Below, piece after piece: positions 1 through 64,000 of a DNA stretch of 64,000 nucleotides. The translations under genes and the position numbers were made by a program. The stretch is from Arthrobacter ulcerisalmonis (lineage in GTDB: Bacteria > Actinomycetota > Actinomycetes > Actinomycetales > Micrococcaceae), in assembly GCF_900609065.1 (NCBI RefSeq), contig NZ_UXAU01000013.1:62001-126000 (forward strand), written 5' to 3'. The number at the start of each line of letters is the position of its first letter. Positions within the stretch are counted from its first letter, which is position 1. The notes beneath the pieces were generated by a model. The model saw only the letters and a program-made list of their open reading frames with translations. It was not told where the DNA came from and searched no databases.

Positions 1-380
1 ATGCCGATCCCAGCGAGCCGGCGGCCAATGTAGTATTCCACCGCCTTGACGTCATGCACGGTCACGGCCTCGATCTCGGCAAGCTCAACCACTGATGCGG
101 AGTCGAATTCGGTGACGATCCTGCGCAGTGCTGACTGCTGGTCCGCGGTGAGGGTCCCACTGCCGGGAAGGACGTTGTTGCTGGTCAGGTGGATCAGCCA
201 TTCAACTTCCACGGCTACGCGGTCACGGTTCAGGGCGGCCTCGGAGAGGTAATCGACAAGTGGCGCCACGGCGGACTGGTAGCGGCCGTCCAGTGGGCCC
301 AGGGCAATCTGCTCCGGGGAAGCGGCAAGGGCCAGGCGTCCGGAGGGCGTACGGGTATCAGCAGTGGCGTTTTCAGGCAT
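1..380 (-). CDS. purB: Adenylosuccinate lyase, N-terminal part (truncated by window edge)
   Basis: The reverse strand is open from an ATG ending at 380 to the window edge, giving about 126 residues. They include ALGPLDGRYQSAV near residue 27 and TVHDVKAVEYYIGRRL near residue 107, both hallmarks of adenylosuccinate lyase in the fumarase/aspartase superfamily. The enzyme cleaves adenylosuccinate and SAICAR, releasing fumarate, in cytoplasmic purine synthesis. Family members run to about 430-480 residues, so roughly a quarter is present and the catalytic signature lies outside. The start is the only good one; its ribosome-binding site is weak. The gene is divergent from the WXG-like pair that begins at 516. 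Confidence 0.93.
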   Translation of the reverse strand, partial: MPENATADTRTPSGRLALAASPEQIALGPLDGRYQSAVAPLVDYLSEAALNRDRVAVEVEWLIHLTSNNVLPGSGTLTADQQSALRRIVTEFDSASVVELAEIEAVTVHDVKAVEYYIGRRLAGIG

Positions 381-424
381 GGCCCAATTCTTTCACGAAC
401 TGCAGCGCCGCATGAGTTGGTTAC

Positions 425-433
425 TTATCCACA
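425..433 (+). promoter_or_regulatory. Single consensus DnaA-box-like 9-mer
   Basis: The 9-mer TTATCCACA, the strict DnaA-box consensus, lies in the 135-base gap between purB and the WXG-like gene. It stands alone, without a cluster, AT-rich element or replication genes, so it is not an origin. It may be chance or a titration or regulatory site. Confidence 0.25.
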
Positions 434-515
434 TACGGCGAAAGTGCCTCCACCGTGCCGGCGCGCATCCCTAAGGTGGGTCAAAGAAGGCCCGACGCCG
501 GAAGGAGACGTTGTG

Positions 516-932
516 ATGGTCCTGTCCTTGGAAGGCCGGCCAGGTAGCCCGCCAGGTTTCGCGGGCCCGGATCTCGACGGCCTGCAGCAGCAGCGGACAG
601 CCGAGATTCGGCTGCTTGCCGGACGCCTGGCCGCGTGCGTTGACCTGCTTGAGCAGGTGCTGGTGGGCTGCCGGGACATCCAGTTGATTCAGTGGCAGTC
701 GCCAGCCGGGCAGGCGTACCGGAGTGCTGTGGCAATGTTGGCTGCCGCGTTGCAGACTGCGTCCCGGCAACTGGCGGAGTCTGCGGCGGACCTGGCCCAG
801 TCTCCGCCGGAGTCCTGGCCAGCGCCTTGGCCACCGGGGGCCGGCTCACCAGCACCGTTGCCGTTTCCCGCGGACCTCCTCGGCAGCCCAATGAATGCCG
901 CAGGGACCGCCGCACTCTGGTGGACCGGCTGA
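516..932 (+). CDS. Small WXG100/Esx-like helical protein
   Basis: The product has 138 residues and is mostly predicted helix. A helix-turn-helix hairpin surrounds the turn QWQSPAGQAYRSAV (Trp60), which resembles the W-x-S/G-x-A turn of WXG100-type proteins exported by type VII systems. The tail is rich in Pro and Ala. ATG at 516 has GAAGGAG eight bases upstream; GTG at 513 is an alternative. The stop TGA overlaps the ATG of the next gene (TGATG), so the two are translationally coupled and the products may act as partners. There is no signal peptide. Assignment to the WXG superfamily is inference from the motif and coiled-coil character; no exact family is recognised. Confidence 0.6.
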   Translation: MVLSLEGRPGSPPGFAGPDLDGLQQQRTAEIRLLAGRLAACVDLLEQVLVGCRDIQLIQWQSPAGQAYRSAVAMLAAALQTASRQLAESAADLAQSPPESWPAPWPPGAGSPAPLPFPADLLGSPMNAAGTAALWWTG

Positions 933-2296
933 TGGCTGACGTTGACGACTGGACTGGCCAGGGTGTGGGGCTGTCACGCGAACCCCGGGATGGGCTCCTG
1001 GGGGTCCGCGGCGGGGTGGGCGGCATCAGTGTGCAACTTGAGGAATTGGGCGCTGGCGCGGAAAAACTGGACGTACTCGCTGCAGAGCTGATGGCAGTGG
1101 ACACTGAGGTGGGCCGTCTGGGTGATGCGCTCTGCCGAGCCACCGGTCAGGTGCAGTGGACGGCGGATCGGCGGATAGCGGCTGTAGCGGACGGGCAACG
1201 GCACATCGATGCGGTGCGGCGGCGGATGCAGGATCTGAGCGAGCACATCAGGGCTTGCCAGCGGGACTATCAGGTTGCCGAGTGGGAGGCGGACGCAGCC
1301 CGTTTCACTGGGATGGCCGGAGTGGCGAGCATTCCTGCTTCCTTGTCCATCATGGCGGGAACTGGAGTGCCGGACGGCGCCACCATGGACAACCTCCTCT
1401 CAGCGCTGGGGGTGAACGCTGCTGCCATGCGTCGTGAGCTGACCCGATACCCGCAGATCCGCGACGTGCTGATGGGCGGCTTCAAACCCCGCCCCTTGGA
1501 CGTGCGGCAGGTCGAGACGGTCTACGTCGACCTGGACAGCTCGCCAGCGGGATTGCTGGAACGAATCCGGAGTATCGACGCCCGCGGGCCGGGGATGATC
1601 GAGGTTGTTGCGGTGGACAACGGGACGGAGCGGGCGTACGTGGTGGTTGTGCCGGGTACCCAAGCCGCCGGCACGCGCGCTGGTGGCAATAACCCCTTCG
1701 ATGAGGCAGGCATTGCCGAGGCGATGTTTTACGATTCTGCCGAGGTCAGCAGGGCTGTGGCGGAGGTGCTCGCAGATTCAGGGGCCAAGGATGGCGACAA
1801 GGTGGTGCTGGTGGGCTACAGCCAGGGTGGGATCCACGCCATGAACATCGCCGCCAATCCCATGATTCAGGAGAAGTACCAGGTGCCTTTCGTCCTCACG
1901 GCAGGATCGCCAGTGGCCGGCATTACACCTCCCGAAACTGTGGAGTCGCTGCATCTTGAACACCGCGCCGACTGGGTGCCAGGAGCGGATGGCGGCCTCA
2001 ACCCGGACACGCGGGGACGGGTGACCGTCACGCTTGATGCGCCGGCGGTTGTGGGCCCGGGCGAAGGCGGCCTGGGAGCAGGCCACAGCTTGACGGGTTA
2101 CCAGGAGGGGGCCCGACTGGCGGCTGCGAGTACCAATCCGTCACTGGTGCATTCCACCGCGGCTTTGGCGGGCCTGGTGGGGACTGCTGGTGTGGCGACT
2201 GCCACCAGGTATTCGTTGACCCGAGCCAAGGATCCTGCCCGTGCGCCAATCAGGCAGGACCCGCGGGGGCGCGAAAGGGGGTTGGGCGCCCGTTAG
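932..2296 (+). CDS. Alpha/beta hydrolase (lipase/esterase-like) with helical WXG-like N-terminal domain
   Basis: The product has 454 residues. Residues about 1-145 are helical and Ala/Arg/Glu-rich, like the substrate modules of WXG/LXG proteins. Residues about 210-410 form an alpha/beta hydrolase: strand VVLVGYSQGG carries the nucleophile elbow (Ser297), with likely partners Asp347 (HRADWVPG) and His385 (GAGHSLTGY). A serine hydrolase acting on a lipid or ester is expected; the substrate is unknown. The open frame extends upstream to 692, but that part is out of phase with the preceding gene and not protein-like. The start at 932 overlaps the previous stop and fixes the coupling. There is no signal peptide, so any export would need a type VII-like route. 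Confidence 0.75.
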   Translation: MADVDDWTGQGVGLSREPRDGLLGVRGGVGGISVQLEELGAGAEKLDVLAAELMAVDTEVGRLGDALCRATGQVQWTADRRIAAVADGQRHIDAVRRRMQDLSEHIRACQRDYQVAEWEADAARFTGMAGVASIPASLSIMAGTGVPDGATMDNLLSALGVNAAAMRRELTRYPQIRDVLMGGFKPRPLDVRQVETVYVDLDSSPAGLLERIRSIDARGPGMIEVVAVDNGTERAYVVVVPGTQAAGTRAGGNNPFDEAGIAEAMFYDSAEVSRAVAEVLADSGAKDGDKVVLVGYSQGGIHAMNIAANPMIQEKYQVPFVLTAGSPVAGITPPETVESLHLEHRADWVPGADGGLNPDTRGRVTVTLDAPAVVGPGEGGLGAGHSLTGYQEGARLAAASTNPSLVHSTAALAGLVGTAGVATATRYSLTRAKDPARAPIRQDPRGRERGLGAR

Positions 2297-2730
2297 CGCC
2301 GACGCGAACCGGTCAGTCCGCCAGCCACCATGGACACGAGGGAAATGATGATGGCGGCAAAAATTGCCGTCCAGAAGAACGAATCGATGCGCAGGTGCAC
2401 CGGCGTGTAACTGCTGATCCATGCGGTGAGGTACAGCATGGCCGCGTTGATCACCACGGTAAAGAGGCCAAGCGTCAGGATGGTCAACGGCAGCGAAAGG
2501 AGGCTGGCGAGGGGCCGCACGAACGCGTTGACCACACCAAAGATCGCTCCGATGAAGAGGAACGCCAGGACAATGCCGATGGTGTCCGACCCCTCCGTGA
2601 CCCCACTGTTCGCGACGGCCTCCGTGGTGGCGGTGCTTGTTATCTCGAGACCCGGCAGGACCCAGCCGGCAACCCAGAGAGCTGCAGCGTTGATGATGAC
2701 TCGAAGGAGAAAGGAACCCATAGACCCCAT
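2293..2730 (-). CDS. Phage holin family 4-type (YvlD-like) membrane protein
   Basis: A 145-residue integral membrane protein with four hydrophobic segments. The residues FLLRVIINAAALWVAGWVLPG at the start and FGVVNAFVRPLASLLSLPLT in the middle are typical of the Phage_holin_4_2/YvlD family. Despite the name, these are chromosomal membrane proteins of unclear role, sometimes linked to envelope stress; no lysis genes are nearby. The C-terminus ends in basic GSRRR. It is convergent with the hydrolase gene and overlaps its last four bases. ATG at 2721 (MGSFLL) is an alternative start. Confidence 0.82.
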   Translation of the reverse strand: MGSMGSFLLRVIINAAALWVAGWVLPGLEITSTATTEAVANSGVTEGSDTIGIVLAFLFIGAIFGVVNAFVRPLASLLSLPLTILTLGLFTVVINAAMLYLTAWISSYTPVHLRIDSFFWTAIFAAIIISLVSMVAGGLTGSRRR

Positions 2731-2805
2731 GGTTCCATATCAGCCTGAGCAGTGGCAGGGACGAAATTCCCGGCCACTGCGAGAAGGAGAAGTAGGCTGG
2801 TGCTC

Positions 2806-3924
2806 ATGACCTCAGCAGAGACACTGGGCGGCGACATCCCGCCGCGTCCGGTGGTGGCAGGGTTGCCTCGCTACGCCGCCGGAAAACCGCCAGCAGCAGT
2901 AGAAGGACTGCAGAGCTACAAGCTCTCATCCAACGAGTCCCCACTTCCGCCCATCGCCGCAGTCCGGGAAGCAATCGCCGGATTTTCCGATTTCAACCGC
3001 TACCCCGATCCCCTCAGCAGTAAACTCCGGGCTGAGCTGGCCGACTTCCTCGCCGTCCCGGCAGAGGACATTGTCACCGGCGCGGGCAGCCTAGGCGCGC
3101 TGAACCAGATTCTGGCCACCTTCGCCGGTCAGAACGATGACGGTAAGGCCGATGAAGTCATCTATGCCTGGCGTTCGTTTGAGGCGTACCCCATCAGTGT
3201 GGGCCTGGCGGGCGCCGAGAGTGTTCGCATACCCGTGACCGCTGACGGGCGCCACGACTTGGACGAAATGGCCCGCGCTGTCTCCGCCCGGACCAAGGTC
3301 ATCTTGCTGTGCACGCCCAACAACCCCACGGGTCCCGCACTCGGCGCTCAAGAAGTCGAAGCGTTCCTCAATTCCGTGCCAGCCAACATTGTGGTGGTCA
3401 TAGATGAGGCGTACCAGGAATTCGTCCGTGACGACGGTGCCGTGAACGGGATCGAGCTATACCGCAAATACCCCAATGTGGTGGTCCTGCGGACATTCTC
3501 CAAAGCTCACGGCCTGGCCGGCCTCCGGGTGGGCTACAGCGTCAGCCAGCCAGCCCTCACCCAATACCTCCGGGTAGTCGCCACACCGTTCGCCGTCTCG
3601 CAGATCGCAGAAGTAGCAGCGCTCACCTCGCTCCAGAATTTCCCGCAGGTTGTGGAAAGGGTACAAACTCTGGTGGACGAGCGGGATCGCGTGGCAGCGG
3701 GCCTGCGCGCCCTTGGCTGGAAAATCCCAGACCCACAAGGGAACTTTGTCTGGCTGGATCTCGGGGCCGAAGCGGCCCGATTTGCGGCTGCTGCTGCGGA
3801 GCGGGCGCTCTCAGTGCGCGCCTTCGCCGGCGAAGGGGTGCGGGTCTCCATCGGGGAACCGGTTGCCAACACCCGTTTCCTGCAGCTCTGTGCAGATTAT
3901 ACAAAGGCTCCAACGGGTTCCTAG
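2806..3924 (+). CDS. Histidinol-phosphate/aromatic aminotransferase (class I/II, PLP)
   Basis: The 372-residue product matches the HisC/Pat branch of fold-type I aminotransferases. It has LSSNESPLPP near the N-terminus, NNPTGPALG in the cofactor region, VIDEAYQEFV, and the PLP-lysine segment FSKAHGLAGLRVGY. It transfers amino groups from aromatic amino acids or histidinol phosphate to 2-oxoglutarate. As no his genes adjoin it, the aromatic aminotransferase role (Pat) seems more likely. ATG at 2806 was chosen over the open frame from 2752; AGAAGGAGA lies some distance upstream. The next gene downstream belongs to a separate oxoacid dehydrogenase operon. Confidence 0.85.
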   Translation: MTSAETLGGDIPPRPVVAGLPRYAAGKPPAAVEGLQSYKLSSNESPLPPIAAVREAIAGFSDFNRYPDPLSSKLRAELADFLAVPAEDIVTGAGSLGALNQILATFAGQNDDGKADEVIYAWRSFEAYPISVGLAGAESVRIPVTADGRHDLDEMARAVSARTKVILLCTPNNPTGPALGAQEVEAFLNSVPANIVVVIDEAYQEFVRDDGAVNGIELYRKYPNVVVLRTFSKAHGLAGLRVGYSVSQPALTQYLRVVATPFAVSQIAEVAALTSLQNFPQVVERVQTLVDERDRVAAGLRALGWKIPDPQGNFVWLDLGAEAARFAAAAAERALSVRAFAGEGVRVSIGEPVANTRFLQLCADYTKAPTGS

Positions 3925-3984
3925 CGCTTAACGAATGGCCTGGCCGCCCGCCACTGACGATAAAGTAAGGTTCAACAAACCATG

Positions 3985-4024
3985 TATATGCCCGAAAGGG
4001 AATGCATTCCCGTAGAGGCATATA
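3985..4024. promoter_or_regulatory. Nested inverted repeats upstream of the oxoacid dehydrogenase operon
   Basis: Outer arms TATATGCC (3985-3992) and GGCATATA (4017-4024) enclose a perfect 14-base palindrome GGGAATGCATTCCC (3998-4011). The element sits 51 bases before the E1alpha start, in the only gap between two genes of amino acid/oxoacid metabolism. It is probably an operator; a terminator for the preceding aminotransferase is less likely because no T-run follows. Confidence 0.55.
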
Positions 4025-4074
4025 TCCCAGCGACATTGCACTTACCCAGGTAGTGCGGCAAGCAAGGAGACGGT

Positions 4075-5331
4075 ATGGGCACTCATCTGCCTGCCACCGA
4101 GTTCGACGGAGCTGAGCTCGACGACCAGCGCGAAGCTGACGCGGAGGCGCTCCTCGGCGTGCCCGCAGCCCCCATGGTCCAACTCTTGAATCCCGACGGT
4201 GTGTTGGGGACTGACCCCATCTTCAGCCAATACGCTGACCGGTTAACGCCAGAACACCTGCGGGGGTTTTACGCGGACATGGCCAAGATCCGCCGGTTCG
4301 ATGTGGAGGCCACTGCCTTGCAACGACAAGGTCAGTTGGCGCTCTGGGTGCCCCTCACCGGCCAGGAAGGTGCCCAGATCGGTTCCGGTCGAGCCACCGA
4401 ACCGCAGGACTACATCTTTCCCACCTACCGTGAGCACGGTGTGGCCTTGACCCGGAACGTGGACCTCGCGGAGTTGCTGAAGCAGTTCCGGGGAGTGTCC
4501 AACGGCGGATGGGACCCCAAGGAAACCAACTTCCACCTCTACACCATGGTCTTGGCGGCGCAGACCCCGCATGCAGTGGGCTACGCCATGGGCCTGCAGC
4601 GTGACCAGAAGCTTGCCGCCGCAGCCGGGGAGACCGACAAGCCGATGGCCGCCGTGCTGGCCTACTTCGGTGACGGTGCCAGCTCCGAAGGCGACGTCCA
4701 CGAATCAATGGTCTTCGCGTCCTCCTTCAACGCTCCCGTGGTGTTCTTCTGCCAGAACAACCATTGGGCGATCTCTGTGCCCACGGCAGTCCAGACCAAA
4801 GTCCCGCTGGCGGACCGCGCCAAGGGTTACGGCTTCCCTGGCATCCGGGTGGACGGCAACGATGTCATTGCCGTCCACGCCGTAACGGAATGGGCCCTGG
4901 AGCATGCCCGCCAGGGCAACGGTCCGGTCCTGATTGAAGCCTTCACTTACCGGGTGGGCGCTCACACCACGGCGGATGACCCCACCAGGTACCGGCCTTC
5001 CGCGGAGGAGGATGCCTGGCGTGCCAAGGACCCGTTGGCGCGGCTTGAGACCTACCTGCGCGCGGCCGGTGAGGCCGACGATGCCTTCTTTGCCCAGGTC
5101 AAGGCCGACGGTGACGAACTCGCCGCCTACGTCCGGCGCACCGCGTATGACCTCAAGGACCCGGACATCCGCTCAGCCTTCGCCAATACCTATGCCGAAG
5201 CGCACCCGCTGGTAGCGGAGGAGTTGGCGTGGTTCGAGGAATACAGTGCTGGTTTTGCGGGCGAACCCAGCGAAACGGGTGAAGCCGACAACAACCACGG
5301 ATCCGTCGCCGCAGCAAAGGCAGGGCACTGA
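4075..5331 (+). CDS. bkdA: Branched-chain 2-oxoacid (or pyruvate) dehydrogenase E1 alpha subunit
   Basis: The 418-residue protein carries the thiamine diphosphate motif: GDG at 199-201 (YFGDGASSEGDVHE) ending with Asn228-Asn229 (FFCQNNHWAISVP). The phosphorylation-loop-type segment YRVGAHTTADDPTRYR follows. E1alpha, with E1beta, decarboxylates branched-chain 2-oxoacids or pyruvate and passes the acyl group to the E2 lipoyl arm. The LTPEHLRGFYADM start and long N-terminus fit actinobacterial BkdA/PdhA; sequence alone does not settle the substrate. AAGGAGACGGT precedes the ATG. Its stop overlaps the E1beta start (ATGA). No E3 gene is nearby, so a housekeeping dihydrolipoamide dehydrogenase would be needed. 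Confidence 0.9.
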   Translation: MGTHLPATEFDGAELDDQREADAEALLGVPAAPMVQLLNPDGVLGTDPIFSQYADRLTPEHLRGFYADMAKIRRFDVEATALQRQGQLALWVPLTGQEGAQIGSGRATEPQDYIFPTYREHGVALTRNVDLAELLKQFRGVSNGGWDPKETNFHLYTMVLAAQTPHAVGYAMGLQRDQKLAAAAGETDKPMAAVLAYFGDGASSEGDVHESMVFASSFNAPVVFFCQNNHWAISVPTAVQTKVPLADRAKGYGFPGIRVDGNDVIAVHAVTEWALEHARQGNGPVLIEAFTYRVGAHTTADDPTRYRPSAEEDAWRAKDPLARLETYLRAAGEADDAFFAQVKADGDELAAYVRRTAYDLKDPDIRSAFANTYAEAHPLVAEELAWFEEYSAGFAGEPSETGEADNNHGSVAAAKAGH

Positions 5332-6311
5332 TGACCACCATGACCATCGCGAAAGCCCTCAACGAAGGACTTCGTGCCACGCTGACGGCCAACCCCAAAG
5401 CGCTGCTGATGGGCGAGGACATCGGCCCGTTGGGCGGTGTTTACCGGGTCACGGACGGCCTGATCCACGAGTTCGGTGCGGACCGGGTGGTGGACACGCC
5501 ACTGGCTGAGTCTGGCATCATTGGCACCGCCATCGGGCTGGCCTTGAGCGGCTACCGGCCCGTGTGTGAGATCCAGTTCGACGGGTTCGTGTTCCCCGGC
5601 TTCAACCAGATCACCACCCAGCTGGCCAAGCTGCACGCCCGGAGCAGCGGCCTGTTGACGGTCCCCGTCGTCATTCGGATTCCGTATGGCGGCGGCATCG
5701 GCTCGATTGAGCATCACTCCGAGTCCCCCGAGGCCTTGTTTGCCCACACCGCAGGGTTGCGCATCATCACGCCCTCAAACCCGCACGATGCGTACTGGAT
5801 GATCCAGCAAGCCGTTGAGTGCCTGGACCCCGTCATCGTTTTTGAGCCCAAGCGCAGGTATTGGCTCAAGGGTGAGGTTGATACCGAGAACCCGGGAACG
5901 GCAGCGGATCCGTTCGCCGCACACGTGCTGCGGGAAGGCACTGACGCCACCGTGGTGGTTTACGGGCCTCTGGTGCCGGTGGCCTTGGCTGCGGCCAACG
6001 CCGCCGCCGAGGATGGCCACAGCATCGAGGTGATCGACCTCCGCTCCATCTCGCCGATCGACTTCGACACCGTGACCACGTCGGTACAGAAGACGGGGCG
6101 CCTGATTGTGGCCCACGAGGCTCCCACTTTCGGCGGCATCGGCGGTGAAATCGCGGCCCGGATCAGCGAACGTGCCTTCCATTCACTGGAGGCGCCGGTC
6201 ATCCGCGTGGGCGGCTTCCACATGCCCTACCCCGTTGCCAAGGTTGAAGAGGACTACCTTCCGGACATTGACCGCATCCTGGAGGCGCTGGATCGCGCCC
6301 TGGCGTACTGA
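5331..6311 (+). CDS. bkdB: Branched-chain 2-oxoacid (or pyruvate) dehydrogenase E1 beta subunit
   Basis: The 326-residue product is a transketolase-like E1beta. [18 protein letters not shown] near residue 29, [17 protein letters not shown] and [12 protein letters not shown] are family-typical. The C-terminal domain includes [14 protein letters not shown] and [20 protein letters not shown]. It forms the alpha2beta2 decarboxylase with the upstream gene product. ATG at 5331 overlaps the E1alpha stop; a second in-frame ATG lies at 5340. Only seven bases separate it from the E2 start, so the three genes form one transcription and translation unit. Confidence 0.92.
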
Positions 6312-6318
6312 GGACACC

Positions 6319-7845
6319 ATGACTCTGAACACGTTCAACCTGCCCGACGTCGGCGAGGGACTCACCGAGGCGGAAATCGTCTCCTGGAAGGTCAAGCCCG
6401 GCGACACGGTGGCCGTCAATGACGTCATCTGTGAAATTGAAACCGCCAAATCCATCGTGGAACTGCCTTCGCCCTTCGCCGGCACGGTCAGCGAATTGTT
6501 GGTCCCCGAGGGCGTGACCATAGACGTGGGCACAGCCATCATCAGCGTCAGCGACGCCGTCGCGGGAGACCCGACGCCGGCCGACGCCCCAGCGACAACA
6601 GCGCCCGTCCAGCCGCTCTACGGCAAACTGTCGGCCGCCGAGTCGTCCGACGCCGCCGCGCCCGACGCCGGTGCTTCCGGAGGGCAGCCCACTGCAGGGC
6701 CGTTGGTGGGCTCAGGTCCCAAGGCTGACGCGGTCAAGCGCCGGCCGCGCAAGGCCCCCGCGGTCCAGGCCCAGCCGACGCAGACCCAGCCCTCGCTGGC
6801 ACCGCCGGTCACCGCACAAGCGGCTGCACCGTCGTCGAACGCTGCACAGGCATCCGCTGCACAAGGGTCAGTTGCCAGCGTGCCAGCCAGCCCCACGGCA
6901 GCCGAGGACACTCGGCCAACCCTGGGCGGAACCATCACCGGCCTCGTGAACCGGGTGCTGGCGAAGCCTCCTGTCCGGAAAATCGCCAGAGACTTGGGGA
7001 TCGACCTGGCCGACGTCGTGGCCACCGGGCTGCGCGGCGAGGTGACGCGCGAAGACCTGGTGAGCTACCAGTCCCAGCGCGACGCGGAGCTGGACAAGGC
7101 AGACGGATTCTGGGGTAAGGCCGGCAAGCCGCAGGACCAGCGGGTGGAGACCATCCCCGTCAAGGGTGTTCGAAAGGCGACCGCCAAGGCCATGGTGGAG
7201 TCGGCGTTTGCTGCTCCGCACGTGAGTATTTTTGTTGACGTCGATGCCAGCCGGACCATGGAGTTCGTCAAGCGGCTGAAGGCCTCGCGTGACTTCGATG
7301 GCATCCGTGTTTCGCCACTGTTGATCCTGGCCAAGGCAGTGATCTGGGCGGCGGCAAGGAACCCTAGTGTCAACGCCACCTGGGTTGACCGCCCGGAAAA
7401 GGATTCCGCCGAGATCCACGTCAAGCACTACATGAACCTTGGGATCGCGGCGGCGACTCCGCGCGGCCTGATGGTGCCAAATATCAAGGACGCCCAGGAC
7501 CTGTCCCTGAAGGAATTGGCGTTGGCGTTGAACGATCTGGCCACCACTGCTCGTGCCGGGAAGACCCAGCCCGCGCAGATGCAGGGCGGCACCCTGACCG
7601 TCACCAATATTGGCGCCCTGGGGATTGATACCGGCACACCCATCATCAACCCGGGTGAGGTGGCCATCGTGGCCTTCGGAACCATCAAGCAGAAACCCTG
7701 GGTCCTGGATGGGGAAGTGATCCCACGCTGGATCACCACCTTGGGGGGATCCTTTGACCACCGCGTAGTGGACGGGGACCTCTCAGCTCGCTTCATGGCG
7801 GATGTTGCCGCCATTCTCGAAGAGCCCGCGCTGCTCCTTGACTGA
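6319..7845 (+). CDS. bkdC: Dihydrolipoamide acyltransferase E2 of the oxoacid dehydrogenase complex
   Basis: The 508-residue protein has the E2 layout. A single lipoyl domain occupies residues 1-78, with lipoyl-lysine Lys44 in [11 protein letters not shown] long Pro/Ala/Gln-rich linker follows, then a peripheral-subunit-binding domain starting about residue 216 ([15 protein letters not shown]). The catalytic domain from about 270 ends in FDHRVVDG, with active-site His481. It moves the acyl group from E1 to CoA and forms the complex core. The ATG follows the E1beta stop by seven bases; the open frame extends further upstream but would overlap E1beta. The linker is unusually alanine-rich, as is common for flexible E2 arms. 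Confidence 0.93.
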
Positions 7846-8482
7846 ACGCGTGGAAGCTGAGGCGGCAGAGCCCACAGTAGTGAAAGCCAAGCAGTCCAAC
7901 AGGGCGGCTTGGTGGATCTCGGAGCTGTTCCAGCCACCAGTGGTGGTGAGTGTCCAGTTGCTGCTCAGCCCGGTGAATTCAGCGGGCTTTCCGGGGAATC
8001 TGGGCTATGGTGCCATCGCGGCGGGATTCGTCTGCATCCTGCCGCTGGTGGTGCTGCTGGTGTTGGTCCGGCGTGGGCTGGTCAGTGACCACCACGTCTC
8101 AAACCGCAAGCAGCGCGCGCCCGTCCTGCTGATGGCGCTGACTTCGATTATTGCCGGCTTGGTGGTCCTCGGCGCCATGGGGGCGCCGGCAGAGGTCACG
8201 GCGATGGTCCTGGCTGTGGTGGCCGGCGTGGTGGTGCTGGCGGCGGTGAGCCCGTTCTGGAAGATCAGCGGCCACGCTGCGGCCATTTCCTCGGCAACAG
8301 TGGTTACTGCTGCGATGCTGGGGCCGGGGTGGCTGGCGTTGTTGGTGCTGATCCCCGCCGTGGGCTGGTCCCGAGTGGTACTCGGCGCTCACACCACAGC
8401 TCAGGTTATTGCTGGCTCGCTGTTTGGCGGCGTGGTGATGGCGGGGATCTGGTGGTTCCTGGTCGGCTGGCTGGTCAATTAG
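7838..8482 (+). CDS. PAP2-family membrane phosphatase
   Basis: A membrane protein of about 214 residues with five or six hydrophobic segments. It carries a PAP2-like signature in order: NRKQRAPVL (Lys/Arg-Pro-like motif), [10 protein letters not shown] (Ser-Gly-His) and [18 protein letters not shown] (Ser-Arg ... His). The usual Asp four residues after the last His is Gln here. It probably dephosphorylates a lipid phosphate or polyprenyl diphosphate at the membrane. TTG at 7838 overlaps the E2 stop; GTG at 7850 and GTG at 7880 are alternatives, and none has a strong ribosome-binding site. It may be read through from the E2 operon. Confidence 0.72.
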
Positions 8483-8508
8483 AGCAGCTGAACCGGCGGG
8501 TCTGATTC

Positions 8509-8856
8509 TTAGTAGGCGCCGTAGGCGGAGTAGCTGTTGAGCATTTCCAGGGAGTCCGGGTCCAGAGAAGTGGAGATGCCAACTGCTGCGGCGACCATGA
8601 GGCCCAGCATGACGGCGGTCATGCCCAGCCAAGCTGCGGGAAGCTTCCAGCTGCCCTCCTGGGTGCTGCCAACGGTTTCGGCGGTGCCAAGGCCAGCGAC
8701 GCTGACGCTGTTGGGGGCGGTGTCTACGCTGCCGTCGTCGAGAAGGGCAATGACGGTGCCGTTGGCACTGTCGACGCGCATTGAGGTGATGTGGTTACCG
8801 TGGCGGGCCATCAGGATGTCGTGGCCTACGCTCTGGTTGCGGGTAAGAGTAATCAA
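8509..8856 (-). CDS. Small single-span membrane protein, unknown function
   Basis: I chose a TTG start at 8856 because GGGGATAAATTCC precedes it, giving 115 residues rather than the longer open frame to 8979. The N-terminal half (SVGHDILMARHGNHITSM ... NGTVIALLDDGSVDT) looks like a small beta-rich domain. Then comes one transmembrane segment (LGMTAVMLGLMVAAAVGI) and a short tail ending SYSAYGAY. No known family is recognised. It lies downstream of, and on the same strand as, the universal stress gene, and is convergent with the PAP2 gene. Confidence 0.6.
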   Translation of the reverse strand: MITLTRNQSVGHDILMARHGNHITSMRVDSANGTVIALLDDGSVDTAPNSVSVAGLGTAETVGSTQEGSWKLPAAWLGMTAVMLGLMVAAAVGISTSLDPDSLEMLNSYSAYGAY

Positions 8857-8961
8857 GGAATTTATCCCCTTCGGTAGCGTTGGATTGTGTGTGTCCGCAC
8901 CATTGAGGTCTATGCCAATTCTACCGCGGCAAGCCCTGAGAACCCCCGGATCTGGGCGTGA

Positions 8962-9004
8962 GAATGGACACCATACCACCTCGTGGGCGGCATGATGTCC
9001 ATTC
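8962..9004 (-). terminator. Hairpin after the universal stress gene
   Basis: GAATGGACA and TGTCCATTC flank two ten-base inner arms and a five-base loop. On the minus-strand transcript three of the pairs become G-U wobbles, making an almost continuous 18-19 bp stem; on the plus strand they are A-C mismatches. This polarity fits a terminator or 3' stabiliser of the universal stress gene, whose stop is at 9013. No T-run follows. Confidence 0.5.
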
Positions 9005-9012
9005 CGGTCGTG

Positions 9013-9441
9013 TTAGTCGGCGTCGTACGTGTTGGCGATGTACACGTCGCACGGAGCGTTGTGGGCGACGCTGTTGGCAACGCTGCCCAACACCCGTCCG
9101 ATCCCTTGCATGCGACGGTTACCCACCACAATGATCCGGGCTTCCATCCGGACGGCTTCCTTGATCAGCGCATCAGCGGGCCGACCTCGGGCCGCCGAGT
9201 AGGTGACGGCAACGTCCTTGGCCAGGGAGTCGGCCACCGTGCGCGCCACGTGCTCTGCGCCGTCGGCGTCGGAAACGATCCAGCGGTCGCTGCCGCTGCC
9301 GAAGACTTCCGTCCGGTCGCTGTCGAACGCAGACACAACGTGCAGCGATGCTCCCAACGCAACCGCCAGCGCGTGTGCCGACTCCGCTGCCTTCTTGGCT
9401 GTGTCGCTGCCGTCAACGCCTACAACGATGATTCCGCTCAT
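9013..9441 (-). CDS. Universal stress protein (UspA family)
   Basis: The 142-residue protein is a single Usp domain. It begins IIVVGVDGSDTAKKAAE, the first strand and nucleotide loop, and ends with the ATP-binding signature VVGNRRMQGIGRVLGSVANSV followed by CDVYIANT. Proteins of this family bind ATP and modulate stress survival in the cytoplasm; the precise role is unknown. It is followed by a wobble-paired hairpin and preceded by a separate aminotransferase gene on the same strand, 44 bases away, so a shared transcript is possible. Confidence 0.9.
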   Translation of the reverse strand: MSGIIVVGVDGSDTAKKAAESAHALAVALGASLHVVSAFDSDRTEVFGSGSDRWIVSDADGAEHVARTVADSLAKDVAVTYSAARGRPADALIKEAVRMEARIIVVGNRRMQGIGRVLGSVANSVAHNAPCDVYIANTYDAD

Positions 9442-9485
9442 CTATGTGCTCCTTTTACTGGGTTTGCCGCTGTGTGTGGCCAACG

Positions 9486-10778
9486 CTACCCCGCGGCGAT
9501 CGCTTCCTGAAGCACCGGTGCCAATCGACGCACGCCTTCGACGATTGCTGCCGGTGGCACCGCACTGAAGGCGAGGCGTAACTTGTTGGACGGCTCGTCC
9601 GACGGCGTGAAGGCGGCGCCCGGGATGAACACCACTCCAGCGTCGATCGCCTTGGTCAGCAGCGGGTAGGCGTCGACCCCCTCGGGCAGGGTCACCCAGA
9701 CGAAGAAGCCGCCGTCTGGGGTGGTCCAGGTTGCTCCTTCCGGGAAGTGTTCCGCCAGGGCGGACAGCATCGCCTGGCAGCGCTCTGCATAGAGCCCCCG
9801 GTAAGTCTGAATCTGGGTCTTCCAGTCGTAATCCCGGAGGTACGCAGAGACGAGCATCTGGTTCAGCGCGGGCGGGCAGAGGGTGACCGACTCAGCTGCC
9901 AGGTAGTAGCGGCGTTGCAGGTGGGCGGGGACCAGGGCCCAGCCAACGCGCAGCCCGGGGGCGAAGATCTTGGAGAACGATCCCATGTAGATGACATCGT
10001 CCGGGTTTGCCGCCCGCAGGGGCACCAACGGCTCGCCGTCGAAGCGAAGCAAGCCATACGGGTTGTCTTCCAGGATCAAGATATTGGCGTTCCGGCAGAT
10101 GTCCACGATTTCCTGGCGCCGCTCTGCTGCCAGGGTGATTCCGGAAGGGTTGTTAAAACTGGGGATCGTGTAAAGGAATTTGATGGACTTGCCGGCCAGT
10201 TGGAGCGCTGCGATGCGGGCTTCCAACAATTCCGGGATCAGTCCATCTGCATCCATGGGCACCGTCTCCACCTGGACCTGGTAGGCCTCGAACGTGTTCA
10301 GAGCCCCGACGTAGGTGGGATCTTCAACCAGGACCACGTCGCCCGGATTGCAGAAAACCTTGGTGGCGACGTCCTGGGCTGACTGCGAGCCTGCAGTGAT
10401 CACGACGTTCTCGGGCCGCGCATCGTGGATGCCCTCGGCGGCCATGACCTCGCAGATCTGTGCCCTCAGCTCTTCGGTCCCTTGGCCAGCACCGTATTGC
10501 AGCGCGGTCAGGCCATCGGTTGCGATGATCTCGGCAGCAGTGGCAGCCAGCCGATCCAAGGGCAAGGACTGCAGGTAGGGACTGCCGCCGGCAAGGGATA
10601 CCAGGCCGGGTCGGAGCGAGATGTCAAAGACATCCCGGACGGCTGATTGACGGATATGGGCGGCCCGGTCGGAGAAGAGCTCCTCGTGGCGGTGGGCAGA
10701 CGTTGCTGCCCGTTCGATCGCGTCGATTGCTTCGGCTGGCAGCGTCGCTGCTGCGGCGTTGAGTGTTTCGTGGGTCAC
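9486..10778 (-). CDS. PLP-dependent class I/II aminotransferase (2-aminoadipate/aromatic type)
   Basis: The 430-residue product resembles the LysN/MocR-type aminotransferases. It shows SLAGGSPYLQSLP, LQYGAGQGTEELRAQI, ITAGSQSAQDVATKVF, TIPSFNNPSGITL and the PLP-lysine segment YMGSFSKIFAPGLRVGW. No N-terminal GntR DNA-binding domain is present, so it is an enzyme, not a MocR regulator. GTG at 10778 has TGAGGAC just upstream and was preferred to TTG at 10793. Substrates are probably aromatic or branched amino acids or 2-aminoadipate. Two palindrome-like sites lie 35-70 bases upstream (10813-10847). Confidence 0.85.
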   Translation of the reverse strand: MTHETLNAAAATLPAEAIDAIERAATSAHRHEELFSDRAAHIRQSAVRDVFDISLRPGLVSLAGGSPYLQSLPLDRLAATAAEIIATDGLTALQYGAGQGTEELRAQICEVMAAEGIHDARPENVVITAGSQSAQDVATKVFCNPGDVVLVEDPTYVGALNTFEAYQVQVETVPMDADGLIPELLEARIAALQLAGKSIKFLYTIPSFNNPSGITLAAERRQEIVDICRNANILILEDNPYGLLRFDGEPLVPLRAANPDDVIYMGSFSKIFAPGLRVGWALVPAHLQRRYYLAAESVTLCPPALNQMLVSAYLRDYDWKTQIQTYRGLYAERCQAMLSALAEHFPEGATWTTPDGGFFVWVTLPEGVDAYPLLTKAIDAGVVFIPGAAFTPSDEPSNKLRLAFSAVPPAAIVEGVRRLAPVLQEAIAAG

Positions 10779-10812
10779 GTCCTCAGGATACAACCGGGGG
10801 TTGCCCTAAAAG

Positions 10813-10847
10813 CAACATTTGTTGAACCCTGATTTACAAATGTCGAT
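10813..10847. promoter_or_regulatory. Tandem operator-like palindromes upstream of the aminotransferase
   Basis: CAACATTTGTTG (10813-10824) is an inverted repeat with a TT centre. ACAAATGT (10836-10843, within ACAAATGTCGAT) is the same core read on the other strand. Their centres are 21 bases apart, two helical turns, which suits a regulator binding one DNA face. The core recurs in the ald/PucR promoter at 21282-21289. Confidence 0.5.
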
Positions 10848-10925
10848 AGAAACAGCCGTGCCCCGGGCGGGTTGGACCATCCGGGGCACAGGCTTGGCAC
10901 GCGTGCTGCGGCCAGGAGCTACTGG

Positions 10926-11495
10926 TCAGGCGGCGGGCTGGTTTGCAGCCTGGGCCGTGGCGAGGGCGGTGAAGACGCCCTGGATCTGCTCGACAACTTC
11001 GGCGTCGTCCTTCGGGTGCAGTTCGGCGAACCGAACCATCGAGCCGGGAACGGCGAGCTTGGCATCTTCGACGATCTGGGCGCCGGCAATGCCTGCTGCC
11101 TTGCGGGCCTCGTCCTGGGCCCAGACGCCACCAAACTGGCCAAAGGCAGTTCCGACGACGGCGGTGGGCTTGCCGGTCAGCGCGCCGGCGCCGAAGGGGC
11201 GGGACAGCCAGTCGATCGCGTTCTTCAGGGGCGCCGGGATGGTGCCGTTGTACTCGGGGGTCACCAGGAGGACGGCGTTCGCCGAGCCTGCTGCCGCCCG
11301 CAGTGCTGCTGCTGCGGCGGGAACCTGGCCCTCTACGTCGATGTCCTCGTTGTAGAAGGGGATGTTGCCCAGGCTCTCGTGGATGACAACGTCCACCTGG
11401 TCCGGTGCATTCAGGGCAATGGCCTCGGCCAGCATCTGGTTGGTGGATTCGGCGCGCAGGCTGCCGACAAGTGTCAAAACGGTGCTCTTGGTCAT
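10926..11495 (-). CDS. NADPH-dependent FMN reductase / quinone reductase
   Basis: The 189-residue flavodoxin-like protein has TLVGSLRAESTNQMLAEA at the N-terminus (flavin phosphate loop), IPFYNEDID, and the signature LVTPEYNGTIPAPLKNAIDW. The family transfers electrons from NAD(P)H to FMN, quinones or azo compounds in the cytoplasm. It is divergent from a TetR repressor, with a 22-base palindrome between them, so it is probably the repressed target and may be induced by redox-active compounds. ATG at 11495 is preceded by CAAGGAGTCGTT, a good ribosome-binding site. Confidence 0.88.
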   Translation of the reverse strand: MTKSTVLTLVGSLRAESTNQMLAEAIALNAPDQVDVVIHESLGNIPFYNEDIDVEGQVPAAAAALRAAAGSANAVLLVTPEYNGTIPAPLKNAIDWLSRPFGAGALTGKPTAVVGTAFGQFGGVWAQDEARKAAGIAGAQIVEDAKLAVPGSMVRFAELHPKDDAEVVEQIQGVFTALATAQAANQPAA

Positions 11496-11568
11496 AACGA
11501 CTCCTTGAGTGGGCCGGTGGGGAACCGGCTGGGCAAAGTAGGAGGCGCGGTCAGCGCCTTCAAGAGTC

Positions 11569-11590
11569 TAAACGGACCGTGGTCCGTTTA
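11569..11590. promoter_or_regulatory. TetR-type operator between FMN reductase and its regulator
   Basis: A perfect inverted repeat with 10-base arms, TAAACGGACC and GGTCCGTTTA, separated by GT. It lies 16 bases before the TetR start at 11607 and 74 bases before the reductase start. Placement and symmetry fit autorepression plus control of the divergent gene. Confidence 0.75.
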
Positions 11591-11606
11591 TATTCCCGGA
11601 CCTAGA

Positions 11607-12224
11607 ATGAGGACTGTGAGACTGATCCCTTTGCGGCCGGAGGGCGCGCCCGTCACCGCTGCCGAACGCAGTGACGCCGCCCGCAATCGCGCACGGGTGC
11701 TGGCTGCCGCAGGGGAACTCATTGAGGAGTGCGGTGCTGCCGGGCTGACCATGGAGCGCGTCGCCGAACGGGCCGGGGTGGGCAAGGGCACCATCTTTCG
11801 GCGGTTCGGGAGTAGAGCCGGCCTGATGTCCACCCTGCTCGACGAGTCAGAGGCAGCATTCCAGGCCCGCTTCATGTTCGGTCCGCCCCCGCTGGGCCCC
11901 GGCGCACCAGCCCTGCAGCGGCTGATTGCCTTCGGTGCTGAGCGGATTGCCTACGTGATGGAATTTGGTGACCTGGTGGTGGGGGCGGAGGGCCCCAGCG
12001 ACGGCCGATTCGAGGCCCCGGCCGCAGCTTTGTGGGTCCGTCACGTCGAAGTCCTGCTCCGCGAGGAAGGCCTGAGGTCCGACGTCGGGTTGATGGCGGG
12101 TGCGCTGTGCGCCACCTTGGATCCGGAGCGGCTCCTGAACCTGGTCAGGGTGCATTCCGTGGCGCCGGAGCGGCTAGTGGAATCGTGGCGTGATCTTGTC
12201 ACGCGACTCGTGTCAAGGGTCTAA
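11607..12224 (+). CDS. TetR-family transcriptional regulator
   Basis: The 205-residue protein has an N-terminal TetR helix-turn-helix: RARVLAAAGELIEECGAAG, then LTMERVAERAGVGKGTIFRRF, about residues 25-70. The C-terminal ligand domain is not assignable. The open frame continues far upstream but overlaps the divergent reductase gene, so the start is ATG at 11607 or GTG at 11616, very close to the operator and possibly leaderless. It presumably represses the FMN reductase gene and itself. A hairpin follows directly after the stop. Confidence 0.88.
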   Translation: MRTVRLIPLRPEGAPVTAAERSDAARNRARVLAAAGELIEECGAAGLTMERVAERAGVGKGTIFRRFGSRAGLMSTLLDESEAAFQARFMFGPPPLGPGAPALQRLIAFGAERIAYVMEFGDLVVGAEGPSDGRFEAPAAALWVRHVEVLLREEGLRSDVGLMAGALCATLDPERLLNLVRVHSVAPERLVESWRDLVTRLVSRV

Positions 12225-12246
12225 AATCCGCAGACAACTGCGGATT
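12225..12246 (+). terminator. Hairpin after tetR
   Basis: AATCCGCAG and CTGCGGATT form a perfect 9-bp stem with loop ACAA, beginning at the base after the tetR stop. No T-run follows, so it is a terminator-like hairpin rather than a textbook terminator. Confidence 0.5.
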
Positions 12247-12447
12247 CGTCCAGTCACATGAACATTACAGAGCCGTTCATAACAATATGATACGCGGGCT
12301 TAGCTTTCGGGGGTTTGCGCGCATGCAAGGGGGCACCTTGTGATAGTTTCCTCTGGAATGTGACCCGCAACATAGTCCACCAGGACGGGCCCAAAGCCAG
12401 CGGGAGACCAGCTATCCGCTGGTACACGACCCGTCTGGCGGTACAAC

Positions 12448-12463
12448 CCCCGCTGCAGCGGGG
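12448..12463. promoter_or_regulatory. 16-base perfect palindrome in the ABC operon leader
   Basis: CCCCGCTGCAGCGGGG is a perfect palindrome ending a few bases before the ribosome-binding site (GGAAGG, 12469-12474) of the 29-codon ORF. It could be an operator, or an RNA hairpin that controls access to that site. Confidence 0.45.
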
Positions 12464-12483
12464 CCGACGGAAGGATCCAGCGC

Positions 12484-12573
12484 ATGAACAACGGTTTGCC
12501 TCAACTAACAGCCGCAGGGCTGGACGAGCCGCAGCACACGGGTCCCCAACGTCCGGCGGCGAAGCAGAAGTAA
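12484..12573 (+). CDS. 29-codon leader ORF ahead of the peptide ABC importer
   Basis: The ORF encodes 29 residues beginning MNNGLPQLTAAGLDE and ending PAAKQK. It has a GGAAGG ribosome-binding site at good spacing and stops seven bases before the ATG of the first permease. The composition is hydrophilic, without a membrane segment or signal. The tight coupling suggests a leader peptide or a small accessory subunit; no family is recognised. A 16-base palindrome precedes it. Confidence 0.5.
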   Translation: MNNGLPQLTAAGLDEPQHTGPQRPAAKQK

Positions 12574-12579
12574 CGTTCA

Positions 12580-13563
12580 ATGCTCAGGTACCTCGCCAAA
12601 CGCGGCATCACTTACGTGGTCATGATCTTCCTGACCACATCCGCCGGATACTTCCTCGCCGTCAGTTCCCTCAAACCAGCGCTGCTGGAACAAGAACGCA
12701 TCCCCCGCCCCACCCCCGAGCAGGTCGCCAACTCCATGCGGCTGAAGGGCCTGGACCCCGACCTGAACGCGTGGGAACGGTACGTGGGCTGGCTCACCGG
12801 CATCGTCACCCGCTGGGACTGGGGCCGGAGCCCCAACGGGGCCTTCATTAACGCCGAATTCGCTGACCGGGTCTGGATCTCCACCCGACTCTTCCTGGCC
12901 TCCATCATCCTCACCCTCATCATCGGTGTGGCCCTGGGCGTCTATTCCGCCGCCCGCCAGTACAAGTTCCAGGATCGCGTGGTCACCTCCTACAGCTACC
13001 TCGCGTACATTGTCCCGGCCCCTATTGCCTACTTCCTGGTCCAACTTGGTGCCATCAACATCAACGAGACAGTGGGCCAACGGATTTTCTTCGTCACGGG
13101 AATTTCGACGCCGGGAATGTCCCCGGGGTGGGATCAATTCGTCGACATGCTGGCGCACTATGCCGTGCCCACCATTGCGATCACGCTGGTGGGGTGGGGT
13201 TCGTACCAGATCGCCCAGCGGCAGTACCTGCTGGACAACGTCAACGCCGACTTTGTCAGAACGGCGCGCGCCAAGGGGTTGACCCGAAACCAGGCCATCA
13301 GCCGCCACGCGCTGCGGGTGTCGTTCATCCCCGTGGCACAAAGCATCGCCTTCACCATCCCGGCCATCTTTGCCGGCGGTTTCTTCGCAGAGAAGATCTT
13401 CGCCTGGCCGGGTGTGGGCTCGTGGAGCATCGACGCTATCTCGCTGCAGGACGTCAACGCGGCCACCGCAACCCTGGCCTACGGTTCAGTGATCTTTGCT
13501 TTGGGGGCAATCTTGGCGGACTTCGCCACCACGCTTGTCGACCCGAGAGTGCGGGTGCAGTAG
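12580..13563 (+). CDS. ABC transporter permease, DppB/OppB type
   Basis: A 327-residue inner-membrane permease with about six membrane segments. Typical features are STRLFLASIILTLIIGVALG, the EAA-like cytoplasmic loop with DFVRTARAKGLTRNQAISRH, and FAEKIFAWPGVGSWSIDAI near the C-terminus. With the next gene it should form the membrane channel of a peptide/opine/nickel-class (family 5) importer. The periplasmic-side loop between helices 1 and 2 is long, as in DppB proteins. ATG at 12580 lies just after the leader ORF stop; the ribosome-binding site would be inside that ORF's end (AAGCAGAAG), suggesting translational coupling. Confidence 0.9.
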   Translation: MLRYLAKRGITYVVMIFLTTSAGYFLAVSSLKPALLEQERIPRPTPEQVANSMRLKGLDPDLNAWERYVGWLTGIVTRWDWGRSPNGAFINAEFADRVWISTRLFLASIILTLIIGVALGVYSAARQYKFQDRVVTSYSYLAYIVPAPIAYFLVQLGAININETVGQRIFFVTGISTPGMSPGWDQFVDMLAHYAVPTIAITLVGWGSYQIAQRQYLLDNVNADFVRTARAKGLTRNQAISRHALRVSFIPVAQSIAFTIPAIFAGGFFAEKIFAWPGVGSWSIDAISLQDVNAATATLAYGSVIFALGAILADFATTLVDPRVRVQ

Positions 13564-13565
13564 CC

Positions 13566-14546
13566 ATGACCAACCTCAACGCAGTAGACCCAGCGGCGGT
13601 TGCCCAGGAAGCGCACCTTGAGGGCGCCGACGTCGTCATTGGCAAGTCGACCATCATTTTCCGCCGTTTCATGCGCAACAAGACGGCCGTTGCCGGGCTG
13701 GTCATCTTCCTCGCCTTGACGATCTTCTCCTTTGTGGGTGGCTGGTTCACCACGTGGGACAAAGAGACCATCGACCCCTTCAACATCGGCATGCCACCCT
13801 CAGCCGACCACTACCTGGGCACTTCCCAGGCTGGCATCGACCTGTACGCCATGACCGTCGAAGGTACCCGGATTTCGATCCTGATCGGCTTGATCGTGGG
13901 GCTGGTGTCCGTCCTCATCGCGGCGGTCTACGGCTGCACCATGGCGTATTTCGGCGGCAAGGTGGATAAGACAATGCTCTTCATCCTCGAGGCCCTGATC
14001 ATGATGCCGGCTCTCTTGGTGGTGGCGGTAGCTACCAGCAGCGGTGGTGGCTCCACCATCAAGCAGAACCTGCCGTCCTGGCTCCTGCTGATCGTCGTGT
14101 TGCTCGTCTTTAGCTGGATGGGAACCGCCCGCCTGATCCGCTCAATGTCGATGTCCCTGATGCAACGGGACTTCGTGAAGGCAGCCCAGTACATGGGCGT
14201 ACCGCCACGGCGCATCGTCTGGCGGCACCTGGTCCCCAATATTGGTTCACTGCTGGTCCTCGATATCACTCGAGGCGTCACGGGGGCCATCCTGGCTGAG
14301 GTCGCCTTTTCCTTCATCGGCATTGGCATCAAGATTCCGGACGTCAGCCTCGGTGTTCTCATCGGCCAGGCCACGTCCCAGGTCCAGACCTTTCCGTGGA
14401 TGTTCTGGGTGCCCCTGACGGTGATGTTCCTCCTCACCGGATCGCTGGCCATGATGAACGATGGCCTGCGGGATGCTTTTGACCCGAGCTCGGGTTCCGG
14501 GGGCAAAGCGAAACGAAAGAACCGTGCGGGAATGGTGAAGCGATGA
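13566..14546 (+). CDS. ABC transporter permease, DppC/OppC type
   Basis: A 326-residue second permease. It has a cytoplasmic N-terminus, FRRFMRNKTAVAGLVIFLAL as its first helix, the DHYLGTSQAGIDLYAMTVEGTRIS segment of DppC proteins, and the coupling loop DFVKAAQYMGVPPRRIVWRHLVPN. It pairs with the upstream DppB-like permease. Only two bases separate it from that gene's stop, and its own stop overlaps the ATPase start (ATGA). The longer open frame to 13128 overlaps the first permease and is not used. Confidence 0.9.
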   Translation: MTNLNAVDPAAVAQEAHLEGADVVIGKSTIIFRRFMRNKTAVAGLVIFLALTIFSFVGGWFTTWDKETIDPFNIGMPPSADHYLGTSQAGIDLYAMTVEGTRISILIGLIVGLVSVLIAAVYGCTMAYFGGKVDKTMLFILEALIMMPALLVVAVATSSGGGSTIKQNLPSWLLLIVVLLVFSWMGTARLIRSMSMSLMQRDFVKAAQYMGVPPRRIVWRHLVPNIGSLLVLDITRGVTGAILAEVAFSFIGIGIKIPDVSLGVLIGQATSQVQTFPWMFWVPLTVMFLLTGSLAMMNDGLRDAFDPSSGSGGKAKRKNRAGMVKR

Positions 14547-16777
14547 GCAGCGAAACGACCACTGGCGCCGTCGAGCCCACGCAGTCTGCTGTGGAGCGGC
14601 TGCATGTTGCAGGCCTGCACGCCCCTACGGACGCCATCTTGTCCGTCCGCGACCTCAACGTCAGGTTCAGCTCTGAAAATGGTGTGATGCACGCCGTCCG
14701 CGGGGTGGATTTTGACCTGATGCCGGGCAGGACGCTGGGCATTGTGGGCGAGTCCGGCTCCGGCAAGTCGGTCACCTCGTTGGCCATCATGGGGCTGCTG
14801 CCGGACACCGCGGAAGTAGCCGGTTCCGTCCGGCTGAATGGCAAGGAACTCTTGGGCCTCAGTGACAAGGCCATGTGTGAGTACCGCGGCAACGAGTTGG
14901 CCATGGTGTTCCAAGACCCGCTCTCATCGCTGACCCCCGTGTATACCGTGGGAGCGCAGATCATTGAGGCGCTGACCATCCACAACCCCACCATGAGCAA
15001 GGCAGCCAAGGAAGCACGCGCCGTCGAGCTTCTGGCCATGGTGGGAATCCCCAGCCCCAAGGAGCGGCTGCGGGCCTTCCCGCACGAGTTCTCCGGCGGC
15101 ATGCGGCAGCGCGTCATGATTGCGATCGCTATCGCCAACAATCCGCGCGTCCTTATTGCGGACGAGCCCACCACTGCCCTGGACGTCACCATCCAGGCCC
15201 AGGTCCTGGAAGTCCTGCACAAGGCGCAGGAGGAGACTGGCGCGGCAGTGGTGATGATTACCCACGACCTGGGTGTGGTGGCCGGCATGGCCGACGACAT
15301 CATGGTCATGTACGCCGGGCGTCCCGTGGAAACCGGTGCCGTCGAAGAGATCTACTACAACCCGCGGATGCCCTACACCCTGGGACTCCTTGGCGCCGTG
15401 CCGCGGGTGGACATCACGGAAAAGTCCTCCCTGATCCCCATTGAGGGCATTCCGCCGAACCTCACGCAAGCCCCGACTGGCTGCTCCTTCGCGCCTCGCT
15501 GCCCGCTGGCCACCGAGGCTTGCCTCGATGGCGAGCCCGCGCTGCTGCCCGTGTCCGGCAGTGGCCCGCACAGTGCTGCGTGCATCAAATCCAGCGCCCT
15601 CGGTGCCGATGCTGACGGCCACCAGATCTTCTCGGCGCCGCCAGTACCCGTGTCACGCTTCGATGCGATTCCACGCGACGAACGCCCTGCGGTGCTGGAA
15701 CTCAAGGATGTCCGTAAGCATTTCCCGCTGACCAGGGGCGCGCTGATCAAGAAGCGGATCGGGACGGTGAAGGCCGTGGACGGCCTCAGCTTCGACATCC
15801 GTGAGGGCGAATGCTTCTCGATCGTGGGCGAATCCGGCTCCGGCAAAACCACCACCCTCCTCGAAATCATGGAGTTCCACAAGGACCAGGATGGCGAGGT
15901 GATCATCGGTGGCATCAGCAACAAGAAGGCCGTTGATGCCAAGACCAAAAGCGCCATGCGCCGCGAACTGCAGATGGTCTTCCAGGACCCCACCGGGGCC
16001 CTGGATCCGCGCTTCACCGTCTACGAGGTCCTCGCGGAACCGCTGCAGAACGCCGGCCTGGAGAAAGCCGCCATCCGGAAGCGGATCATGGAACTCATGC
16101 GCCTGGTGGGCTTGCAGCCAGACCATGTGAACCGCTTCCCCAACCAGTTCTCCGGTGGACAGCGGCAACGCATTGGCATTGCCCGGGCGCTCGCCGTCAA
16201 CCCCAAACTGGTGGTCCTGGACGAACCCGTCTCCGCCCTGGACGTCTCAGTGCAGGCCGGTGTCATCAACCTTTTGGACCAGCTTCGCGCCGAACTGGGC
16301 CTCAGCTACCTGATGGTGGCCCACGACCTCTCCGTGGTCCGGCACATCTCCAACCGCGTCGCAGTGATGTACCTCGGGAAGATCGTTGAGATCGGCGACG
16401 TTGACAGGGTCTTCGACAACCCGCGGCACCCCTACACCCGCGCACTGCTCTCGGCCATCCCGGTCCCCGATCCGCAGGTGGAACGCACCCGCGAACGGAT
16501 CATCCTCAAAGGCGACCTCCCTTCGCCGCTGGAAGCACCCAAGGGCTGCAACTTTGCCACCCGCTGTCCGGTGTTCGCAGCGCTGCCAGCGGCGAAGCAG
16601 GAAAACTGCCTCACCCTCGAGCCGCCGCTGGAAGCAGCAGCGCCGTCGTCGGCCAATCAGGCCCTCGAAGCCAATCCAGACCCCTTGGACCAGCAGTTCG
16701 CCTGCTTCTACCCCGACGGGGAACTGGACGAAGACATGCTGGTGGTCCACGACGAGGCGGACCACCATGCCCCCTAG
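14543..16777 (+). CDS. Fused double ATP-binding subunit of the peptide ABC importer (DppD-DppF type)
   Basis: The 744-residue protein contains two complete ABC ATPases in tandem. The first has Walker A GESGSGKS at residues 69-76 and signature SGGMRQRV; the second has Walker A GESGSGKT at 429-436 and signature SGGQRQRIG. Walker B motifs are VLIADEPTTALD and LVVLDEPVSALD. Each half ends with the oligopeptide_ABC C-terminal Cys-rich segment (GCSFAPRCPLA; GCNFATRCPVF), which binds an iron-sulfur cluster in some relatives. One polypeptide thus replaces the separate D and F subunits. The start overlaps the permease stop. Confidence 0.93.
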   Translation: MSSETTTGAVEPTQSAVERLHVAGLHAPTDAILSVRDLNVRFSSENGVMHAVRGVDFDLMPGRTLGIVGESGSGKSVTSLAIMGLLPDTAEVAGSVRLNGKELLGLSDKAMCEYRGNELAMVFQDPLSSLTPVYTVGAQIIEALTIHNPTMSKAAKEARAVELLAMVGIPSPKERLRAFPHEFSGGMRQRVMIAIAIANNPRVLIADEPTTALDVTIQAQVLEVLHKAQEETGAAVVMITHDLGVVAGMADDIMVMYAGRPVETGAVEEIYYNPRMPYTLGLLGAVPRVDITEKSSLIPIEGIPPNLTQAPTGCSFAPRCPLATEACLDGEPALLPVSGSGPHSAACIKSSALGADADGHQIFSAPPVPVSRFDAIPRDERPAVLELKDVRKHFPLTRGALIKKRIGTVKAVDGLSFDIREGECFSIVGESGSGKTTTLLEIMEFHKDQDGEVIIGGISNKKAVDAKTKSAMRRELQMVFQDPTGALDPRFTVYEVLAEPLQNAGLEKAAIRKRIMELMRLVGLQPDHVNRFPNQFSGGQRQRIGIARALAVNPKLVVLDEPVSALDVSVQAGVINLLDQLRAELGLSYLMVAHDLSVVRHISNRVAVMYLGKIVEIGDVDRVFDNPRHPYTRALLSAIPVPDPQVERTRERIILKGDLPSPLEAPKGCNFATRCPVFAALPAAKQENCLTLEPPLEAAAPSSANQALEANPDPLDQQFACFYPDGELDEDMLVVHDEADHHAP

Positions 16778-16828
16778 AGTTACTCGCTCCATCACCAGCA
16801 CCACCAGTGCACCAATGAAGGGAAAATC

Positions 16829-18544
16829 ATGAGGAACCTGAACAAGATCGGTGGCGCCGCAGCTATTGCTGCTGCGCTGGCCCTGACCGCGTGTGGCGGT
16901 GGCGGCTCCACAGGCCCTGACGCGGGCAAAGGGCAAGATGCGGGCAGTGACCTGTCCAAGCTCATCAGCGTCAATGAAAAGCCGGCGGCGGATCTTGAAC
17001 AGGGCGGCAAAGTTACCCTGCCGCTGGGCAACATTGGCCCGGACTTCAACGGTTTCTCCAACAACGGCAACAGCGCAGACAACTCTGCCCTGCAGATCCC
17101 CATGAACCCGGTGGCCATGAACAGCGGCGGCATTGGCGGCTGCTGGAAGGTCGACTTCATTGGCAAGGTCACGCCGAACACCGACTTCTGCGAATCGGTG
17201 GACAGCAAGGTCACCGACGGCAAACAGACCATCACCATCAAGGTCAACGACAAGGCCACCTACAACGACGGCACGCCCATTGACGTCAAGGCCTTCAAGA
17301 ACACCTGGAACATCCTCAAGAGCCCGGACGCCGGCTACGACATTGTCAGCTCCGGTGCCTACGGCTTCGTGGAGTCCGTCGAGGCTGGCAGCAACGACAA
17401 AGAAGTCATCGTCAAGACCTCCCAGCCGGTCTTCCCGGTTGATTCGCTCTTCTTCGGCCTGATCCACCCGGCCGTGAACACTCCTGAGCTGTTCAACGAG
17501 GGCTTCAACGGCGACATGCACCCCGAGTGGATGGCCGGTCCGTTCAAGCTCGACCAGTACGACACCGCCGCCAAGACGGTAACCCTGGTACCCAATGACA
17601 AGTGGTGGGGCGCCAAGCCGGTGCTCGCCAACGTCACCTTCCGCCAGCTGGAAACCAGCGCTCAGGTTGCCGCCTTCAAGAACGGCGAAATCGATGCGGT
17701 TTCCACCAACACCATCTCCTTGTACAAGCAGGTTGAAGGCACCAAGGACGCTGACATCCGCCGCGGCCAGCGCCTCTTTGCGGGTGGGTTGAACATGAAC
17801 GCCCAGCGCATCACCGATGTGGACGTGCGCAAGGCAGTCTTCGCCGCCGTGGACCGTCCGGCACTGCGGAACGTGCGCTTCAACGGCCTGAACTGGGAAG
17901 AGCCCAGCTCGGGTTCCATGATGCTGCTGCCGTTCTCCGAGTACTACCAGGACAACTACCCGGTCAAGGAGACCGGTACTGACGCTGCCAAGAAGGTTCT
18001 CACCGACGCGGGCTACGCTCCCAACGCCAGCGGTGTGATGGAAAAGGACGGCAAGACCGTCGCCTTCAAGATCAGCAACTTCGGTGATGATCCCACCACC
18101 CTCGCGGTCACCCAGACCCTGCAGAAGCAGCTTCAGGCCGCAGGCATGGATGTTGGCATCGACCAGCGCGCTTCCGCCGACTTCGGCAAGGTACTTGGCA
18201 GCCGCGAGTTTGACCTGAGCATCTCCGGTTACACTGTTGGCCCCGACGCCACCGATGCCGTGAAGCAGTACTACGACTCCAAGACCAACGAAAACAAGCT
18301 GGGCGACGCTGACCTGGACAAGAAGATCGCCGACCTTGCAGCGATTGAGGACAACGCGGCACGCAACAAGGCCGCCATGGACGTCGAGAAGGAGCACATG
18401 GCCAAGTACTACTCCATGGGTGTCCTGTTCAACGGCCCGCAGATCTCGTTTGTCCGCACCGGCCTGGCCAACTACGGTCCGTCGCTGTTCTCCAGCACCT
18501 CGCAGGTGCCGGACTGGACCACCATCGGCTGGGAAAAGAAGTAA
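16829..18544 (+). CDS. Extracellular solute-binding lipoprotein, family 5 (peptide-type)
   Basis: The 571-residue receptor starts with a lipoprotein signal: basic MRNLNK, a hydrophobic core, and lipobox LTAC with Cys22 followed by a Gly/Ser linker. The mature part has family-5 features: VNDKATYNDGTPIDVKAFKN, HPEWMAGPFKLDQYD and KWWGAKPVLANVTFRQLE. It would bind a peptide or related ligand outside the membrane and deliver it to the two permeases. AAGGGAAAATC precedes the ATG. It ends the operon, followed by repeats and a hairpin. Mature proteins of this family are usually 500-560 residues, so it is full length. Confidence 0.93.
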   Translation: MRNLNKIGGAAAIAAALALTACGGGGSTGPDAGKGQDAGSDLSKLISVNEKPAADLEQGGKVTLPLGNIGPDFNGFSNNGNSADNSALQIPMNPVAMNSGGIGGCWKVDFIGKVTPNTDFCESVDSKVTDGKQTITIKVNDKATYNDGTPIDVKAFKNTWNILKSPDAGYDIVSSGAYGFVESVEAGSNDKEVIVKTSQPVFPVDSLFFGLIHPAVNTPELFNEGFNGDMHPEWMAGPFKLDQYDTAAKTVTLVPNDKWWGAKPVLANVTFRQLETSAQVAAFKNGEIDAVSTNTISLYKQVEGTKDADIRRGQRLFAGGLNMNAQRITDVDVRKAVFAAVDRPALRNVRFNGLNWEEPSSGSMMLLPFSEYYQDNYPVKETGTDAAKKVLTDAGYAPNASGVMEKDGKTVAFKISNFGDDPTTLAVTQTLQKQLQAAGMDVGIDQRASADFGKVLGSREFDLSISGYTVGPDATDAVKQYYDSKTNENKLGDADLDKKIADLAAIEDNAARNKAAMDVEKEHMAKYYSMGVLFNGPQISFVRTGLANYGPSLFSSTSQVPDWTTIGWEKK

Positions 18545-18731
18545 CCCTCCCGGAGTTCTTACGGCTGGGACGGTAACCCTCCCGGAGTTCATCGCAACAC
18601 ACTGAATCGCTCTCTCACCAAGGTGGGGGAGCGATTCGGCGTTCCCGGCTAAAGGTCCGGGAGGGTTCGGTGTTTAAGGCCGAGAGCTCCGGGAAGGCTG
18701 TTAGTTTCGCCGTCATAGCTCCGGGAGGGTT
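18541..18731. repeat. Cluster of short CTCCGGGAGGGTT-type repeats
   Basis: GTAACCCTCCCGGAGTTC occurs identically at 18541-18558 and 18573-18590, a 32-base period. The core recurs inverted at 18656-18667 (TCCGGGAGGGTT) and 18719-18731 (CTCCGGGAGGGTT), with a degenerate copy near 18687 (CTCCGGGAAGG). The first copy overlaps the stop codon of the receptor gene. The cluster looks like a small intergenic repeat family rather than a coding region. Confidence 0.6.
18604..18637 (+). terminator. Hairpin ending the ABC importer operon
   Basis: GAATCGCTC and GAGCGATTC close a stem that continues inward with two G-U pairs (TCTCACC against GGTGGGG), about 16 bp with a minimal loop. It lies 60 bases after the receptor stop. 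There is no strong T-run, as is often the case in actinobacteria. Confidence 0.65.
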
Positions 18732-18774
18732 TCGCCGGTGGTGCCGATCCACAGCGCCCGGTACCGTCATTCCA

Positions 18775-19890
18775 ATGACGCCCAGCCAACCTGCCCCGAC
18801 CGCCGCAGCTGCCGCCGCAGAACCTGCCCCGACCGCCGCAGAACCTTCGCGGCACATCCGTACGGCCATCATCGGGTTCGGCCTCTCCGGCAGGTCGTTC
18901 CACGCGCCACTGATCGCCGCGGACACCGCATACTCGCTGGACGTGATTGCCACGTCCGACGCCGGCAGACGGGCCGCCGCTTCAGCCAGCCACCCGGGTG
19001 CCACGATCGTTAGTGACGGTGCAGAAGTGCTGGCACTCGCCGAACGGTTGGACCTCGTGGTGATCGGGACCCCACCGGCCACCCACTTTCCGCTGGCGAA
19101 GGCCGCGCTGGAAGCTGGCCTGGACGTCGTCGTGGATAAGCCGTTTGCCGTCAGCAGTGCCGAGGGTGAAGAGCTGATTGCCTTGGCTGCAGAGCTGGGC
19201 CGGGTGCTGACGGTGTTCCACAACCGGCGCTGGGATGGGGACTTCCTGACCGTTCAACAGTTGCTGGCGAGCAAGGCCGTGGGGGAGGTGTACCGATTCG
19301 AGTCCAGCTTTGAGCGGTGGTCCCCGGACATCGCCAAGGCCTGGAAAGCCAGTGCAACGGCTGCGGAGGGTGGCGGCCTGCTGTTTGATCTGGGCTCGCA
19401 CCTCATTGACCAGGCGATCCAGCTGTTTGGGCCGGCGCAGGTGGACCACGCCGAACTTCGGATCCACCGTGCGGACGAGAAAGCGGACGATGATGTGTTC
19501 CTGGTCCTTCGGCATGAGTCCGGCGTCCGCAGCCACCTGTCCATGAACGCGCTCTGCGCCCAGCAGGGCCCACGCTTCAGGATCCTGGGCAGCGCTGGTG
19601 GCTTCACCAAACATGGCATCGATCCGCAGGAGCCCTACGTCCGCGCTGGTGGCAGCCCCTTGGACGCCGACTACGGCGTTGAGGCGAGCGAGTGGGCAGG
19701 GCTGCTGGGCCGTGATGGCCAGCTGCAGCCCCTGCCCACCCAGCGGGGAAACTATCCGGAGTTTTACCGGCTCCTCGCCGCGAAGATCCTCGACGGCGGC
19801 ACGGCATCGCCCCGGCCCCTCCCGGTAGACCCAGAGGACGCAGTGGCGGTCCTCAAGATAATAGAAAGGGCGCGGACGCTCGCCTCGTAG
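18775..19890 (+). CDS. Gfo/Idh/MocA-family oxidoreductase
   Basis: The 371-residue protein has an N-terminal Rossmann domain (RTAIIGFGLSGRSFHAPLI, with the NAD(P) glycine loop), VVIGTPPATHFPLAKAALEAG, and DVVVDKPFAV carrying the family's Lys. The C-terminal domain has GGGLLFDLGSHLIDQAIQLFG with the expected His. It probably oxidises or reduces a sugar or polyol derivative with NAD(P). The first 25 residues are Pro/Ala-rich and contain a 21-base direct repeat (18788-18808 and 18821-18841) in frame, so the N-terminus may vary in length. ATG at 18775 was chosen because upstream sequence is intergenic repeat. Confidence 0.88.
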   Translation: MTPSQPAPTAAAAAAEPAPTAAEPSRHIRTAIIGFGLSGRSFHAPLIAADTAYSLDVIATSDAGRRAAASASHPGATIVSDGAEVLALAERLDLVVIGTPPATHFPLAKAALEAGLDVVVDKPFAVSSAEGEELIALAAELGRVLTVFHNRRWDGDFLTVQQLLASKAVGEVYRFESSFERWSPDIAKAWKASATAAEGGGLLFDLGSHLIDQAIQLFGPAQVDHAELRIHRADEKADDDVFLVLRHESGVRSHLSMNALCAQQGPRFRILGSAGGFTKHGIDPQEPYVRAGGSPLDADYGVEASEWAGLLGRDGQLQPLPTQRGNYPEFYRLLAAKILDGGTASPRPLPVDPEDAVAVLKIIERARTLAS

Positions 19891-20008
19891 GTGCCCGAAG
19901 AATCCGAACGCCGAACGACAGACATTTGGCAGCGTGCGTCAAAGCGACGAAGGAGCAGCACGCAGAGGATGCCTGTCGTCCGGCGCAGCAGGACGATCTT
20001 AAGGGAAC

Positions 20009-21127
20009 CTAGGCGGAAACGAGCTCGTGCCAGTCAGAGGTCAGCGGCAGGTTGTGCGCTTCCGAGACCGAGTGGTGCGTCACGTGACCTGCGGCGATGT
20101 TCAGGCCGGCGGCGAGGGACGGGTCGCGGTCGAAGGCAGCCTTGACGCCCAGGTTGGCCAGGGACACCGCGTACCGCAGCGTGACGTTGGTCAGGGCGTA
20201 GGTGGAGGTGTTGGGAACGGCACCGGGCATGTTGGCCACGCAGTAGAAGATGCTGTTGTGGACCCGGTAGGTGGGTTCCTGGTGCGTGGTGGGGTGGGTG
20301 TCCTCGAAGCAGCCGCCCTGGTCCACGGCGATGTCCACCAGAACCGAGCCCGGCTTCATCTTCGCCACCAAGGCGTTGGTGACCAGCTTGGGAGCCTTGG
20401 CGCCGGGGATCAGCACGGAACCGATGACCAGGTCGGCGTCCACCACTGACTTCTCGATCTCGTACTTGTTGGACGCGACCGTCTTGAGCCGGCCCTGGTA
20501 CAGGGCATCGAGTTCACGGAGCCGGTTGATGTTGATGTCCAAGATGGTGACGTCTGCGCCCAAGCCCAAAGCCATCGCAGCAGCGTTGGTACCGGCCACG
20601 CCAGCGCCCAACACAACAACCTTGGCGGGGCGGACGCCCGGAACGCCGCCCAGCAAGACGCCCTTGCCGCCGGCCGGAGCCATCAGTGATGCGGCACCCA
20701 CCTGGACCGACAGTCGGCCAGCAACCTCGGACATCGGCGCCAGCAGCGGCAGCGCGCGGCCGTCCTGGACGGTCTCGTAGGCGATGGCCGTGACGCCGGA
20801 GTTGATGAGCTCACGGGTGAGTTCCGGCTCGGCGGCCAGGTGCAGGTAGGTGAAGAGGATCAAACCCTTGCGGAAACGGTGGTATTCGGCGGCGATCGGT
20901 TCCTTGACCTTCATGACCATGTCCGCGCGGCCCCACACGTCATCCGCGTCGGCCACGATCTCGGCACCCGCAATGGCGTATTCCTCGTCGGTAATGCCGG
21001 AACCCAAGCCAGCGCCGCGTTCCACCAGGACCGTGTGGCCGTGGCTCTGGAACTCGTGCACGCCAGCAGCAGTGATGGCTACGCGGAATTCGTTGTTCTT
21101 GATTTCTTTCGGGACACCGATGATCAC
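20009..21127 (-). CDS. ald: Alanine dehydrogenase
   Basis: From GTG at 21127 (TGGAGC upstream) the product is 372 residues, the normal size. It starts MIIGVPKEIKNNEFRVAITA, has GLILFTYLHLAAEPELT, SEVAGRLSVQVGAASL, the NAD loop VVVLGAGVAGTNAAAMALG, and the C-terminal YCVANMPGAVPNTSTYALTN. It interconverts alanine and pyruvate plus ammonia with NAD, allowing growth on alanine and nitrogen balance. The longer open frame to 21184 adds a non-conserved extension. It is divergent from a PucR-type regulator, a pairing that suggests direct control. Confidence 0.95.
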   Translation of the reverse strand: MIIGVPKEIKNNEFRVAITAAGVHEFQSHGHTVLVERGAGLGSGITDEEYAIAGAEIVADADDVWGRADMVMKVKEPIAAEYHRFRKGLILFTYLHLAAEPELTRELINSGVTAIAYETVQDGRALPLLAPMSEVAGRLSVQVGAASLMAPAGGKGVLLGGVPGVRPAKVVVLGAGVAGTNAAAMALGLGADVTILDININRLRELDALYQGRLKTVASNKYEIEKSVVDADLVIGSVLIPGAKAPKLVTNALVAKMKPGSVLVDIAVDQGGCFEDTHPTTHQEPTYRVHNSIFYCVANMPGAVPNTSTYALTNVTLRYAVSLANLGVKAAFDRDPSLAAGLNIAAGHVTHHSVSEAHNLPLTSDWHELVSA

Positions 21128-21278
21128 GGGAAGCTCCAGGTTCTCGACGGGATACGCCGGAAAAGTTGGGACGATTGCTGTCATTCAACGATAAATCCGG
21201 TTGTGAGCAAGGCAACATGTGTGCCATCGAAGGTGCGGGGGAAATCCCTGCAAAGTCGGGGAATTGTGCGCCGTGTAA

Positions 21279-21292
21279 TCGACATTTGTCGA
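21279..21292. promoter_or_regulatory. Palindromic site in the ald/pucR-type intergenic region
   Basis: TCGACATTTGTCGA has 6-base arms around a TT centre, 152 bases from the ald start and 66 bases from the regulator start. The core ACATTTGT is shared with the tandem sites at 10813-10847. It is a likely regulator operator. Confidence 0.5.
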
Positions 21293-21357
21293 GATGCGGG
21301 GCGGCAAGTGTCGCCTGATGTTCGTTCGTCCGGGAGCGCTCGCAGTACTGTTTGTCC

Positions 21358-22575
21358 ATGCAGCAAGGTGTTGAACAACTGGTAGAGCAGGTGGCCCAGA
21401 AGCTCGGTCGAGGGCTGTCCCTCGAAGACCTTGATGGCCTGCTTTTGGCCTACAGCTCCAATCAGTCCCACGCTGACCGGGTGCGGGTGAATTTCCTCTT
21501 GAGCAAGAAGGTGCCGGCGGACGTCAGCGCTTGGCAGCTCTCGCACGGCATTGCCACCGCCGTCCGTCCCGTGGTGATTCCCGCAAACCCCGGGCTGGGG
21601 ATGCTGGGCCGGGTCTGCGTGCCGCTGCTGGTCCGCGGGTTTCGCGTGGGCTACTTGTGGGTGCAGCATGACTCGGCTGAGGAAAGCCCGACGGCGGTTC
21701 TCACCCAGCTGCCCAGCGTCAACCATGAGCTGGAGACGTTGTCCGGGCTGCTCCTGGAATCCAACACGGCCGAGTCCGAGTTCCGCCGCGGCAGGGAGCG
21801 CGAATTCCTTGCCGCCTGCGCGGGCGAAGCGGGTGCCATCGGTGCCGTTTCTGGGTGGAAAGAAGTCCAGGGGCGGGGGCCGTGGCAGCTGGTCACAGTC
21901 CTCGACGCCGACGGCTGGGCTGGTGGACCGGATTCGCTGGCGTCGACGTTGATCCACAGGTCCACGGCGCTTCAATCGACGGTGGGCGTGGACGCCGCCC
22001 TGTTCAGTGCCGGGACCGAAACGCACTCCGTGGTCCTGTTTCGCGAGTCCACGGGCAGGGCCAGCCACGCGCAGGTCCTGGTGCACTACCAACTGGAGTT
22101 GGCCAAACGTTCGGGCCGTTCGGTGGACCGGATCATCCTGGGCATCAGTGAAGGGTTTGATCGGGCGCGCGGCCTGCCGGAGGCTTACCGCCAATCCCGC
22201 ATGGCAGCACAGGCAGCAGCAGTTGATCCGCGGTTGGGTGAGCTGGTGGATTGCCGGTCCACAGGGGTCTACCAACTGCTCGCGACGGCGGGTGGCGGCG
22301 CAGGTGCATGGCTGGACTCCGGCTCCGTGTACTTCCAGATCCTCGCGGACCACGACCGCAACAATGAGCTGATTCCCGTGTTGGAGCTGCTCTACGACAA
22401 CGACGGCGCAGTCCAGGACGTCGCCGACACTCTCCACCTGCACCGCAGCAGCATCTACAACCGGTTGGCCCGGATCCGGCAGCTCCTGGGCGTTGACCCG
22501 CTCAAGGGCATGCCCCGGTTGGAGCTCTCGGCAGCGCTCAAAATGCGGCGCTGGGCCGGCCGGCCCAGAATCTAG
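21358..22575 (+). CDS. PucR/CdaR-type helix-turn-helix regulator, probable regulator of ald
   Basis: The 405-residue protein carries the PucR C-terminal DNA-binding domain: ELLYDNDGAVQDVADTLHLH followed by RSSIYNRLARIRQLLGVDPL, about residues 340-385. The central part (residues ~150-300) is a GGDEF-like/sensory region typical of CdaR proteins, and the N-terminus is helical with LEDLDGLLLAYSSNQ, a GAF-like sensor. It is divergent from ald, which suggests it activates or represses alanine catabolism. ATG at 21358 is preferred; TTG at 21352 is in frame. The ligand is unknown, with alanine a candidate. Confidence 0.82.
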   Translation: MQQGVEQLVEQVAQKLGRGLSLEDLDGLLLAYSSNQSHADRVRVNFLLSKKVPADVSAWQLSHGIATAVRPVVIPANPGLGMLGRVCVPLLVRGFRVGYLWVQHDSAEESPTAVLTQLPSVNHELETLSGLLLESNTAESEFRRGREREFLAACAGEAGAIGAVSGWKEVQGRGPWQLVTVLDADGWAGGPDSLASTLIHRSTALQSTVGVDAALFSAGTETHSVVLFRESTGRASHAQVLVHYQLELAKRSGRSVDRIILGISEGFDRARGLPEAYRQSRMAAQAAAVDPRLGELVDCRSTGVYQLLATAGGGAGAWLDSGSVYFQILADHDRNNELIPVLELLYDNDGAVQDVADTLHLHRSSIYNRLARIRQLLGVDPLKGMPRLELSAALKMRRWAGRPRI

Positions 22576-22596
22576 CTGTCATCAGCCAGCAGGAAG

Positions 22597-22962
22597 TTAC
22601 TTTTCCTGCGTCGCCAGCCAGGCCATGACGTCCGCCAGCCGGATCCGTCGGTGCGTGCCGCGGTACTCCACCGGGATTTCGCCCCGGTCCGTCATGTTGC
22701 GCAGGTAGGTGTGCGAGATGCCGGCCAGTTCGGCGGCCCGGGACGTGGTCAGCATCTCCTCCACGCTGCTGACGGTCACCGTTTCGCTGCGTCCCAATCG
22801 AGCCAGGAGGTCGACGACGGCGTCCCTCGCCTCGGCCGGCAACCGGTGCACTGTGCCATCCACGAAGACGGTGATGTCATCACTGTCCTGCAGGGCGCGC
22901 GAGAGGGTGCGGGCGTCGTCGGCGGGCAATCCGGGTGTCACGCGGGGAGCTATCAGGGCCAT
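22597..22962 (-). CDS. Excisionase-type (MerR-like) helix-turn-helix DNA-binding protein
   Basis: The 121-residue protein has a C-terminal HTH_17 domain: LTTSRAAELAGISHTYLRNM, then GEIPVEYRGTHRRIRLADVMAWL. The N-terminal 60 residues (ALQDSDDITVFVDGTVHRLP) resemble the beta-rich dimerisation part of antitoxins that pair with PIN-domain toxins. No PIN gene lies next to it, so it is a solitary regulator or an orphan antitoxin. It is convergent with the PucR-type gene, 21 bases away, and lies upstream of no obvious partner. Confidence 0.75.
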   Translation of the reverse strand: MALIAPRVTPGLPADDARTLSRALQDSDDITVFVDGTVHRLPAEARDAVVDLLARLGRSETVTVSSVEEMLTTSRAAELAGISHTYLRNMTDRGEIPVEYRGTHRRIRLADVMAWLATQEK

Positions 22963-22976
22963 GGAGCAAGCCTAGT

Positions 22977-23014
22977 GGCCCCGGCCTGCCCGTAACAGTA
23001 CGGGCGCCGGGGCC
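22977..23014 (-). terminator. Terminator hairpin of ptsI
   Basis: GGCCCCGG and CCGGGGCC close a GC-rich stem extended by GCCCGTA and TACGGGC around a short loop. It lies 15-50 bases beyond the ptsI stop on the minus strand. No long T-run is seen. Confidence 0.65.
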
Positions 23015-23028
23015 GCAGGAACGGAAGC

Positions 23029-24714
23029 CTAGAGGCCCAGCTCTTCCAGGATGGGCAGCTTGGCCCGGACCCACGCGCGGGCATCGGTGGCGTTCGGCGC
23101 GGACAAGGCCAGCTTGGCCAGCTCCTGCGCTTCGGCCAAGGTGACGGTCTTCAGTACGGCGGCAACGGCCGCAAGAGAGCGGGCCGTCATGGACAGGGTG
23201 GTGACGCCCAGGCCGGTGAGGACGACGGCGAGGGCTGGGTCCGCGGCTGCCTCACCACAGACGCCCACGGGCTTCGCGTTGCCCTCCGCGGCGGACCCTT
23301 CAACAGTCAGCCCCACGAGCCGCAGGACCGCGGGCTGCCACGGGGTATTGAGGTTGGCCAGCGGACCGAGTTGGCGGTCAGCGGCCATGGCGTACTGGGT
23401 GAGGTCGTTGGTGCCAAGGCTGGCGAAGCCAACTTCGCGCAGGATGGCCTCGGCGGTCAGCGCGGCCGAGGGGACCTCGACCATGACGCCGGGAGTCTTG
23501 ATGCCTGCGGCCGTGCACATGCCAGCAAAGTGCGCGGCTTCCTCGGCGGTGGAGATCATGGGCGCCATGACCCAGACGTCTGCCTCGGATTCCTGCTCGG
23601 CCCGGGCAATGGCCTGCAGCTGCCGCTCCAGCACGCCGGGCGTGGTGAAGTCTGTGCGGTAGCCGCGCACGCCGAGGGCCGGGTTGGGTTCGGTGGCGTC
23701 GGTGAGGAAGGGCAGCGGCTTGTCGGCGCCGGCGTCGAGGGTCCGCAGCACCACTTTCTTGCCTGGGAACGCGTCGAAGACGCTCTTGTAGGCGGCAGCC
23801 TGTTCGTCCACCGTGGGCTCGGTATCGCGTTCCAGGAAGCAGAATTCGGTCCGGAAGAGGCCAACGCCCTGGGCGTTGAGCTTGGCAGCTGCCACGGCGT
23901 CCTTGCCGCCACCCACGTTGGCGAGCAGCGGGACCAGGTGCCCGTCCGCCGTCGTGCCCGTCCCGTCGAAGACCGCCAGGAGCGAGGCGTTGGAGGCCCA
24001 GGCCTCCGCTGCGGCGCGCTGTTCGGCGTCCGGTTCCACGCTGATGGTGCCGGCGGCGCCGTCCACATAGACTTCGGTGCCGTCCGCCAGCTCGTCAACC
24101 TTTGCGGCAGCCACGACGGCGGGCAGGCCCAGCGAACGGGCGATGATGGCTGTGTGCGACTGCGGTCCGCCGCCGGAGGTGACCAGGGCCAGCACCTTTT
24201 CAGGATCAAGGGTGGCAGTATCTGCCGGCGCGAGGTCCTCGGCGACCAGGATGAACGGAGCAGCGGCCGTGGGGATGCCAGGCGCAGGGACGCCCCGAAG
24301 TTCGGCCACGATGCGGGCCCGGACGTCCAGGACGTCGGTGGCGCGCTCGGCCATGTAGCCGCCCAGGTTGTGGAGCATCTCCGAGACGGAGGCGCCGGAT
24401 TCCCAGATGGCGCGCTGCGCCGAGGTGCCGCGGGCAATCAGTTTGCTGGCGCCCTTGAGCAGCATGGTGTCCTTGGCCATCAATGCGGTGGCTTCCAGGA
24501 CAGCCTTACCGTCACCGCTGGCCGTTGCGGCGCGCGAACGAAGTTCGTCGTGAACAGCGGTGGCCGCAGCTTTAAGGGAGGCAGTGGCTTCCTCGGCAGT
24601 GGTGTCGGCTCCCAGGGGGTCGCCCGCAGGTGGCTCGCTGATTGGCTTGGGCATCTGCCGGATGGTGCCGATGATGCGGCCAGGGCTGACGCCCACTCCT
24701 GGGAAATTCTGCAC
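23029..24714 (-). CDS. ptsI: Phosphoenolpyruvate-protein phosphotransferase (PTS enzyme I)
   Basis: The 561-residue protein has the enzyme I order. Helical HPr-binding and phosphohistidine domains come first, with active-site His187 in GGPQSHTAIIARSLGLP. The PEP-binding barrel follows with GIGLFRTEF-like VGLFRTEFCFLERD, LRTLDAGADKPLPF and the signature FASLGTNDLTQYAMAADR near the C-terminus, then GVCGEAAADP. It transfers phosphate from PEP to HPr, feeding the PTS permeases. GTG at 24714 follows GAGGACCTTCA. It is divergent from the tetR-mtlA-mtlD group, so it may share control. No HPr gene lies in the window. Confidence 0.93.
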   Translation of the reverse strand: MQNFPGVGVSPGRIIGTIRQMPKPISEPPAGDPLGADTTAEEATASLKAAATAVHDELRSRAATASGDGKAVLEATALMAKDTMLLKGASKLIARGTSAQRAIWESGASVSEMLHNLGGYMAERATDVLDVRARIVAELRGVPAPGIPTAAAPFILVAEDLAPADTATLDPEKVLALVTSGGGPQSHTAIIARSLGLPAVVAAAKVDELADGTEVYVDGAAGTISVEPDAEQRAAAEAWASNASLLAVFDGTGTTADGHLVPLLANVGGGKDAVAAAKLNAQGVGLFRTEFCFLERDTEPTVDEQAAAYKSVFDAFPGKKVVLRTLDAGADKPLPFLTDATEPNPALGVRGYRTDFTTPGVLERQLQAIARAEQESEADVWVMAPMISTAEEAAHFAGMCTAAGIKTPGVMVEVPSAALTAEAILREVGFASLGTNDLTQYAMAADRQLGPLANLNTPWQPAVLRLVGLTVEGSAAEGNAKPVGVCGEAAADPALAVVLTGLGVTTLSMTARSLAAVAAVLKTVTLAEAQELAKLALSAPNATDARAWVRAKLPILEELGL

Positions 24715-24809
24715 TGAAGGTCCTCGTTTTCTGCCGGTGGCCAGGCCGTCAAAAGTCCGGCGCCATGCCGGGGAAACAAGCCTGAAAAAATTGTATGTGA
24801 TTCAGTTCA

Positions 24810-24824
24810 TATAGCAATGCTATA
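24810..24824. promoter_or_regulatory. Operator-like palindrome between ptsI and tetR
   Basis: TATAGCA-A-TGCTATA is a perfect inverted repeat with 7-base arms, 19 bases before the tetR start and 96 bases before ptsI. It lies in the only AT-rich stretch of the intergenic region, so it likely overlaps a promoter and binds the adjacent TetR protein. Confidence 0.65.
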
Positions 24825-24842
24825 GATGATAGGGTAGCGGCT

Positions 24843-25571
24843 ATGAGTTTGAATGGCCAGCTTCCCCCCAAATTGCGGCTGCTTCGTGCTGCTGCTGAGC
24901 TGCTGGCCAGCTCTGCGGGCGCTCCGGTCTCTACCCGTCAGATCACGCAGCTGGCAGGAGTGACGGCGCCTACGCTTTATCACCACTTTGGCGACAAGGA
25001 AGGCCTCTTTGACGCCGTGGTGGCCGCAGGGTTTGAAGAGTATGTGGCGCGGGAGAGGGATTTCGCGCCGTCCGGGCAGCCTCTCGAGGACATCCGGAGA
25101 ATGTGGGATAACCACGTGCAGTTCGGTTTGCAGCAGCCGGAACTGTATTTGGTGATGTTTGGCAACATCCGTCCGGAGAACCGTCCCGTCATCGTTGCTG
25201 ATGCCGAGGCGTTGATGGAGGAGATGTTGAATAAGGCGGCGGTTGCCGGTCAGCTCAACGTCCAGCCCCGGGAAGCGGCCAGGTCCATCCTGGCGGCCAA
25301 TGTGGGTGTGACGTTGATGTTGATCTCGGACCCCGCCGAAGAGCGCAGCCTTGAACTGTCCATCATGACCCGGGACGCCATGATCTTTGCGGTGTCCGCC
25401 GAGCCTGCGGGAGATTCGGCACCGGGGGAGTCCGGGAAATCCTCGGTAGTGGTGGCCGCGATCGCCTTGAATGCCGCACTCCAGGCCTCGCACTCAGACC
25501 AACTATCAAGCTCGGAACTCAAACTTTTCCTCGAATGGCTTCATCGGATTTCGGCCAGTTCGGCCACCTGA
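24843..25571 (+). CDS. TetR-family regulator of the mannitol PTS genes
   Basis: The 242-residue protein has a TetR DNA-binding domain in residues 8-60: KLRLLRAAAELLASSAG, then STRQITQLAGVTAPTLYHHF. The C-terminal domain is of the TetR type, with no known ligand. It sits between divergent ptsI and co-directional mtlA, so it probably controls both. Classical mannitol operons use PTS-domain activators (MtlR) or DeoR/GntR proteins, so TetR control here is unusual. The C-terminal third is longer than in many TetR proteins. Confidence 0.83.
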   Translation: MSLNGQLPPKLRLLRAAAELLASSAGAPVSTRQITQLAGVTAPTLYHHFGDKEGLFDAVVAAGFEEYVARERDFAPSGQPLEDIRRMWDNHVQFGLQQPELYLVMFGNIRPENRPVIVADAEALMEEMLNKAAVAGQLNVQPREAARSILAANVGVTLMLISDPAEERSLELSIMTRDAMIFAVSAEPAGDSAPGESGKSSVVVAAIALNAALQASHSDQLSSSELKLFLEWLHRISASSAT

Positions 25572-25621
25572 GCAGCGGATTTAGTTCACTCGTCCAGCAG
25601 TACTCCTCGCAAAAACGGACC

Positions 25622-25641
25622 ATCCTGCGAAGTCGCAGGAT
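25622..25641. promoter_or_regulatory. Perfect inverted repeat just upstream of mtlA
   Basis: ATCCTGCGA-AG-TCGCAGGAT has 9-base perfect arms and ends 18 bases before the mtlA ATG, beside its ribosome-binding site TTAGGAAAT. With a 2-base centre it suits DNA binding better than an RNA hairpin. It differs in sequence from the palindrome at 24810. Confidence 0.55.
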
Positions 25642-25659
25642 CGACGGTTAGGAAATCAC

Positions 25660-27741
25660 ATGGCAACAGAGACAGTTGCAAAACCCCGCACCAGCGCGCG
25701 GGTTCACGTCCAGAAGTTCGGGACGTTCCTGTCAGGCATGATCATGCCCAACATTGGCGCGTTCATCGCGTGGGGCCTGATCACCGCCCTGTTCATCGAA
25801 AAGGGTTACATCCCTATTCCGGAACTGGGCGGCTTCGGCACCAACGCTGATGGCGATCCCAACGGGGGCATCGTTGGCCCCATGATCACCTATCTGTTGC
25901 CGCTGCTGATCGGTTACACCGGCGGCAAGATGGTCCACGACGTCCGCGGCGGCGTGGTGGGCGCCATCGGCACCATGGGTGTGATTGTTGGTGCCGGCAT
26001 CCCCATGTTCATCGGTGCCATGATCATGGGCCCTCTTGGTGGCTGGACCATGAAGAAGCTGGACACGCTGTGGGACGGCAAGATCCGCCCCGGCTTCGAG
26101 ATGTTGGTCAATAACTTCTCAGCTGGCATCTGGGGCGCCATCCTTGCGCTCATCGGCTTCTTCGCCGTGTCCCCGCTGGTGGCAGCGTTCACCGACGCCG
26201 CTGGCAAGGTGGTGGAGTTCCTGGTCAACAACGGCCTGTTGCCCCTGACCAGCATCTTCATCGAGCCCGCAAAGGTTCTCTTCCTCAACAACGCCATCAA
26301 CCACGGCGTGCTGACGCCCTTGGGCATCCAGCAGGCCCAGGTGGATGGCAAGTCCATCCTCTTCCTGCTTGAAGCCAACCCCGGCCCGGGCCTGGGCATC
26401 TTGCTGGCCTTCATGCTGTTTGGCCGCGGTGCAGCCAAGGCATCGGCTCCCGGCGCAGCCATCATCCACTTCTTCGGTGGCATCCACGAGATCTACTTCC
26501 CGTACGTCCTGATGAAGCCGGCCCTGATCCTCGCCGCGATCGCCGGCGGCATGACGGGCATTGCCACCCTCTCCCTGACAGGCGCAGGCTTCCGGGCTCC
26601 GGTGGCACCAGGATCCATCATCGCCGTCTACGCCCAGGCGGCCAGCGACAGCTACGTGGGCGTCACGCTCTCGGTCCTGCTGGCAACTGTGGTCTCCTTC
26701 CTGGTGGCCGCGCTGATCCTGCGCACCTCCAAGAACAAGGGCGAGGCTGACGGCGACCTCAGCGCCGCCACCTCCAAGATGGAGGAAATGAAGGGCAAGA
26801 AGAGCTCCATTTCCGGTCACTTGGGCGGTTCAGCGGGCGGCGGCGTGGCAGTTCTCGCCGGTCCGGTCCGGAACGTGGTCTTCGCGTGCGACGCCGGAAT
26901 GGGCTCGAGTGCCATGGGCGCCTCTGTGTTGCGGAACAAGATCAAGGCGGCCGGCTTCCCGGACGTGAAGGTCACCAATTCGGCCATTGCCAACCTTAAG
27001 GACACCTACGACATTGTGGTGACCCACCAGGACCTGACCGAACGCGCCATGCCGGCTACGGCCAGCGCACGGCACTTCTCCGTGGATAACTTCATGTCCA
27101 GCCCCAGCTACGACGAGATCGTGGAGCTGGTCCGGTCAAGCAATTCGGCCGACGGCGATGCCAACGACGGCGGCAGCCTCGCCGCCGGTGGTGCAGGCGC
27201 TGCCGGTGTAGGCTCTGCGAGTACGACGCCAGTCAGCGAACCGGCGGCGACCACCAGCCACGGTGCGCACGCGGCCGCGGCTCCGCTGGATGCCACACCC
27301 GCAGGAGCTGGCACCATCCTGGCTGCCGAGAGTGTGATCCTGACCGGAACGGCCACCACCCGGGACGCAGCGATCGACGAAGCGGGCAGGCTTTTGCTGG
27401 CTCGCGGCGCCGTGGACCAGGGCTACATCGATGCCATGCACGAGCGCGAAGAATCGGTGTCCACGTACATGGGCAGCCTCCTCGCCATCCCGCACGGCAC
27501 CAACGCCGCCAAGGACCACATCATCAAGTCCGCCGTCTCGGTGATCCGCTACCCGGAAGGCATCGACTGGAACGGCAAGCAGGTTAAGTTCGTGGTGGGC
27601 GTCGCCGGCGTGAACAACGAACACCTGCACATCCTGTCCTCGATCGCCAAGGTCTTCACCGACAAGGCGCAGGTGGCACAGCTTGAGGCTGCCGGCACGG
27701 TGGAGGAAGTCCTGGAACTCTTCGGAAAGGTCAATTCATAG
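25660..27741 (+). CDS. mtlA: PTS mannitol-specific EIICBA component
   Basis: The 693-residue fusion has all three domains. IIC (residues about 15-350) is membrane-spanning, with GTFLSGMIMPNIGAFIAWG and HFFGGIHEIYFPYVLM. IIB (about 405-490) has active Cys410 in VVFACDAGMGSSAMG. IIA (about 550-690) has active His612 in LLAIPHGTNAAK. A long Ala/Gly-rich linker joins IIB and IIA. It phosphorylates mannitol during uptake with phosphate from enzyme I and HPr. Mannitol specificity follows from close resemblance to MtlA and from the adjacent mannitol-1-phosphate dehydrogenase gene, which overlaps its stop. Confidence 0.94.
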   Translation: MATETVAKPRTSARVHVQKFGTFLSGMIMPNIGAFIAWGLITALFIEKGYIPIPELGGFGTNADGDPNGGIVGPMITYLLPLLIGYTGGKMVHDVRGGVVGAIGTMGVIVGAGIPMFIGAMIMGPLGGWTMKKLDTLWDGKIRPGFEMLVNNFSAGIWGAILALIGFFAVSPLVAAFTDAAGKVVEFLVNNGLLPLTSIFIEPAKVLFLNNAINHGVLTPLGIQQAQVDGKSILFLLEANPGPGLGILLAFMLFGRGAAKASAPGAAIIHFFGGIHEIYFPYVLMKPALILAAIAGGMTGIATLSLTGAGFRAPVAPGSIIAVYAQAASDSYVGVTLSVLLATVVSFLVAALILRTSKNKGEADGDLSAATSKMEEMKGKKSSISGHLGGSAGGGVAVLAGPVRNVVFACDAGMGSSAMGASVLRNKIKAAGFPDVKVTNSAIANLKDTYDIVVTHQDLTERAMPATASARHFSVDNFMSSPSYDEIVELVRSSNSADGDANDGGSLAAGGAGAAGVGSASTTPVSEPAATTSHGAHAAAAPLDATPAGAGTILAAESVILTGTATTRDAAIDEAGRLLLARGAVDQGYIDAMHEREESVSTYMGSLLAIPHGTNAAKDHIIKSAVSVIRYPEGIDWNGKQVKFVVGVAGVNNEHLHILSSIAKVFTDKAQVAQLEAAGTVEEVLELFGKVNS

Positions 27742-28904
27742 TGAAGGCAGTACATTTTGGCGCCGGGAACATCGGCCGCGGGTTCGTGGGGCTGCTGCTG
27801 CACGACGCCGGCTATGAGGTGGTGTTTGCTGACGTTGCCGACGCCTTGATCGACCAGCTATCGGCGGCAAGCAGCTACCAGGTTCACGCTGTGGGCGAGA
27901 ATCCGGCCGTGTACACGGTGGACAACTTCCGCGCCGTGAACTCCGGCAGCCAAGAGGCCGAGCTGATCGCGGAGATTGCCTCCGCGGACGTGGTGACAAC
28001 CGCCGTCGGGCCTTCCATCCTGAAGTTCGTGGCACCTGCCATCGCCAAGGGGCTCGCCGCGCGGTCCGCGGACCTGGCACCGTTGCAGTTGATGGCCTGC
28101 GAGAACGCCATCAACGCCACGGATATCCTGGCCGCAGAGGTTGCGGCCAGGCCCGAGGCCGCGGACGGTGCGCTGGCGGGGCGGGCGGTCTTCGCCAACA
28201 CCGCCGTGGACCGGATTGTCCCCAATCAGGCTCCCGGCCAGGGGCTCGATGTCACGGTGGAGACGTTCTACGAGTGGGTTATCGACACCACTGCCTTCGC
28301 GGGCAATGTGCCGACCATCCCGGGTGCCACCTTCGTGGCGGACCTGGCGCCGTACATCGAGCGGAAGCTCTTCACCGTCAACACGGGCCACGCCGCTGCA
28401 GCCTACTTTGGTGCTGCGGCAGGGGTGGAGAAGATTTCCGATGCCATGGCCGATCCGGATGTGGCGGAAGACGTCCGCGCGGTGCTGGCCGAGACCAAGC
28501 AGTTGCTGGTGTCGCGGCACGGGTTCGCCGCCGATGAGCAGGAGGCGTACGTCCAGAAGATCCTGGTCCGGTTCTCCAACCCGCACCTGCCGGACACGGT
28601 GAATCGGGTGGGGCGGGCGCCACTGCGCAAGCTCGGCCGGAACGAGCGGTTCGTGGGCCCAGCTGCGCAGCTTGCCGAGCAGGGCATTGTGCCCGAAGCG
28701 CTGCTGGGTGCCATGGCCGCGGCCTTGCGCTTCAGCGATCCGGCTGACGCCGAAGCCACGGAACTGGCGTCGATCCTCGCCTCGTCTACGGCGGAGGAAG
28801 CCACCACCAAGGTCACCGGGTTGGCGCCTGAGCACCCGTTGTTTGCTGCCATCTCCACGCTGGTAGCTGAGCGACAGACGGAAATGGCGGACGCTCCCGC
28901 CTGA
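27741..28904 (+). CDS. mtlD: Mannitol-1-phosphate 5-dehydrogenase
   Basis: The 387-residue product begins MKAVHFGAGNIGRGFVGLLL, the NAD-binding start of polyol dehydrogenases. It has NTAVDRIVP, the lysine-containing VETFYEWVIDTTAF region, ERKLFTVNTGHAAAAYFG with the catalytic Lys, and a helical C-terminus. It oxidises mannitol 1-phosphate to fructose 6-phosphate with NAD. The GTG start overlaps the mtlA stop TAG (TAGTG), giving translational coupling. A strong terminator follows 35 bases after the stop. Confidence 0.93.
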   Translation: MKAVHFGAGNIGRGFVGLLLHDAGYEVVFADVADALIDQLSAASSYQVHAVGENPAVYTVDNFRAVNSGSQEAELIAEIASADVVTTAVGPSILKFVAPAIAKGLAARSADLAPLQLMACENAINATDILAAEVAARPEAADGALAGRAVFANTAVDRIVPNQAPGQGLDVTVETFYEWVIDTTAFAGNVPTIPGATFVADLAPYIERKLFTVNTGHAAAAYFGAAAGVEKISDAMADPDVAEDVRAVLAETKQLLVSRHGFAADEQEAYVQKILVRFSNPHLPDTVNRVGRAPLRKLGRNERFVGPAAQLAEQGIVPEALLGAMAAALRFSDPADAEATELASILASSTAEEATTKVTGLAPEHPLFAAISTLVAERQTEMADAPA

Positions 28905-28938
28905 CCCCGCCCCGCGCGCGGCCTATATATCAGGAATC

Positions 28939-28972
28939 ACGACGTCGGCACCCGGTGGGGTGCCGACGTCGT
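28939..28972 (+). terminator. Rho-independent-type terminator of the mannitol operon
   Basis: ACGACGTCGGCACCC and GGGTGCCGACGTCGT form a perfect 15-bp stem with loop GGTG, followed by the T-rich TCCTTTGTTCT. It is the best-formed terminator in the window and lies between mtlD and the GNAT gene. Confidence 0.9.
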
Positions 28973-29014
28973 TCCTTTGTTCTGGACAACCTCGGCAGGG
29001 GTAGCGTGAAGGCC

Positions 29015-29524
29015 ATGGATGCGACTGCCCAGAACTTGATGTCCACCGAAACGCCTGCCGGTACGTTTGTGCTGCGCACTGCCGAAGTGCGGGATGTCCC
29101 GGCTATTTTGGGATTGCTGGCGGAAGATTCTTTGGCTGCAGGCCGGGAAGATACGGCCCAGCTGGAGCCCTATCTCGCAGCCTTTGCCGCCATCGACGCC
29201 GACCCAGCCCACCTGTTGGTGGTGGGGGAGATCTGCCAGCCCGAGGGGTCACCCCAGGTCGTGGCGACCTTCCAGTTGAGCATGCTGCCGGGATTGTCTC
29301 GGCGGGGCTCCTGGCGGGCGCAGATCGAAGCGGTGCGGGTGGCGGGCTCCATGCGCGGGAACGGGCTGGGGCGCCTGATGATCGAGTGGGCTCTTGCCGA
29401 ATCGCGGCGTCGAGGTGCTGCCATGGTTCAGCTGACCACCGACAAGTCCCGCACGGCTGCTCACCGGTTCTACGCCCGGCTGGGATTCGCGGCCAGCCAC
29501 GAGGGAATGAAGCTGACGCTGTAA
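29015..29524 (+). CDS. GNAT-family N-acetyltransferase
   Basis: The 169-residue protein has a GNAT fold. FVLRTAEVRDVPAILGLLAE is the first strand/helix, AQIEAVRVAGSMRGNGLGRLMIEWALAES carries the acetyl-CoA loop (R-G-x-G-x-G/L), and AHRFYARLGFAASHEGM is motif B. The substrate is unknown. GTG at 29006 (AGGGG upstream) and ATG at 29039 are alternative starts. Confidence 0.82.
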   Translation: MDATAQNLMSTETPAGTFVLRTAEVRDVPAILGLLAEDSLAAGREDTAQLEPYLAAFAAIDADPAHLLVVGEICQPEGSPQVVATFQLSMLPGLSRRGSWRAQIEAVRVAGSMRGNGLGRLMIEWALAESRRRGAAMVQLTTDKSRTAAHRFYARLGFAASHEGMKLTL

Positions 29525-29569
29525 GGCCGCTGGCCCCTCGGGCCCGGTTACAGCGACGCCGGCATCCCA

Positions 29570-29815
29570 TCACGGGGTTTGCCTGAACCTCTCACTCAGA
29601 GTATTGCGACGAATCAGGTAAACAGTAAATAGCACGACGGACAACACGGCAAGCGCAACCGCGCGCCAGCCGAAATCCTGCGCGTTGGTGACGTCTCCCT
29701 TGCTCTCAATTTCCTGGAACAGAACCGAAGTCAGCACTGCCGTTAGTAGCGCCAATGCTCCGCTGGCGATCGAGCCATAAATAAGTATTTTCAGCCCCTT
29801 GCGCTGTTGGCTCAT
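29570..29815 (-). CDS. Small two-span membrane protein, unknown function
   Basis: From ATG at 29815 (GGAG nine bases upstream) the product is 81 residues: a basic N-terminus (SQQRKGLK), a first membrane segment (ILIYGSIASGALALLTAVLT), an acidic loop with EIESKGD, and a second segment (WRAVALAVLSVVLFTVYLI) before a basic tail. No family is recognised. It is convergent with the GNAT gene and divergent from the MarR gene. ATG at 29830 is an alternative start. Confidence 0.6.
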   Translation of the reverse strand: MSQQRKGLKILIYGSIASGALALLTAVLTSVLFQEIESKGDVTNAQDFGWRAVALAVLSVVLFTVYLIRRNTLSERFRQTP

Positions 29816-29975
29816 GCTGCAAAACTCCATTCATCTCGGCTCAATATTGGTTCGCCGTTGTCCAGTTGCGTGGCAGTCGAACTGCTGGCGCAGCGTCGCC
29901 TTGCTTCCCAGGATAGGTCCGACTGGAGCCGCACCTCCCTAACCGCCTGCTTACGTCTCGCCCTCGATTTGACCA

Positions 29976-30004
29976 TTAGGTACCCTAACTATTAGGCTAC
30001 CTAA
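29976..30004. promoter_or_regulatory. Nested inverted repeats at the marR start
   Basis: Outer TTAGGTA and TACCTAA enclose CCTAA-CTA-TTAGG, so one 29-base element contains two centred palindromes and ends two bases before the marR ATG. It fits autorepression by the MarR protein. No ribosome-binding site is visible, so the transcript may be leaderless. Confidence 0.65.
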
Positions 30005-30006
30005 AT

Positions 30007-30450
30007 ATGAACACCCTCGTGCCCACCGACCCGCAACTTCTGGCCCTTGCCCAGGATTTCCGCGAAAACCTGCGCCAAAGCGTCTATATGGTGCGCCGGT
30101 TGGACGCTGACGGTGAGCTTAGCTCGGTCCAGGTCAGCCTGCTCAAAATGCTGCCCGACGGCGGTGTGCGCGTTGGTGAAATCGCCCGGAACCTCGGGGT
30201 TAAAGTCCCCAGTGCCACCGAGCAGATCATCAAGCTGGAGAAAGCCGGGCTGGCCAGCCGAAATCCCGACCCCCACGATTCGCGGGCCGTCCTGGTGGCG
30301 ATCACCGCCGCCGGTCTGGCCGCCGTCGACATGGCCAGCCAGGCACGAAACGAGGCGATCGCTGATATTTTGCGCACCTTCAGTGCGGCAGAACGGGCCG
30401 CGCTCGCCGCGGCGTTGCCCGTCATGGCCAAGATCAACGCCGCCGGCTGA
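30007..30450 (+). CDS. MarR-family transcriptional regulator
   Basis: The 147-residue protein shows the MarR winged helix. LSSVQVSLLKMLPDGGVRVGEIARNLGV contains helices 2-3, VPSATEQIIKLEKAGLASRN is the recognition helix and wing start, and DPHDSRAVLVAIT is the wing with the conserved Asp-x-R. It is followed after 71 bases by an MFS exporter gene in the same direction, a common drug-export pairing. The element at 29976-30004 probably binds this protein. Confidence 0.88.
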   Translation: MNTLVPTDPQLLALAQDFRENLRQSVYMVRRLDADGELSSVQVSLLKMLPDGGVRVGEIARNLGVKVPSATEQIIKLEKAGLASRNPDPHDSRAVLVAITAAGLAAVDMASQARNEAIADILRTFSAAERAALAAALPVMAKINAAG

Positions 30451-30521
30451 AGCCGGTTGAACAACCCTGCGCCGCCCATCCGTCCGGTGCAGCAACAAAA
30501 GTAGTACTAGGAGATGTACCC

Positions 30522-31760
30522 ATGAAAGGCACGCTCAACGGAGCGACGCCGGCAGTAACAGCGCCGGCAGAAGACGTCCTGCAAGCCGAGAAGGCCTCGT
30601 TCCTCAAACAGCCCAAGGCGGTCTGGGCCACCGCCATCGCGGCGGTCTTCGCGTTTATGGGCATCGGGCTTGTGGATCCGATCCTGCCAGCGATCGCCAA
30701 GAACCTGGACGCCACCCCCAGTGAGGTCTCGCTCCTTTTCACCAGCTACTTCCTGGTCACGGCGGTGGCCATGTTGGTCACCGGCTGGGTGTCATCCCGG
30801 ATTGGCGGGAAGAAAACCCTCCTGATCGGACTAGGCATCATTGTGGTCTTCGCCTCGCTCAGCGGCACGGCCACCAGTGTTGACGAACTCGTGGGCTTCC
30901 GGGCCGGTTGGGGACTGGGTAACGCCCTGTTCGTGGCAACGGCGCTAGCAGTCATCGTGGGAGTTGCTACCGGCGGGGCCGGAACTGCCATCATCTTGTA
31001 CGAGGCTGCCCTGGGCCTCGGCATCTCCCTCGGCCCACTCCTTGGTGCACTCCTGGGTGGCTGGCAGTGGCGCGCCCCGTTCTTCGGCACCGGCGTGCTG
31101 ATGGCAGTAGCCTTCATCGCCCTCCTGGCGCTGCTACCCAAGACGCCCAAACCGGCAGCGAAGACGCGTCTTCGTGATCCGATTCTGGCGCTCGGCCACA
31201 AGGGCCTGCGCACCACAGCTGCCAGCGGGCTGTTCTACAACTACGGCTTCTTCACCATCCTCGCGTTCACGCCGTTCATCTTGGGCATGGACGCCTACGG
31301 AATCGGTTCCGTGTTCTTCGGCTGGGGCGTTGCAGTAGCGGTGTTCAGCGTCTTCGTTGCCCCCGTCCTGCAAAACCGGTTCGGTGCGGTCAAGGTCCTC
31401 ACCGGAACCCTCACGCTGCTCCTCCTGGACCTGGTGGGAATCGGCCTGGCGGCTGGCACCTCGGTGAGTACCGTCGTCGTCCTGGTCATCGTGGCCGGTG
31501 CGCTCCTGGGCGTCAACAACACCGTCTACACGGAACTGGCCATGGGCGTCTCGGACTCACCGCGGCCGGTGGCGTCGGCAGGCTACAACTTCGTCCGCTG
31601 GATGGGCGGGGCCTTAGCGCCCTTCCTTGCCGCCCAGCTCGGCGAGCACTTCGGTCCGCAGGTACCGTTCTTCGCGGCCGCAGTGGCCATGGCCGTCGCC
31701 ATCGCCGTGGCATTCAGCGGCCGCAAGTACCTCACCAGCCACGAGCCGCACCTGGTCTGA
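30522..31760 (+). CDS. MFS transporter (drug/metabolite exporter type)
   Basis: The 412-residue protein has about 12 membrane segments. Loop 2-3 carries VTGWVSSRIGGKKTLLIGLG, the MFS motif A region; residues 60-70 read FMGIGLVDPILPAIAKNLDA as in DHA1 exporters. AGGAGATGTACCC precedes the ATG. It is likely co-transcribed with the MarR gene and under its control. The substrate is unknown. Confidence 0.87.
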   Translation: MKGTLNGATPAVTAPAEDVLQAEKASFLKQPKAVWATAIAAVFAFMGIGLVDPILPAIAKNLDATPSEVSLLFTSYFLVTAVAMLVTGWVSSRIGGKKTLLIGLGIIVVFASLSGTATSVDELVGFRAGWGLGNALFVATALAVIVGVATGGAGTAIILYEAALGLGISLGPLLGALLGGWQWRAPFFGTGVLMAVAFIALLALLPKTPKPAAKTRLRDPILALGHKGLRTTAASGLFYNYGFFTILAFTPFILGMDAYGIGSVFFGWGVAVAVFSVFVAPVLQNRFGAVKVLTGTLTLLLLDLVGIGLAAGTSVSTVVVLVIVAGALLGVNNTVYTELAMGVSDSPRPVASAGYNFVRWMGGALAPFLAAQLGEHFGPQVPFFAAAVAMAVAIAVAFSGRKYLTSHEPHLV

Positions 31761-31766
31761 GTACGG

Positions 31767-33407
31767 CTAGCGCCCGCTTGGGGTCGTTGCGGGGTTCGAC
31801 AGCAGAACCAGCAGCACCGCAGCACCGCTCACCACCGCCTGTGCCAGCAGCAACACGGGCAAGGCCTGGCCCAGGTACAGGGCCAGGCCGGTCGGCAGCA
31901 GCGAGAGGACAGTGGCGTCGAGACCGCGCATCAAGGAGGCCAGCTGGGTCCGGGGAACCGGGCCCATCGGTGTATCCACCGGCGGCAGGGTCCAGTCCGC
32001 AGCCGGACGGGTGGCGCCCCGCAGAGTGCCTGCGCCCATCCCCACTCCGGCTAGGGCGCCAAGCACCGGCAGCAGCGGCCCGCCAGCGCCCAGCAGGGCC
32101 AGCACACTTGTCAGCGCTGCCATCCACAACGCCAGTGCCGCCGCGGGCATCAGCATCCTGCTGGCACGGACCCGGGCGGGAGACAACGGCAGCAGGGCGT
32201 CCAGCTCCGGCAGCAGCGCAGTTCGGCGGGCCACCGTACCCATCCCGCTGGCCACCGCACACCCGGCAACCAGCACAAAAGCCAGCTGCAGAGGGGCGGG
32301 GAGGCCCGCGTCGGAAATTGCCAGGGCCACGCAGGCCGCCAGCCACACCAGAGGCACTGTCGCGGCCGGCTGCAGCCGAAGGAACGCTGCCACATCAGCC
32401 CGCAACAGGGCTCCCCACGGGGTTCTGGCTGGCCTCCAGTACAACCCAGCGGCACGCCTGGCCGCCAGCGGGCGGGGTTCGCCGGCCATGGCCCGGAGGA
32501 GCTCGTTCGCATCGAGGAAAAACACCGACGCTCCGGCATGGCCGGACACGGCGCCGCCACGGATCAGTTCTGCGCTGCTGATGGTTCCGGCGCGGCGGAG
32601 TGCAACCCGCAGAATCAGGGCAGCGGCCAGCGCGGCCAGTGCCAGGACAGCAACCCCCGGCTCCCAGCCGAATCCCGGAAGCCGGGGCAGCAGGGCCACC
32701 GGAACCAGGATTAATCGGACATGAACCATTGGGTCCCGTTTTGGTTGGGCCAGTGCCGGTCGGTCCAAGTAGCGGCGACCGGCAGGAGCCCCAAGGGTCG
32801 GCCGGTGCTGGAGAAGTGCAGCCATCCCCAGAACCACCAGGCTGGCAGCCCCGAAGGTACCCGCGGCCAAGGCGTGCGCGATGCCTGTCAGGTCAAGCCC
32901 GGTGAGCAGGCTGAAGGGGAGGTACCCCAGGGCGCTCCCCAGCCCCACCCCAACCGTCCGCCGGCGAAAAGTGGGAAGCACCATCGGGCCCCGATCCACA
33001 GGCAACGGCAGCCACCAGGATCCTTGCGCGCCGGTGACGGCGATGGGTCCGAGCCTGCGCGCCACCGTGAGGATGCCGAGGAGGGCCGCGTACGTCATCA
33101 GGAACCACAGCACGGTTGACGGCAGTTCCAACGGACTCCTGGGGACCAGTCCGCCCGCTCCAGGGACGCGCCCGTCGATTTCCCCGCGAAGGGCGAAAAC
33201 AAGAGACACGGCCATCGCTGCGGCGCAGCCCAGGGCCAAAATGGAGGTGTAGATGTCAGCAAACGCGTCCCCCAGGGAAGTCAGGGAACGGTTATAGGTG
33301 CGTGATTGTGCCCTGGTAAATGCCACCACGTCCTGCGCCAGGGCGGACTCCGCCCCAGCAGCCACCTGCTGCCCCGGATCAGATGCCCGCAATGAAGGCA
33401 GCCCCAT
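31767..33407 (-). CDS. Large polytopic membrane protein, ABC-exporter permease-like (DUF6297-like)
   Basis: The 546-residue protein has about 10-12 hydrophobic segments and an Ala/Leu/Gly/Pro-rich composition. Its first 29 bases overlap the end of the ABC ATPase gene, so the two are co-translated. Together they look like an ABC-2-type exporter with a divergent permease. Similar actinobacterial proteins are grouped as DUF6297; this assignment is from memory of family shape and should be treated as tentative. The N-terminal 60 residues, with SLTSLGDAFADIYTSILALG, are cytoplasmic before the first span. The substrate is unknown. The stop lies six bases beyond the convergent MFS stop. Confidence 0.65.
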   Translation of the reverse strand: MGLPSLRASDPGQQVAAGAESALAQDVVAFTRAQSRTYNRSLTSLGDAFADIYTSILALGCAAAMAVSLVFALRGEIDGRVPGAGGLVPRSPLELPSTVLWFLMTYAALLGILTVARRLGPIAVTGAQGSWWLPLPVDRGPMVLPTFRRRTVGVGLGSALGYLPFSLLTGLDLTGIAHALAAGTFGAASLVVLGMAALLQHRPTLGAPAGRRYLDRPALAQPKRDPMVHVRLILVPVALLPRLPGFGWEPGVAVLALAALAAALILRVALRRAGTISSAELIRGGAVSGHAGASVFFLDANELLRAMAGEPRPLAARRAAGLYWRPARTPWGALLRADVAAFLRLQPAATVPLVWLAACVALAISDAGLPAPLQLAFVLVAGCAVASGMGTVARRTALLPELDALLPLSPARVRASRMLMPAAALALWMAALTSVLALLGAGGPLLPVLGALAGVGMGAGTLRGATRPAADWTLPPVDTPMGPVPRTQLASLMRGLDATVLSLLPTGLALYLGQALPVLLLAQAVVSGAAVLLVLLSNPATTPSGR

Positions 33408-34065
33408 CTTCCGCGGGAACGGTCAGAACATCTTCCTTGATCACCAGGCATGAGGAGGCGGTTCGGACAAGGAGCCCGGGGTCGTGCGTCACCAGCAGGG
33501 TCGCGCCGCCGGCCGCAGCATGCCCCTTGATCCGGCCAGCCAGAGCGTCCCGCATCACGGGATCCAACCGCTGCTCCGGTTCGTCAAGAATCAGCAGCGA
33601 GGAGGGCCTGATGAACCCGGCCGCCAGGAGCAGTCGGCGCCGTTGACCTGATGACAGCGCGTCCGGGACTGCTGCGGCCCGGTCTTCCAACCCGAAAAAC
33701 GCCAACTCCTCGGTTACGCGCAATTCCGGGTCGGCCAAGGAATGGCCGCGTGCCACCAGCAGCAGGTGTTCGGCGACGCTGAGGGACGGGAAGAAGAGGT
33801 CGTCGTCAAAGACAGCCGCCACCTGCCGGCGGAAGTTCACGGCGTCACGGTCCACCAGCAGGCCGTGGATTCGGACGTCACCGGACAACGGCGGCTGCCG
33901 TCCTGCGAGAGTCTGGGCCACGGTGGATTTCCCCGCCCCGTTGATTCCCACGACGCCCAGGACCTCGCCGGCCCTGACGGTGAGTGTCAGTTCACCGCAG
34001 ACTGGGGAACCGCCGTAGCCCACCACCAGCTTGCCGGCCTCAAGGACCGCCTGTGCATCAGTCAT
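33379..34065 (-). CDS. ABC transporter ATP-binding protein
   Basis: The 228-residue ATPase has Walker A GINGAGKSTVAQTLAG, a signature ALSSGQRRRLLLA, Walker B LLILDEPEQRLDP and switch His in LLVTHDPG. The family-typical Q-loop position is FDDDLFFPSLSVAEH. It energises transport by the membrane protein encoded just downstream, with which it overlaps. The Walker B Glu is followed by QRLD rather than the common SGLD, a mild oddity. ATG at 34065 is the natural start. No substrate-binding protein is nearby, favouring export. Confidence 0.88.
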   Translation of the reverse strand: MTDAQAVLEAGKLVVGYGGSPVCGELTLTVRAGEVLGVVGINGAGKSTVAQTLAGRQPPLSGDVRIHGLLVDRDAVNFRRQVAAVFDDDLFFPSLSVAEHLLLVARGHSLADPELRVTEELAFFGLEDRAAAVPDALSSGQRRRLLLAAGFIRPSSLLILDEPEQRLDPVMRDALAGRIKGHAAAGGATLLVTHDPGLLVRTASSCLVIKEDVLTVPAEDGAAFIAGI

Positions 34066-34103
34066 TCCCCCAACCTATCTGCAGGAGAACGGCTGGACGG
34101 GGC

Positions 34104-35534
34104 TTACGCCTTCTTGGAGCCCTTCGGCACGAAGAGTGTCTCGGCCTGTTCCAGGGACATTCCGTTGGTTTCGGGGACCTTGAACAGGACGAAGAAGAAC
34201 GACGCCGCCGCGAAGGCCGTGTACATGAGGTACGTCAGCGGAAGCGAACCGGCAGCCATGACCGGGAAGCTGAGGGTAATGGCAAAGTTGGCCACCCATT
34301 GGGCAGCTGCTGCAACACCCAAGGCGCGAGCGCGGATCCGGGACGGGAAGATTTCACCCAGCAGGACCCACACCAGGGGTCCCCACGAGGCGCCAAAGCT
34401 GATGACGAACACGTTGGCAGCCACCAAGGCAATTGGTCCCCACGCACCCGGGAGGGTGATGTTGTCTCCAGATCCAGTAGCGGAAGCGAAGGCCAGCGCC
34501 ATGGTGCCCAGGGATACTGCCATTCCCACCGAGCCGGTCAGCAGGATAGGCCGGCGGCCGATCCGGTCCACCAGGGCAATGGCGACCAGGGTCACCAAGA
34601 TGTTGGTCACGGCCGTTGCCACCGAGATGGTCAGCGAGTCCTCTTCGCGGAAACCCACAGCCTTCCACAGGGTAGTGGAGTAGTAGAAGATCACGTTGAT
34701 ACCCACGAACTGCTGCAATACCGACAAGGTGATGCCCACCCACACCACTGCCTGCAGGCCGAAGGTCTTGCCTCGCAACGAACCTTTTTGGCCGGCCAAT
34801 TTGTCTTCGGCGATCGCGTCCTTGATCTCGCGGATGTGCCGGTCGGTGTCATCAGCCGGGGCAATGGAGTCGAAGACCACCCGGGCCTGGTCTTCCTTGC
34901 CCTGGAACACCAGGAACCGTGGGGACTCTGGCAAGGTGAAGGCCACCCAGCCGTAGACAACCGCGGGAACGGCAGCTGCCAGGAACATCCACCGCCACGC
35001 CTCAATGCCCAGCCAGAACGGCTGATCAGCGCCGCCGGCTGTGGTGGCGAACACCGCATCGGAAAGCAGGGCGGCAAAGATACCGGTGGTGATGGCCAGC
35101 TGCTGCAGTGAGGCCAGCCGACCGCGTACCTTCCGCGGTGAGATTTCAGAGATGTAAGCGGGGGCAATGACCGAGGCAAGGCCGATACCCAGTCCACCCA
35201 CCAAGCGCCAGAAGATCAGGTCCCAGACGCTGAAGCAGAAACCGGTACCGATCGCGCTCACCAGAAATAACAGTGCACCCAGCTTCATCGCGGGGATGCG
35301 GCCGTAGCGGTCCGCGATCTTCCCGGCCACGTAGGCGCCCACGGCACAGCCCAGCAGCGCGATGGCCACCGAGAAGCCAGTCACAGCCTCGGAAAGCGCA
35401 AACTCGTCCTGCATGGCGTCGACGGCGCCGTTGACCACTGAGGAGTCGAAGCCAAAGAGGAAGCCCCCAACAGCGCCTGCAAGCGCCAGCCAGATGACTC
35501 GCCGTGGGATTTTAGTGTCTGGCTCGATGCTCAA
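34104..35534 (-). CDS. MFS sugar porter
   Basis: The 476-residue protein has 12 membrane segments with sugar-porter signatures: GGFLFGFDSSVVNGAVDAM at helix 1, KIADRYGRIPAM and VDRIGRRPIL in loops 2-3 and 8-9, RLVGGLGIGLASVIAPAYIS, and PESPRFLV and PETNGMSLE at the ends of the halves. QQFVGINVIFYYS in helix 7 is typical of hexose/pentose:H+ symporters such as XylE. TTG at 35534 was chosen, preceded by AGGGGGCATC; the open frame runs on to 35669 without similarity to porters. It stands alone as a transcription unit. Confidence 0.87.
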   Translation of the reverse strand: MSIEPDTKIPRRVIWLALAGAVGGFLFGFDSSVVNGAVDAMQDEFALSEAVTGFSVAIALLGCAVGAYVAGKIADRYGRIPAMKLGALLFLVSAIGTGFCFSVWDLIFWRLVGGLGIGLASVIAPAYISEISPRKVRGRLASLQQLAITTGIFAALLSDAVFATTAGGADQPFWLGIEAWRWMFLAAAVPAVVYGWVAFTLPESPRFLVFQGKEDQARVVFDSIAPADDTDRHIREIKDAIAEDKLAGQKGSLRGKTFGLQAVVWVGITLSVLQQFVGINVIFYYSTTLWKAVGFREEDSLTISVATAVTNILVTLVAIALVDRIGRRPILLTGSVGMAVSLGTMALAFASATGSGDNITLPGAWGPIALVAANVFVISFGASWGPLVWVLLGEIFPSRIRARALGVAAAAQWVANFAITLSFPVMAAGSLPLTYLMYTAFAAASFFFVLFKVPETNGMSLEQAETLFVPKGSKKA

Positions 35535-35651
35535 GATGCCCCCTGGGGGTGTGGTGCGATTAGGAACGGTGCACGCAACGTCGGCCTCAGGGTCGGCGTT
35601 CCAGTCCGGCGCACCTCTGTCAGTGTTCCACGGGTTTGTCCGGGGGAGAAA

Positions 35652-35689
35652 CGAAACGGGAGGCACCAATGGTGGTGCCTCCCGTTTCG
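35652..35689 (-). terminator. Perfect 17-bp hairpin between two transporter genes
   Basis: CGAAACGGGAGGCACCA and its exact complement enclose a 4-base loop ATGG. On the minus strand it lies just beyond the DHA2 exporter stop (35711) and is followed by TTTCTCC. It should terminate that gene before the sugar porter promoter. Confidence 0.82.
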
Positions 35690-35710
35690 GATTGCCGGAG
35701 AACTGGGCGG

Positions 35711-37360
35711 TCAGTGCGCCGCAGCAGGCTCCCGGGCCGCTTTCGGGTCTGTCAACTTCTTGTTGGGAAGCGCAAAGCTGATGAGGAACGCCACACCCGT
35801 GAGGATGGCCGCGGTCAGCATGACGGTGTCGATTGCCCCGGCAAAGCCCTCGGTGATGGGCCGCGTCAAGGTGCTGTTGGCGGTATGCAGCCAGCTGGTG
35901 TCATTGAGGGAATCGTTGGAAGCGCCGTTCTGGAAGAACTCGTACAGCTTGGCATTGGCAGGATCGGCCGCCACGGCCGGGTCTTTGAGGACGGCTTGGT
36001 AGTCGGCGCTGGTCAGGGCCGACTTCATCCCATCAGCGATCTTGCTGGCTGCGAGGCTGAAAAGCATCGAGATGAACACGGCGGTGCCCACCGCGCCGCC
36101 CATAGAGCGGAAGAATGCCGCGGAGGACGTTCCCACGCCCATGTCCTTTGCCGGTACGGAGACCTGCATGGCCAAGGTCAACGGTTGCATGCAGAAGCCC
36201 AACCCCATGCCGAAGAACACGGCGATGAGGCCCGGTACCCAGAGGCCGGTGTCCACACCCAGGACCAGGCCCATCACCAGCGCGGACGCGGTGAGGATAG
36301 CCGTGCCCACGATGGGGAAGATCCGGTAGGTGCCCGACGCCGAGATGGTCCGGCCAGCCGTGATGGAACCGGTCAGGATACCCACCGTGAAGGTGATCAT
36401 CATCAGGCCAGCTTCCGTGGGGGTGAGCCCCTTCACCAGCTGCAGGTACATGGGCAGCATGGCGATCGCGCCAAACATGCCGATGCCAATGATGAAGTTC
36501 AGCAGCGAGGACAGGCCGAAGGTGGTGTTGCGGAAGAGCCGGAGCGGGATCAGCGCGTAGTCGCCGGCCCGCCGCTCCGCCAGGATGAACCAGACAATGC
36601 CCACCACACCAAGGCCGTAGCAAAGGAACGAGTTCACGGAGGCCCAGCCCCAGCTACGTCCCTGTTCGGCGACGAGGAGGAGGGGTACGATCGCCAGGGT
36701 GATAGCGGCAGCACCCCAGTAGTCGATCTTCTGCTTCATGTGCTTGGCTGGCAGGTGCAGGTAAAGGAACACCACAGTCAGCGCGGCTAGGCCGATGGGG
36801 ATGTTGATGAAGAACACCCACCGCCAGCCGTCAAAGCCCAAGATGTTGGCGGAACCGGCAAAAGCCCCACCCACCACGGGGCCCAGCACCGACGAGATGC
36901 CGAAGACCGACATGAAGTAGCCCTGGTACTTGGCGCGGTCCTTAAGCGAGACAATGTCGCCAATGATGGTCAACGCCAGGGCCAGCAGGCCACCGGCGCC
37001 CAGGCCCTGGATGCCACGGGCAATAGCGAGTTCCGTCATGGAGTGAACGGATCCGGCGTACAGCGAACCCACGAGGAAGATGGCGATCGCCGTCAGGTAG
37101 AGGGGCCGGCGGCCAAAGATGTCGCTCAGCTTGCCGTAGAGCGGCGTGCTGACCGTGGAGGTGATGAGGTATGCGGTGGTGGCCCACGCCTGGAGGGACA
37201 GCCCGTCGAGGTCGTTGGCAATGGTGTAAATAGAGGTTGACACGATGGTCTGGTCGAGCGAGGCCAGGAACATACCCAGCATCAACCCCACCATCACGGT
37301 GACAATCTGGCGCTGGGTCAGCGCCTCGCCAGCGGGGCGTGCCGTTGGTGTTTTGGGCAT
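35711..37360 (-). CDS. DHA2-family (EmrB/QacA-type) drug exporter
   Basis: The 549-residue MFS protein has 14 membrane segments. It starts QRQIVTVMVGLMLGMFLASLDQTIVSTS with the DHA2 helix-1 motif LDQTIVS, has LYGKLSDIFGRRPLYL (motif A) and RGIQGLGAGGLLALALTI, and a large extracytoplasmic loop near residues 450-500 before the last helix. It probably exports toxic or amphiphilic compounds by proton antiport. GGAGATCCC precedes the ATG. A regulator-type palindrome lies upstream (37394-37414) but no regulator gene adjoins. Confidence 0.9.
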   Translation of the reverse strand: MPKTPTARPAGEALTQRQIVTVMVGLMLGMFLASLDQTIVSTSIYTIANDLDGLSLQAWATTAYLITSTVSTPLYGKLSDIFGRRPLYLTAIAIFLVGSLYAGSVHSMTELAIARGIQGLGAGGLLALALTIIGDIVSLKDRAKYQGYFMSVFGISSVLGPVVGGAFAGSANILGFDGWRWVFFINIPIGLAALTVVFLYLHLPAKHMKQKIDYWGAAAITLAIVPLLLVAEQGRSWGWASVNSFLCYGLGVVGIVWFILAERRAGDYALIPLRLFRNTTFGLSSLLNFIIGIGMFGAIAMLPMYLQLVKGLTPTEAGLMMITFTVGILTGSITAGRTISASGTYRIFPIVGTAILTASALVMGLVLGVDTGLWVPGLIAVFFGMGLGFCMQPLTLAMQVSVPAKDMGVGTSSAAFFRSMGGAVGTAVFISMLFSLAASKIADGMKSALTSADYQAVLKDPAVAADPANAKLYEFFQNGASNDSLNDTSWLHTANSTLTRPITEGFAGAIDTVMLTAAILTGVAFLISFALPNKKLTDPKAAREPAAAH

Positions 37361-37393
37361 GGGATCTCCAAGAAGTACAGGCCGGAAGCGTTA

Positions 37394-37414
37394 ATAGTTG
37401 CTTTCAGTAACTAT
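37394..37414. promoter_or_regulatory. Operator-like inverted repeat upstream of the DHA2 exporter
   Basis: ATAGTTGCT-TTC-AGTAACTAT has 9-base arms with one mismatch, in a short AT-rich stretch 34 bases before the exporter ATG. The shape is typical of MarR or TetR operators. The matching regulator is not adjacent. Confidence 0.5.
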
Positions 37415-37470
37415 CTTACTCCCGCATTTCTTCCCGTGAAGGAAAAAATACTTCTCTGTGACCCCGTAGC

Positions 37471-37965
37471 TCAGGGCTCCACCAGGATGCCGTCCGGGTC
37501 GCACCAGACCATCGCGCCGGGACGGAACCGGACGCCGTCGAGCACTACGTCCACGTCCACCTCGCCAGCGCCGGCCTTGGCGCTTTTCTTCGGGTTGCTG
37601 CCCAAGGCCTTGACGCCCAAATCCAACGCGGCCAACGCAACCCGGTCACGGATGGCGCCGTTGATCACGACGCCGGCCCAGCCGTTTAGCACGGCGCTCT
37701 CGGCGATCATGTCCCCCATTAACGCCGTGCCCAACGAGCCGGCGCCGTCCACCACTAGCACGGCACCGTTGCCCGGGGTAGCCAAGGTGGACTTCACCAG
37801 GGCGTTGTCCTGGAAGCAGCGGATGGTGCGGACGGGGCCGCTGAAGTGTGAGCGGCCACCCAGGGACTGGAACTGAAGAGCCAAGGAGAGTAACTCGTCA
37901 CCGCGCTGGTCGTAAAGATCTGCAGTGCTGACGGTGGGTACTGACGATGGGGACGCGGCGCTCAT
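37471..37965 (-). CDS. RraA-family protein (regulator of RNase E activity / HMG-oxaloacetate aldolase fold)
   Basis: The 164-residue protein matches RraA: STADLYDQRGDELLSLALQF at the start, GPVRTIRCFQDNALVK, VVDGAGSLGTALMGDMIAE and WAGVVINGAIRDRVALAALD, with the Gly-rich loop and Arg-Asp pair of the active-site cleft. Family members either inhibit RNase E or act as 4-hydroxy-4-methyl-2-oxoglutarate/oxaloacetate aldolases; sequence alone does not decide. AAAGGAGAGCCGCT precedes ATG 37965; the frame to 38022 is not needed. Confidence 0.85.
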   Translation of the reverse strand: MSAASPSSVPTVSTADLYDQRGDELLSLALQFQSLGGRSHFSGPVRTIRCFQDNALVKSTLATPGNGAVLVVDGAGSLGTALMGDMIAESAVLNGWAGVVINGAIRDRVALAALDLGVKALGSNPKKSAKAGAGEVDVDVVLDGVRFRPGAMVWCDPDGILVEP

Positions 37966-38096
37966 AGCGGCTCTCCTTTGAGTGGGGGCTGACGGGTCAG
38001 CTGATGCGATGTTTGGTTCCAACCACTAGGGGCGGTCCGGTACCGCCCACGATAGTCTGATTTCTACCTCGCCAGTCCTTTCAGGAGCGCACGTCA

Positions 38097-39380
38097 ATGA
38101 GCCTGCCCCAGCCTTCCCTGCCTTCCGAACCCGGCCCGGCGCATTCTTCGTCGGCAGCGCTCGCCGAGCCTACTCACAAGGTGACGGCCCGCTGGGTCAC
38201 CGGCCTGGTCCTGGTCAACGTTGGCATCAACGCAGCGTTCTTCGGACCCATCAACGTTTTCATCGGCCAGCAAGCCATTGATATTGATGCCCCCAGCAAG
38301 GAGGCCATCCTCTCGCTGGTTACCGCCTGTGGCGCGGCCGTGTCCTTGGTGGCGAATCCGCTCTGTGGTGCCCTGTCCGATCGCACCACTTCCCCCCTTG
38401 GCCGGCGGGCGCCTTGGATCCTTGCCGGAGCCGTCTTGGCCACGGCCGCTCTTTTGGCGATGTCCGGTGCAACGTCGGTGGCGCTGATGGTGTTGTTCTG
38501 GTGCTTCGTCCAGCTCGGGGCGAACGCCGCCTACGCCGCGATCACGGCCGCGGTCCCGGACCGGGTGCCTGTCGCGCAGCGCGGGGGAGTGGGTGGCCTA
38601 GCAGCCATGGGGCAGACCCTCGGTATCCTCACCGGTGCGGTGTTCGGTGCGGTGGTGACCGGAAACTACATGGTGGGGTACTGGCTGTGCGCCGCCGCCA
38701 TGCTGCTTTCTGTCGTGCCCTATCTCTTCCACAGGAATGATCCCGCCTTGCCCAAGGACGGCCGGTCGAAATTCCGGCTCGGCAGCTTCGCCAAGAGTTT
38801 CTATATCAGCCCCCGGGAGCACCCGGACTTCGGCTGGGCATGGCTCACGCGGCTGCTGGTCAACGTGGGCAACCAAGCCACCATTGTGTATCTGCTGTTC
38901 TTCCTCCGGGACGTCATTGGCTATCCAGATCCGGCGACCGGTGTGCTGATCCTGACGGGGATCTACGCGGTGATGGTGATGATCACCGCCGTCCTGGTGG
39001 GTCCGTGGAGTGACAGGGTGGGCCGGCGGAAGCCGTTCGTGATCGGTTCCTCCGCCACCATTGCGATGGCGGGAGCCATTATGGCGTTCTTCCCAGTCTG
39101 GCCAGGGGCGCTGGCTGGGGCGGCGGTGCTGGGGGTCGGCTTTGGCGCGTACCTGGCGGTAGATTTCGCCCTGCTGACCCAGGTGCTGCCCACCGCTGCG
39201 GACCGCGGCAAGGACATGGGGGTCATCAACGTGGCCAATTCGCTGCCGCAAGTGATCGCCCCCGCGCTGGCGTTCCTGGCTGTTCAATTCTTCGGCGGCT
39301 ACGTGACACTCTTCATGGCTGCTGCTGTCATTGGGCTGCTGGGCGCCGTGTTTGTGGTGAAGATCAAAGGCGTCTCCTGA
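38097..39380 (+). CDS. MFS transporter (glycoside/sugar type)
   Basis: The 427-residue protein has about 12 membrane segments. Loop 2-3 reads NPLCGALSDRTTSPLGRRAPWIL, a pattern seen in GPH-like and other sugar-type MFS proteins, and loop 8-9 reads VGPWSDRVGRRKPFVI. The substrate is not clear. CAGGAGCGCACGTCA precedes ATG. A TetR-family gene follows in the same direction after 159 bases and may control it. Confidence 0.84.
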   Translation: MSLPQPSLPSEPGPAHSSSAALAEPTHKVTARWVTGLVLVNVGINAAFFGPINVFIGQQAIDIDAPSKEAILSLVTACGAAVSLVANPLCGALSDRTTSPLGRRAPWILAGAVLATAALLAMSGATSVALMVLFWCFVQLGANAAYAAITAAVPDRVPVAQRGGVGGLAAMGQTLGILTGAVFGAVVTGNYMVGYWLCAAAMLLSVVPYLFHRNDPALPKDGRSKFRLGSFAKSFYISPREHPDFGWAWLTRLLVNVGNQATIVYLLFFLRDVIGYPDPATGVLILTGIYAVMVMITAVLVGPWSDRVGRRKPFVIGSSATIAMAGAIMAFFPVWPGALAGAAVLGVGFGAYLAVDFALLTQVLPTAADRGKDMGVINVANSLPQVIAPALAFLAVQFFGGYVTLFMAAAVIGLLGAVFVVKIKGVS

Positions 39381-39539
39381 CGCCCAGCCCGGCTGGGTTG
39401 GACCGCCGTGTAGCTCCGCTGGCTGTGAGTTCGCCGGGAGCTCGAATGTTACCCTGCGGTATAGTTAGGGCCGACTGCAGGCCGTCCGGGCGGGGGTGCC
39501 CTGGCTGCCGCTCCAAGACTCCCAACCTCGGAAATGTAG

Positions 39540-40148
39540 ATGCCTGAGACGACTCCAGATCATCCGCGAAGTGCCGCCATGCCCGTTGCCCCTCGCCAAC
39601 GGCTGCGCTACCAACGCGTCTTGGAAGCTGCGTCCCTGGCTGCCCGTGGCGGGCTCGACGACGTTGACCTCAGCCATATTGCTGAAGCTGCGGACGTATC
39701 CCTCGGTACCGTCTACCGTTACTTCCCCACGAGCGCGCACCTGATGTTGGCACTGTTCAGGCACCAGCTCGTGGAACTGCAGGCCGCTCGGACTGCCTCC
39801 GCGGGGAGGTTATCGGGCAGGGCGCCGGCTGGCCTGGTCACGGAGATCTTCCATCTGCGGGTCATGCAGCCGGCGGTGGATGAGTGTCTGGCGAACGCCG
39901 CCTACGTGCCGGGGACCGAAATTACCGAACTGCGACGCGAACTGGACGCGATGGCACACGCAACAGTTGCCGAGACCTGCGGGGACGGTGGTGCGGCCAC
40001 CGTGCTGCTGCTTGCCGTCAGCGGCCTGGTCCAGTCGGTCCGGAACGGACGCCTGACCCAGCAGCAGGCGGACAAGGACCTCAAAAAGGCCTGCGCGTTA
40101 CTGAAGCCGGCAGATCAGACTGCACTTGATGTGGACAGGACTGCCTAG
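39540..40148 (+). CDS. TetR-family transcriptional regulator
   Basis: The 202-residue protein has the TetR DNA-binding domain at residues 18-64: LRYQRVLEAASLAARGGLDD, then VDLSHIAEAADVSLGTVYRYF. The C-terminal part is of the KstR2/TetR_C type judging by length, without a clear ligand signature. It lies downstream of an MFS gene, its likeliest target. A GC-rich hairpin (40244-40264) follows at a distance of about 100 bases. Confidence 0.83.
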   Translation: MPETTPDHPRSAAMPVAPRQRLRYQRVLEAASLAARGGLDDVDLSHIAEAADVSLGTVYRYFPTSAHLMLALFRHQLVELQAARTASAGRLSGRAPAGLVTEIFHLRVMQPAVDECLANAAYVPGTEITELRRELDAMAHATVAETCGDGGAATVLLLAVSGLVQSVRNGRLTQQQADKDLKKACALLKPADQTALDVDRTA

Positions 40149-40243
40149 CTGGCCTAAACCAATCCTGCAATAAGCAACCGCGAAGTCCTGCCGGAGGTAG
40201 CGTACAAGTATGCGGCGGTCGTTGCCACCGGCCGCCAGTGCAC

Positions 40244-40264
40244 CCGTGGCGGCTGCCGCCACGG
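40244..40264 (+). terminator. Hairpin between tetR and the DUF456 gene
   Basis: CCGTGGCGG-CTG-CCGCCACGG is a perfect 9-bp GC stem with a 3-base loop, 96 bases after the tetR stop and 35 bases before the next ATG. Without a T-run its role is uncertain: terminator or leader structure. Confidence 0.45.
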
Positions 40265-40298
40265 CGGATTGACCACCAGCCGCCCCTAGACTGGGCGG

Positions 40299-40802
40299 AT
40301 GAGCTCTGACACTGTGGTGACCATCCTGTGTGGCATCGCCATCGCCGTGGGCGTTGCCGGCACCATCATTCCGGTGCTTCCCGGCAGTATTTTGATCGGC
40401 GCCAGCCTTTTGGCCTGGGCCATCTGGGGTGGCGCCGGCACCGCCGGTTGGGTGGTCTTCGCGATCGGTATGGCCTTTGTTGTCGCCGGAATGACGGCCA
40501 GCGCGGTGCTCACGGGCCGGAAACTCAAGCAGCACGCGATCCCAGGCCGAAGTGTCCTGGTTGGACTGGCCCTCGGCCTCGTGGGCATGTTCGTGATTCC
40601 AGTGGTGGGCCTCTTCATCGGATTCGCGCTTGGTCTCCTGATCAGTGAACTCATCCGGACGCATGCACCCCGCAAAGCACTTACCGGCAGTTGGGCGGCA
40701 CTGAAGGCCACCGGAGTGGGCATGCTGGTGGAGTGCGGCCTGGCCACTTTGGCTGCCAGCACCTGGGTGATCGGCGTGTGGGTGGCTGCCGCGAACACCT
40801 GA
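40299..40802 (+). CDS. DUF456 family membrane protein
   Basis: The 167-residue protein has four to five hydrophobic segments. It has the DUF456 pattern: ILCGIAIAVGVAGTIIPVLPG at the start, with the VLPG turn, then LTGRKLKQHAIPGRSVLVGLALGLVGMF and VVGLFIGFALGLLISELIR. The function of this family is unknown. It stands 51 bases upstream of another gene in the same direction and could be co-transcribed with it. Confidence 0.82.
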   Translation: MSSDTVVTILCGIAIAVGVAGTIIPVLPGSILIGASLLAWAIWGGAGTAGWVVFAIGMAFVVAGMTASAVLTGRKLKQHAIPGRSVLVGLALGLVGMFVIPVVGLFIGFALGLLISELIRTHAPRKALTGSWAALKATGVGMLVECGLATLAASTWVIGVWVAAANT

Positions 40803-40853
40803 ATCATCCTGGGGGACGGCGGCGGAGGCCGCGCCCTTGGATAGCATGGAGGC

Positions 40854-41843
40854 ATGAGTGTTGGGGATTCCGGGCCGATCTATCAGGACACCCGCGACCT
40901 CACCCCCTTTGGCCAGCCCCAGTTGTGGACCCCGGTCCGGGGCCTCACGGACACCGTGGGTGGACTGCTCTCCGGCATGCTGGGCGGCCGGGAATCGACA
41001 CCGCTGTCCGTCGATGGCGAGGTGCCGCGGCTACAGCGCCGGGAATCGAGGACGGCCAAGGCCTTCCACCATGCGGTCTACTCCTCCGGACAGCCGGAGA
41101 AGCTGCTCGCGTTGACCCGCACCTACCCGGGCTGGGCGGGCGTGGGGCATCTGCTGGCAGGCTTGCAGGCCTACCGCAACAAGGGTTTCCGGCAGGCTTC
41201 GGAACTGTTGCGCCGGGGGCTCTCGGTAAGGAACGACGACGACGCGAACCACTACGCGCAGACCTACCTTTCGCGGGTGGTCACTCGGGTGGAGGTCGCC
41301 GAAAAAGTTGAGGTTCCGGTGCTGTTCAGCGAGGAGTCGGTGCTGTTGGCGCTCTCCCACGCGCTGCGCGAAATAGGCCGCGCCGACGATGCGCTGAACA
41401 CGTTGGCCGGCCTGCCGCCGTCGTTACCCACCGCGTTGGCGCGCAGTTCACTCGCTTTGGGCCTGGGCCGCAGTGGGGCCGTCATCGCGTGGACCGAGGG
41501 CCTGCTCAACGAGGACGATCTTTCCGCCGCCCTGCTGTTGGTGAGGGCCCGCGCCCTTCGCCAGGAGGGCTGGCTCGAGGAAGCGCAAGAGGCCATCAAC
41601 GAGATCCTTCGGCGCCGCGGAACGGCCCTGCTGCTCCGCAACGATGCCATCTCTGACCGGGCGGCGTTGCTCTTGGATGCCAGCAAAAGGAACCTGTCTC
41701 CCAAGGAATGGGCCAGACGCCAAGACCCGGCCAAATCGCGCCGGGACATTGACGAGGTGGAGCGGATCCGGCGCGACCACGATCAGCGCAGGATCTGGAA
41801 GCAGGAGTGGGAGCGGCTAGGCGGGGACCAAGGGAACCAATAG
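40854..41843 (+). CDS. Helical (TPR-like) protein of unknown function
   Basis: The 329-residue protein has no signal or membrane segment. After a 60-residue variable N-terminus it consists of helical pairs reminiscent of tetratricopeptide repeats: AYRNKGFRQASELLRRGLSV, LLALSHALREIGRADDALNTLAGL, LVRARALRQEGWLEEAQEAINEI. The C-terminus is highly charged (DIDEVERIRRDHDQRRIWKQ). I recognise no named family. It overlaps the convergent LysE gene by 27 bases at their ends. Confidence 0.7.
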   Translation: MSVGDSGPIYQDTRDLTPFGQPQLWTPVRGLTDTVGGLLSGMLGGRESTPLSVDGEVPRLQRRESRTAKAFHHAVYSSGQPEKLLALTRTYPGWAGVGHLLAGLQAYRNKGFRQASELLRRGLSVRNDDDANHYAQTYLSRVVTRVEVAEKVEVPVLFSEESVLLALSHALREIGRADDALNTLAGLPPSLPTALARSSLALGLGRSGAVIAWTEGLLNEDDLSAALLLVRARALRQEGWLEEAQEAINEILRRRGTALLLRNDAISDRAALLLDASKRNLSPKEWARRQDPAKSRRDIDEVERIRRDHDQRRIWKQEWERLGGDQGNQ

Positions 41844-42464
41844 GGGTACCACCTGTTCGGCCAGGAGCACACCGCCCAGGCCCAGCATGATCACCCCGCT
41901 GCTGAGCGTCACCACCCGCGCGGCGCCTGGCCGGCTCTGCAGAATGGACCGGGCCAGCATGGCCACGGCTGTGTAGACCAAGGCGGTCAAGGCCACGAAG
42001 GTCAAGCCCAACAACCCTGACTGCACCGGCACTGGGAAGGTGGCCTCGGCGCTGACGAACTGCGGAATCAACGCCACATAGAACAGCAGCCCCTTGGGAT
42101 TGATCCCGCTGGTGCCCATCCCCTGGAAAAAAGTCCGCAGCTGGGTTGCGCCGGCGCTGGCAGCTCCTGCTTCAAAGCTGGCGCCACGCCAAGAGCGGAG
42201 CGTGCTGGCGCCAAGCCACATCAGGTAAGCGGCACCTGCAAGAGTGAGCCAGCCCAAGACCCCCGGCACTCCGGTGAGCAACGCGGCCAAGCCAGCCACG
42301 AGCAGGACGGTATGCAGGACGTAGCCGCTGCAGAGACCCGCCACCGCCGGCACGAAACTCCGCTGCCGCAGCCCTGCCGTGATGGAGTAAGCCCAGTCCA
42401 CGCCGGGCGTGCAGGCCAACGCCACGGCAACCAGCATGAAGGCGAGGAACAGTTCGGGATTCAT
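41817..42464 (-). CDS. LysE/RhtB-family amino acid exporter
   Basis: The 215-residue protein has six membrane segments. It starts FLAFMLVAVALACTPGVDWAYSITAGLRQR, with the LysE family P-G-x-D/N-x turn, and has GMGTSGINPKGLLFYVALIPQF, the second conserved Asn-Pro-Lys motif. Such proteins export amino acids by proton antiport. It is divergent from an Lrp/AsnC regulator at 42570, the classical exporter-regulator arrangement (LysE/Lrp type), which suggests induction when the amino acid accumulates. Confidence 0.9.
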   Translation of the reverse strand: MNPELFLAFMLVAVALACTPGVDWAYSITAGLRQRSFVPAVAGLCSGYVLHTVLLVAGLAALLTGVPGVLGWLTLAGAAYLMWLGASTLRSWRGASFEAGAASAGATQLRTFFQGMGTSGINPKGLLFYVALIPQFVSAEATFPVPVQSGLLGLTFVALTALVYTAVAMLARSILQSRPGAARVVTLSSGVIMLGLGGVLLAEQVVPLLVPLVPA

Positions 42465-42553
42465 GGGTCTCCTGTCGGCGGTTGGCTACAGGAAAACTTT
42501 AGGAAGGTTCAGGCCAAAAGTGCTGTCCAAATTTAGCGCTCTGAGCGGCCGAA

Positions 42554-42569
42554 GCAATATTATTATTGC
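42554..42569. promoter_or_regulatory. AT-rich palindrome touching the lrp start codon
   Basis: GCAATA-TTAT-TATTGC has perfect 6-base arms and ends at the base before the GTG of the Lrp-type gene. Its position suggests autorepression and control of the divergent LysE gene, and leaves no room for a ribosome-binding site, so a leaderless start is likely. Confidence 0.6.
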
Positions 42570-43025
42570 GTGATTGACCATATTGACAGGAATATCTTGC
42601 GCCACCTTCGCGAGGATGGCCGGATGACGGCCACGGCGCTTGCGGCCAAGGTCGGATTGACGGTGGCGCCCTGCCATCGAAGGCTGCGCGATCTGGAGCG
42701 TTCGGGGGTGATCCGCGGCTATCGGGCAGATATCGACCCGGCCGCCGTCGGACTCGGGTTTGAGGCCAGCGTCTTCGTGACCCTCCGGCAGGTGGACAGG
42801 GCCACCATGGAAATTTTCGAAAGTCGCGTGGCTGAAAGCCCGCAGGTGGTGGAGGCGCAGCGGTTATTCGGCTCGCCGGACTACCTGCTGAAGGTGATTG
42901 CCGCGGACCTGCCCGCCTACCAGCGGTTCTACGACGCCGAGCTGACGTCTCTGCCCGGCGTCGAGCGGCTCACCTCAACCCTGGTGATGAAGAACCTCAA
43001 GTCCAACGCTGGTCCGCCAGTCTAG
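42570..43025 (+). CDS. Lrp/AsnC-family regulator (probable regulator of the adjacent LysE exporter)
   Basis: The 151-residue protein has the AsnC helix-turn-helix: DHIDRNILRHLREDGRMTAT, then LAAKVGLTVAPCHRRLRDLERSGVI, residues 2-50. The C-terminal RAM domain reads ASVFVTLRQVDRATMEIFES, with GSPDYLLKVIAADLPAYQRFY, which forms the amino-acid-binding interface. Divergent transcription from the LysE exporter suggests it senses the exported amino acid. The start is GTG at 42570, directly after a palindrome. Confidence 0.88.
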   Translation: MIDHIDRNILRHLREDGRMTATALAAKVGLTVAPCHRRLRDLERSGVIRGYRADIDPAAVGLGFEASVFVTLRQVDRATMEIFESRVAESPQVVEAQRLFGSPDYLLKVIAADLPAYQRFYDAELTSLPGVERLTSTLVMKNLKSNAGPPV

Positions 43026-43061
43026 GCAGGCGCCACAGCCGGGCTTGGATCTTGACCGGCG

Positions 43062-43727
43062 CTAGTCGAGGGGCCGGACGTGGACCATGATGACGCGTGA
43101 GCCTGTTTCGCCGTTGAAGCGCAGGTCGTAGGTGACCTCAAGGCCCGTGCTGGTCCCCGCGGTGATGGCAAAGTCGCTCTTCCCGCTGGGATCCGCCTCG
43201 GTGCCGGAAATCCAGCGTTCGGCGGAGCCGGCATCGATGCCATAGCGTGTCACGGCATCACGGATCAGGCCGAAATACTCTTGGTCTGACGCAGCGGTCA
43301 GGAAGAACGTGACTTCGCTGAAGTCGGACCGGCTTGCAGTGGTGTTGAACCGGATCCGGTCGGTCTGCGCGGTGATCTCCCCATCGGGCGCCGTGATGCT
43401 CAAGGCGATCTTGCCGGCGTCGCGGGTGTTGATCTCCGGGCCAAAGCTGTCCGGGGTGACCTGGACGGCGGACTTTTCCAATTTGCCCGAGCTCATGTCG
43501 AGTTTCGCTGCGCCGGACGCGCGGATGCTGTCCACGCCGGCGGCGTCCAGGGTGGAGAATTCGGAAGTTTTCACGGTGCTCTCCTGCGAGGTGGGGCTGG
43601 TGGTGGGATCTGGGACGGATTGGCAGCCACTCAAGGCCAGCCCGGCTGCAACGACCGGAAGGATCAGGCGGACGACGGCGGCCCGCCGCTTTGATGATTG
43701 AGTGTCGGGAGGGTGCGGCCAGGTCAC
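43062..43727 (-). CDS. Secreted lipoprotein partner of the WXG100 protein
   Basis: The 221-residue protein has a basic N-terminus (SSKRRAAVVRLI), a hydrophobic stretch and lipobox ALSGC with Cys35, then a Thr/Ser-rich linker. The mature domain is beta-rich, resembling LppX/LprG-like or DUF-type lipoproteins, but no family is recognised. Its ATG overlaps the stop of the WXG100 gene (ATGA), so the two are made together. It could be a membrane-anchored partner, a chaperone or an immunity factor for the upstream protein; that is inference from position. Confidence 0.68.
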   Translation of the reverse strand: MTWPHPPDTQSSKRRAAVVRLILPVVAAGLALSGCQSVPDPTTSPTSQESTVKTSEFSTLDAAGVDSIRASGAAKLDMSSGKLEKSAVQVTPDSFGPEINTRDAGKIALSITAPDGEITAQTDRIRFNTTASRSDFSEVTFFLTAASDQEYFGLIRDAVTRYGIDAGSAERWISGTEADPSGKSDFAITAGTSTGLEVTYDLRFNGETGSRVIMVHVRPLD

Positions 43728-45220
43728 TGGTGCACCTCCGCGCCGAAGCCGTCAACGAACCGATCCATGATGCCCGGAATGTTGTTGGTGGGCCGGTACT
43801 GCTCCACCCGGTCATCGAAGCTCGAGCCGATGATGGCGGCTGCCCGGTCCGGGTCGGTGGCCAGTAGGTTTTGGTAGGCGGGCAGGGTGTCCTGGCGGAT
43901 GAGTTCCCAGCGCTGGTCCGCATTGGCAATGTTGCCGTCAGGGAAGCCAGTGGTGAAGTCGGTGCGGAACTGGGTGGGGTTGTCCCAGTTGGTAAAGGGA
44001 ACGTTCTGCGGGCCGGGGCTTTCGACGCTGAACGTATAGGGGAACACTTCCGGGTAGCTCTTGGCCCCCGGGATGGACGGTTCGCCCGCCAACGTGACCA
44101 GGTACGTAACGGCTTCGCCACCGGGATGGCTGCGCATCGCGTCGTAATCATCGGCGATGATCTCGTTTTGCTCGCGGTACAACAGTGAGGTGTTGCCTTC
44201 TTGGACGCGGTCCGGGTCGCCGGAGGCGATGTCGGCCCACGCATCGGCGGTGCCGGCGTCGATGGCTCCTGAATCGCGGAGCCGGTTGATCTCCTCGATT
44301 CCGCCGGTTTGGTAGGCCTGGTGCTGCCGGGCCTGGTCGAGGAAGATTTCCTTGTTCATGTCCAGCATGCTGGTTTCGTAGAACCGGATTTCCTCATCCG
44401 TCATGGTGGCGAGGTCTTCGATCTGGTCCAGGATGGGCAGTGGCACGTCTGAGACCGGATTGTTGGCGATCTGCTGGGCGATGTCCCTGAGCATTGCCAT
44501 GTCTCGGAAGCCGCCCGCAAAGGACGGGCCGATCATGTTGGCCATGCCTGCCCACTGGAGGTCAGGGTTCGCGAGGTACGCCTGGCCGTAGTAGTCGTAG
44601 ACGCTGCGAATGGTGTCCCAGTTGGCCTCGGTTCCCTTCGCGGTGTCCCAAGCGGCCAGGTCGATGCCCATGTCCAGCAGGGCCTGGTTGTTCCAGTAGG
44701 AACTGAGGAAGGTGGCGTACTCCCGCGAGTTCTTCTCGATCAGGCCGGAGTCGGCGGCCGCGTCCATGGCGGCCTTGGCGGCGTCAGGATGAGCCAGCGC
44801 CCACTCGCTGAACTCCTGGCTCTGCAGGTAGGCGGCCCGCTCATCGGGCGTCATCGCGGTGAGCTTGTCCGTCAGTGCCTGCGCCGCTGCGTCGGTGTCA
44901 CCCGGGCCGGGTCCGCTAGATCCCGGGCCGCCTGAACCCTGTCCAGCCGAACTGCTGCTGGCCTTCTCCTGCTCGTCGGCGTTGGCTAGCAGCGCCTTGG
45001 CCGCAGCTTCCAGTCCGGCGGTAGCGGACTTCAAGAATTTCACATGACTGCCGGTCCAATCGCTCCGAAACCGATCGGCGTCGCGCCCCTTCCAAGGGCT
45101 TGCACCGATGGTCCCGCCCAACTGCTGGCTGAGCGTAGTGAGGCGGGTGGCGCCGCCAGTAAGTTCTTTGGCGAGTTGCCGGAGTTGGGCAACATCGCTG
45201 CCATAGAAAGTCCCCGCCAT
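43724..45220 (-). CDS. WXG100-domain protein with large conserved C-terminal region
   Basis: The 498-residue protein begins with a helical WXG100-type hairpin (residues about 1-95) with turn motif SPWKGRDADRFRSDW (Trp43-Lys-Gly45). A Gly/Ser/Pro-rich linker (about 96-115) follows, then a 380-residue mostly helical C-terminal region with MTPDERAAYLQSQEFSEWAL, QWAGMANMIGPSFAGGFRDM and LAGEPSIPGAKSYPEVFP. The last pattern is conserved in actinobacterial proteins I recall only as uncharacterised. It is built like a type VII-exported effector. GGAGGGACAC precedes ATG. No ESX core gene is present in the window. Confidence 0.72.
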   Translation of the reverse strand: MAGTFYGSDVAQLRQLAKELTGGATRLTTLSQQLGGTIGASPWKGRDADRFRSDWTGSHVKFLKSATAGLEAAAKALLANADEQEKASSSSAGQGSGGPGSSGPGPGDTDAAAQALTDKLTAMTPDERAAYLQSQEFSEWALAHPDAAKAAMDAAADSGLIEKNSREYATFLSSYWNNQALLDMGIDLAAWDTAKGTEANWDTIRSVYDYYGQAYLANPDLQWAGMANMIGPSFAGGFRDMAMLRDIAQQIANNPVSDVPLPILDQIEDLATMTDEEIRFYETSMLDMNKEIFLDQARQHQAYQTGGIEEINRLRDSGAIDAGTADAWADIASGDPDRVQEGNTSLLYREQNEIIADDYDAMRSHPGGEAVTYLVTLAGEPSIPGAKSYPEVFPYTFSVESPGPQNVPFTNWDNPTQFRTDFTTGFPDGNIANADQRWELIRQDTLPAYQNLLATDPDRAAAIIGSSFDDRVEQYRPTNNIPGIMDRFVDGFGAEVHQ

Positions 45221-45307
45221 GTGTCCCTCCGAGTTGGATCCTCCGCCAGCCTAACCGGGAAGGCGCGGTGCCGCGATGGGTAGATCTCCCCGGCCGGCTG
45301 GTTTCGG

Positions 45308-45775
45308 CTAGCCGGTCAGTAAGCCGGTGGTGCGGTACGGAATGACCTCGCGCAGGAACATGCTGGTGGAGGTGCGGACAATTCCCGGGCAGAGCCGGAT
45401 CTCCTCGGAGACCCGGTACAGGTCATCGGGGCTGGTGGCTACCACGCGGATGAGCAGGTCAGTGTCTCCGGCTGGGGCGTGGCATTCGAGGACCTCGGGA
45501 ATGTTCCGCAAGGCAGCGATGGCCTCATTGAGGTGGCTCTGGTCCAGTTCGGCGCTGACGGCGGCCGCCACGCCACGGCCCAGGGCGGCCGGGGTGACCC
45601 GGCTGCTGTTGGGCCGGAGCGCGCCGGACTCGCTCATTCGTTCCAGCCTGGTCTGCACCGTTCCGCGGGCCAGCCCCAACTTTTGGGCTAGGACCATGAT
45701 GGGCATCCGCGGGTCCTGGTCGAGTGCGCCAAGGATTCGCTTGTCCGTGCTGTCGAGTTGGGGCAATCTGATCAT
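45308..45775 (-). CDS. Lrp/AsnC-family transcriptional regulator
   Basis: The 155-residue protein has an N-terminal AsnC helix-turn-helix: LDSTDKRILGALDQDPRMPI, then VLAQKLGLARGTVQTRLERM, and a C-terminal RAM domain with HAPAGDTDLLIRVVATSPDD. The target is not obvious: it is followed by the WXG100 gene on the same strand and is divergent from gluQ. A short palindrome lies just upstream of its start. Confidence 0.86.
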   Translation of the reverse strand: MIRLPQLDSTDKRILGALDQDPRMPIMVLAQKLGLARGTVQTRLERMSESGALRPNSSRVTPAALGRGVAAAVSAELDQSHLNEAIAALRNIPEVLECHAPAGDTDLLIRVVATSPDDLYRVSEEIRLCPGIVRTSTSMFLREVIPYRTTGLLTG

Positions 45776-45793
45776 TTCCTGCCTGGTATTGGA

Positions 45794-45807
45794 TGATCCA
45801 CTGATCA
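45794..45807. promoter_or_regulatory. Short inverted repeat upstream of the Lrp gene
   Basis: TGATC-CACT-GATCA lies 19 bases before the start of the Lrp-type gene and partly overlaps CTGATCAG, itself a palindrome. It is a plausible autoregulatory site. Confidence 0.4.
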
Positions 45808-46016
45808 GTCTGACTAGATAAACACTAGCCTGTTGCGCGGTCTGCTGGTGTGATGGTGAAATATTGGCAACAGGTCACGGGCTACCGCCCCGATCCTACG
45901 GCTACCGGCTCCACCGGCACACCACCCGGACGCTGTATCCGCCTCCCCGCCAGGAGGTTGCCCGCTGATTGACTCTTGTTCACGCTGTGTCATTCCGCTC
46001 CTGTTCCAGCCAACGC
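45808..46016. other. Divergent intergenic region without a supported gene
   Basis: Together with flanking sites this 325-base gap (45776-46100) separates the Lrp and gluQ genes. I see one 39-codon frame at 45853-45972 with no ribosome-binding site or protein-like character, and no tRNA. It ends in a long hairpin at 46017-46076. Confidence 0.5.
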
Positions 46017-46076
46017 CAAGGGCCCCTGAGCCATCGAGGACATCCACCAGAGTCCTCGGTCGCTGAGGGGCCCTTG
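46017..46076 (+). terminator. Long imperfect hairpin upstream of gluQ
   Basis: CAAGGGCCCCTGAGCC...CGAGGAC pairs with GTCCTCGGTCGCTGAGGGGCCCTTG over about 25 bp with a few mismatches and a 10-base loop. It ends 24 bases before the gluQ ATG, in a divergent promoter region, so no known gene is transcribed into it. It may be an attenuator-like leader structure or the end of an unannotated RNA. Confidence 0.5.
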
Positions 46077-46100
46077 CGCTGTTCAGCCTAGGCTTGGGCC

Positions 46101-46991
46101 ATGACTTCTGCTGGCCGATTCGCGCCGAGCCCTTCCGGGGACCTCCATGTAGGCAATCTCCGGACGGCTGTCCTGGCATGGCTCTTCGCCAGGTCTACCG
46201 GCCGGCGCTTCCTGATGCGGGTAGAGGACCTGGACCGGGCGCGGGCAGGTTCTGAAGCGACGCAACTCCGTGATCTGGCCGCTCTTGGCCTTGATTGGGA
46301 CGGTGGCATCGTCCGTCAGACGGACCGCTCTGGGCTGTATGAGAATGCCATCCAACAGCTGGCAGCCAGCGGACTCACCTACGAATGCTTCTGCACTCGG
46401 CGCGAAATCCAGGAGGCGCCGTCGGCCCCGCACGCGCCGCTGGGCGCCTACCCGGGCACCTGCAGGGAGCTCAGCCGCGCCGATCGCGCCGTTAAAAGCG
46501 CCAGCAGGCCCGCGGCAATCCGGCTCCGCGCAGCAGTACAAAGCGTCACTGTCCAGGATGGCCTGCGCGGCACGTACCGGGGGGTGGTGGACGATTTTGT
46601 GCTCCGGCGTAACGATGGTGTGACCGCCTACAACTTGGCGGTGGTGGTGGACGACGACGCACAAGGAATTGACCAGGTGGTCCGGGGCGACGACCTGTTG
46701 CCGTCCACTCCCCGGCAGGCGTACCTCGGCTCTCTCCTGGGTATTCCAACACCGGAATACTTCCACGTTCCGCTGGTGCTCAATGCTGCCGGGGCACGGT
46801 TGGCTAAGCGGGACGGGGCCGTGACGCTGACCGATCTGGCGGCTTTGGGGATGCCAGCCGAAACGGTCCGGGAGCTGATCCTTGCCTCACTGGGACTGGC
46901 CGCTCCGTCCCTGGCGGGCGCGCTCGCAGACTTCCACCCGGCTCGCCTGCCCCGTGAACCGTGGATATGGCAGCAACCGACCGGCCAATGA
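46101..46991 (+). CDS. gluQ: Glutamyl-Q tRNA(Asp) synthetase
   Basis: The 296-residue protein is a short glutamyl-tRNA-synthetase-like enzyme lacking the anticodon-binding domain. RFAPSPSGDLHVGNLRTAVLAW is the HIGH-type motif region, LMRVEDLDRARAG follows, ECFCTRREIQ...YPGTCREL holds the Cys/His zinc ligands, and LAKRDGAVTLTDL is the KMSKS-type loop. GluQ-RS attaches glutamate to the queuosine base of tRNA-Asp. The next gene starts 15 bases later in the same direction. A long hairpin lies in its leader. Confidence 0.93.
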   Translation: MTSAGRFAPSPSGDLHVGNLRTAVLAWLFARSTGRRFLMRVEDLDRARAGSEATQLRDLAALGLDWDGGIVRQTDRSGLYENAIQQLAASGLTYECFCTRREIQEAPSAPHAPLGAYPGTCRELSRADRAVKSASRPAAIRLRAAVQSVTVQDGLRGTYRGVVDDFVLRRNDGVTAYNLAVVVDDDAQGIDQVVRGDDLLPSTPRQAYLGSLLGIPTPEYFHVPLVLNAAGARLAKRDGAVTLTDLAALGMPAETVRELILASLGLAAPSLAGALADFHPARLPREPWIWQQPTGQ

Positions 46992-47006
46992 GCCTAGGCT
47001 TGGAGT

Positions 47007-47741
47007 ATGCCAGCAGATCAGCCAGACGAGTCCATGCCCAGATTCACCGTAGCCACCGCCCGCGTGTTGGCCGAGGTGGCCCACGACCGGCAAAAGGACA
47101 AGCTCAAACGCCCTTACCGTGAGCACGTGCTGGCAGTAGGGGACGCATTGGCGGATTTCGACGACGACATCCAGATCGCGGGCTACCTGCACGACATCGC
47201 CGAAGACACCCCCATGACCAGGCAGGCGCTGCTGGAGATGGGCGTCTCCGAGCGCGCCGTGGAAACCATTGAACGGCTCACCAATCGCCTGCATGAGAAC
47301 CCGGACGACTACGCCGCCATCATCCGTGAGATCGCCGATGACCGCGATGCCACGCTCGTCAAGATCGCAGACAACGCGCACAATTCGTTGCCCGAACGCG
47401 TCAAAGCCCTCGCCGCGAAGTGGCCAGGCAAGCCGCCAGTCACAAAATACCGCGACGCCCGCCCGGTCCTTTACGCTGCCGTGCCTGCAGAGGACGTCCG
47501 CATGATTCTGGAACGCATCAACCCGTGGCTGCTGCCGGTGCTCGACAAGTTGTCCGCCGTCGATGATGGCGACGACGACAATAACTACGCGGACGCCGGC
47601 GCCGCTGCCGACGGCGCCAACGCGGCCGATACTGGCAGGGACGCCACTAGCTCACACGCTGATGATGACAACACAGCCGACAGCGCTGCCGACGACGTTG
47701 CTGATGCTGACAGTGACGCCGACGCTGTCAGCGGTTCCTAG
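47007..47741 (+). CDS. HD-domain hydrolase, RelA/SpoT-like (possible small alarmone hydrolase), with acidic tail
   Basis: The 244-residue protein has an HD fold in residues 30-135. PYREHVLAVGDALADFDDD provides the first His (His40), AGYLHDIAEDTPMTRQALLEMG the His62-Asp63 pair, and LVKIADNAHNSLPERVKAL the last metal ligand. These match the (p)ppGpp hydrolase pattern (LHDVVEDT; KLADRLHN), so it may hydrolyse alarmones or another nucleotide. There is no synthetase domain. From about residue 185 the protein becomes a 60-residue Asp/Ala-rich low-complexity tail. It overlaps the convergent AAA+ gene by four bases. Confidence 0.78.
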   Translation: MPADQPDESMPRFTVATARVLAEVAHDRQKDKLKRPYREHVLAVGDALADFDDDIQIAGYLHDIAEDTPMTRQALLEMGVSERAVETIERLTNRLHENPDDYAAIIREIADDRDATLVKIADNAHNSLPERVKALAAKWPGKPPVTKYRDARPVLYAAVPAEDVRMILERINPWLLPVLDKLSAVDDGDDDNNYADAGAAADGANAADTGRDATSSHADDDNTADSAADDVADADSDADAVSGS

Positions 47742-49102
47742 ACTCGCCCCAGCGCGTCGATATCCACCAGGAAGTCCTCGTGGACCTCTGCGCTGACGGT
47801 GGTTCGGGTCTCGCTGATGGCGTCTAGGTAGTCCTGGGTGACGGGGCCGCGCCGGGTGGTTGCTCCCGTTCGAGAGGTGCGGGCGCCAGTGTGGTGGGCG
47901 GTGCCAGTACCCCCGGACCTGTCGGTGCCCTCGAAGTCGGAACCGCCGTCGTCGTACACCGCTTTTTCCAGCGCGCGCTGGGAAGCGCTGCGGGCTGCGT
48001 ACTCGATATCAGCGGGCGAGAACCCCTCAGTACGTTCCACTAGGAGTTGCACGTCAACGGAGTCGACGACGGCCTCGGGGATGAAGCGCTGCCACATGGC
48101 TCCGCGCGCCTGCCGGTCCGGGAGGCCGATCGGAATGACGTAGTCGAAGCGGCCGTGCCGCAAGAACGCAGTGTCTAGCGCGCGGATGAAGTTGGTGGCG
48201 CAGACAAGCAGCCGGCCGGGTTGCTCGCGGAACGTAGGAATGATTTTCAGCAGCTCGTTCGTGACGCCTTGCAAGGGAGACGGTGGCTCACCGGATCGTT
48301 GGGAGGCAATTTCCTCCACCTCGTCGATGAACACCACGGCATGCTCGAGTTCCGCGATCTCCAGAAAAGTCTCGCGGAGGGCGCCAGCCAGGCCTTGCGG
48401 ATCGGCCGCGAGCCGGCTGGGGAAGACCTCGACGAATGGCCATTCCAACCGGGAGGCGATGGCCTTGGCGAAGGTGGTCTTGCCCGTACCGGGCGGGCCG
48501 AAGAGCACCACCGCCCGCGGCGGCACCACGCCAAATTCGTCGGCGAGGTCGGCCTCGGCCAGCGGAAGGACAAGCCGACGTTCCAGGAGCTCCTTTTCCT
48601 TGCGCATACCGGCAACGTTTTCCCAGAGGTCACGGGCCAGGACCCTGCCGCCCAGCTGACCGAGCGCGCCGAGCTCCTGGCGCTGGACAGGAATGGTCCG
48701 TTCGAAATAGCGTAGGTTCTTTTTCAGCGCAAAACCGCGACCAAGGAAGGCTTCCACCCGGGTTTCGGACTCCGGCATGAGGGCCGAGAGCTTGTTGAGT
48801 CCATGCGGTGCCATCCGATGTTCCACAGCGGCCAACAGGGACGTGCCGATGCCCCGGCCGCGGAACTCGGGCAGGGTGGCCAGGAAAACGATCCAACCCT
48901 GGTCGTGGGCGGCGCGACCTACTGCGGCACCCACCACCTGATCGCCCTGCACCGCCACCACGGCATGGTCCTTCTCGCAGGACGCAAGGACCTCGGACAG
49001 GGCGTAGACCGGTTCCACGTTGGTGGCCTTGAGCGATTCCCAGAGGTGCAGGATGCCGTCCAGGTCAGCCGAATGGAAATCCCTGATGCGCCAGTTGGTC
49101 AT
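47738..49102 (-). CDS. GNAT acetyltransferase fused to an AAA+ ATPase
   Basis: The 454-residue fusion has an N-terminal GNAT domain (residues 1-135) with IVFLATLPEFRGRGIGTSLLAAVEHRM (acetyl-CoA loop) and VEAFLGRGFALKKNLRYFER. A helical link follows, then a Cdc48/FtsH-like AAA+ domain: Walker A GPPGTGKT at residues 202-209, Walker B VVFIDEVEEI, sensor-1 LLVCATNF, Arg-finger region LRHGRFDYVIPIGLPDRQAR, and a small helical lid with GFSPADIEYAARSASQRALE. The last 60 residues are Thr/Gly-rich then ordered. GGGAGGGAAGCC precedes ATG 49102. It may acetylate a substrate and unfold or remodel it; no protease domain is present. Confidence 0.85.
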   Translation of the reverse strand: MTNWRIRDFHSADLDGILHLWESLKATNVEPVYALSEVLASCEKDHAVVAVQGDQVVGAAVGRAAHDQGWIVFLATLPEFRGRGIGTSLLAAVEHRMAPHGLNKLSALMPESETRVEAFLGRGFALKKNLRYFERTIPVQRQELGALGQLGGRVLARDLWENVAGMRKEKELLERRLVLPLAEADLADEFGVVPPRAVVLFGPPGTGKTTFAKAIASRLEWPFVEVFPSRLAADPQGLAGALRETFLEIAELEHAVVFIDEVEEIASQRSGEPPSPLQGVTNELLKIIPTFREQPGRLLVCATNFIRALDTAFLRHGRFDYVIPIGLPDRQARGAMWQRFIPEAVVDSVDVQLLVERTEGFSPADIEYAARSASQRALEKAVYDDGGSDFEGTDRSGGTGTAHHTGARTSRTGATTRRGPVTQDYLDAISETRTTVSAEVHEDFLVDIDALGRV

Positions 49103-49170
49103 GGCTTCCCTCCCGGGAGGTTCGTCGTTGAACATGCGAGGTCGTGGGAGGTCTGCCCGCGTAAGGCAAG

Positions 49171-49201
49171 GGCAGGGTCACTCCTCTGGAGCAACCCTGC
49201 C
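49171..49201 (-). terminator. Hairpin after the asparagine permease gene
   Basis: GGCAGGGT and ACCCTGCC with inner CTCC/GGAG form a two-part stem just beyond the permease stop on the minus strand. It separates the asparagine operon from the GNAT-AAA+ gene. Confidence 0.6.
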
Positions 49202-49211
49202 ACATGCTGCG

Positions 49212-50729
49212 TTACTTGTTCTTGAATGTGTCTGCCGGTGGATTGGCGATGACGGGAGCTGTGCCGGTGAATCCCTGCCGGGTGCTGGCGATTTCCCTGA
49301 TCCGTTTCCGGCAGGCAAACCAGCCCACCACCATCAGGGCCGAGGCGATGCCGGTGACGAGCATGGTCAGGGGTGAATCGATGAACACCATGATCAGCAC
49401 ACCTACCAAGAACAGCAGCGAGAGGTATCCGGTGTAGGGGGCGCCGAACAGTCGGAAGCTGGGCCGCTCCAACCAGCCCTTGTCGGCCCAGCGCTTGAGT
49501 TGGAGTTGGCACAGGACGATGGTGGCCCACGTCATGATGATGCCCACGGAGGCGACGTTGAGGACGATTTCGAACGCGTCGGCGGGGACTAGGTAGTTCA
49601 GTGGGACGCCGAGGAGGGACACTGCGGCGGTGATGGCAATGCCGCCGTACGGGACGCCGGCCTTGTTCATCCGGGAGGCGAACTTGGGGGCCGAGCCGTT
49701 CACGGACATGGAACGCAGGATACGCCCGGTGGAGTACAGGCCGGCATTCAGCGAGGACAGTGCTGCCGTGAGGACCACCAGGTTCATGATGACGTCCACG
49801 CCTTCAACCCCGATGGAGCCAAAGAACGTCACGAACGGGCTGACGCCAGCCTGGTAGGACGTGTACGGCAGCAGGAGGGCCAGCAGGATGATGGAGCCAA
49901 CGTAGAACACGGCAATCCGGAAAACTACCGAGTTGATGGCCTTGGGCATGATCTTGTGTGGGTTTTCCGTCTCGCCGGCTGCGGTGCCCACCAGTTCAAT
50001 GGAGGCGTAGGCGAACAAGACACCTTGCATGAGGATGATCATGGGCAACAGGCCGTTGGGGAAGATCCCGCCGTTGTCGGTGATGAGGGTCAGGCCCACT
50101 TCTTGGCCGTCCACGGGGGTCCCGAAGATGACGAAGTAGGTGCCCACCAGGAGGAATGCCACGAGGGCGGCGACCTTGATCAGGGCGAACCAGAATTCCA
50201 TCTCGCCGAAGACTTTCACGGACACCAGGTTCAGACAGAGGACTACGACTAGGGCGATCAGCGCCCACGCCCACTGCGGGACGGCAGCCATCCAGGGGAC
50301 GTAGTTGCCGAAGAAGTTCATGTAAATGGCGGCGGCAGTAATGTCCACGATGGTGGTGGTGGCCCAGTTGATCCAGTAGAACCAACCGGAGACGAACGCG
50401 GCCTTCTCGCCGAAGAACTCGCGGGCATAGGACACGAACGAACCAGACGAAGGCCGGTGCAAGACAAGCTCGCCGAGGGCTCGGAGGATCAGGAACGCGA
50501 AGAAACCACACACCGCGTAAGCAATGACCAGCGACGGGCCGGCCTCAGCCAAACGGCCACCAGCACCGAGGAACAACCCGGTACCAATAGCACCGCCGAT
50601 CGCGATCATCTGGATCTGCCGCGGCTTCAGGTTTTTGTGATACCCCTGGTCCTCGGCGTGGAGGGAGTTTTCACTGGCGTGCGCATGGCCACCATCAATG
50701 ATGTGGTCAGGAATGGGGGGATTAGTCAT
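49212..50729 (-). CDS. ansP: L-asparagine permease (AAT/APC family)
   Basis: The 505-residue protein has 12 membrane segments typical of the amino acid transporter family: [25 protein letters not shown] at helix 1, [23 protein letters not shown] in helix 3, and [19 protein letters not shown] at helix 6 with the conserved Glu. The [13 protein letters not shown] pattern matches asparagine/GABA-type permeases. Its place at the end of an asparaginase-aspartase operon supports asparagine uptake. GGAAGGAAACTCCC precedes the ATG. A hairpin follows the stop. Confidence 0.9.
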
Positions 50730-50755
50730 GGGAGTTTCCTTCCGAGGTGCCGGGC

Positions 50756-52198
50756 TCAGGCCAGCTGCTGGTTGCTGAGGTTTGCGAGGCGTTCGGGGCT
50801 GAGGAGTTCCTGGAGCTGAACGGAGGTGAGCAGTCCCTTTGCAAGGACCAGCTCTGCCACACCCTGCCCAGTTGCGAGGGCTTCCTGGGCGATGGCGGTA
50901 GCGGTGGCGTAGCCCAGTTGGGGGTTCAGGGCGGTGACAAGGCCAATGGATTGTTCCACCGTACGGCGGAGGTGTTCGGTGTTGGCGGTAATTCCCCGGA
51001 TGCAGCGTGCCGTGAGGGTGCGGCAGGCTGCTTCGAGGTGCGAGATGCTCTTGTGGAGACTGTGCACAATGATGGGTTCGAAGGCGTTGAGCTGGAGTTG
51101 TCCGGCTTCGGCGGCCATGGTGATGGTGACGTCGTTACCGATCACTTCATAGGCCACTTGCGAGACAACTTCCGGGATCACGGGGTTGATCTTGCCGGGC
51201 ATGATGGAGGAACCTGACTGGACAGCAGGCAGGTTGATCTCACCGAAACCCGCGCGGGGGCCTGAGGAAAGCAGCCGGAGGTCGTTGCAGATCTTGGACA
51301 GTTTCACGGCGACGCGCTTGAGGACACCGGAGAGGTGCACGAACGCGCCGACGTCCTGGGTGGCTTCGATCAGGTCCGGTGCGGTGACCAGGGGCAGACC
51401 GGTGATGGCGGCCAGGTGCCGGCAGGCTGCCTCGGCGTAGCCAACGGGGGCGTTCAGGCCGGTGCCGATCGCTGTGGCGCCGAGGTTGATCTCGTGGATC
51501 AGTAGTTCAGCTTCGGAGAGCCGGAGCCGGTCCTCGCCGATGGTGATGGCGTAGGTCCCGAATTCCTGCCCCAACGTCATGGGGACAGCGTCCTGCAGCT
51601 GGGTCCTGCCCATCTTGACCACCGTGCGGAACTCAAGGGCCTTGGTGGCGCATGCTTCTTCCAGTTCGGCCAGTGCGTCGAGGAGTTCCCGGGCGGCGAA
51701 GATGGTGCCGAGCTTCACCGCCGTGGGGTAGACATCGTTGGTGGACTGGCTGAGGTTCACGTGGTCGTTGGGGTGCAGCCGGGCGTAGTCACCCTTCGCA
51801 TGGCCCAGGATTTCCAGCGCGCGGTTGGCGATGACCTCGTTGGCGTTCATGTTCGACGACGTCCCGGCACCGCCCTGGATCACGTCCACCACGAACTGGT
51901 CGCTCAGTTGGCCGGCCATGATTTCGGTGCAGGCCTGCTCGATCGCGGTTGACCGCTCAGCGTCCAGCAGGCCCAGCTCGCGGTTGGTCCGGGCGGCAGC
52001 AAGTTTCACGGCTGCCAGGCCGCGGACCAGGTGCAGGTTGGAGGCTAGCTTCTGGCCCGTGATAGGGAAGTTCTCTACGGCGCGGAGCGTGTGGACGCCC
52101 CAGTAGGCAGCTGCGGGGACGTCGCGGTCACCGAGCAGGTCGTGCTCGGACCGCAACGCGGGGAGCGCTGCGGATTCTTCGGTCTGGGTGGTGGTCAT
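50756..52198 (-). CDS. aspA: Aspartate ammonia-lyase (aspartase)
   Basis: The 480-residue protein has the fumarase/aspartase fold: [20 protein letters not shown] near the N-terminus, [35 protein letters not shown], and the signature [15 protein letters not shown] with the catalytic Ser. It deaminates aspartate to fumarate and ammonia. It follows the asparaginase gene after eight bases and precedes the asparagine permease, completing a route from asparagine to fumarate. GAGGACCAGC precedes ATG 52198. Aspartase rather than fumarase is inferred from this context and [15 protein letters not shown]. Confidence 0.92.
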
Positions 52199-52206
52199 GC
52201 TGGTCC

Positions 52207-53259
52207 TCACGGGGCTTCGTTGACGGGCTTGGACGGGGCGGGGCCGGTTGGTTCCGCCCGGGTAAGAAAGTCGGTGGCCTGTAGGCGGCCCACAGGGTGG
52301 CCGCCGCCCAGGACGGGTGCAGTGGCAATGGCTGCAAGGGGTTCGGTATTCACTCCGAGGGCCTCGAGGAGGGCGACCGTGGCGGGCATTCTGGCGCGAT
52401 CGCCGCCGTCGGAAATTTTCACGGCCACGGCGCGGCCATCGGGGAGGCCTACCAGCTGCACTCCTTCGAAACCGTCTTTTGCCACCGATCCGGGGAGTAG
52501 GCGCATGAGTGCGGTGACGTCCCTGCTAACGCCGGCCACCATATCCGGGTGCTGCTGCATGGCGAGCCCGACGGCGGCTTCCGCACTGCCGTCGTCGGCC
52601 GCTGCGGCTTGGGCGATGAGGCCGAAAGCGCGGGCCATGCCGCGGAGGGTGAGCGCAAAGAGCGGGGTGCCGCAGCCGTCAGTGCTGAGCGCTGCGGGTT
52701 GCTCGCCGGTCAGTTCGGCCACGGTGGCGGCGACGAGCTGCTGCAGCGGATGGGTGGGGTTGAGGTAGCCCTGGACAGGCCAGTCGTTGATGACGCAGGT
52801 GGCCACCATGGCGGCATGTTTGCCCGAGCAGTTCTGCGTCACCTGCCCGGCGCTGCCGCCGTGCCGCAGCCAGTCTTCCCGCTCGGCCACGCCGTAGGGC
52901 AGATCGGTGCTGTTGGCGAGGTCCGCAACGCTGCGACCGTGCAGGGTGAGAGTGCGGACGGCGCCGTCGCGGTGCTGGGCCGCGCCGGAGTGGCTGGCGG
53001 CTGCCAAAGCCAGGAGATCCGCGGGCAGGACCAGTCCCGCCCGGACCATCGCCACGGCCTGCAGCGGCTTCAGCGAGGACCGGGGATAGAAAGGAGCCAG
53101 CGGTTCGCCTGCAGAGGCCAGGATTGCGCCATCTGCGCCCACGGCGATGGCTGAGCCGTAGTGGATGCTTTCCACGAGGCCGTCGCGGGTGGCGGCGACC
53201 AGCGGGACGTGCCGGGCAAATCCTGCCTCGTGGGCAGCGGAAATCGTGGGGGAGTCCAT
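52207..53259 (-). CDS. L-asparaginase, Rhizobium etli type
   Basis: The 350-residue protein belongs to the R. etli-type asparaginase (Asparaginase_II) family, unrelated to the E. coli type. Motifs seen are PRSSLKPLQAVAMV (Ser61/62-Lys64), AAASHSGAAQHRDG, TQNCSGKHAAMVATC (Cys144 and Lys147) and LSTDGCGTPLFALT (Cys196). The Cys-x-x-Lys plus distant Cys set corresponds to the zinc site known in the R. etli enzyme. It hydrolyses asparagine to aspartate and ammonia, the first step of the operon. CCAAGGACACC precedes the ATG. Confidence 0.9.
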   Translation of the reverse strand: MDSPTISAAHEAGFARHVPLVAATRDGLVESIHYGSAIAVGADGAILASAGEPLAPFYPRSSLKPLQAVAMVRAGLVLPADLLALAAASHSGAAQHRDGAVRTLTLHGRSVADLANSTDLPYGVAEREDWLRHGGSAGQVTQNCSGKHAAMVATCVINDWPVQGYLNPTHPLQQLVAATVAELTGEQPAALSTDGCGTPLFALTLRGMARAFGLIAQAAAADDGSAEAAVGLAMQQHPDMVAGVSRDVTALMRLLPGSVAKDGFEGVQLVGLPDGRAVAVKISDGGDRARMPATVALLEALGVNTEPLAAIATAPVLGGGHPVGRLQATDFLTRAEPTGPAPSKPVNEAP

Positions 53260-53282
53260 GGTGTCCTTGGGTGGGTGCGGAG

Positions 53283-54005
53283 TCAGTTATTAAGAATGGA
53301 GTCCAGGGCCAAGCCAACGGCATCGAGGTGCCGGGCCATGGCGGCGCGGGATTCTTCGGCAGAACCGGATTCAATGGCCGCAACAATGAGCTGGTGTTCA
53401 CGGTCTGAGGCGTGCTGGCGGTCAGCCACCATGTTGAGGGTTTCGGACTGGTGCGCCATGGCTTCGCGGATATCCGTCACCACTTTGGCGAAGACCTTGT
53501 TTCCGCTGGCAATGGCGATGGTGGCGTGGAAGCTGGCGTCCAGGGACACCCAGGCTTCGAGATCGTTTTCTGTGGCCATCTGGGCCACGATCTGGTGCAG
53601 CGTTTCGACTTCCTCGGCGGTTCGACGCTCAGCTGCCAGCCCAGCAGCCGGGATTTCGATGTGGGGGCGGGCTTCGGTGAGGTCCCGTGCCGAGTATTGG
53701 CCCAGCGTGAGGTCGTTGGCCACCTTGTTGGCCACCACGAACGTGCCCTTTCCCGTTTTGGTCACGGTGAGGCCCAAAGCCGTGCAAGACCGCAAGGCCT
53801 CGCGGATGACTGAACGGCTGACGCTGTAGCGCTGGGACAGTGCGGCCTCGGACTCGAGCTTGGTGCCCAACGCCAGGAATCCCGACTCGATTTCTGCGCG
53901 GAGGGTTTTGAAGACAGCTTCGGCGGCACTGAGCCGGGTAAGCGGCGGGGCTGCGGCGCTACGCGGGACGGGCTGTCCTGCTGTCCGGCTGTCTGACAGG
54001 TTCAC
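53283..54005 (-). CDS. FadR-type GntR regulator of the asparagine operon
   Basis: The 240-residue protein has a GntR winged helix in residues 25-95: AEAVFKTLRAEIESGFLALGTKL, SEAALSQRYSVSRSVIREALRSC, and GKGTFV as the wing. The all-helical FCD domain follows, with DLTEARPHIEIPAAGLAAER and DASFHATIAIASGNKVF; His residues there form the usual metal/ligand pocket. It is the first gene of the group and is followed 23 bases later by the asparaginase gene, so it likely responds to asparagine, aspartate or fumarate. GTG at 54005 is the start. Confidence 0.88.
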   Translation of the reverse strand: MNLSDSRTAGQPVPRSAAAPPLTRLSAAEAVFKTLRAEIESGFLALGTKLESEAALSQRYSVSRSVIREALRSCTALGLTVTKTGKGTFVVANKVANDLTLGQYSARDLTEARPHIEIPAAGLAAERRTAEEVETLHQIVAQMATENDLEAWVSLDASFHATIAIASGNKVFAKVVTDIREAMAHQSETLNMVADRQHASDREHQLIVAAIESGSAEESRAAMARHLDAVGLALDSILNN

Positions 54006-54121
54006 GGGTTAAATATGGCACCGGTCACATCGAGTGTCAAGTGGCTCACCTCGAGAGCGCCACGCCGTGGAGGCTCGCCAGCCATCCCCGTTGTCCCGCA
54101 GCACGCGGTGCCGACGGCTCG

Positions 54122-54739
54122 TTACAGGTGCTGGATGCCGGCCCGCTGCATGGCGTCCTTGTACGTATCCACGTTCTTGGTGACCAGTTCCTCCTGCTTG
54201 GTCTCCGAGACGGCGAAGGCCCGGCCGCCCAATGCTGTTGCCTTGTAGATCTTAATGCCGCTGTTGCGCAGCGACGAGTGATAAGTCTTCTCAAACAGGG
54301 CCAGGAACGTGGCGGCATCAGTGCCATGAGCGATGATGGCGGACACCCGGGAATTGATCTTCAGGAACTGGCGGAACGGGCGCAAGCCATCCGTTTTCTC
54401 CTGCACACTCAGCGCGGACGGGAGGCCCTGGTCGCGGATCCACGGGTAGGCGTTCCATGGCATGACGTAGCGAGGATCAAGTTCGGCGAGATCATAGATC
54501 TGGGTGGCCCGCCGGGCGCCTTCGTCGTCATTGTTGTGAGAGATGAAGCCAGATTCGGTGCCCTTTCCGGGGCTGACTTGCAGGCTGACAATCCGGCACT
54601 CGTCTTCGTCGTGCACTGGATCGATGTACGGGACGGTGGAACCTGGCTTCTTTTCCATGAGTTCATCGCAAAGCTGGGTAACTTTTGCGATGTTCGGTTC
54701 CTGTAGCAGGGCCTTTTTTTCATCCCAGTCGATCGTCAC
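54122..54739 (-). CDS. Uracil-DNA-glycosylase-superfamily-like protein (tentative)
   Basis: From GTG at 54739 (GAGGGAGAAATC upstream) the product is 205 residues. The pattern VMPWNAYPWI, then FRQFLKINSRVSAIIAHGTDA near residue 140, and FEKTYHSSLRNSGIKIYKA resembles the strand order and Asn/Pro and Gly-containing motifs of the uracil-DNA glycosylase superfamily, but the catalytic His-Pro-Ser motif is not clear. Many relatives are annotated only as hypothetical. It is a soluble cytoplasmic protein, not obviously part of an operon. Confidence in the family is low; that it is a gene is likely. Confidence 0.65.
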   Translation of the reverse strand: MTIDWDEKKALLQEPNIAKVTQLCDELMEKKPGSTVPYIDPVHDEDECRIVSLQVSPGKGTESGFISHNNDDEGARRATQIYDLAELDPRYVMPWNAYPWIRDQGLPSALSVQEKTDGLRPFRQFLKINSRVSAIIAHGTDAATFLALFEKTYHSSLRNSGIKIYKATALGGRAFAVSETKQEELVTKNVDTYKDAMQRAGIQHL

Positions 54740-54854
54740 GATTTCTCCCTCGGCAGCAAGGCGTCCAATATCGGCGTCCTCTTCCACTCTACGCTTTCCG
54801 GGGTGTCGGCGGCACTCAAAACCGAACTGCGACGCCTGGACCAGGACCTCCGGA

Positions 54855-55763
54855 TCACACCGCCCCGCCAAACGCGCAATGCAACTTCACATCGCCCACG
54901 TCCACGCGTTGGGTGAATCCCACAAACGCCCAGCCTTCCTTCAACATCAACGGCGAGGGGTAGACGGCAAAGACTGAGCCTCCCCCCGGGCTGGGTATGG
55001 CTGCCAACGGAGCGCTCCGGGTAGGCGCAGACCACAGGTTAACCAGGCCAGGCTCCGAGTCGGGCCAGGGCGAGCCGGGGCAAATTCCACCCCAGGCCGG
55101 GATGGGTGCCGTTTGGACGGGCCACGTCTGGTCGCCCTCGGTATGCACGGTGATGGTGCGTTGCTGCAGGCCAGTCCCTGGTTCGGAGCAAGGGACCCGG
55201 TCATCAATAACCCGCTGACGCAGCCGCTGCGTAATTTCGACCCTGCCCTGACCCGGAACCACTGAGTCCACCGCCGTGCCGCACTTGCCGCTTTGCGCGA
55301 TCGGGTACTTGACCTGTACGGCGCCCTGGTCCTGGAGGAGCCACAGGTACCAGAGCCGTTCGTAGGTGTTGTCGCCGCTCCTGGAAATGCTGGCAACGGC
55401 GTCATCGTCGCCGTCCCCATCCACATCGCCATAAGCAACGTCCTGGAACTCGAAGCTGCCGGCGCCTTCTGCTGCCTGGACGGTGGCCTGGCCGTCCACC
55501 AGGGTCAACGCCACCGGCACCTCGACGCCGCCTGCGGAATACAGCCATGGCACATTCCTGAGATCAACAGCCCGGATGTCCTTGGCCGCCGCGGGGGGCG
55601 ACTCGTTGCCCTGCACTCCGGCGATGGCTGCCGGATCTTTGGACGCATCTGCTGGCTGGCCCGAGGGCTGGTCCGTTCGCGGCCCGGCAGGTCCGCTGCA
55701 GGCGCTCACCCCCGCAAGTGTCAGGACTGCGGCGAGGGCAACAGAGTGACGCGACAGTCGCAT
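54855..55763 (-). CDS. Secreted lipoprotein with FG-GAP-like calcium motif
   Basis: From ATG at 55763 the product is 302 residues: basic MRLSRHS, a hydrophobic core and lipobox GVSAC with Cys22, then a Pro/Ser linker. The mature domain has AYGDVDGDGDDDAVASIS, a DxDGDGxxD calcium-binding loop as in FG-GAP repeats, followed by a beta-rich region with several Cys (KCGTAV, VPCSEPG, GICPG, LHCAFGG). No specific family is recognised. It is divergent from the GIY-YIG-like gene. Confidence 0.75.
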   Translation of the reverse strand: MRLSRHSVALAAVLTLAGVSACSGPAGPRTDQPSGQPADASKDPAAIAGVQGNESPPAAAKDIRAVDLRNVPWLYSAGGVEVPVALTLVDGQATVQAAEGAGSFEFQDVAYGDVDGDGDDDAVASISRSGDNTYERLWYLWLLQDQGAVQVKYPIAQSGKCGTAVDSVVPGQGRVEITQRLRQRVIDDRVPCSEPGTGLQQRTITVHTEGDQTWPVQTAPIPAWGGICPGSPWPDSEPGLVNLWSAPTRSAPLAAIPSPGGGSVFAVYPSPLMLKEGWAFVGFTQRVDVGDVKLHCAFGGAV

Positions 55764-55876
55764 GGGGTGGCCTTTGGTTCGGCGGAACGGCGTTGCGCCG
55801 AACCTACGACGACGGACTGAGGCTGTCAACGCAAAATCTGGTCAAGTCCGTTGCGGCCTTACTGTTCAATGGATTC

Positions 55877-56374
55877 ATGCAGTTCAGCAAGAAGGATCTC
55901 AAGGCCGAAGGTTTCAGCGGCTTCCGCGCCATGACAGACCTGGACATCAACCGCGTTCCACAGGGTCCGGGGCTTTTCACCATTTCTGCCCCCGCAGACT
56001 TCGAACCACGATTCCTCAAGACCAGCGTTGCTGGGACCTTCAAGAAACGAAATCCCACGTTGTCCAAGGAGGAATTGGCCGCGGAATGGGTGCCTGGCGC
56101 AACACTGCTATACCTGGGCAAGGCAGGGCCGGGCAGCCAGGGTAACCGAGGCCTGCGGCGGCAAATCAAGGAATTCCTTGATTTCGGCAGAGCCAAGCCG
56201 CCGGGACATTGGGACGGCCGGCTCGTCTGGCAACTCCTCGACGCCGAAGACCTGGTCTTTGCCTGGAAAGAGCTTCCCGCCGAACAACTCGGCACCGCCG
56301 AGGCTTCCTATCACGCAGCGTTTGTGGAACACCATGGCAGGTTGCCCTTCGCCAACCTGACCCAGGCCCGCTGA
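55877..56374 (+). CDS. GIY-YIG nuclease-like protein
   Basis: The 165-residue protein shows the order of GIY-YIG motifs: GLFTI at residues 32-36, LLYLGKAG at 77-84 (YLG in place of YIG), Arg94/Arg95 in GLRRQIKEF, and Glu142 followed by FVEHHGRLPFAN with Asn160, the last metal-side and terminal motifs. Such proteins cut DNA; here the target is unknown. A 40-residue insertion separates the first two motifs, longer than usual. ATG at 55877 was chosen; the frame is open upstream but overlaps the divergent lipoprotein gene. No second nuclease or methylase adjoins. Confidence 0.62.
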   Translation: MQFSKKDLKAEGFSGFRAMTDLDINRVPQGPGLFTISAPADFEPRFLKTSVAGTFKKRNPTLSKEELAAEWVPGATLLYLGKAGPGSQGNRGLRRQIKEFLDFGRAKPPGHWDGRLVWQLLDAEDLVFAWKELPAEQLGTAEASYHAAFVEHHGRLPFANLTQAR

Positions 56375-56521
56375 CCCATCTCGGAGCCTTTTCCTGGATC
56401 CGCCGACCAGGACCCGCAGGCCTGCACCGCCGCCCTGCGCCCATCCTCCTGCGCTCGCCGTCCAGCCGCGGAAAGCCCGCCAAGCCGGAGTGTCTCCCGG
56501 CACGCAGCCCGGCGTTTGCCC

Positions 56522-57988
56522 CTAAGCCAGCAGGCCGGCGTCGTGCGTAAAACGCCCTGCCAGCAGCGTGGCGGCAACGGGCATCGCGGCGAACTCATCG
56601 GCAGAAACCGTGAGCGGGTCGGCGTCCAGCAGGACGAGGTCAGCCGCGTCGCCGAGCCGCACGGTACCGCGGCCGCGGGTGCTGGCAAGGAGCGCCTGTT
56701 CGCGGGTAATGGCCTCCTGCGGCTGCCACGGCTCCCGGCCATCCAAGGCCGAGCGGGTAGTGGCGGCGGACATGGCGGACCACGGATCCAGGGGGGCCAC
56801 GGGAGCATCCGATCCCAAGATCAGTGTTGCGCCGGCATCGATGAGCCGTTTCAGCGGGAACGCGCGGTGGGTCTGGCCCGCCCAGTTGGCGTCGGCAGCG
56901 TCCCGGTCATCGAGGGCATGGCGCGGCTGCACGCTCGCCAACACCCCCAGGGGACCAAAGCGGTCGAAATCAGCCGTCCTGACAAATTGAGCGTGCTCAA
57001 TCCGGCCGCCGGTTCCTACCTTTTCAAACGCGTCCAACGCCACGCGGTTTGCGGCGTCGCCGATCGCGTGGACTGCCGGTACAAACCCGGTGTCCCGGGC
57101 GCGCTCCAGCAGCTTGAGGAGTTCACCTTCGGCGACCGTCAGCAGGCCGAACCCACCCAACGGATACGCGTCCACGCAGTAGGCGGTCCGGGTGTTGAGG
57201 GAGCCGTCGATCAGGACTTTCAGGGGTCCCACCTGGAGGAGGCCCCGTCCGCCGCCGACGTCCATTCCCGTGTGTAGGCCCTGGTTCACCGCGCGCTCAA
57301 GGTCCTGTGGATAGACTCCGGCGTCCACCCGCAAAGAGTCCGCACCCGCCGCGATCCTGCGCAGCCACGAGTCCACGTTCCACGTCATCTCGAAGTCCAC
57401 AACGCCTACCACGCCCCGGGCTGCGGCGGTGCGCGACGCTTGGTCAACCCAGGGATCCAGGATCGCGTCCGGCAGCTGGCCCAGTGTTCGGGTCAAGGCA
57501 AAGGCAGGTTCCTCGCGGAGCAACCCCGAACTGTCCACGGCAACGCCAAAATGCCTGGCTGCGGCACTGTTGACCCATACACAATGCAGGTCGTGGCTGA
57601 TCAGCGCAGTGGGTGCGGCTCCCGCGGCGGCATCCAGCAGGTCCAGGCTCGGCAGGTCGGGCCAGAGCGCGTCCCGGAACCCCACGCCCACCAGTGGCTG
57701 GTTGCCTGTTCGGTCCAGCGCAGAGCGTTCGACGGCGGCGGCAGCCTCCCGCGCGGATCCCGCGGTGGCGAGGTCAAGCCGGTTGGCGTGCATGGCCCAC
57801 TGGTTCATATGCACGTGCTCGTCCCAGAGGCCGGGAATCAGGTAGCGACCGCCACAGTCGACCACCTGCGCGGTAACTGGGAGGGCCTCTGAGGCCGGTC
57901 GACTGGCGGCGACCAACCCGCGGCGCAGCTCAAGATGTATCGGTTCTTGGCCGGGCAAGCGGACATTGGCGAGGGTCAGGTTAGTCAC
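56522..57988 (-). CDS. Amidohydrolase (YtcJ-like, amidohydrolase family 3)
   Basis: The 488-residue protein has GGRYLIPGLWDEHVHMNQWAM with the metal-binding His-x-His, ISHDLHCVWVNSAA, GVVGVVDFEMTW, HAIGDAANRVALDAFEK with the conserved His, RIEHAQFV, and ILGSDAPVAPLDPW with the metal Asp. This is the amidohydrolase_3/YtcJ layout; substrates are unknown amides or cyclic compounds. GTG at 57988 overlaps the stop of the S4 gene (GTGACTAA); TTG at 58000 is an alternative. The pair is therefore co-translated, though functionally unrelated on present evidence. Confidence 0.88.
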   Translation of the reverse strand: MTNLTLANVRLPGQEPIHLELRRGLVAASRPASEALPVTAQVVDCGGRYLIPGLWDEHVHMNQWAMHANRLDLATAGSAREAAAAVERSALDRTGNQPLVGVGFRDALWPDLPSLDLLDAAAGAAPTALISHDLHCVWVNSAAARHFGVAVDSSGLLREEPAFALTRTLGQLPDAILDPWVDQASRTAAARGVVGVVDFEMTWNVDSWLRRIAAGADSLRVDAGVYPQDLERAVNQGLHTGMDVGGGRGLLQVGPLKVLIDGSLNTRTAYCVDAYPLGGFGLLTVAEGELLKLLERARDTGFVPAVHAIGDAANRVALDAFEKVGTGGRIEHAQFVRTADFDRFGPLGVLASVQPRHALDDRDAADANWAGQTHRAFPLKRLIDAGATLILGSDAPVAPLDPWSAMSAATTRSALDGREPWQPQEAITREQALLASTRGRGTVRLGDAADLVLLDADPLTVSADEFAAMPVAATLLAGRFTHDAGLLA

Positions 57989-58367
57989 GGTGACCGGCAA
58001 GCCGTTCCATTTCGCGTCGATCCTTTTTGGTGGGTCGGCCGGTACCGCGGTCGCGCTGCGGCAGGCCCAAGGCGGGGGCTACTGGCCGCGGCGGGGTGTG
58101 GTCGGTGAAGCAGTGCGAAGCGGCTTCGGCGCCAACCCGTTTGTTGATCAGTCGCCGCACTTCAAGGGTGCGTTCAAAGCCGGAAAGCCGGACGGTGACG
58201 GTATCTCCGGTCACCACCGTGGCGGAGGCTTTGGCCGGGCTGCCGTTGAGCCGAATGTGGCCGGCACGGCATGACGCCGTGGCGAGTGACCGCGTCTTGT
58301 ACGCGCGGACAGCCCACAGCCAGGCATCGATGCGGACATTGGCGGGGGAGGAGGGGAGGCTGGTCAT
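57981..58367 (-). CDS. S4-domain RNA-binding protein (Hsp15-like)
   Basis: The 128-residue protein has an S4 domain in residues 8-70: VRIDAWLWAVRAYKTRSLAT, GHIRLNGSPAKASATVVTGD. The C-terminus is basic (PTKKDRREMERLAGHRD). It resembles Hsp15, which rescues stalled 50S subunits carrying peptidyl-tRNA. ATG at 58367 is used; GTG at 58376 is an alternative. It overlaps the following amidohydrolase gene. Confidence 0.85.
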   Translation of the reverse strand: MTSLPSSPANVRIDAWLWAVRAYKTRSLATASCRAGHIRLNGSPAKASATVVTGDTVTVRLSGFERTLEVRRLINKRVGAEAASHCFTDHTPPRPVAPALGLPQRDRGTGRPTKKDRREMERLAGHRD

Positions 58368-58450
58368 GGTTGGCACCGAGTATAGCGCCGGAAGCCGCTG
58401 CCGGTTGGGACAGCGGCGTCCGGACGGTGCATTGGATCAGGCTCTGGGCG

Positions 58451-58864
58451 TTAGCTGGTGGGCGGTGCCGGGGGCTGGTAGCCGGGAGGAGCTGGCGGTC
58501 CGGACTGGTACGGGTTGGGGGCTGACTGGCCGTAAGGATTCTGCGGGCCGCCGGCGGGGTAGCTGGTGTGCCCGGACGAGGTGCCACCCTGCAGTTCCAC
58601 CAGGCGTGCAGTGTTTTCCGCCGTGCGAATACCGGCGATGAGCGATTCCAAGCCAATCCGGGCAAGCGCCAGGTAGATCACCACAAACAGCGGGCCAATG
58701 ATGAGGAGCGTCACGAAACCCAGAGCCGGTTCTCCGGTGGCGAAGGCGGTGATCACGAAGATGAGATAAGTGACGCCTAGCCCCACCATGATCAAGATGT
58801 AGACGATTTTGGCGATGGACGGCGAAATGAACTTGGTGAATGACAAATCGAACAGGTTCTTCAA
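58451..58864 (-). CDS. DUF4282 membrane protein
   Basis: The 137-residue protein starts KNLFDLSFTKFISPSIAKIVYIL, the DUF4282 opening, has two membrane segments (IVYILIMVGLGVTYLIFVI; VTLLIIGPLFVVIYLALARI), then LESLIAGIRTAENTARLVEL. The tail is Pro/Tyr/Gln-rich (GPQNPYGQSAPNPYQS), cytoplasmic or external. The function is unknown. It has an ordinary ribosome-binding site (GGGGGAACTTTGAAG-type, CGGGGGAACTTTG upstream). Confidence 0.82.
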   Translation of the reverse strand: MKNLFDLSFTKFISPSIAKIVYILIMVGLGVTYLIFVITAFATGEPALGFVTLLIIGPLFVVIYLALARIGLESLIAGIRTAENTARLVELQGGTSSGHTSYPAGGPQNPYGQSAPNPYQSGPPAPPGYQPPAPPTS

Positions 58865-58987
58865 AGTTCCCCCGATGCGAAGGGCCCACTACGGCAGGCA
58901 GGTCAATGATGTGGCCAGCCTAGACCGCGCCGCTGCTTGTTGCCATGGAAATCTGGAAGTTTCTTCCAATCGCCGGATTTGTGGCTC

Positions 58988-59851
58988 CTAAAGCACCGGT
59001 TGCGCGAGAACGTCCGCCAGACTCAGGGGATCGTGCCCGGTCAGGCCGTGGACGTCGGGCGATACGCCGCCGAGCTCACCGGAACCCATGGCCGTGTAAG
59101 TACTCACCCAGGCGTCGAGTTGCCACGGTTCCGCGTTGTAGCTGGCACGCGACGCGTACGCTTCCTCCAGCGTCTCCTCATGGAAGCGGATGTCCCGGCC
59201 GGTTGCCGTGGAGATGACGACGGCGGCCTGGGCCAGCGTCAGGTCCTCCGGCCCAGTCAGGTTGTAGGTCTGCCCGCGGTGGACTGCCGGGTCCCGTAGG
59301 ACTGCGGTGGCGCACCTGGCAACGTCCGTGCGGGCCACCCCAGCAAAGGCGCCGCTACCGCCTGGGCCGCGGATGACGCCGTCGTCCCCTGCCAATTGCG
59401 GCAGGAAATCCAGGTAGAAGTTGTCGCGCAGGATCGTGTAGTCCATTCCGGAGGCGCGGAGGTGCTGTTCGGTAGCAAAATGGTCCCGGGCAAGCGTGAA
59501 GGTGGCATCCGCGGCAGCACCAACGAACGACGTGTACACGACGTGGGCTACACCAGCCCGGGCAGCCGCGTCGATGAACGTGATGTGCTGTGCGAGGCGA
59601 TCCACGGCCTCGGCCGCAGACACCATGAAGAGTACGTCCACGCCGGCCAGTGCCAACTCGGCGGCAGCCGCATCGCTGTAGCTGCAGACAACGGCCCGGG
59701 TGCCATCAAACTGGGGTGCCCGGGCCAAATCGCGAACAACCAGCCGCTGCTCCATGCCGGCAGCAGCGAGTTCCTTCGCTACCAGGCCGCCAAGATTACC
59801 GGTTGAGCCAGTGATAGCCAGCGCGGGGAGTGGCTCGTTCTGCTGTGACAT
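58988..59851 (-). CDS. NmrA-like NAD(P)-binding reductase
   Basis: The 287-residue protein has ALAITGSTGNLGGLVAKELAAAG, the Rossmann glycine motif, then VVRDLARAPQFDGTRAV, VDVLFMVSAAEAVDR, and YTILRDNFYLDFLPQLA, the NmrA/QorB pattern of quinone reductase-like or redox-sensor proteins. The Tyr-x-x-x-Lys pair of classical SDRs is absent. It follows the aldo/keto reductase gene after six bases, so they form an operon. Confidence 0.85.
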   Translation of the reverse strand: MSQQNEPLPALAITGSTGNLGGLVAKELAAAGMEQRLVVRDLARAPQFDGTRAVVCSYSDAAAAELALAGVDVLFMVSAAEAVDRLAQHITFIDAAARAGVAHVVYTSFVGAAADATFTLARDHFATEQHLRASGMDYTILRDNFYLDFLPQLAGDDGVIRGPGGSGAFAGVARTDVARCATAVLRDPAVHRGQTYNLTGPEDLTLAQAAVVISTATGRDIRFHEETLEEAYASRASYNAEPWQLDAWVSTYTAMGSGELGGVSPDVHGLTGHDPLSLADVLAQPVL

Positions 59852-59857
59852 GGGTAC

Positions 59858-60862
59858 CTATCCTTGGCGCTTCTCGGGGGAGGTGGTCAGGGCCGGATCG
59901 CGCTGGGCCAAGGCGCCCACAGCGGCATCGACCTTCTCCATGATTCCGGCGTCCAGGACCACGCCAGCGGCGGCGACTGTATCGGCGATCTGCTCTGGGC
60001 GGGACGCGCCCACAATAGCCGAAGCGACGTTGGGGTTCTGCAGGACCCAAGCCACGGCCAACTGCGGCATGGTGAGGCCGGCCTCGGCAGCGACAGGTTT
60101 GAGCGCCTGGACGGCAGTCAGAACGTCATCACGCAGCCATCGTTCGATCATCTGCGCACCGCCCTTGTCGTCGGTAGCCCGGCTGCCCTGCGGTGCTGGC
60201 TGGCCGGGAAGGTATTTCCCGCTGAGGACGCCCTGGGCCATGGGGGACCAGACAATCTGGGAAACGCCGAGCTCTTCCGAGGCTGGCACCACCTCGGCCT
60301 CGATGACCCGCCACAGCATGGAGTATTGCGGCTGGTTGGAGATGAGCTGGAAGCCCAGTTCCTTGGCCAGCGCGTGTCCGTTGCGCAGTTGCTCCGCCGT
60401 CCATTCGCTCACGCCAATGTAGAGGGCCTTGCCTTGCCGGACCACGTCGGCAAAGGCCTGCATGGTTTCTTCCAAGGGCGTTTCCACGTCGTACCGGTGG
60501 GCCTGGTAGAGGTCCACGTAATCGGTCTGCAGGCGGCTGAGGGAACCGTTGATGGCTTCCATGATGTGCTTGCGGGACAGGCCAAGGTCGTTCTTGCCCT
60601 TAGGTCCGGTGGGCCCAAACACCTTGGTGAAAACTTCGACGGATTCGCGGCGCTCGCCTTTCAGCGCCGCACCGAGGACCGTCTCTGCAGCGGTGTTGGC
60701 GTAGACGTCGGCAGTGTCGAAGGTGCTGATGCCGGCGTCGAGGGCAGCCCGGACGCACTGGGTGGCGGTGTCGTTCTCCACCTGGGAGCCATGGGTCAGC
60801 CAGTTGCCAAGCGTAATTTCTGAGACTTTGAAGCCGCTGTTGCCGAGGTATCTGAATTCCAT
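59858..60862 (-). CDS. Aldo/keto reductase (Kv-beta/YghZ-like)
   Basis: The 334-residue protein matches aldo/keto reductases: MEFRYLGNSGFKVSEITLGNW, GISTFDTADVYANTAAETVLG with the catalytic Asp and Tyr, LSRLQTDYVDLYQAHRYD with the catalytic His region, and FQLISNQPQYSMLWRVIE. The NADPH-binding C-terminus is AIVGASRPEQI. It reduces aldehydes or ketones with NADPH. It is the upstream gene of the pair with the NmrA-like reductase. Confidence 0.92.
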   Translation of the reverse strand: MEFRYLGNSGFKVSEITLGNWLTHGSQVENDTATQCVRAALDAGISTFDTADVYANTAAETVLGAALKGERRESVEVFTKVFGPTGPKGKNDLGLSRKHIMEAINGSLSRLQTDYVDLYQAHRYDVETPLEETMQAFADVVRQGKALYIGVSEWTAEQLRNGHALAKELGFQLISNQPQYSMLWRVIEAEVVPASEELGVSQIVWSPMAQGVLSGKYLPGQPAPQGSRATDDKGGAQMIERWLRDDVLTAVQALKPVAAEAGLTMPQLAVAWVLQNPNVASAIVGASRPEQIADTVAAAGVVLDAGIMEKVDAAVGALAQRDPALTTSPEKRQG

Positions 60863-60888
60863 GCTTTCACGCTAGCCCAGTTGGTTGC

Positions 60889-61749
60889 TCAGGGTAAGTG
60901 TTGGCGGTCTTTCCCCTGCACCCCGGCCGACTCGGGTTGATTGGAGCTTGGCGTCCGGGTTTTCCTTGGCTGCTGCCCCTTCGCCACTGATGCCAGCGAG
61001 CCGGTGTCAATCTGCGACAACGGCGCCGGCTGTGGAGGCTTGGTGAACGACCGCGGCTTGCCCGTGCGTGCGGTTTTCGCCGCTGCTGGTTCGGCGGCGG
61101 GAGCTTCTGCGGCTGGAACGCTGGTGCCTTGACCGTTGGTTTGGCTTGGCTCGACCGGATCCGGAAGGTCGCGAACGGACAGTTTGATGTCTGGCGTACC
61201 GCTGCGGGTTTTGGCTGGGGAGGTGGGAGTCTTTGCAACCGGGGTGTTGCCACGCGCCGGCTTCATGTTTGTTTCAGGACCCGTGCTGGTGGGCAGCTCC
61301 GGCAGGGGCTGGTCTGGCAGGTCGCGGACGGACAGTTTGATGTCCGGGGCACCAGCGCGTGCTTTGGCACGGGCATCTGCCGCTTCTACGGCCGCTGTCC
61401 ACTCTTTCGAGAGGACGGCTGGCTCCCGGCGCGGATTGTTTTTTGGCGACAGGCGGCCGACGGCGGTCCGCAGCACTGCCACGGGTCCAGCCTCTGGGGC
61501 GGGCACCGGGTCAGCGGCTGGTTCAGCGACTGAAGTCACGGTCGCCGGGGGTTCCGCGCCGAAACGCACGGATTCCTGACGGCGAAGGCGGCCAAAGAGC
61601 AGTTGGACCACAAGTCCGGCCAGTCGGCCGATGCCAGCGAGGATCAGCGTGGCAACCCCCAGCATGAACAGCACGAAGGCCATCAGGAAGGCGACGCCAA
61701 GGGTCCCCAAAAATGTCAGGTTGAGGATGAGCGTGTCTGGATTGTCCAC
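60889..61749 (-). CDS. Membrane-anchored protein with duplicated PDIKLSVRDLPD motif
   Basis: From GTG at 61749 (AAAGGAGAGATGAC upstream) the product has 286 residues. Residues about 5-45 form one or two membrane segments (LGVAFLMAFVLFMLGVATLI, then VVQLLFGRL). The rest is hydrophilic and Pro/Ala/Thr-rich. The motif GAPDIKLSVRDLPDQP near residue 133 recurs as GTPDIKLSVRDLPDPV near residue 184, 51 codons apart, conserved also in DNA (61316 and 61163). No family is recognised. The tail is rich in Pro, Ser and Lys. It may anchor or recruit partners through the repeated motif. Confidence 0.7.
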   Translation of the reverse strand: MDNPDTLILNLTFLGTLGVAFLMAFVLFMLGVATLILAGIGRLAGLVVQLLFGRLRRQESVRFGAEPPATVTSVAEPAADPVPAPEAGPVAVLRTAVGRLSPKNNPRREPAVLSKEWTAAVEAADARAKARAGAPDIKLSVRDLPDQPLPELPTSTGPETNMKPARGNTPVAKTPTSPAKTRSGTPDIKLSVRDLPDPVEPSQTNGQGTSVPAAEAPAAEPAAAKTARTGKPRSFTKPPQPAPLSQIDTGSLASVAKGQQPRKTRTPSSNQPESAGVQGKDRQHLP

Positions 61750-62098
61750 GTCATCTCTCCTTTCTGCCGACAGCGGGGCACAAGCCGGCAGCTGCCCCCC
61801 GGTCAGCGTTTCCTTGTCCACCTTACGGATTTATGCCATCGCTCGTGCCCCGAAGTAGGGCGTGGTGCCGGGTTGTTTCGAACCTGTTACAAGAAATGAC
61901 AAGGACCGCGCGCCTATAGTCTTAGCGAATGCTTGGGTCCCGGCTGCGGCTTAAGCTGCCCCTCTGTCCGGCTGGGGCGGCTAGGCGAGATGCCAACGGT
62001 GTTGAAGCCCAGCTCACGGTCATATGCACTTTGCGGCATGCATTGGCAGTGCCGCTTCTGGTGCATCCGGCCGCCGCTGAAACTATGGAGAGAAAACC
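61750..62098. other. 349-base gap before the YchJ gene
   Basis: The gap holds a 57-codon open frame (61929-62102) overlapping the next start, with no ribosome-binding site and a frame-shift-like composition, so it is not called. It probably contains promoters for both the divergent membrane-protein and YchJ genes: TATAGT lies near 61914. Nothing else is recognised. Confidence 0.4.
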
Positions 62099-62497
62099 AT
62101 GACCCGCGCAACCGACAGCCAAAATTGCCCGTGCCTCTCCGGAGATCCCTACGCTCAGTGTTGCGGCAGGTTCCACTCGGGCCAATCAGCAGCGCCGACG
62201 GCGGAATCGCTGATGCGATCAAGGTACAGCGCGTTTGCGTTGGGCAATGCTGACTACCTTCGTGAGCCATGGCATCCGAACACTAGACCCGCTGACCTAG
62301 ATCTCGATTCCGAGGTGCAGTGGCGGCGACTCGACATCCTGGCCACGCACCACGGCGGACCGTTGGATACCGAGGGTGTGGTGGAGTTCAAGGCGTATTT
62401 CCGCGACGGCGGCGATCGAGGTTCCCTTCACGAAACCAGCCGATTCGTTCGCGAAAACCGCCGCTGGTTCTACGTCGATGGTCAATTGCACGCCTAG
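62099..62497 (+). CDS. YchJ-family SEC-C protein
   Basis: The 132-residue protein has the YchJ layout: SQNCPCLSGDPYAQCCGRFH at the N-terminus (Cys-rich SEC-C-type zinc motif), SLMRSRYSAFALGNADYLRE, the helical cap, and VVEFKAYFRDGGDRGSLHE with RRWFYVDGQ at the C-terminus, an NTF2-like domain. The function is unknown; zinc binding is likely. GAGAGAAAACC precedes the ATG. Confidence 0.9.
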   Translation: MTRATDSQNCPCLSGDPYAQCCGRFHSGQSAAPTAESLMRSRYSAFALGNADYLREPWHPNTRPADLDLDSEVQWRRLDILATHHGGPLDTEGVVEFKAYFRDGGDRGSLHETSRFVRENRRWFYVDGQLHA

Positions 62498-62521
62498 CGT
62501 GGTTCTGAAAGCTGCTGCTTT

Positions 62522-62551
62522 GGAGGCCTGGTGCCCCTCGACCGGGCCTCC
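62522..62551. terminator. Hairpin between convergent genes
   Basis: GGAGGCC (62522-62528) and GGCCTCC (62545-62551) enclose a 16-base loop. It sits between the convergent YchJ and GNAT genes and could terminate both. Confidence 0.5.
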
Positions 62552-62595
62552 GGTTGGAATCCCGCCGCGGTTTCTTCGGCAGCACCTTGGTCTCG

Positions 62596-63051
62596 TCAGC
62601 GAAAGGCTTGAAACAGAACGAGTCGGGACACGCCGTCGTCCGCGCTGACTCCATGGATTGCGCCGAACCGGCCCACTTCCTGGAAGCCGAGGGCTTGGTG
62701 CATGCCGATCGACGCCACGTTATGTTCGTTGGCGAAGTAGTAGGCCACCGTCGCATCCGCCCAGATCCAATTTAATCGTGCCCGGGTGAGGGAAGCGCCG
62801 ACTCCCAGCCGGCGAAATTCGGGCGCCACCACGATGCCGCCGAGGTAGTTCCCTGCGGGAGCATCGCCGTCGGACGTTGGGTGGAAATGCGTCTTTGCGA
62901 CGCCGGCAATCCTGTCCTGGATGCTTGCCACCAGGACGATCCTCTGGGGCTTGTCTTCGAGCATGGTTGGGGTCCACCGGGACCGTGCGCTGGCGGCGCA
63001 GACTCGACTCACGCCGTCGTGATCACTCTGAAGCAGTTCGCGGATCTGCAT
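62596..63051 (-). CDS. GNAT-family N-acetyltransferase
   Basis: The 151-residue protein has a GNAT fold: IRELLQSDHDGVSRVCAASA at the start, AGNYLGGIVVAPEFRRLGVGASLTRARLNW with the acetyl-CoA loop R-R-L-G-V-G, and ANEHNVASIGMHQALGFQEVG as motif B. The substrate is unknown. ATG at 63051 is used; GTG at 63057 is in frame. Confidence 0.85.
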   Translation of the reverse strand: MQIRELLQSDHDGVSRVCAASARSRWTPTMLEDKPQRIVLVASIQDRIAGVAKTHFHPTSDGDAPAGNYLGGIVVAPEFRRLGVGASLTRARLNWIWADATVAYYFANEHNVASIGMHQALGFQEVGRFGAIHGVSADDGVSRLVLFQAFR

Positions 63052-63125
63052 GGACACAGCGTAACGGGGTCCACTGGGGCGCTCCCGGGATCGATCAGGA
63101 CCGCACAGCGCTGAACGTGGGGACG

Positions 63126-63560
63126 CTATTTCTGGAGTGCTTCGGCAAGCATCACGATGATGCCGCTGGGACCGCGGACGTACGAGAGCTTGTAGATGTC
63201 CTGGTACGTCGCCACGCCACGGAGCGGGTGGCAGCCGTGCTTCGCAGCGATCGCCAGGGCCTCGTCGATGTTGTCTACTGAGAAGGCCACCCGGTGCATC
63301 CCAATCTCGTTGGGAAGGGTTGGCGTTGTTTCAATCGCGTCCGGGTGGATGTATTCGAAGAGTTCCAATTGGCCGTGCCCGTCAGGAGTCTGCAGCATGG
63401 CAATCTTGGCGTGATTACCGTCGAGACCCACTGCGATATCAGTCCACGCGCCGCTGACGGTGTCGCGCCCCACCACCGTGAGCCCCAGATCGGTAAAGAA
63501 CGCGATGGTTGCTTCAAGATCCCGGACAGCGATGCCCACATTCTCCATTTTGATGCTCAT
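63126..63560 (-). CDS. VOC-family protein (glyoxalase-like)
   Basis: The 144-residue protein has two vicinal-oxygen-chelate modules: KMENVGIAVRDLEATIAFFTDLGLTVVG and MHRVAFSVDNIDEALAIAAKHG, with ELFEYIHPD holding a likely metal Glu and VRGPSGIIVMLAE closing the fold. Metal-dependent lyase, dioxygenase or resistance roles are all possible. It stands alone. Confidence 0.88.
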   Translation of the reverse strand: MSIKMENVGIAVRDLEATIAFFTDLGLTVVGRDTVSGAWTDIAVGLDGNHAKIAMLQTPDGHGQLELFEYIHPDAIETTPTLPNEIGMHRVAFSVDNIDEALAIAAKHGCHPLRGVATYQDIYKLSYVRGPSGIIVMLAEALQK

Positions 63561-63623
63561 GGCCTCACGCTACCCAGCCTCAGACCTTTGAGCCAGCAAG
63601 GGGACGGACTAATAGGGGACTGA

Positions 63624-63878
63624 TTAATAGAGGGCTTCGCCGGAAATGAGGCGTTGGACGTCTGCGGAGGACAGACGGGACCTGCCCATGATCCAGGAAT
63701 GCCCGTACCCGGCGGATGCTGCCGTCCGGACTGCGACGGCCAAATCATCTGCTGCCCGCCTGGCTTGCGCTGACGCTTGCGCCATGGCTTCCGCCGCGGC
63801 CTCGAGAGGTGCCGTGATTTCGGGGGGCGGCTTCTGGAGCACTGCATCAGGGTCGTCGATCTCGAAAGACCAGTCCAT
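63624..63878 (-). CDS. Small helical protein of unknown function
   Basis: The 84-residue protein is a long Ala-rich helix (EAAAEAMAQASAQARRAADDLAVAV) followed by GHSWIMGRSRLSSADVQRLI. The first part recalls small actinobacterial proteins that end in a GHSW-x-x-IG helix-turn-helix, with the second helix altered. It may therefore be a degraded DNA-binding protein or an antitoxin-like protein. A 14-base palindrome lies upstream. The ribosome-binding site is weak. Confidence 0.5.
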   Translation of the reverse strand: MDWSFEIDDPDAVLQKPPPEITAPLEAAAEAMAQASAQARRAADDLAVAVRTAASAGYGHSWIMGRSRLSSADVQRLISGEALY

Positions 63879-63931
63879 TTCGTGGTGCCCGATTCTCTTG
63901 GTGGATAGCTGCCGGTGGGTCTTTTCCGACT

Positions 63932-63945
63932 GTAGCGCGCGCTAC
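63932..63945. promoter_or_regulatory. 14-base perfect palindrome upstream of the small helical gene
   Basis: GTAGCGCGCGCTAC is fully self-complementary and lies 54 bases before the ATG of the 84-residue gene. Similar GTAGC...GCTAC palindromes are known to me from operators of actinobacterial toxin-antitoxin genes, but that link is inference here. Confidence 0.45.
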
Positions 63946-64000
63946 GGGCCGTAGTTGGAAGCCTTGGTCCTGAAGAGATTCTGGCGGCCATTAACCCCGC

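Follow-up and report, generated by a model that had tools for sequence, protein, structure and literature searches.

Near the start of the window, by which we mean the whole 64,000-nucleotide stretch analysed (positions 62001-126000 of contig C36 in the 3.5 Mb, 73-contig assembly of Arthrobacter ulcerisalmonis), two coupled genes probably encode a type VII substrate pair that is exported via an FHA-EssC-type route and whose hydrolase acts in the envelope. We read the pair in this way because both proteins carry hairpins, because the partner has an invariant tryptophan and the hydrolase an invariant YxxxE motif in register with the YxxxD of EsxB, because paralogues exist in which a W-x-G hairpin is fused to the same enzyme, and because the hydrolase tends to be lost together with the candidate ATPase. 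The locus comprises the following features:

516..932, plus strand: partner gene, an ORF with its ATG at 516, encoding a WXG100/PPE-like helical hairpin protein of 138 aa
693..722, plus strand: hairpin turn of the partner, W60-Q-S-P-A-G-Q-A-Y-R69, from an alignment of 25 orthologues, with the position of the turn taken from the model
930..934, plus strand: TGATG stop/start overlap that couples the partner and hydrolase genes
932..2296, plus strand: hydrolase gene, 454 aa, with an N-terminal EsxB-like hairpin and a C-terminal alpha/beta hydrolase
1025..1309, plus strand: EsxB/CFP-10-like hairpin of the hydrolase, residues 32-126 (helices 32-71 and 80-126), from the model and an EsxB profile match (E 0.007)
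1268..1282, plus strand: Y113-Q-V-A-E117, a YxxxE motif like the type VII YxxxD/E, invariant in the genus alignment
1496..2224, plus strand: lipase-like alpha/beta hydrolase domain, residues 189-431
1820..1822, plus strand: codon of Ser297, the nucleophile in GYSQGG
1970..1972, plus strand: codon of Asp347, the probable catalytic acid, with nearby Asp353 as the alternative
2084..2086, plus strand: codon of His385, the catalytic histidine
2293..2730, minus strand: convergent neighbour, a four-TM PF04020 (holin superfamily IV) protein

The stop codon TGA of the partner (930-932) and the start codon ATG of the hydrolase (932-934) have one base in common, and an in-frame GTG at 513 lies just before the ATG of the partner. 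Both ORFs with their overlap, the W-x-S turn (W60-Q-S62) and the residues Ser297, Asp347 and His385 are present where an earlier note on this DNA had placed them. The note had also stated that a Sec signal is absent, which is borne out by hydropathy: no Sec or transmembrane hydrophobic segment was found in either the partner or the hydrolase. Its broader description, a small helical partner and an enzyme with a helical N-terminus arranged like a type VII substrate pair, agrees with the coupling of the genes and with the single-chain models, which predict a helical hairpin in both proteins.

The conservation of the pair is far beyond chance. Partner and hydrolase are adjacent in 25 of 25 genus genomes, with the partner gene immediately upstream and the TGATG overlap retained in most, and in a separate set of loci from named Arthrobacter, Pseudarthrobacter and Paenarthrobacter, the closest named relatives of the window genome, the partner precedes the hydrolase at all 79 scored loci; whether the pair is kept together across relatives, as the earlier note had asked, can thus be affirmed. 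With the hydrolase as query, matches were obtained in 35 of 39 genomes, all 24 congeners among them; the family has members in 256 of the 297 Micrococcales genomes and, at the level of the class, in 35 of 198. It usually occurs as one copy per genome. Several families share the gene order purB - pair - PF04020 - aminotransferase, the PF04020 gene adjoining the hydrolase in several other families too, and a role of this neighbour as an immunity gene is not evident. Searches of phages and plasmids yielded no hydrolase match in the former and two in the latter. In some distant families (L062:6464-7135, minus strand; upstream of L123, L128, L130 and L135) no W-x-G/S partner was seen upstream of the hydrolase, and what is encoded there is a protein of some 220 aa or more that looks unrelated and has no Pfam match. 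An EspG-type chaperone was considered for the proteins of about 220-300 aa upstream of some distant hydrolases and fused paralogues, for which the Pfam search gave nothing.

The model of the partner is a hairpin of two helices (residues 20-56 and 63-95) with pLDDT above 90 and with W60 in the turn. Eight residues, W60, S62, P63, A64, G65, A67, Y68 and R69, are invariant among the 25 orthologues. Partners in the genus carry W-x-S at the position where WXG100 proteins have W-x-G, whereas W-x-G itself is frequent in distant partners. Among solved structures, HP0062, EsxEF and EsxA have the nearest folds (Foldseek, best probabilities 0.97-1.0), with E-values >0.1, as is to be expected of so short a helical hairpin. 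Pfam searches at E<1, with scores mostly under the curated cut-offs, match 19 of the 25 partners to the 'Putative T7SS secretion signal domain', six to PPE and four to WXG100. The window partner itself scores 19.9 bits against PPE (PF00823), for which the cut-off is 26 (E 8e-4), and has no WXG100 (PF06013) match in the Pfam search; a search of the partner profile against PDB sequences returned no meaningful match.

These results set limits to the classification of the partner. It has the two-helix hairpin of about 100 residues that characterizes WXG100 proteins but neither their W-x-G turn nor a curated score, and neither it nor the hydrolase has Pro-Pro-Glu or Pro-Glu near the N-terminus. Membership of the WXG100 or PPE family is therefore rejected on both cut-offs and motifs. 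The WXG/LXG families invoked in the earlier note are likewise not supported as labels: the window partner falls under the WXG100 cut-off, and no LXG match was obtained from Pfam at E<1 for either protein of the window pair or for the 25-row alignments. From about residue 97 onwards the window partner has a Pro/Trp-rich C-terminal extension (804-929), which is mostly missing in orthologues.

The N-terminal region of the hydrolase has a possible counterpart in a known type VII substrate. When the profile of 25 hydrolases was searched against all PDB sequences, EsxB (CFP-10) was the sole match, with an E-value of about 0.007 and a weak score, and in the alignment the invariant hydrolase residues R107, Y113 and E117 are aligned with R, Y and D in EsxB. 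EspC is matched by the same region at E 0.006, under the cut-off. The YxxxE motif at residues 113-117, close to the end of the N-terminal hairpin, had been overlooked in the earlier note. A YxxxD/E motif is found in all 78 genus hydrolases (shuffled mean 22.6) and in 42 of 44 distant Micrococcales hydrolases (shuffled mean 9.9). A hydrophobic residue at +7 relative to the D/E has been reported for the recognition of EsxB by EccCb1 (PMC9811218); V, I, L, M, F or W occupies this position in 81% of the distant set and in 46% of the genus, where a stronger hydrophobic column stands two residues further on. The two halves of the bipartite signal, a tryptophan turn and YxxxD/E, are thus present as invariant W60 on one protein and invariant Y113/E117 on the other, with the caveat that the turn reads W-x-S for W-x-G. 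A direct comparison of the partner profile with the hydrolase profile aligns hairpin on hairpin at E 0.029, but with a probability of 1.7%, and this likeness between the two sequences is suggestive at most.

In the hydrolase model the N-terminal hairpin is followed by a low-confidence linker and then by the alpha/beta domain, for which structure comparison gives phospholipase A1 and Bacillus lipases as the nearest folds. Fold, GxSxG motif and Ser/Asp/His triad together identify it as a predicted serine alpha/beta hydrolase. No residue of the triad varies in the 25-row genus alignment, and among 47 distant Micrococcales homologues serine and histidine are each retained in 47 and aspartate in 44, with glutamate in the other three. 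Pfam matches to PE-PPE (PF08237) were obtained for four of the 25 hydrolases (best E 0.024) and to cutinase for five, all under the curated cut-offs; the window hydrolase itself has no PE-PPE match. Paralogues in three congeners combine the same hydrolase domain with an N-terminal W-x-G hairpin in one fused protein (L066:3935-5569, with SPWDGPDGRRF; similarly L067:4544-6118 and L068:4502-6016), each with a protein of 276-302 aa and of no known family encoded upstream. For the paralogue in L066 the hairpin was called from the sequence alone, as Pfam reported no WXG100 at E<0.5.

No ATPase is encoded next to the pair and no T7SS genes adjoin it. EccB is found in none of the 25 genus genomes and EccD exceeds its cut-off in a single one (G023); the genus is therefore not a classical ESX host. 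Two ATPases of the FHA-domain FtsK/EssC-like type, each about 1480 aa long, are encoded in the window genome, on contigs C65 and C22. The earlier note had postulated an ESX-like system elsewhere in the genome and had asked for EccC-type ATPases: ATPases of the EccC/EssC type are indeed present, and it is the label ESX-like that proves too narrow. The relevant loci are:

L047:6553-18675 and L219:672-13955: T7SSd/e- or PFNA-like cluster of contig C65, also with an RDD/FHA protein and giant Big_9/fn3 protein(s)
L048:6713-11155, minus strand: second FHA-EssC-like ATPase, contig C22, 1480 aa, flanked by no evident type VII genes
L049:7565-7828 and L001:1477-1764, both minus strand: WXG100-type proteins (87 and 95 aa) encoded on their own, away from the ATPase genes

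Besides the FHA-EssC ATPase, the cluster on C65 encodes a membrane kinase, PP2C, FHA proteins, a small two-TM protein, MoxR, DUF58, a transglutaminase and a Big_9/fn3 protein of 2055 aa. With respect to T7SSd/e, the ATPase, the kinase and the large Ig-like protein are thus on C65 and the WXG100 genes are on other contigs. The C65-type ATPase is missing in three congeners and the C22-type in one, and since neither subtype is universal among carriers of the pair, each is a candidate exporter at most. A mycosin-like subtilase on contig C46 (L055:10340-11749, about 2.4 kb from an enolase-type gene) has counterparts of similar match strength throughout the genus; it was rejected as a local ESX part, being solitary, under the family cut-off and without T7SS genes around it. 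The window encodes a further candidate type VII substrate at 43724-45220 (minus strand), a protein of 498 aa with an N-terminal W-x-G hairpin-type domain (SPWKGRDADRF) and with Pfam matches to T7SS_signal (E 0.0015), WXG100 (E 0.025) and DUF2515.

Across the order, an EccC/EssC-type ATPase is present in 280 of 297 Micrococcales genomes (E<=1e-40). The hydrolase is missing from 14 of the 17 genomes without the ATPase versus 27 of the 280 with it (OR 44, p 5e-11), and from seven of seven genera without the ATPase (p 4e-6), statistics that ignore phylogeny and in which one family of small genomes accounts for most of the losses. The same test on the neighbouring PF04020 gene, which served as the control for locus loss and genome reduction, gave OR 2.8 (p 0.09). 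We regard the co-loss as a supportive but not decisive link to type VII secretion, because phylogeny is left out of account, the losses cluster in one family and three candidate ATPases were scored per genome.

Taken together, these observations suggest the following mechanism. The W-x-S hairpin of the partner would bind the N-terminal, EsxB-like hairpin of the hydrolase and form a four-helix bundle, in which the W-x-S turn would come to lie beside YxxxE and so rebuild a bipartite tag for an ATPase of the EccC/EssC family. The complex would then be exported by a Micrococcales variant of type VII secretion built around an FHA-domain EssC-like ATPase and not around EccB/EccD. Outside the cell the alpha/beta hydrolase would work as an envelope lipase or esterase, more likely on the lipids of the producer than as a toxin.

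The resemblance to type VII substrates can have other explanations. It is possible, though unlikely, that the hydrolase stays in the cytoplasm or at the membrane, that its helical partner has a regulatory role, and that the likeness reflects convergence, or ancestry without export. The absence of T7SS genes next to the pair would fit such a role, as would the weak scores to Esx families, short helical hairpins being easily matched. Retention of the tryptophan turn in the partner and of YxxxD/E in nearly all distant hydrolases would then be unexpected, as would the in-register alignment with EsxB and the co-loss with the ATPase. With a very small probability, the pair could belong with those mycobacterial PE/PPE proteins that have a PE-PPE serine-hydrolase domain, as a branch of them in Micrococcales. 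The sub-threshold PPE, PE-PPE and cutinase matches described above point in this direction, and PE-PPE domains likewise have GxSxG and a Ser/Asp/His triad (PMC3037379). Every one of these scores, however, is under its curated cut-off, the Pro-Pro-Glu and Pro-Glu motifs are missing from both N-termini, and the hydrolase hairpin matches EsxB and not PE or PPE structures.

A third alternative accepts type VII export and differs in its target: the hydrolase may be an antibacterial phospholipase effector against competitors, like staphylococcal TslA, a type VII-secreted antibacterial phospholipase A with small helical partners (PMC10730906). The structural proximity to phospholipase A1 and bacterial lipases is in line with such an activity. 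Nevertheless, we consider this quite improbable, given an enzyme domain that is conserved and not polymorphic, a gene usually in one copy at a recurring chromosomal locus and essentially absent from plasmids and phages, and a convergent PF04020 gene in place of an adjacent gene of immunity type. From the same features, namely the usual single copy, the recurrent synteny, the intact triad, the want of an immunity gene and the near absence from plasmids and phages, a housekeeping envelope lipase or esterase is favoured over an antibacterial toxin. The earlier note had named lipids of the envelope or of competitors as the substrate; the envelope is favoured here, and competitors are the weaker option for an enzyme that is usually single-copy, syntenic and order-wide.

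Type VII secretion has been studied mainly in mycobacteria and Bacillota, and our literature search found no study of type VII substrates in Micrococcales. The two-part type VII tag, together with related pairs in most relatives across the order, suggests that a conserved exported envelope enzyme may have been overlooked. This candidate substrate occurs in most of the order, its cargo is a conserved enzyme, and the halves of its signal are divided between two proteins; it offers a test of FHA-EssC ATPases as secretion motors and of the purpose of type VII export outside virulence and competition. A more far-reaching proposal, whose chances we place just short of even, is that the EsxB-lipase fusion and its W-x-S/G partner are an order-wide, largely vertically inherited unit, exported by an EccB/EccD-less, kinase/FHA-associated system for routine remodelling of envelope lipids. 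If so, type VII secretion would be a part of core physiology in Micrococcales and not a system of virulence or competition.

Among known machineries, the C65 cluster is most readily compared with T7SSd/T7SSe (PMC11217815, in which Micrococc- taxa are unmentioned). The FHA-EssC-like ATPase, the membrane kinase, PP2C, the FHA proteins, the small TM protein and the 2055-aa Big_9/fn3 protein have their counterparts there, a likeness of gene layout. In contrast to T7SSd/e, the cluster also encodes MoxR, DUF58 and a transglutaminase, like the PFNA cluster of bifidobacteria (PMC8430577), and no WXG100 gene was seen in the region read.

Among known substrates, TslA with TlaA1/TlaA2 of T7SSb (PMC10730906) likewise has an alpha/beta hydrolase of lipase type, one or more small helical partners and a type VII route, the latter predicted in our case; TslA, however, has a C-terminal helical domain, two partners and an adjacent immunity gene, whereas here the helical domain comes first, the partner is single and no immunity gene was seen. 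Mycobacterial pairs of the PE-PPE/LipY type share the small helical partner and a helical N-terminus followed by a C-terminal GxSxG serine hydrolase with its triad (PMC3037379), but differ from the present pair, which has no PE/PPE motif and a PE-PPE score under the cut-off and occurs in hosts without EccB/EccD. EsxA-EsxB (ESAT-6/CFP-10) and other WXG100 heterodimers are likewise bicistronic, with two hairpins, the tryptophan turn on one and YxxxD/E on the other; unlike these, one member here bears a large C-terminal enzyme, which renders the YxxxE internal, the genus has W-x-S for W-x-G, and the pair is unlinked to an ESX locus. The pair would count as a variant among the known substrate pairs of Esx/PE-PPE type and not as a category of its own.

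Follow-up and report, generated by a model that had tools for sequence, protein, structure and literature searches.

What does an acetyltransferase fold do in the same chain as an AAA ATPase? The question is raised by a reverse-strand gene of Arthrobacter ulcerisalmonis, which lies in the window analysed here (the whole stretch of 64,000 nucleotides, positions 62,001 to 126,000 of contig NZ_UXAU01000013.1) and encodes a GNAT domain followed by an AAA module (Table 1). Both folds are very well understood; the protein that unites them is kept in all same-genus genomes searched and scattered over the phylum, with no function reported in the literature that we found. A search by title and abstract of the open-licence PMC literature found, among the papers listed, no study of such a GNAT-AAA fusion, which is weak evidence of absence. 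The architecture has already been noted in RefSeq, since the RefSeq-derived annotation of some relatives reads 'bifunctional GNAT family N-acetyltransferase/ATP-binding protein'.

We favour the start at 49102 over a longer one at 49135, because the ATG of the former is closely preceded by a ribosome-binding-like stretch, GGGAGG, and because a Met aligns to it in several relatives (L104, L115, L135 and L137). The protein consists of a GNAT fold (residues 1-135), a classical-clade AAA module (about 140-385) and C-terminal helices (422-451). Pfam models scored above their cut-offs for both domains: Acetyltransf_1 (PF00583) with 46.5 bits against 20.7 over residues 32-107, AAA (PF00004) with 86.7 bits against 21.2 over residues 198-326, and AAA_lid_3 (PF17862) with 29.6 bits against 27.2. 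The motifs RGRGIG (81-86), GPPGTGKT (202-209), VVFIDE (256-261) and ATN (302-304) and the arginines R315 and R318 follow one another along the chain. The alignment used for structure prediction held 65 of the 70 rows below 90% identity (without L099, L119, L121, L148 and L173), and then 60. From 60 family members AlphaFold2 modelled the full chain with a mean pLDDT of 90.9 and a pTM of 0.80; the GNAT part alone reached 91.2 and 0.86. Median dN/dS within the genus (600 random pairs, 81 rows) was 0.054 in the GNAT stretch (residues 1-135) and 0.031 in the AAA stretch (residues 159-340), indicating purifying selection on both halves. The Pfam matches, models and dN/dS rule out a chance reading frame or artefact. 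A sequence-only reading of this DNA had described a GNAT joined to an AAA+ ATPase in one chain, with acetyl-CoA loop, Walker A and B, sensor and lid all present; the fusion is borne out by Pfam, motifs and models, and each of the elements is confirmed by the motifs and the Pfam lid.

Table 1. Features of the GNAT-AAA fusion gene, in coordinates of the window
Feature	Coordinates	Strand	Evidence or remark
GNAT-AAA fusion gene	47738..49102	(-)	454 aa + stop; ORF open throughout
GNAT domain, residues 1-135	48698..49102	(-)	PF00583 46.5 bits; AlphaFold2 pLDDT 91.2; Foldseek and VIA matches
Acetyl-CoA pyrophosphate loop, R81-G-R-G-I-G86	48845..48862	(-)	[RQ]xxGx[GA] kept in 150/172 rows, 30/42 representatives
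AAA large subdomain and lid, residues 159-385	47948..48628	(-)	PF00004, PF17862; VIA match CDC48A 9m3w
Walker A, G202-T209 (GPPGTGKT)	48476..48499	(-)	G202, G205, G207 and K208 in 172/172 rows
Pore-loop-1 region, residues 229-241	48380..48418	(-)	no F/W/Y in 165/172 rows
Walker B, residues 256-261 (VVFIDE)	48320..48337	(-)	D260 and E261 in 172/172 rows
Variable low-confidence segment, residues 386-420	47843..47947	(-)	pLDDT about 50-74 in ten-residue blocks; median dN/dS 0.34 within genus
C-terminal helix pair, residues 421-454	47741..47842	(-)	helices 422-431 and 438-451; penultimate Arg R453

Residue counts refer to 172 rows, namely this protein and 171 loci from L010-L181, with L145 dropped as partial (L001-L009 are loci of its own genome). 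Arthrobacter is over-represented among these rows and some genes appear in them twice, so that the 42 rows below 80% identity (the representatives) form the fairer denominator. Among these, mean pairwise identity is 0.62 for the ATPase versus 0.35 for the GNAT part; conservation is therefore weighted more to the ATPase.

The fusion is present in all 36 same-genus genomes, although it is split across frames in two of them (G026 and G030). A long match spanning both domains was found in three of 22 same-order genomes (G042, G046 and G047), and outside the genus the fusion is patchy over Actinomycetota: 54 of 393 genomes and 17 of 122 genera in the class tally, and 35 of 396 genomes and 28 of 241 genera in the phylum tally (the own genome is among the rows of both), with 34 of the latter genomes counted as members. 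Every best class-level match begins at residue 1-6, that is, it includes the GNAT; the match in G504 begins at residue 47, close to a contig edge. The best 80 of at least 547 relatives in a genome-contig scan were Arthrobacter and near relatives. Beyond Actinomycetota coverage came from plasmid and phage collections. At E 1e-30 we found 23 matching plasmid records, 21 of them with 80% or more of the query covered and all from actinobacterial genera. Of the 51 phage records that matched at E 1e-10, none covers 80% of the query, and a phage origin was rejected on this ground.

We confirmed no AAA half without its GNAT among the same-genus, same-order, class and phylum genomes searched; the class and phylum searches (E limits 1e-35 and 1e-33) were suited to stand-alone AAA halves, not to a stand-alone GNAT. 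Candidates were rejected one by one. G214 (L145), G026 (L183) and G030 (L184) have both halves in different frames and represent broken or mis-sequenced fusion genes, and G633 (L182) holds pieces of residues 122-449 in three frames with the GNAT core unmatched, a degraded copy. In G558 a 607-aa frame aligns to residues 159-380 alone, at 33% identity; its match is limited to the AAA part, and we did not count it as a member. Separate genes in most relatives, which the sequence-only reading had held would speak against it, were thus not seen where AAA halves were searched for. Its statement that the two domains are rarely joined is weakened by the genus and class tallies.

Walker A and B, the sensor-1 Asn, two Arg fingers and the AAA lid make this protein a classical AAA ATPase. 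N304 (sensor 1) and R315 occur in all 172 rows and R318 in 171, the exception being L148; judged from these residues the motor looks fully active. Among solved structures, VCP-like ATPases and Cdc48 are nearest by sequence (phmmer, VCP-like ATPase 5vc7, E 9.6e-60). By fold, the AAA part with the C-terminal helices aligned to CDC48A 9m3w over 288 residues (VIA Z 26.8, rmsd 3.0), and among the 50 matches listed CDC48A, spastin, FIGL-1, Vps4 and p97 had Z scores of 24.5-26.8; the VIA lists, for this part as for the GNAT, say nothing against families that do not appear in them. The Arg fingers of known AAA rings work between subunits, and since they are kept here, an oligomeric ring is likely.

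The ATPase had been called unfoldase-type in the sequence-only reading, and on this point the pore loop is informative. Threading unfoldases such as Cdc48 D2, FtsH and PAN have an aromatic-hydrophobic-Gly pore loop 1, whereas the loop of this protein reads SRLAADPQGLAGA, with AADPQG aligned to the KYYG / KWVG of VCP-like ATPase. Tyr is found in the region (as 'AEYG') in six rows of genus code g48 (L122, L128, L141/L161 and L144/L163), and Phe in L109; the remaining rows have no aromatic there. The protein therefore falls outside the threading unfoldases as defined by this loop, which weakens the unfoldase label. p97 D1 is without a strong pore aromatic, yet belongs to an unfoldase.

At the other end of the module, every row terminates in Arg plus one residue (172/172), excluding the HbYX proteasome motif. 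Residues to about 448-454 align with the ends of Cdc48 D2, Vps4 and spastin, so we read R453 as lying in a subunit-contacting C-terminal helix. R453 would then act between subunits, within a helix like that of Cdc48 D2; alternatively it may serve as a docking motif. In p97 a C-terminal Arg has a role between subunits.

For the GNAT part, the best Foldseek match was YpeA (2pdo, E 5.7e-11, TM 0.79), and the best VIA match among those listed was Ard1-type 2x7b (Z 16.5, rmsd 2.6, 129 aligned), with YpeA 4qus at Z 14.8 (rmsd 2.6, 131 aligned). Together with the Pfam score these matches place the domain in the GNAT superfamily by fold. In both models DSSP assigned zero strands between residues 121 and 139, where the final two strands of a GNAT would normally lie; the structural alignments nonetheless extend to 135-139.

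The acetyl-CoA-binding residues, whose loss from all homologues the sequence-only reading would have taken as evidence against itself, persist in most rows and representatives (Table 1). On a tree of the AAA side (53 rows, 15 without the loop; built from residue 136 onwards by a quick method), the state of the loop changes at least five times, a count of changes that does not separate loss from regain. Clear losses are L110/L131, L111, L166, L167, L169, L170, L173, L174, L177, L179 and L180, and six of these form one supported clade. The wider class of lost loops includes mild changes, such as Arg replaced by His, or the last Gly by Pro, Ser or Val. Because the state changes this often while the ATPase is intact throughout, some lineages appear to have shed the loop and yet left the motor unimpaired; part of these cases are mild changes.

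Is the GNAT then an enzyme? A catalytic Tyr is needed in RimI, YiaC, YjaB and PhnO, which lost their activity without it (PMC8556138, PMC6199490), and the PhnO Y128A primer sets this Tyr four residues before the motif-B Gly (PMC6199490). The corresponding column here (four residues before Gly123) is Phe in 111, Leu in 60 and Met in one of the 172 rows, and Tyr is absent from positions 117-121 in every row, so that the protein does not belong with these Tyr-type GNATs. In its own genome 11 of the 19 other readable GNATs do have Tyr at this position; the control was a regular-expression reading that used 30 of 31 PF00583 matches, with motif B readable in 20 including this gene. Human GCN5 and PCAF have Phe in place of the catalytic Tyr, and several catalytic strategies are described among bacterial GNATs, some without a catalytic Glu (PMC8556138).

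Column 70 is Trp in 166 rows, Glu in three and Arg in three. We take this column, 11 residues before the CoA loop, to have the presumed spacing of the beta-4 general-base Glu of GCN5 and PhnO. At this spacing the other GNATs of the same genome have Glu in five of 26 and Trp in one of 26; a missing Glu is therefore common, and it is the constancy of the Trp alone that is notable. The only acidic or basic GNAT residues kept in at least 90% of rows are R7, D13 and E94, which look structural by their position, and Glu134 is kept in 34 of the 42 representatives. The widely kept CoA loop and the Phe of GCN5 and PCAF leave room for GNAT catalysis. Since the motor looks fully active and the usual catalytic Tyr is absent, the probable role of the GNAT part is to steer or regulate the motor, not to work as an ordinary acetyltransferase.

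How far do these observations decide between explanations? The sequence-only reading had offered acetylation coupled to remodelling, and in its full form this would be a truly bifunctional enzyme, whose GNAT acetylates a lysine, an N-terminus or another amine exposed by the ATP-driven motor. We regard such an enzyme as rather unlikely. The fusion itself and the intact ATPase stand, and the CoA loop of 30 of the 42 representatives, the purifying selection on the GNAT, the catalytic latitude of bacterial GNATs and the structural matches to acetyltransferases (among them 4qvt, an acetyl-CoA-bound YpeA) all suit it; the coupling is what suffers, from the lack of Tyr at the usual position in all rows, the Trp at the presumed general-base spacing, the scarcity of conserved acid/base residues and the repeated changes of the CoA loop in lineages whose ATPase stays perfect. 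The other option of that reading, the GNAT as the part that recognises a substrate, fits better. A further reading is a canonical threading unfoldase that has the GNAT as its substrate-binding N-domain and possibly feeds the actinobacterial proteasome or another protease, which we hold to be clearly unlikely. The kept Arg fingers, the closest solved sequences and the best fold match (Cdc48) are as such an unfoldase would have them, and PAN is the best NCBIfam match, but the pore loop is nearly always without an aromatic, the penultimate residue is always Arg and never the Tyr of HbYX, and peptidase genes lie near single members only, none of them recurrent (Lon at L193, a weak trypsin-like match at L140, ClpP at L131, and an M4 peptidase and a hydrogenase maturation protease at L135). 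Membership of the PAN/ARC proteasomal ATPases was rejected, with HbYX absent and NCBIfam scores far under the cut-offs (PAN 126.4 against 500 bits, pup_AAA 61.5 against 504.75 bits).

Presence on plasmids brings up an ATPase of the IetA kind, one that serves defence or a mobile element and whose AAA part acts on a protein of the invader. IetA gave the best PADLOC match (100.9 bits over residues 182-378) and relatives occur on the 23 plasmid records, but that match is confined to the AAA core, the NCBIfam IteA model reaches 96.9 of the 510 bits required by its cut-off, and the gene is in every same-genus genome while none of the matching phage records covers 80% of it. IetS is the subtilisin-type partner of IetA, and no subtilisin-type gene is named in the annotated regions examined. 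We therefore did not assign the protein to the IetA anti-phage ATPases, and consider a role of this kind very improbable.

To the explanation that we prefer, a stand-alone AAA remodelling ATPase with the GNAT as its N-domain, we give about an even chance. The classical-clade AAA would form a single ring and remodel a specific client, with the GNAT in the place that an adaptor or N-domain occupies in other AAA proteins; it would recognise the client and/or sense acetyl-CoA or CoA, and would not be an ordinary acetyltransferase. The work done on the client may be limited pulling or conformational remodelling instead of processive unfolding. In lineages with the CoA loop, acetyl-CoA may regulate the ATPase. 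A more specific version is an acetyl-CoA-gated AAA machine, in which the ring resembles that of Cdc48 and the ex-catalytic GNAT, placed on its N-face, would gauge acetyl-CoA or CoA; we offer it tentatively and think it doubtful. Carbon and energy status would then directly switch client remodelling, and lineages without the CoA loop would have become ungated. Should the GNAT prove to be a sensor or adaptor, then the labelling of such proteins as acetyltransferases in databases is misleading, and Actinomycetota possess a metabolite-gated AAA remodeller.

Known systems resemble the remodelling ATPase proposed here in part. Cdc48/p97, VAT and the meiotic-clade AAA proteins (spastin, FIGL-1, Vps4) share the AAA core, AAA_lid_3, two Arg fingers and a C-terminal helix after the lid; the fusion differs in having one AAA module with a GNAT for the usual N-domain, mostly no aromatic in pore loop 1, and a variable 35-residue segment before the C-terminal helices. 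Remodelling without the canonical aromatic-hydrophobic-Gly pore loop has a precedent in Rubisco activases. The loop is absent from plant Rubisco activase, which relies on its N-domain to recognise the client, and likewise from AfRcaI and HnRca, prokaryotic activases of the green type, which remodel their client and use an adaptor (PMC5385338). The likeness is a functional analogy only, as these activases have no GNAT. The bacterial regulated GNATs of types I-V (Pat, cAMP-GNAT, ACT-GNAT, Eis) likewise have a GNAT fused to another domain, but there the partner regulates an active GNAT, whereas here the GNAT seems to serve its partner; 'AAA' occurs zero times in the available text of a review of these types (PMC8556138). 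Among solved GNATs YpeA is nearest by sequence (2pdo, E 4.2e-8) as well as by Foldseek, and has the same CoA loop when aligned. It is single-domain, unlike the fusion proteins with their AAA module and their Phe, Leu or Met at the Tyr column. TmcA, a helicase ATPase fused to a GNAT, acetylates tRNA; it and NAT10/Kre33 combine a GNAT and a P-loop ATPase in one chain, the ATPase being of the RNA-helicase type. The likeness to the fusion is formal, since that ATPase is not AAA, and no tool matched these proteins here.

The neighbourhood does not supply a constant partner. An amino-acid permease gene (best NCBIfam model L-asparagine permease, below cut-off) lies 109 bp upstream on the same strand, with no terminator-like site between it and the fusion gene, and a convergent HD-domain gene overlaps the fusion gene by 4 bases. 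We found no promoter-like site and one terminator-like site, just past the end of the gene (47693-47676 (-); 1.1 expected), and thus no convincing promoter or terminator. Neighbour clusters were compared in tables that are rough, several clusters being antisense ORFs. Among 80 close relatives (L021-L100) we counted GluQRS-like genes at 35 loci, permease-like at 33, HD-like at 31, LtrA-like at 27 and Pyr4-like at 18; the Pyr4-like neighbour is a membrane protein, and LtrA, the HD protein and GluQRS also recur nearby within the genus. One comparison used L009-L137, where L104-L129 extend over just some 4 kb each; in the mostly short loci L104-L137 the GluQRS-, permease-, HD- and LtrA-like clusters are absent and the Pyr4-like cluster occurs in one. 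In 44 distant loci with longer flanks (the fusion gene was recovered in 37) no neighbour cluster reached more than three loci, and those that reached three comprise five with real-looking genes and one antisense frame. A Pfam scan of 20 neighbours in distant loci gave no common theme. The remark in the sequence-only reading that no partner is in the operon thus holds across lineages as well. On a Rhodococcus plasmid the fusion gene lies between an Hsp20 gene and Dyp-peroxidase/encapsulin genes.

The HD-domain gene converges on the GNAT-AAA fusion gene, the two overlapping by four bases, and its product carries a long Asp/Ala-rich tail. The GluQRS gene is present in 35 of the 80 close-relative loci (Arthrobacter and near relatives). 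The 498-aa protein has an N-terminus that weakly resembles a T7SS signal or WXG100 protein, with scores below the cut-offs. The genes of the 49212-54005 row look like an Asn/Asp catabolic cluster; the best model for the permease is L-asparagine permease, with a score below its cut-off.

Genes neighbouring the GNAT-AAA fusion gene
Feature	Window position	Strand	Evidence
498-aa protein	43724-45220	-	DUF2515, 25.8 bits (cut-off 24.3)
GluQRS, tRNA glutamyl-Q(34) synthetase	46101-46991	+	NCBIfam, 326.4 bits (cut-off 250)
HD-domain protein	47007-47741	+	PF01966, 25.2 bits; RelA/SpoT-like region
Amino-acid permease, aspartate ammonia-lyase and GntR-type regulator in a row	49212-54005	-	
350-aa protein, within this row	52207-53259		no NCBIfam match

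Three genomes of the same genus carry a second copy of the fusion elsewhere (L154, L155 and L156), with 59-61% identity to the window protein. Four loci that at first resembled AAA-only or split copies (L145, L182, L183 and L184) are broken fusion copies, their frame shifted or interrupted inside the gene; the L145 genome also has an unbroken copy. On the Rhodococcus plasmid pDK2 (L136, 2814-10851) the fusion gene lies amid Hsp20 genes, a Dyp-type peroxidase gene and an encapsulin shell gene, and a Dyp peroxidase is also found near the fusion member at L150.
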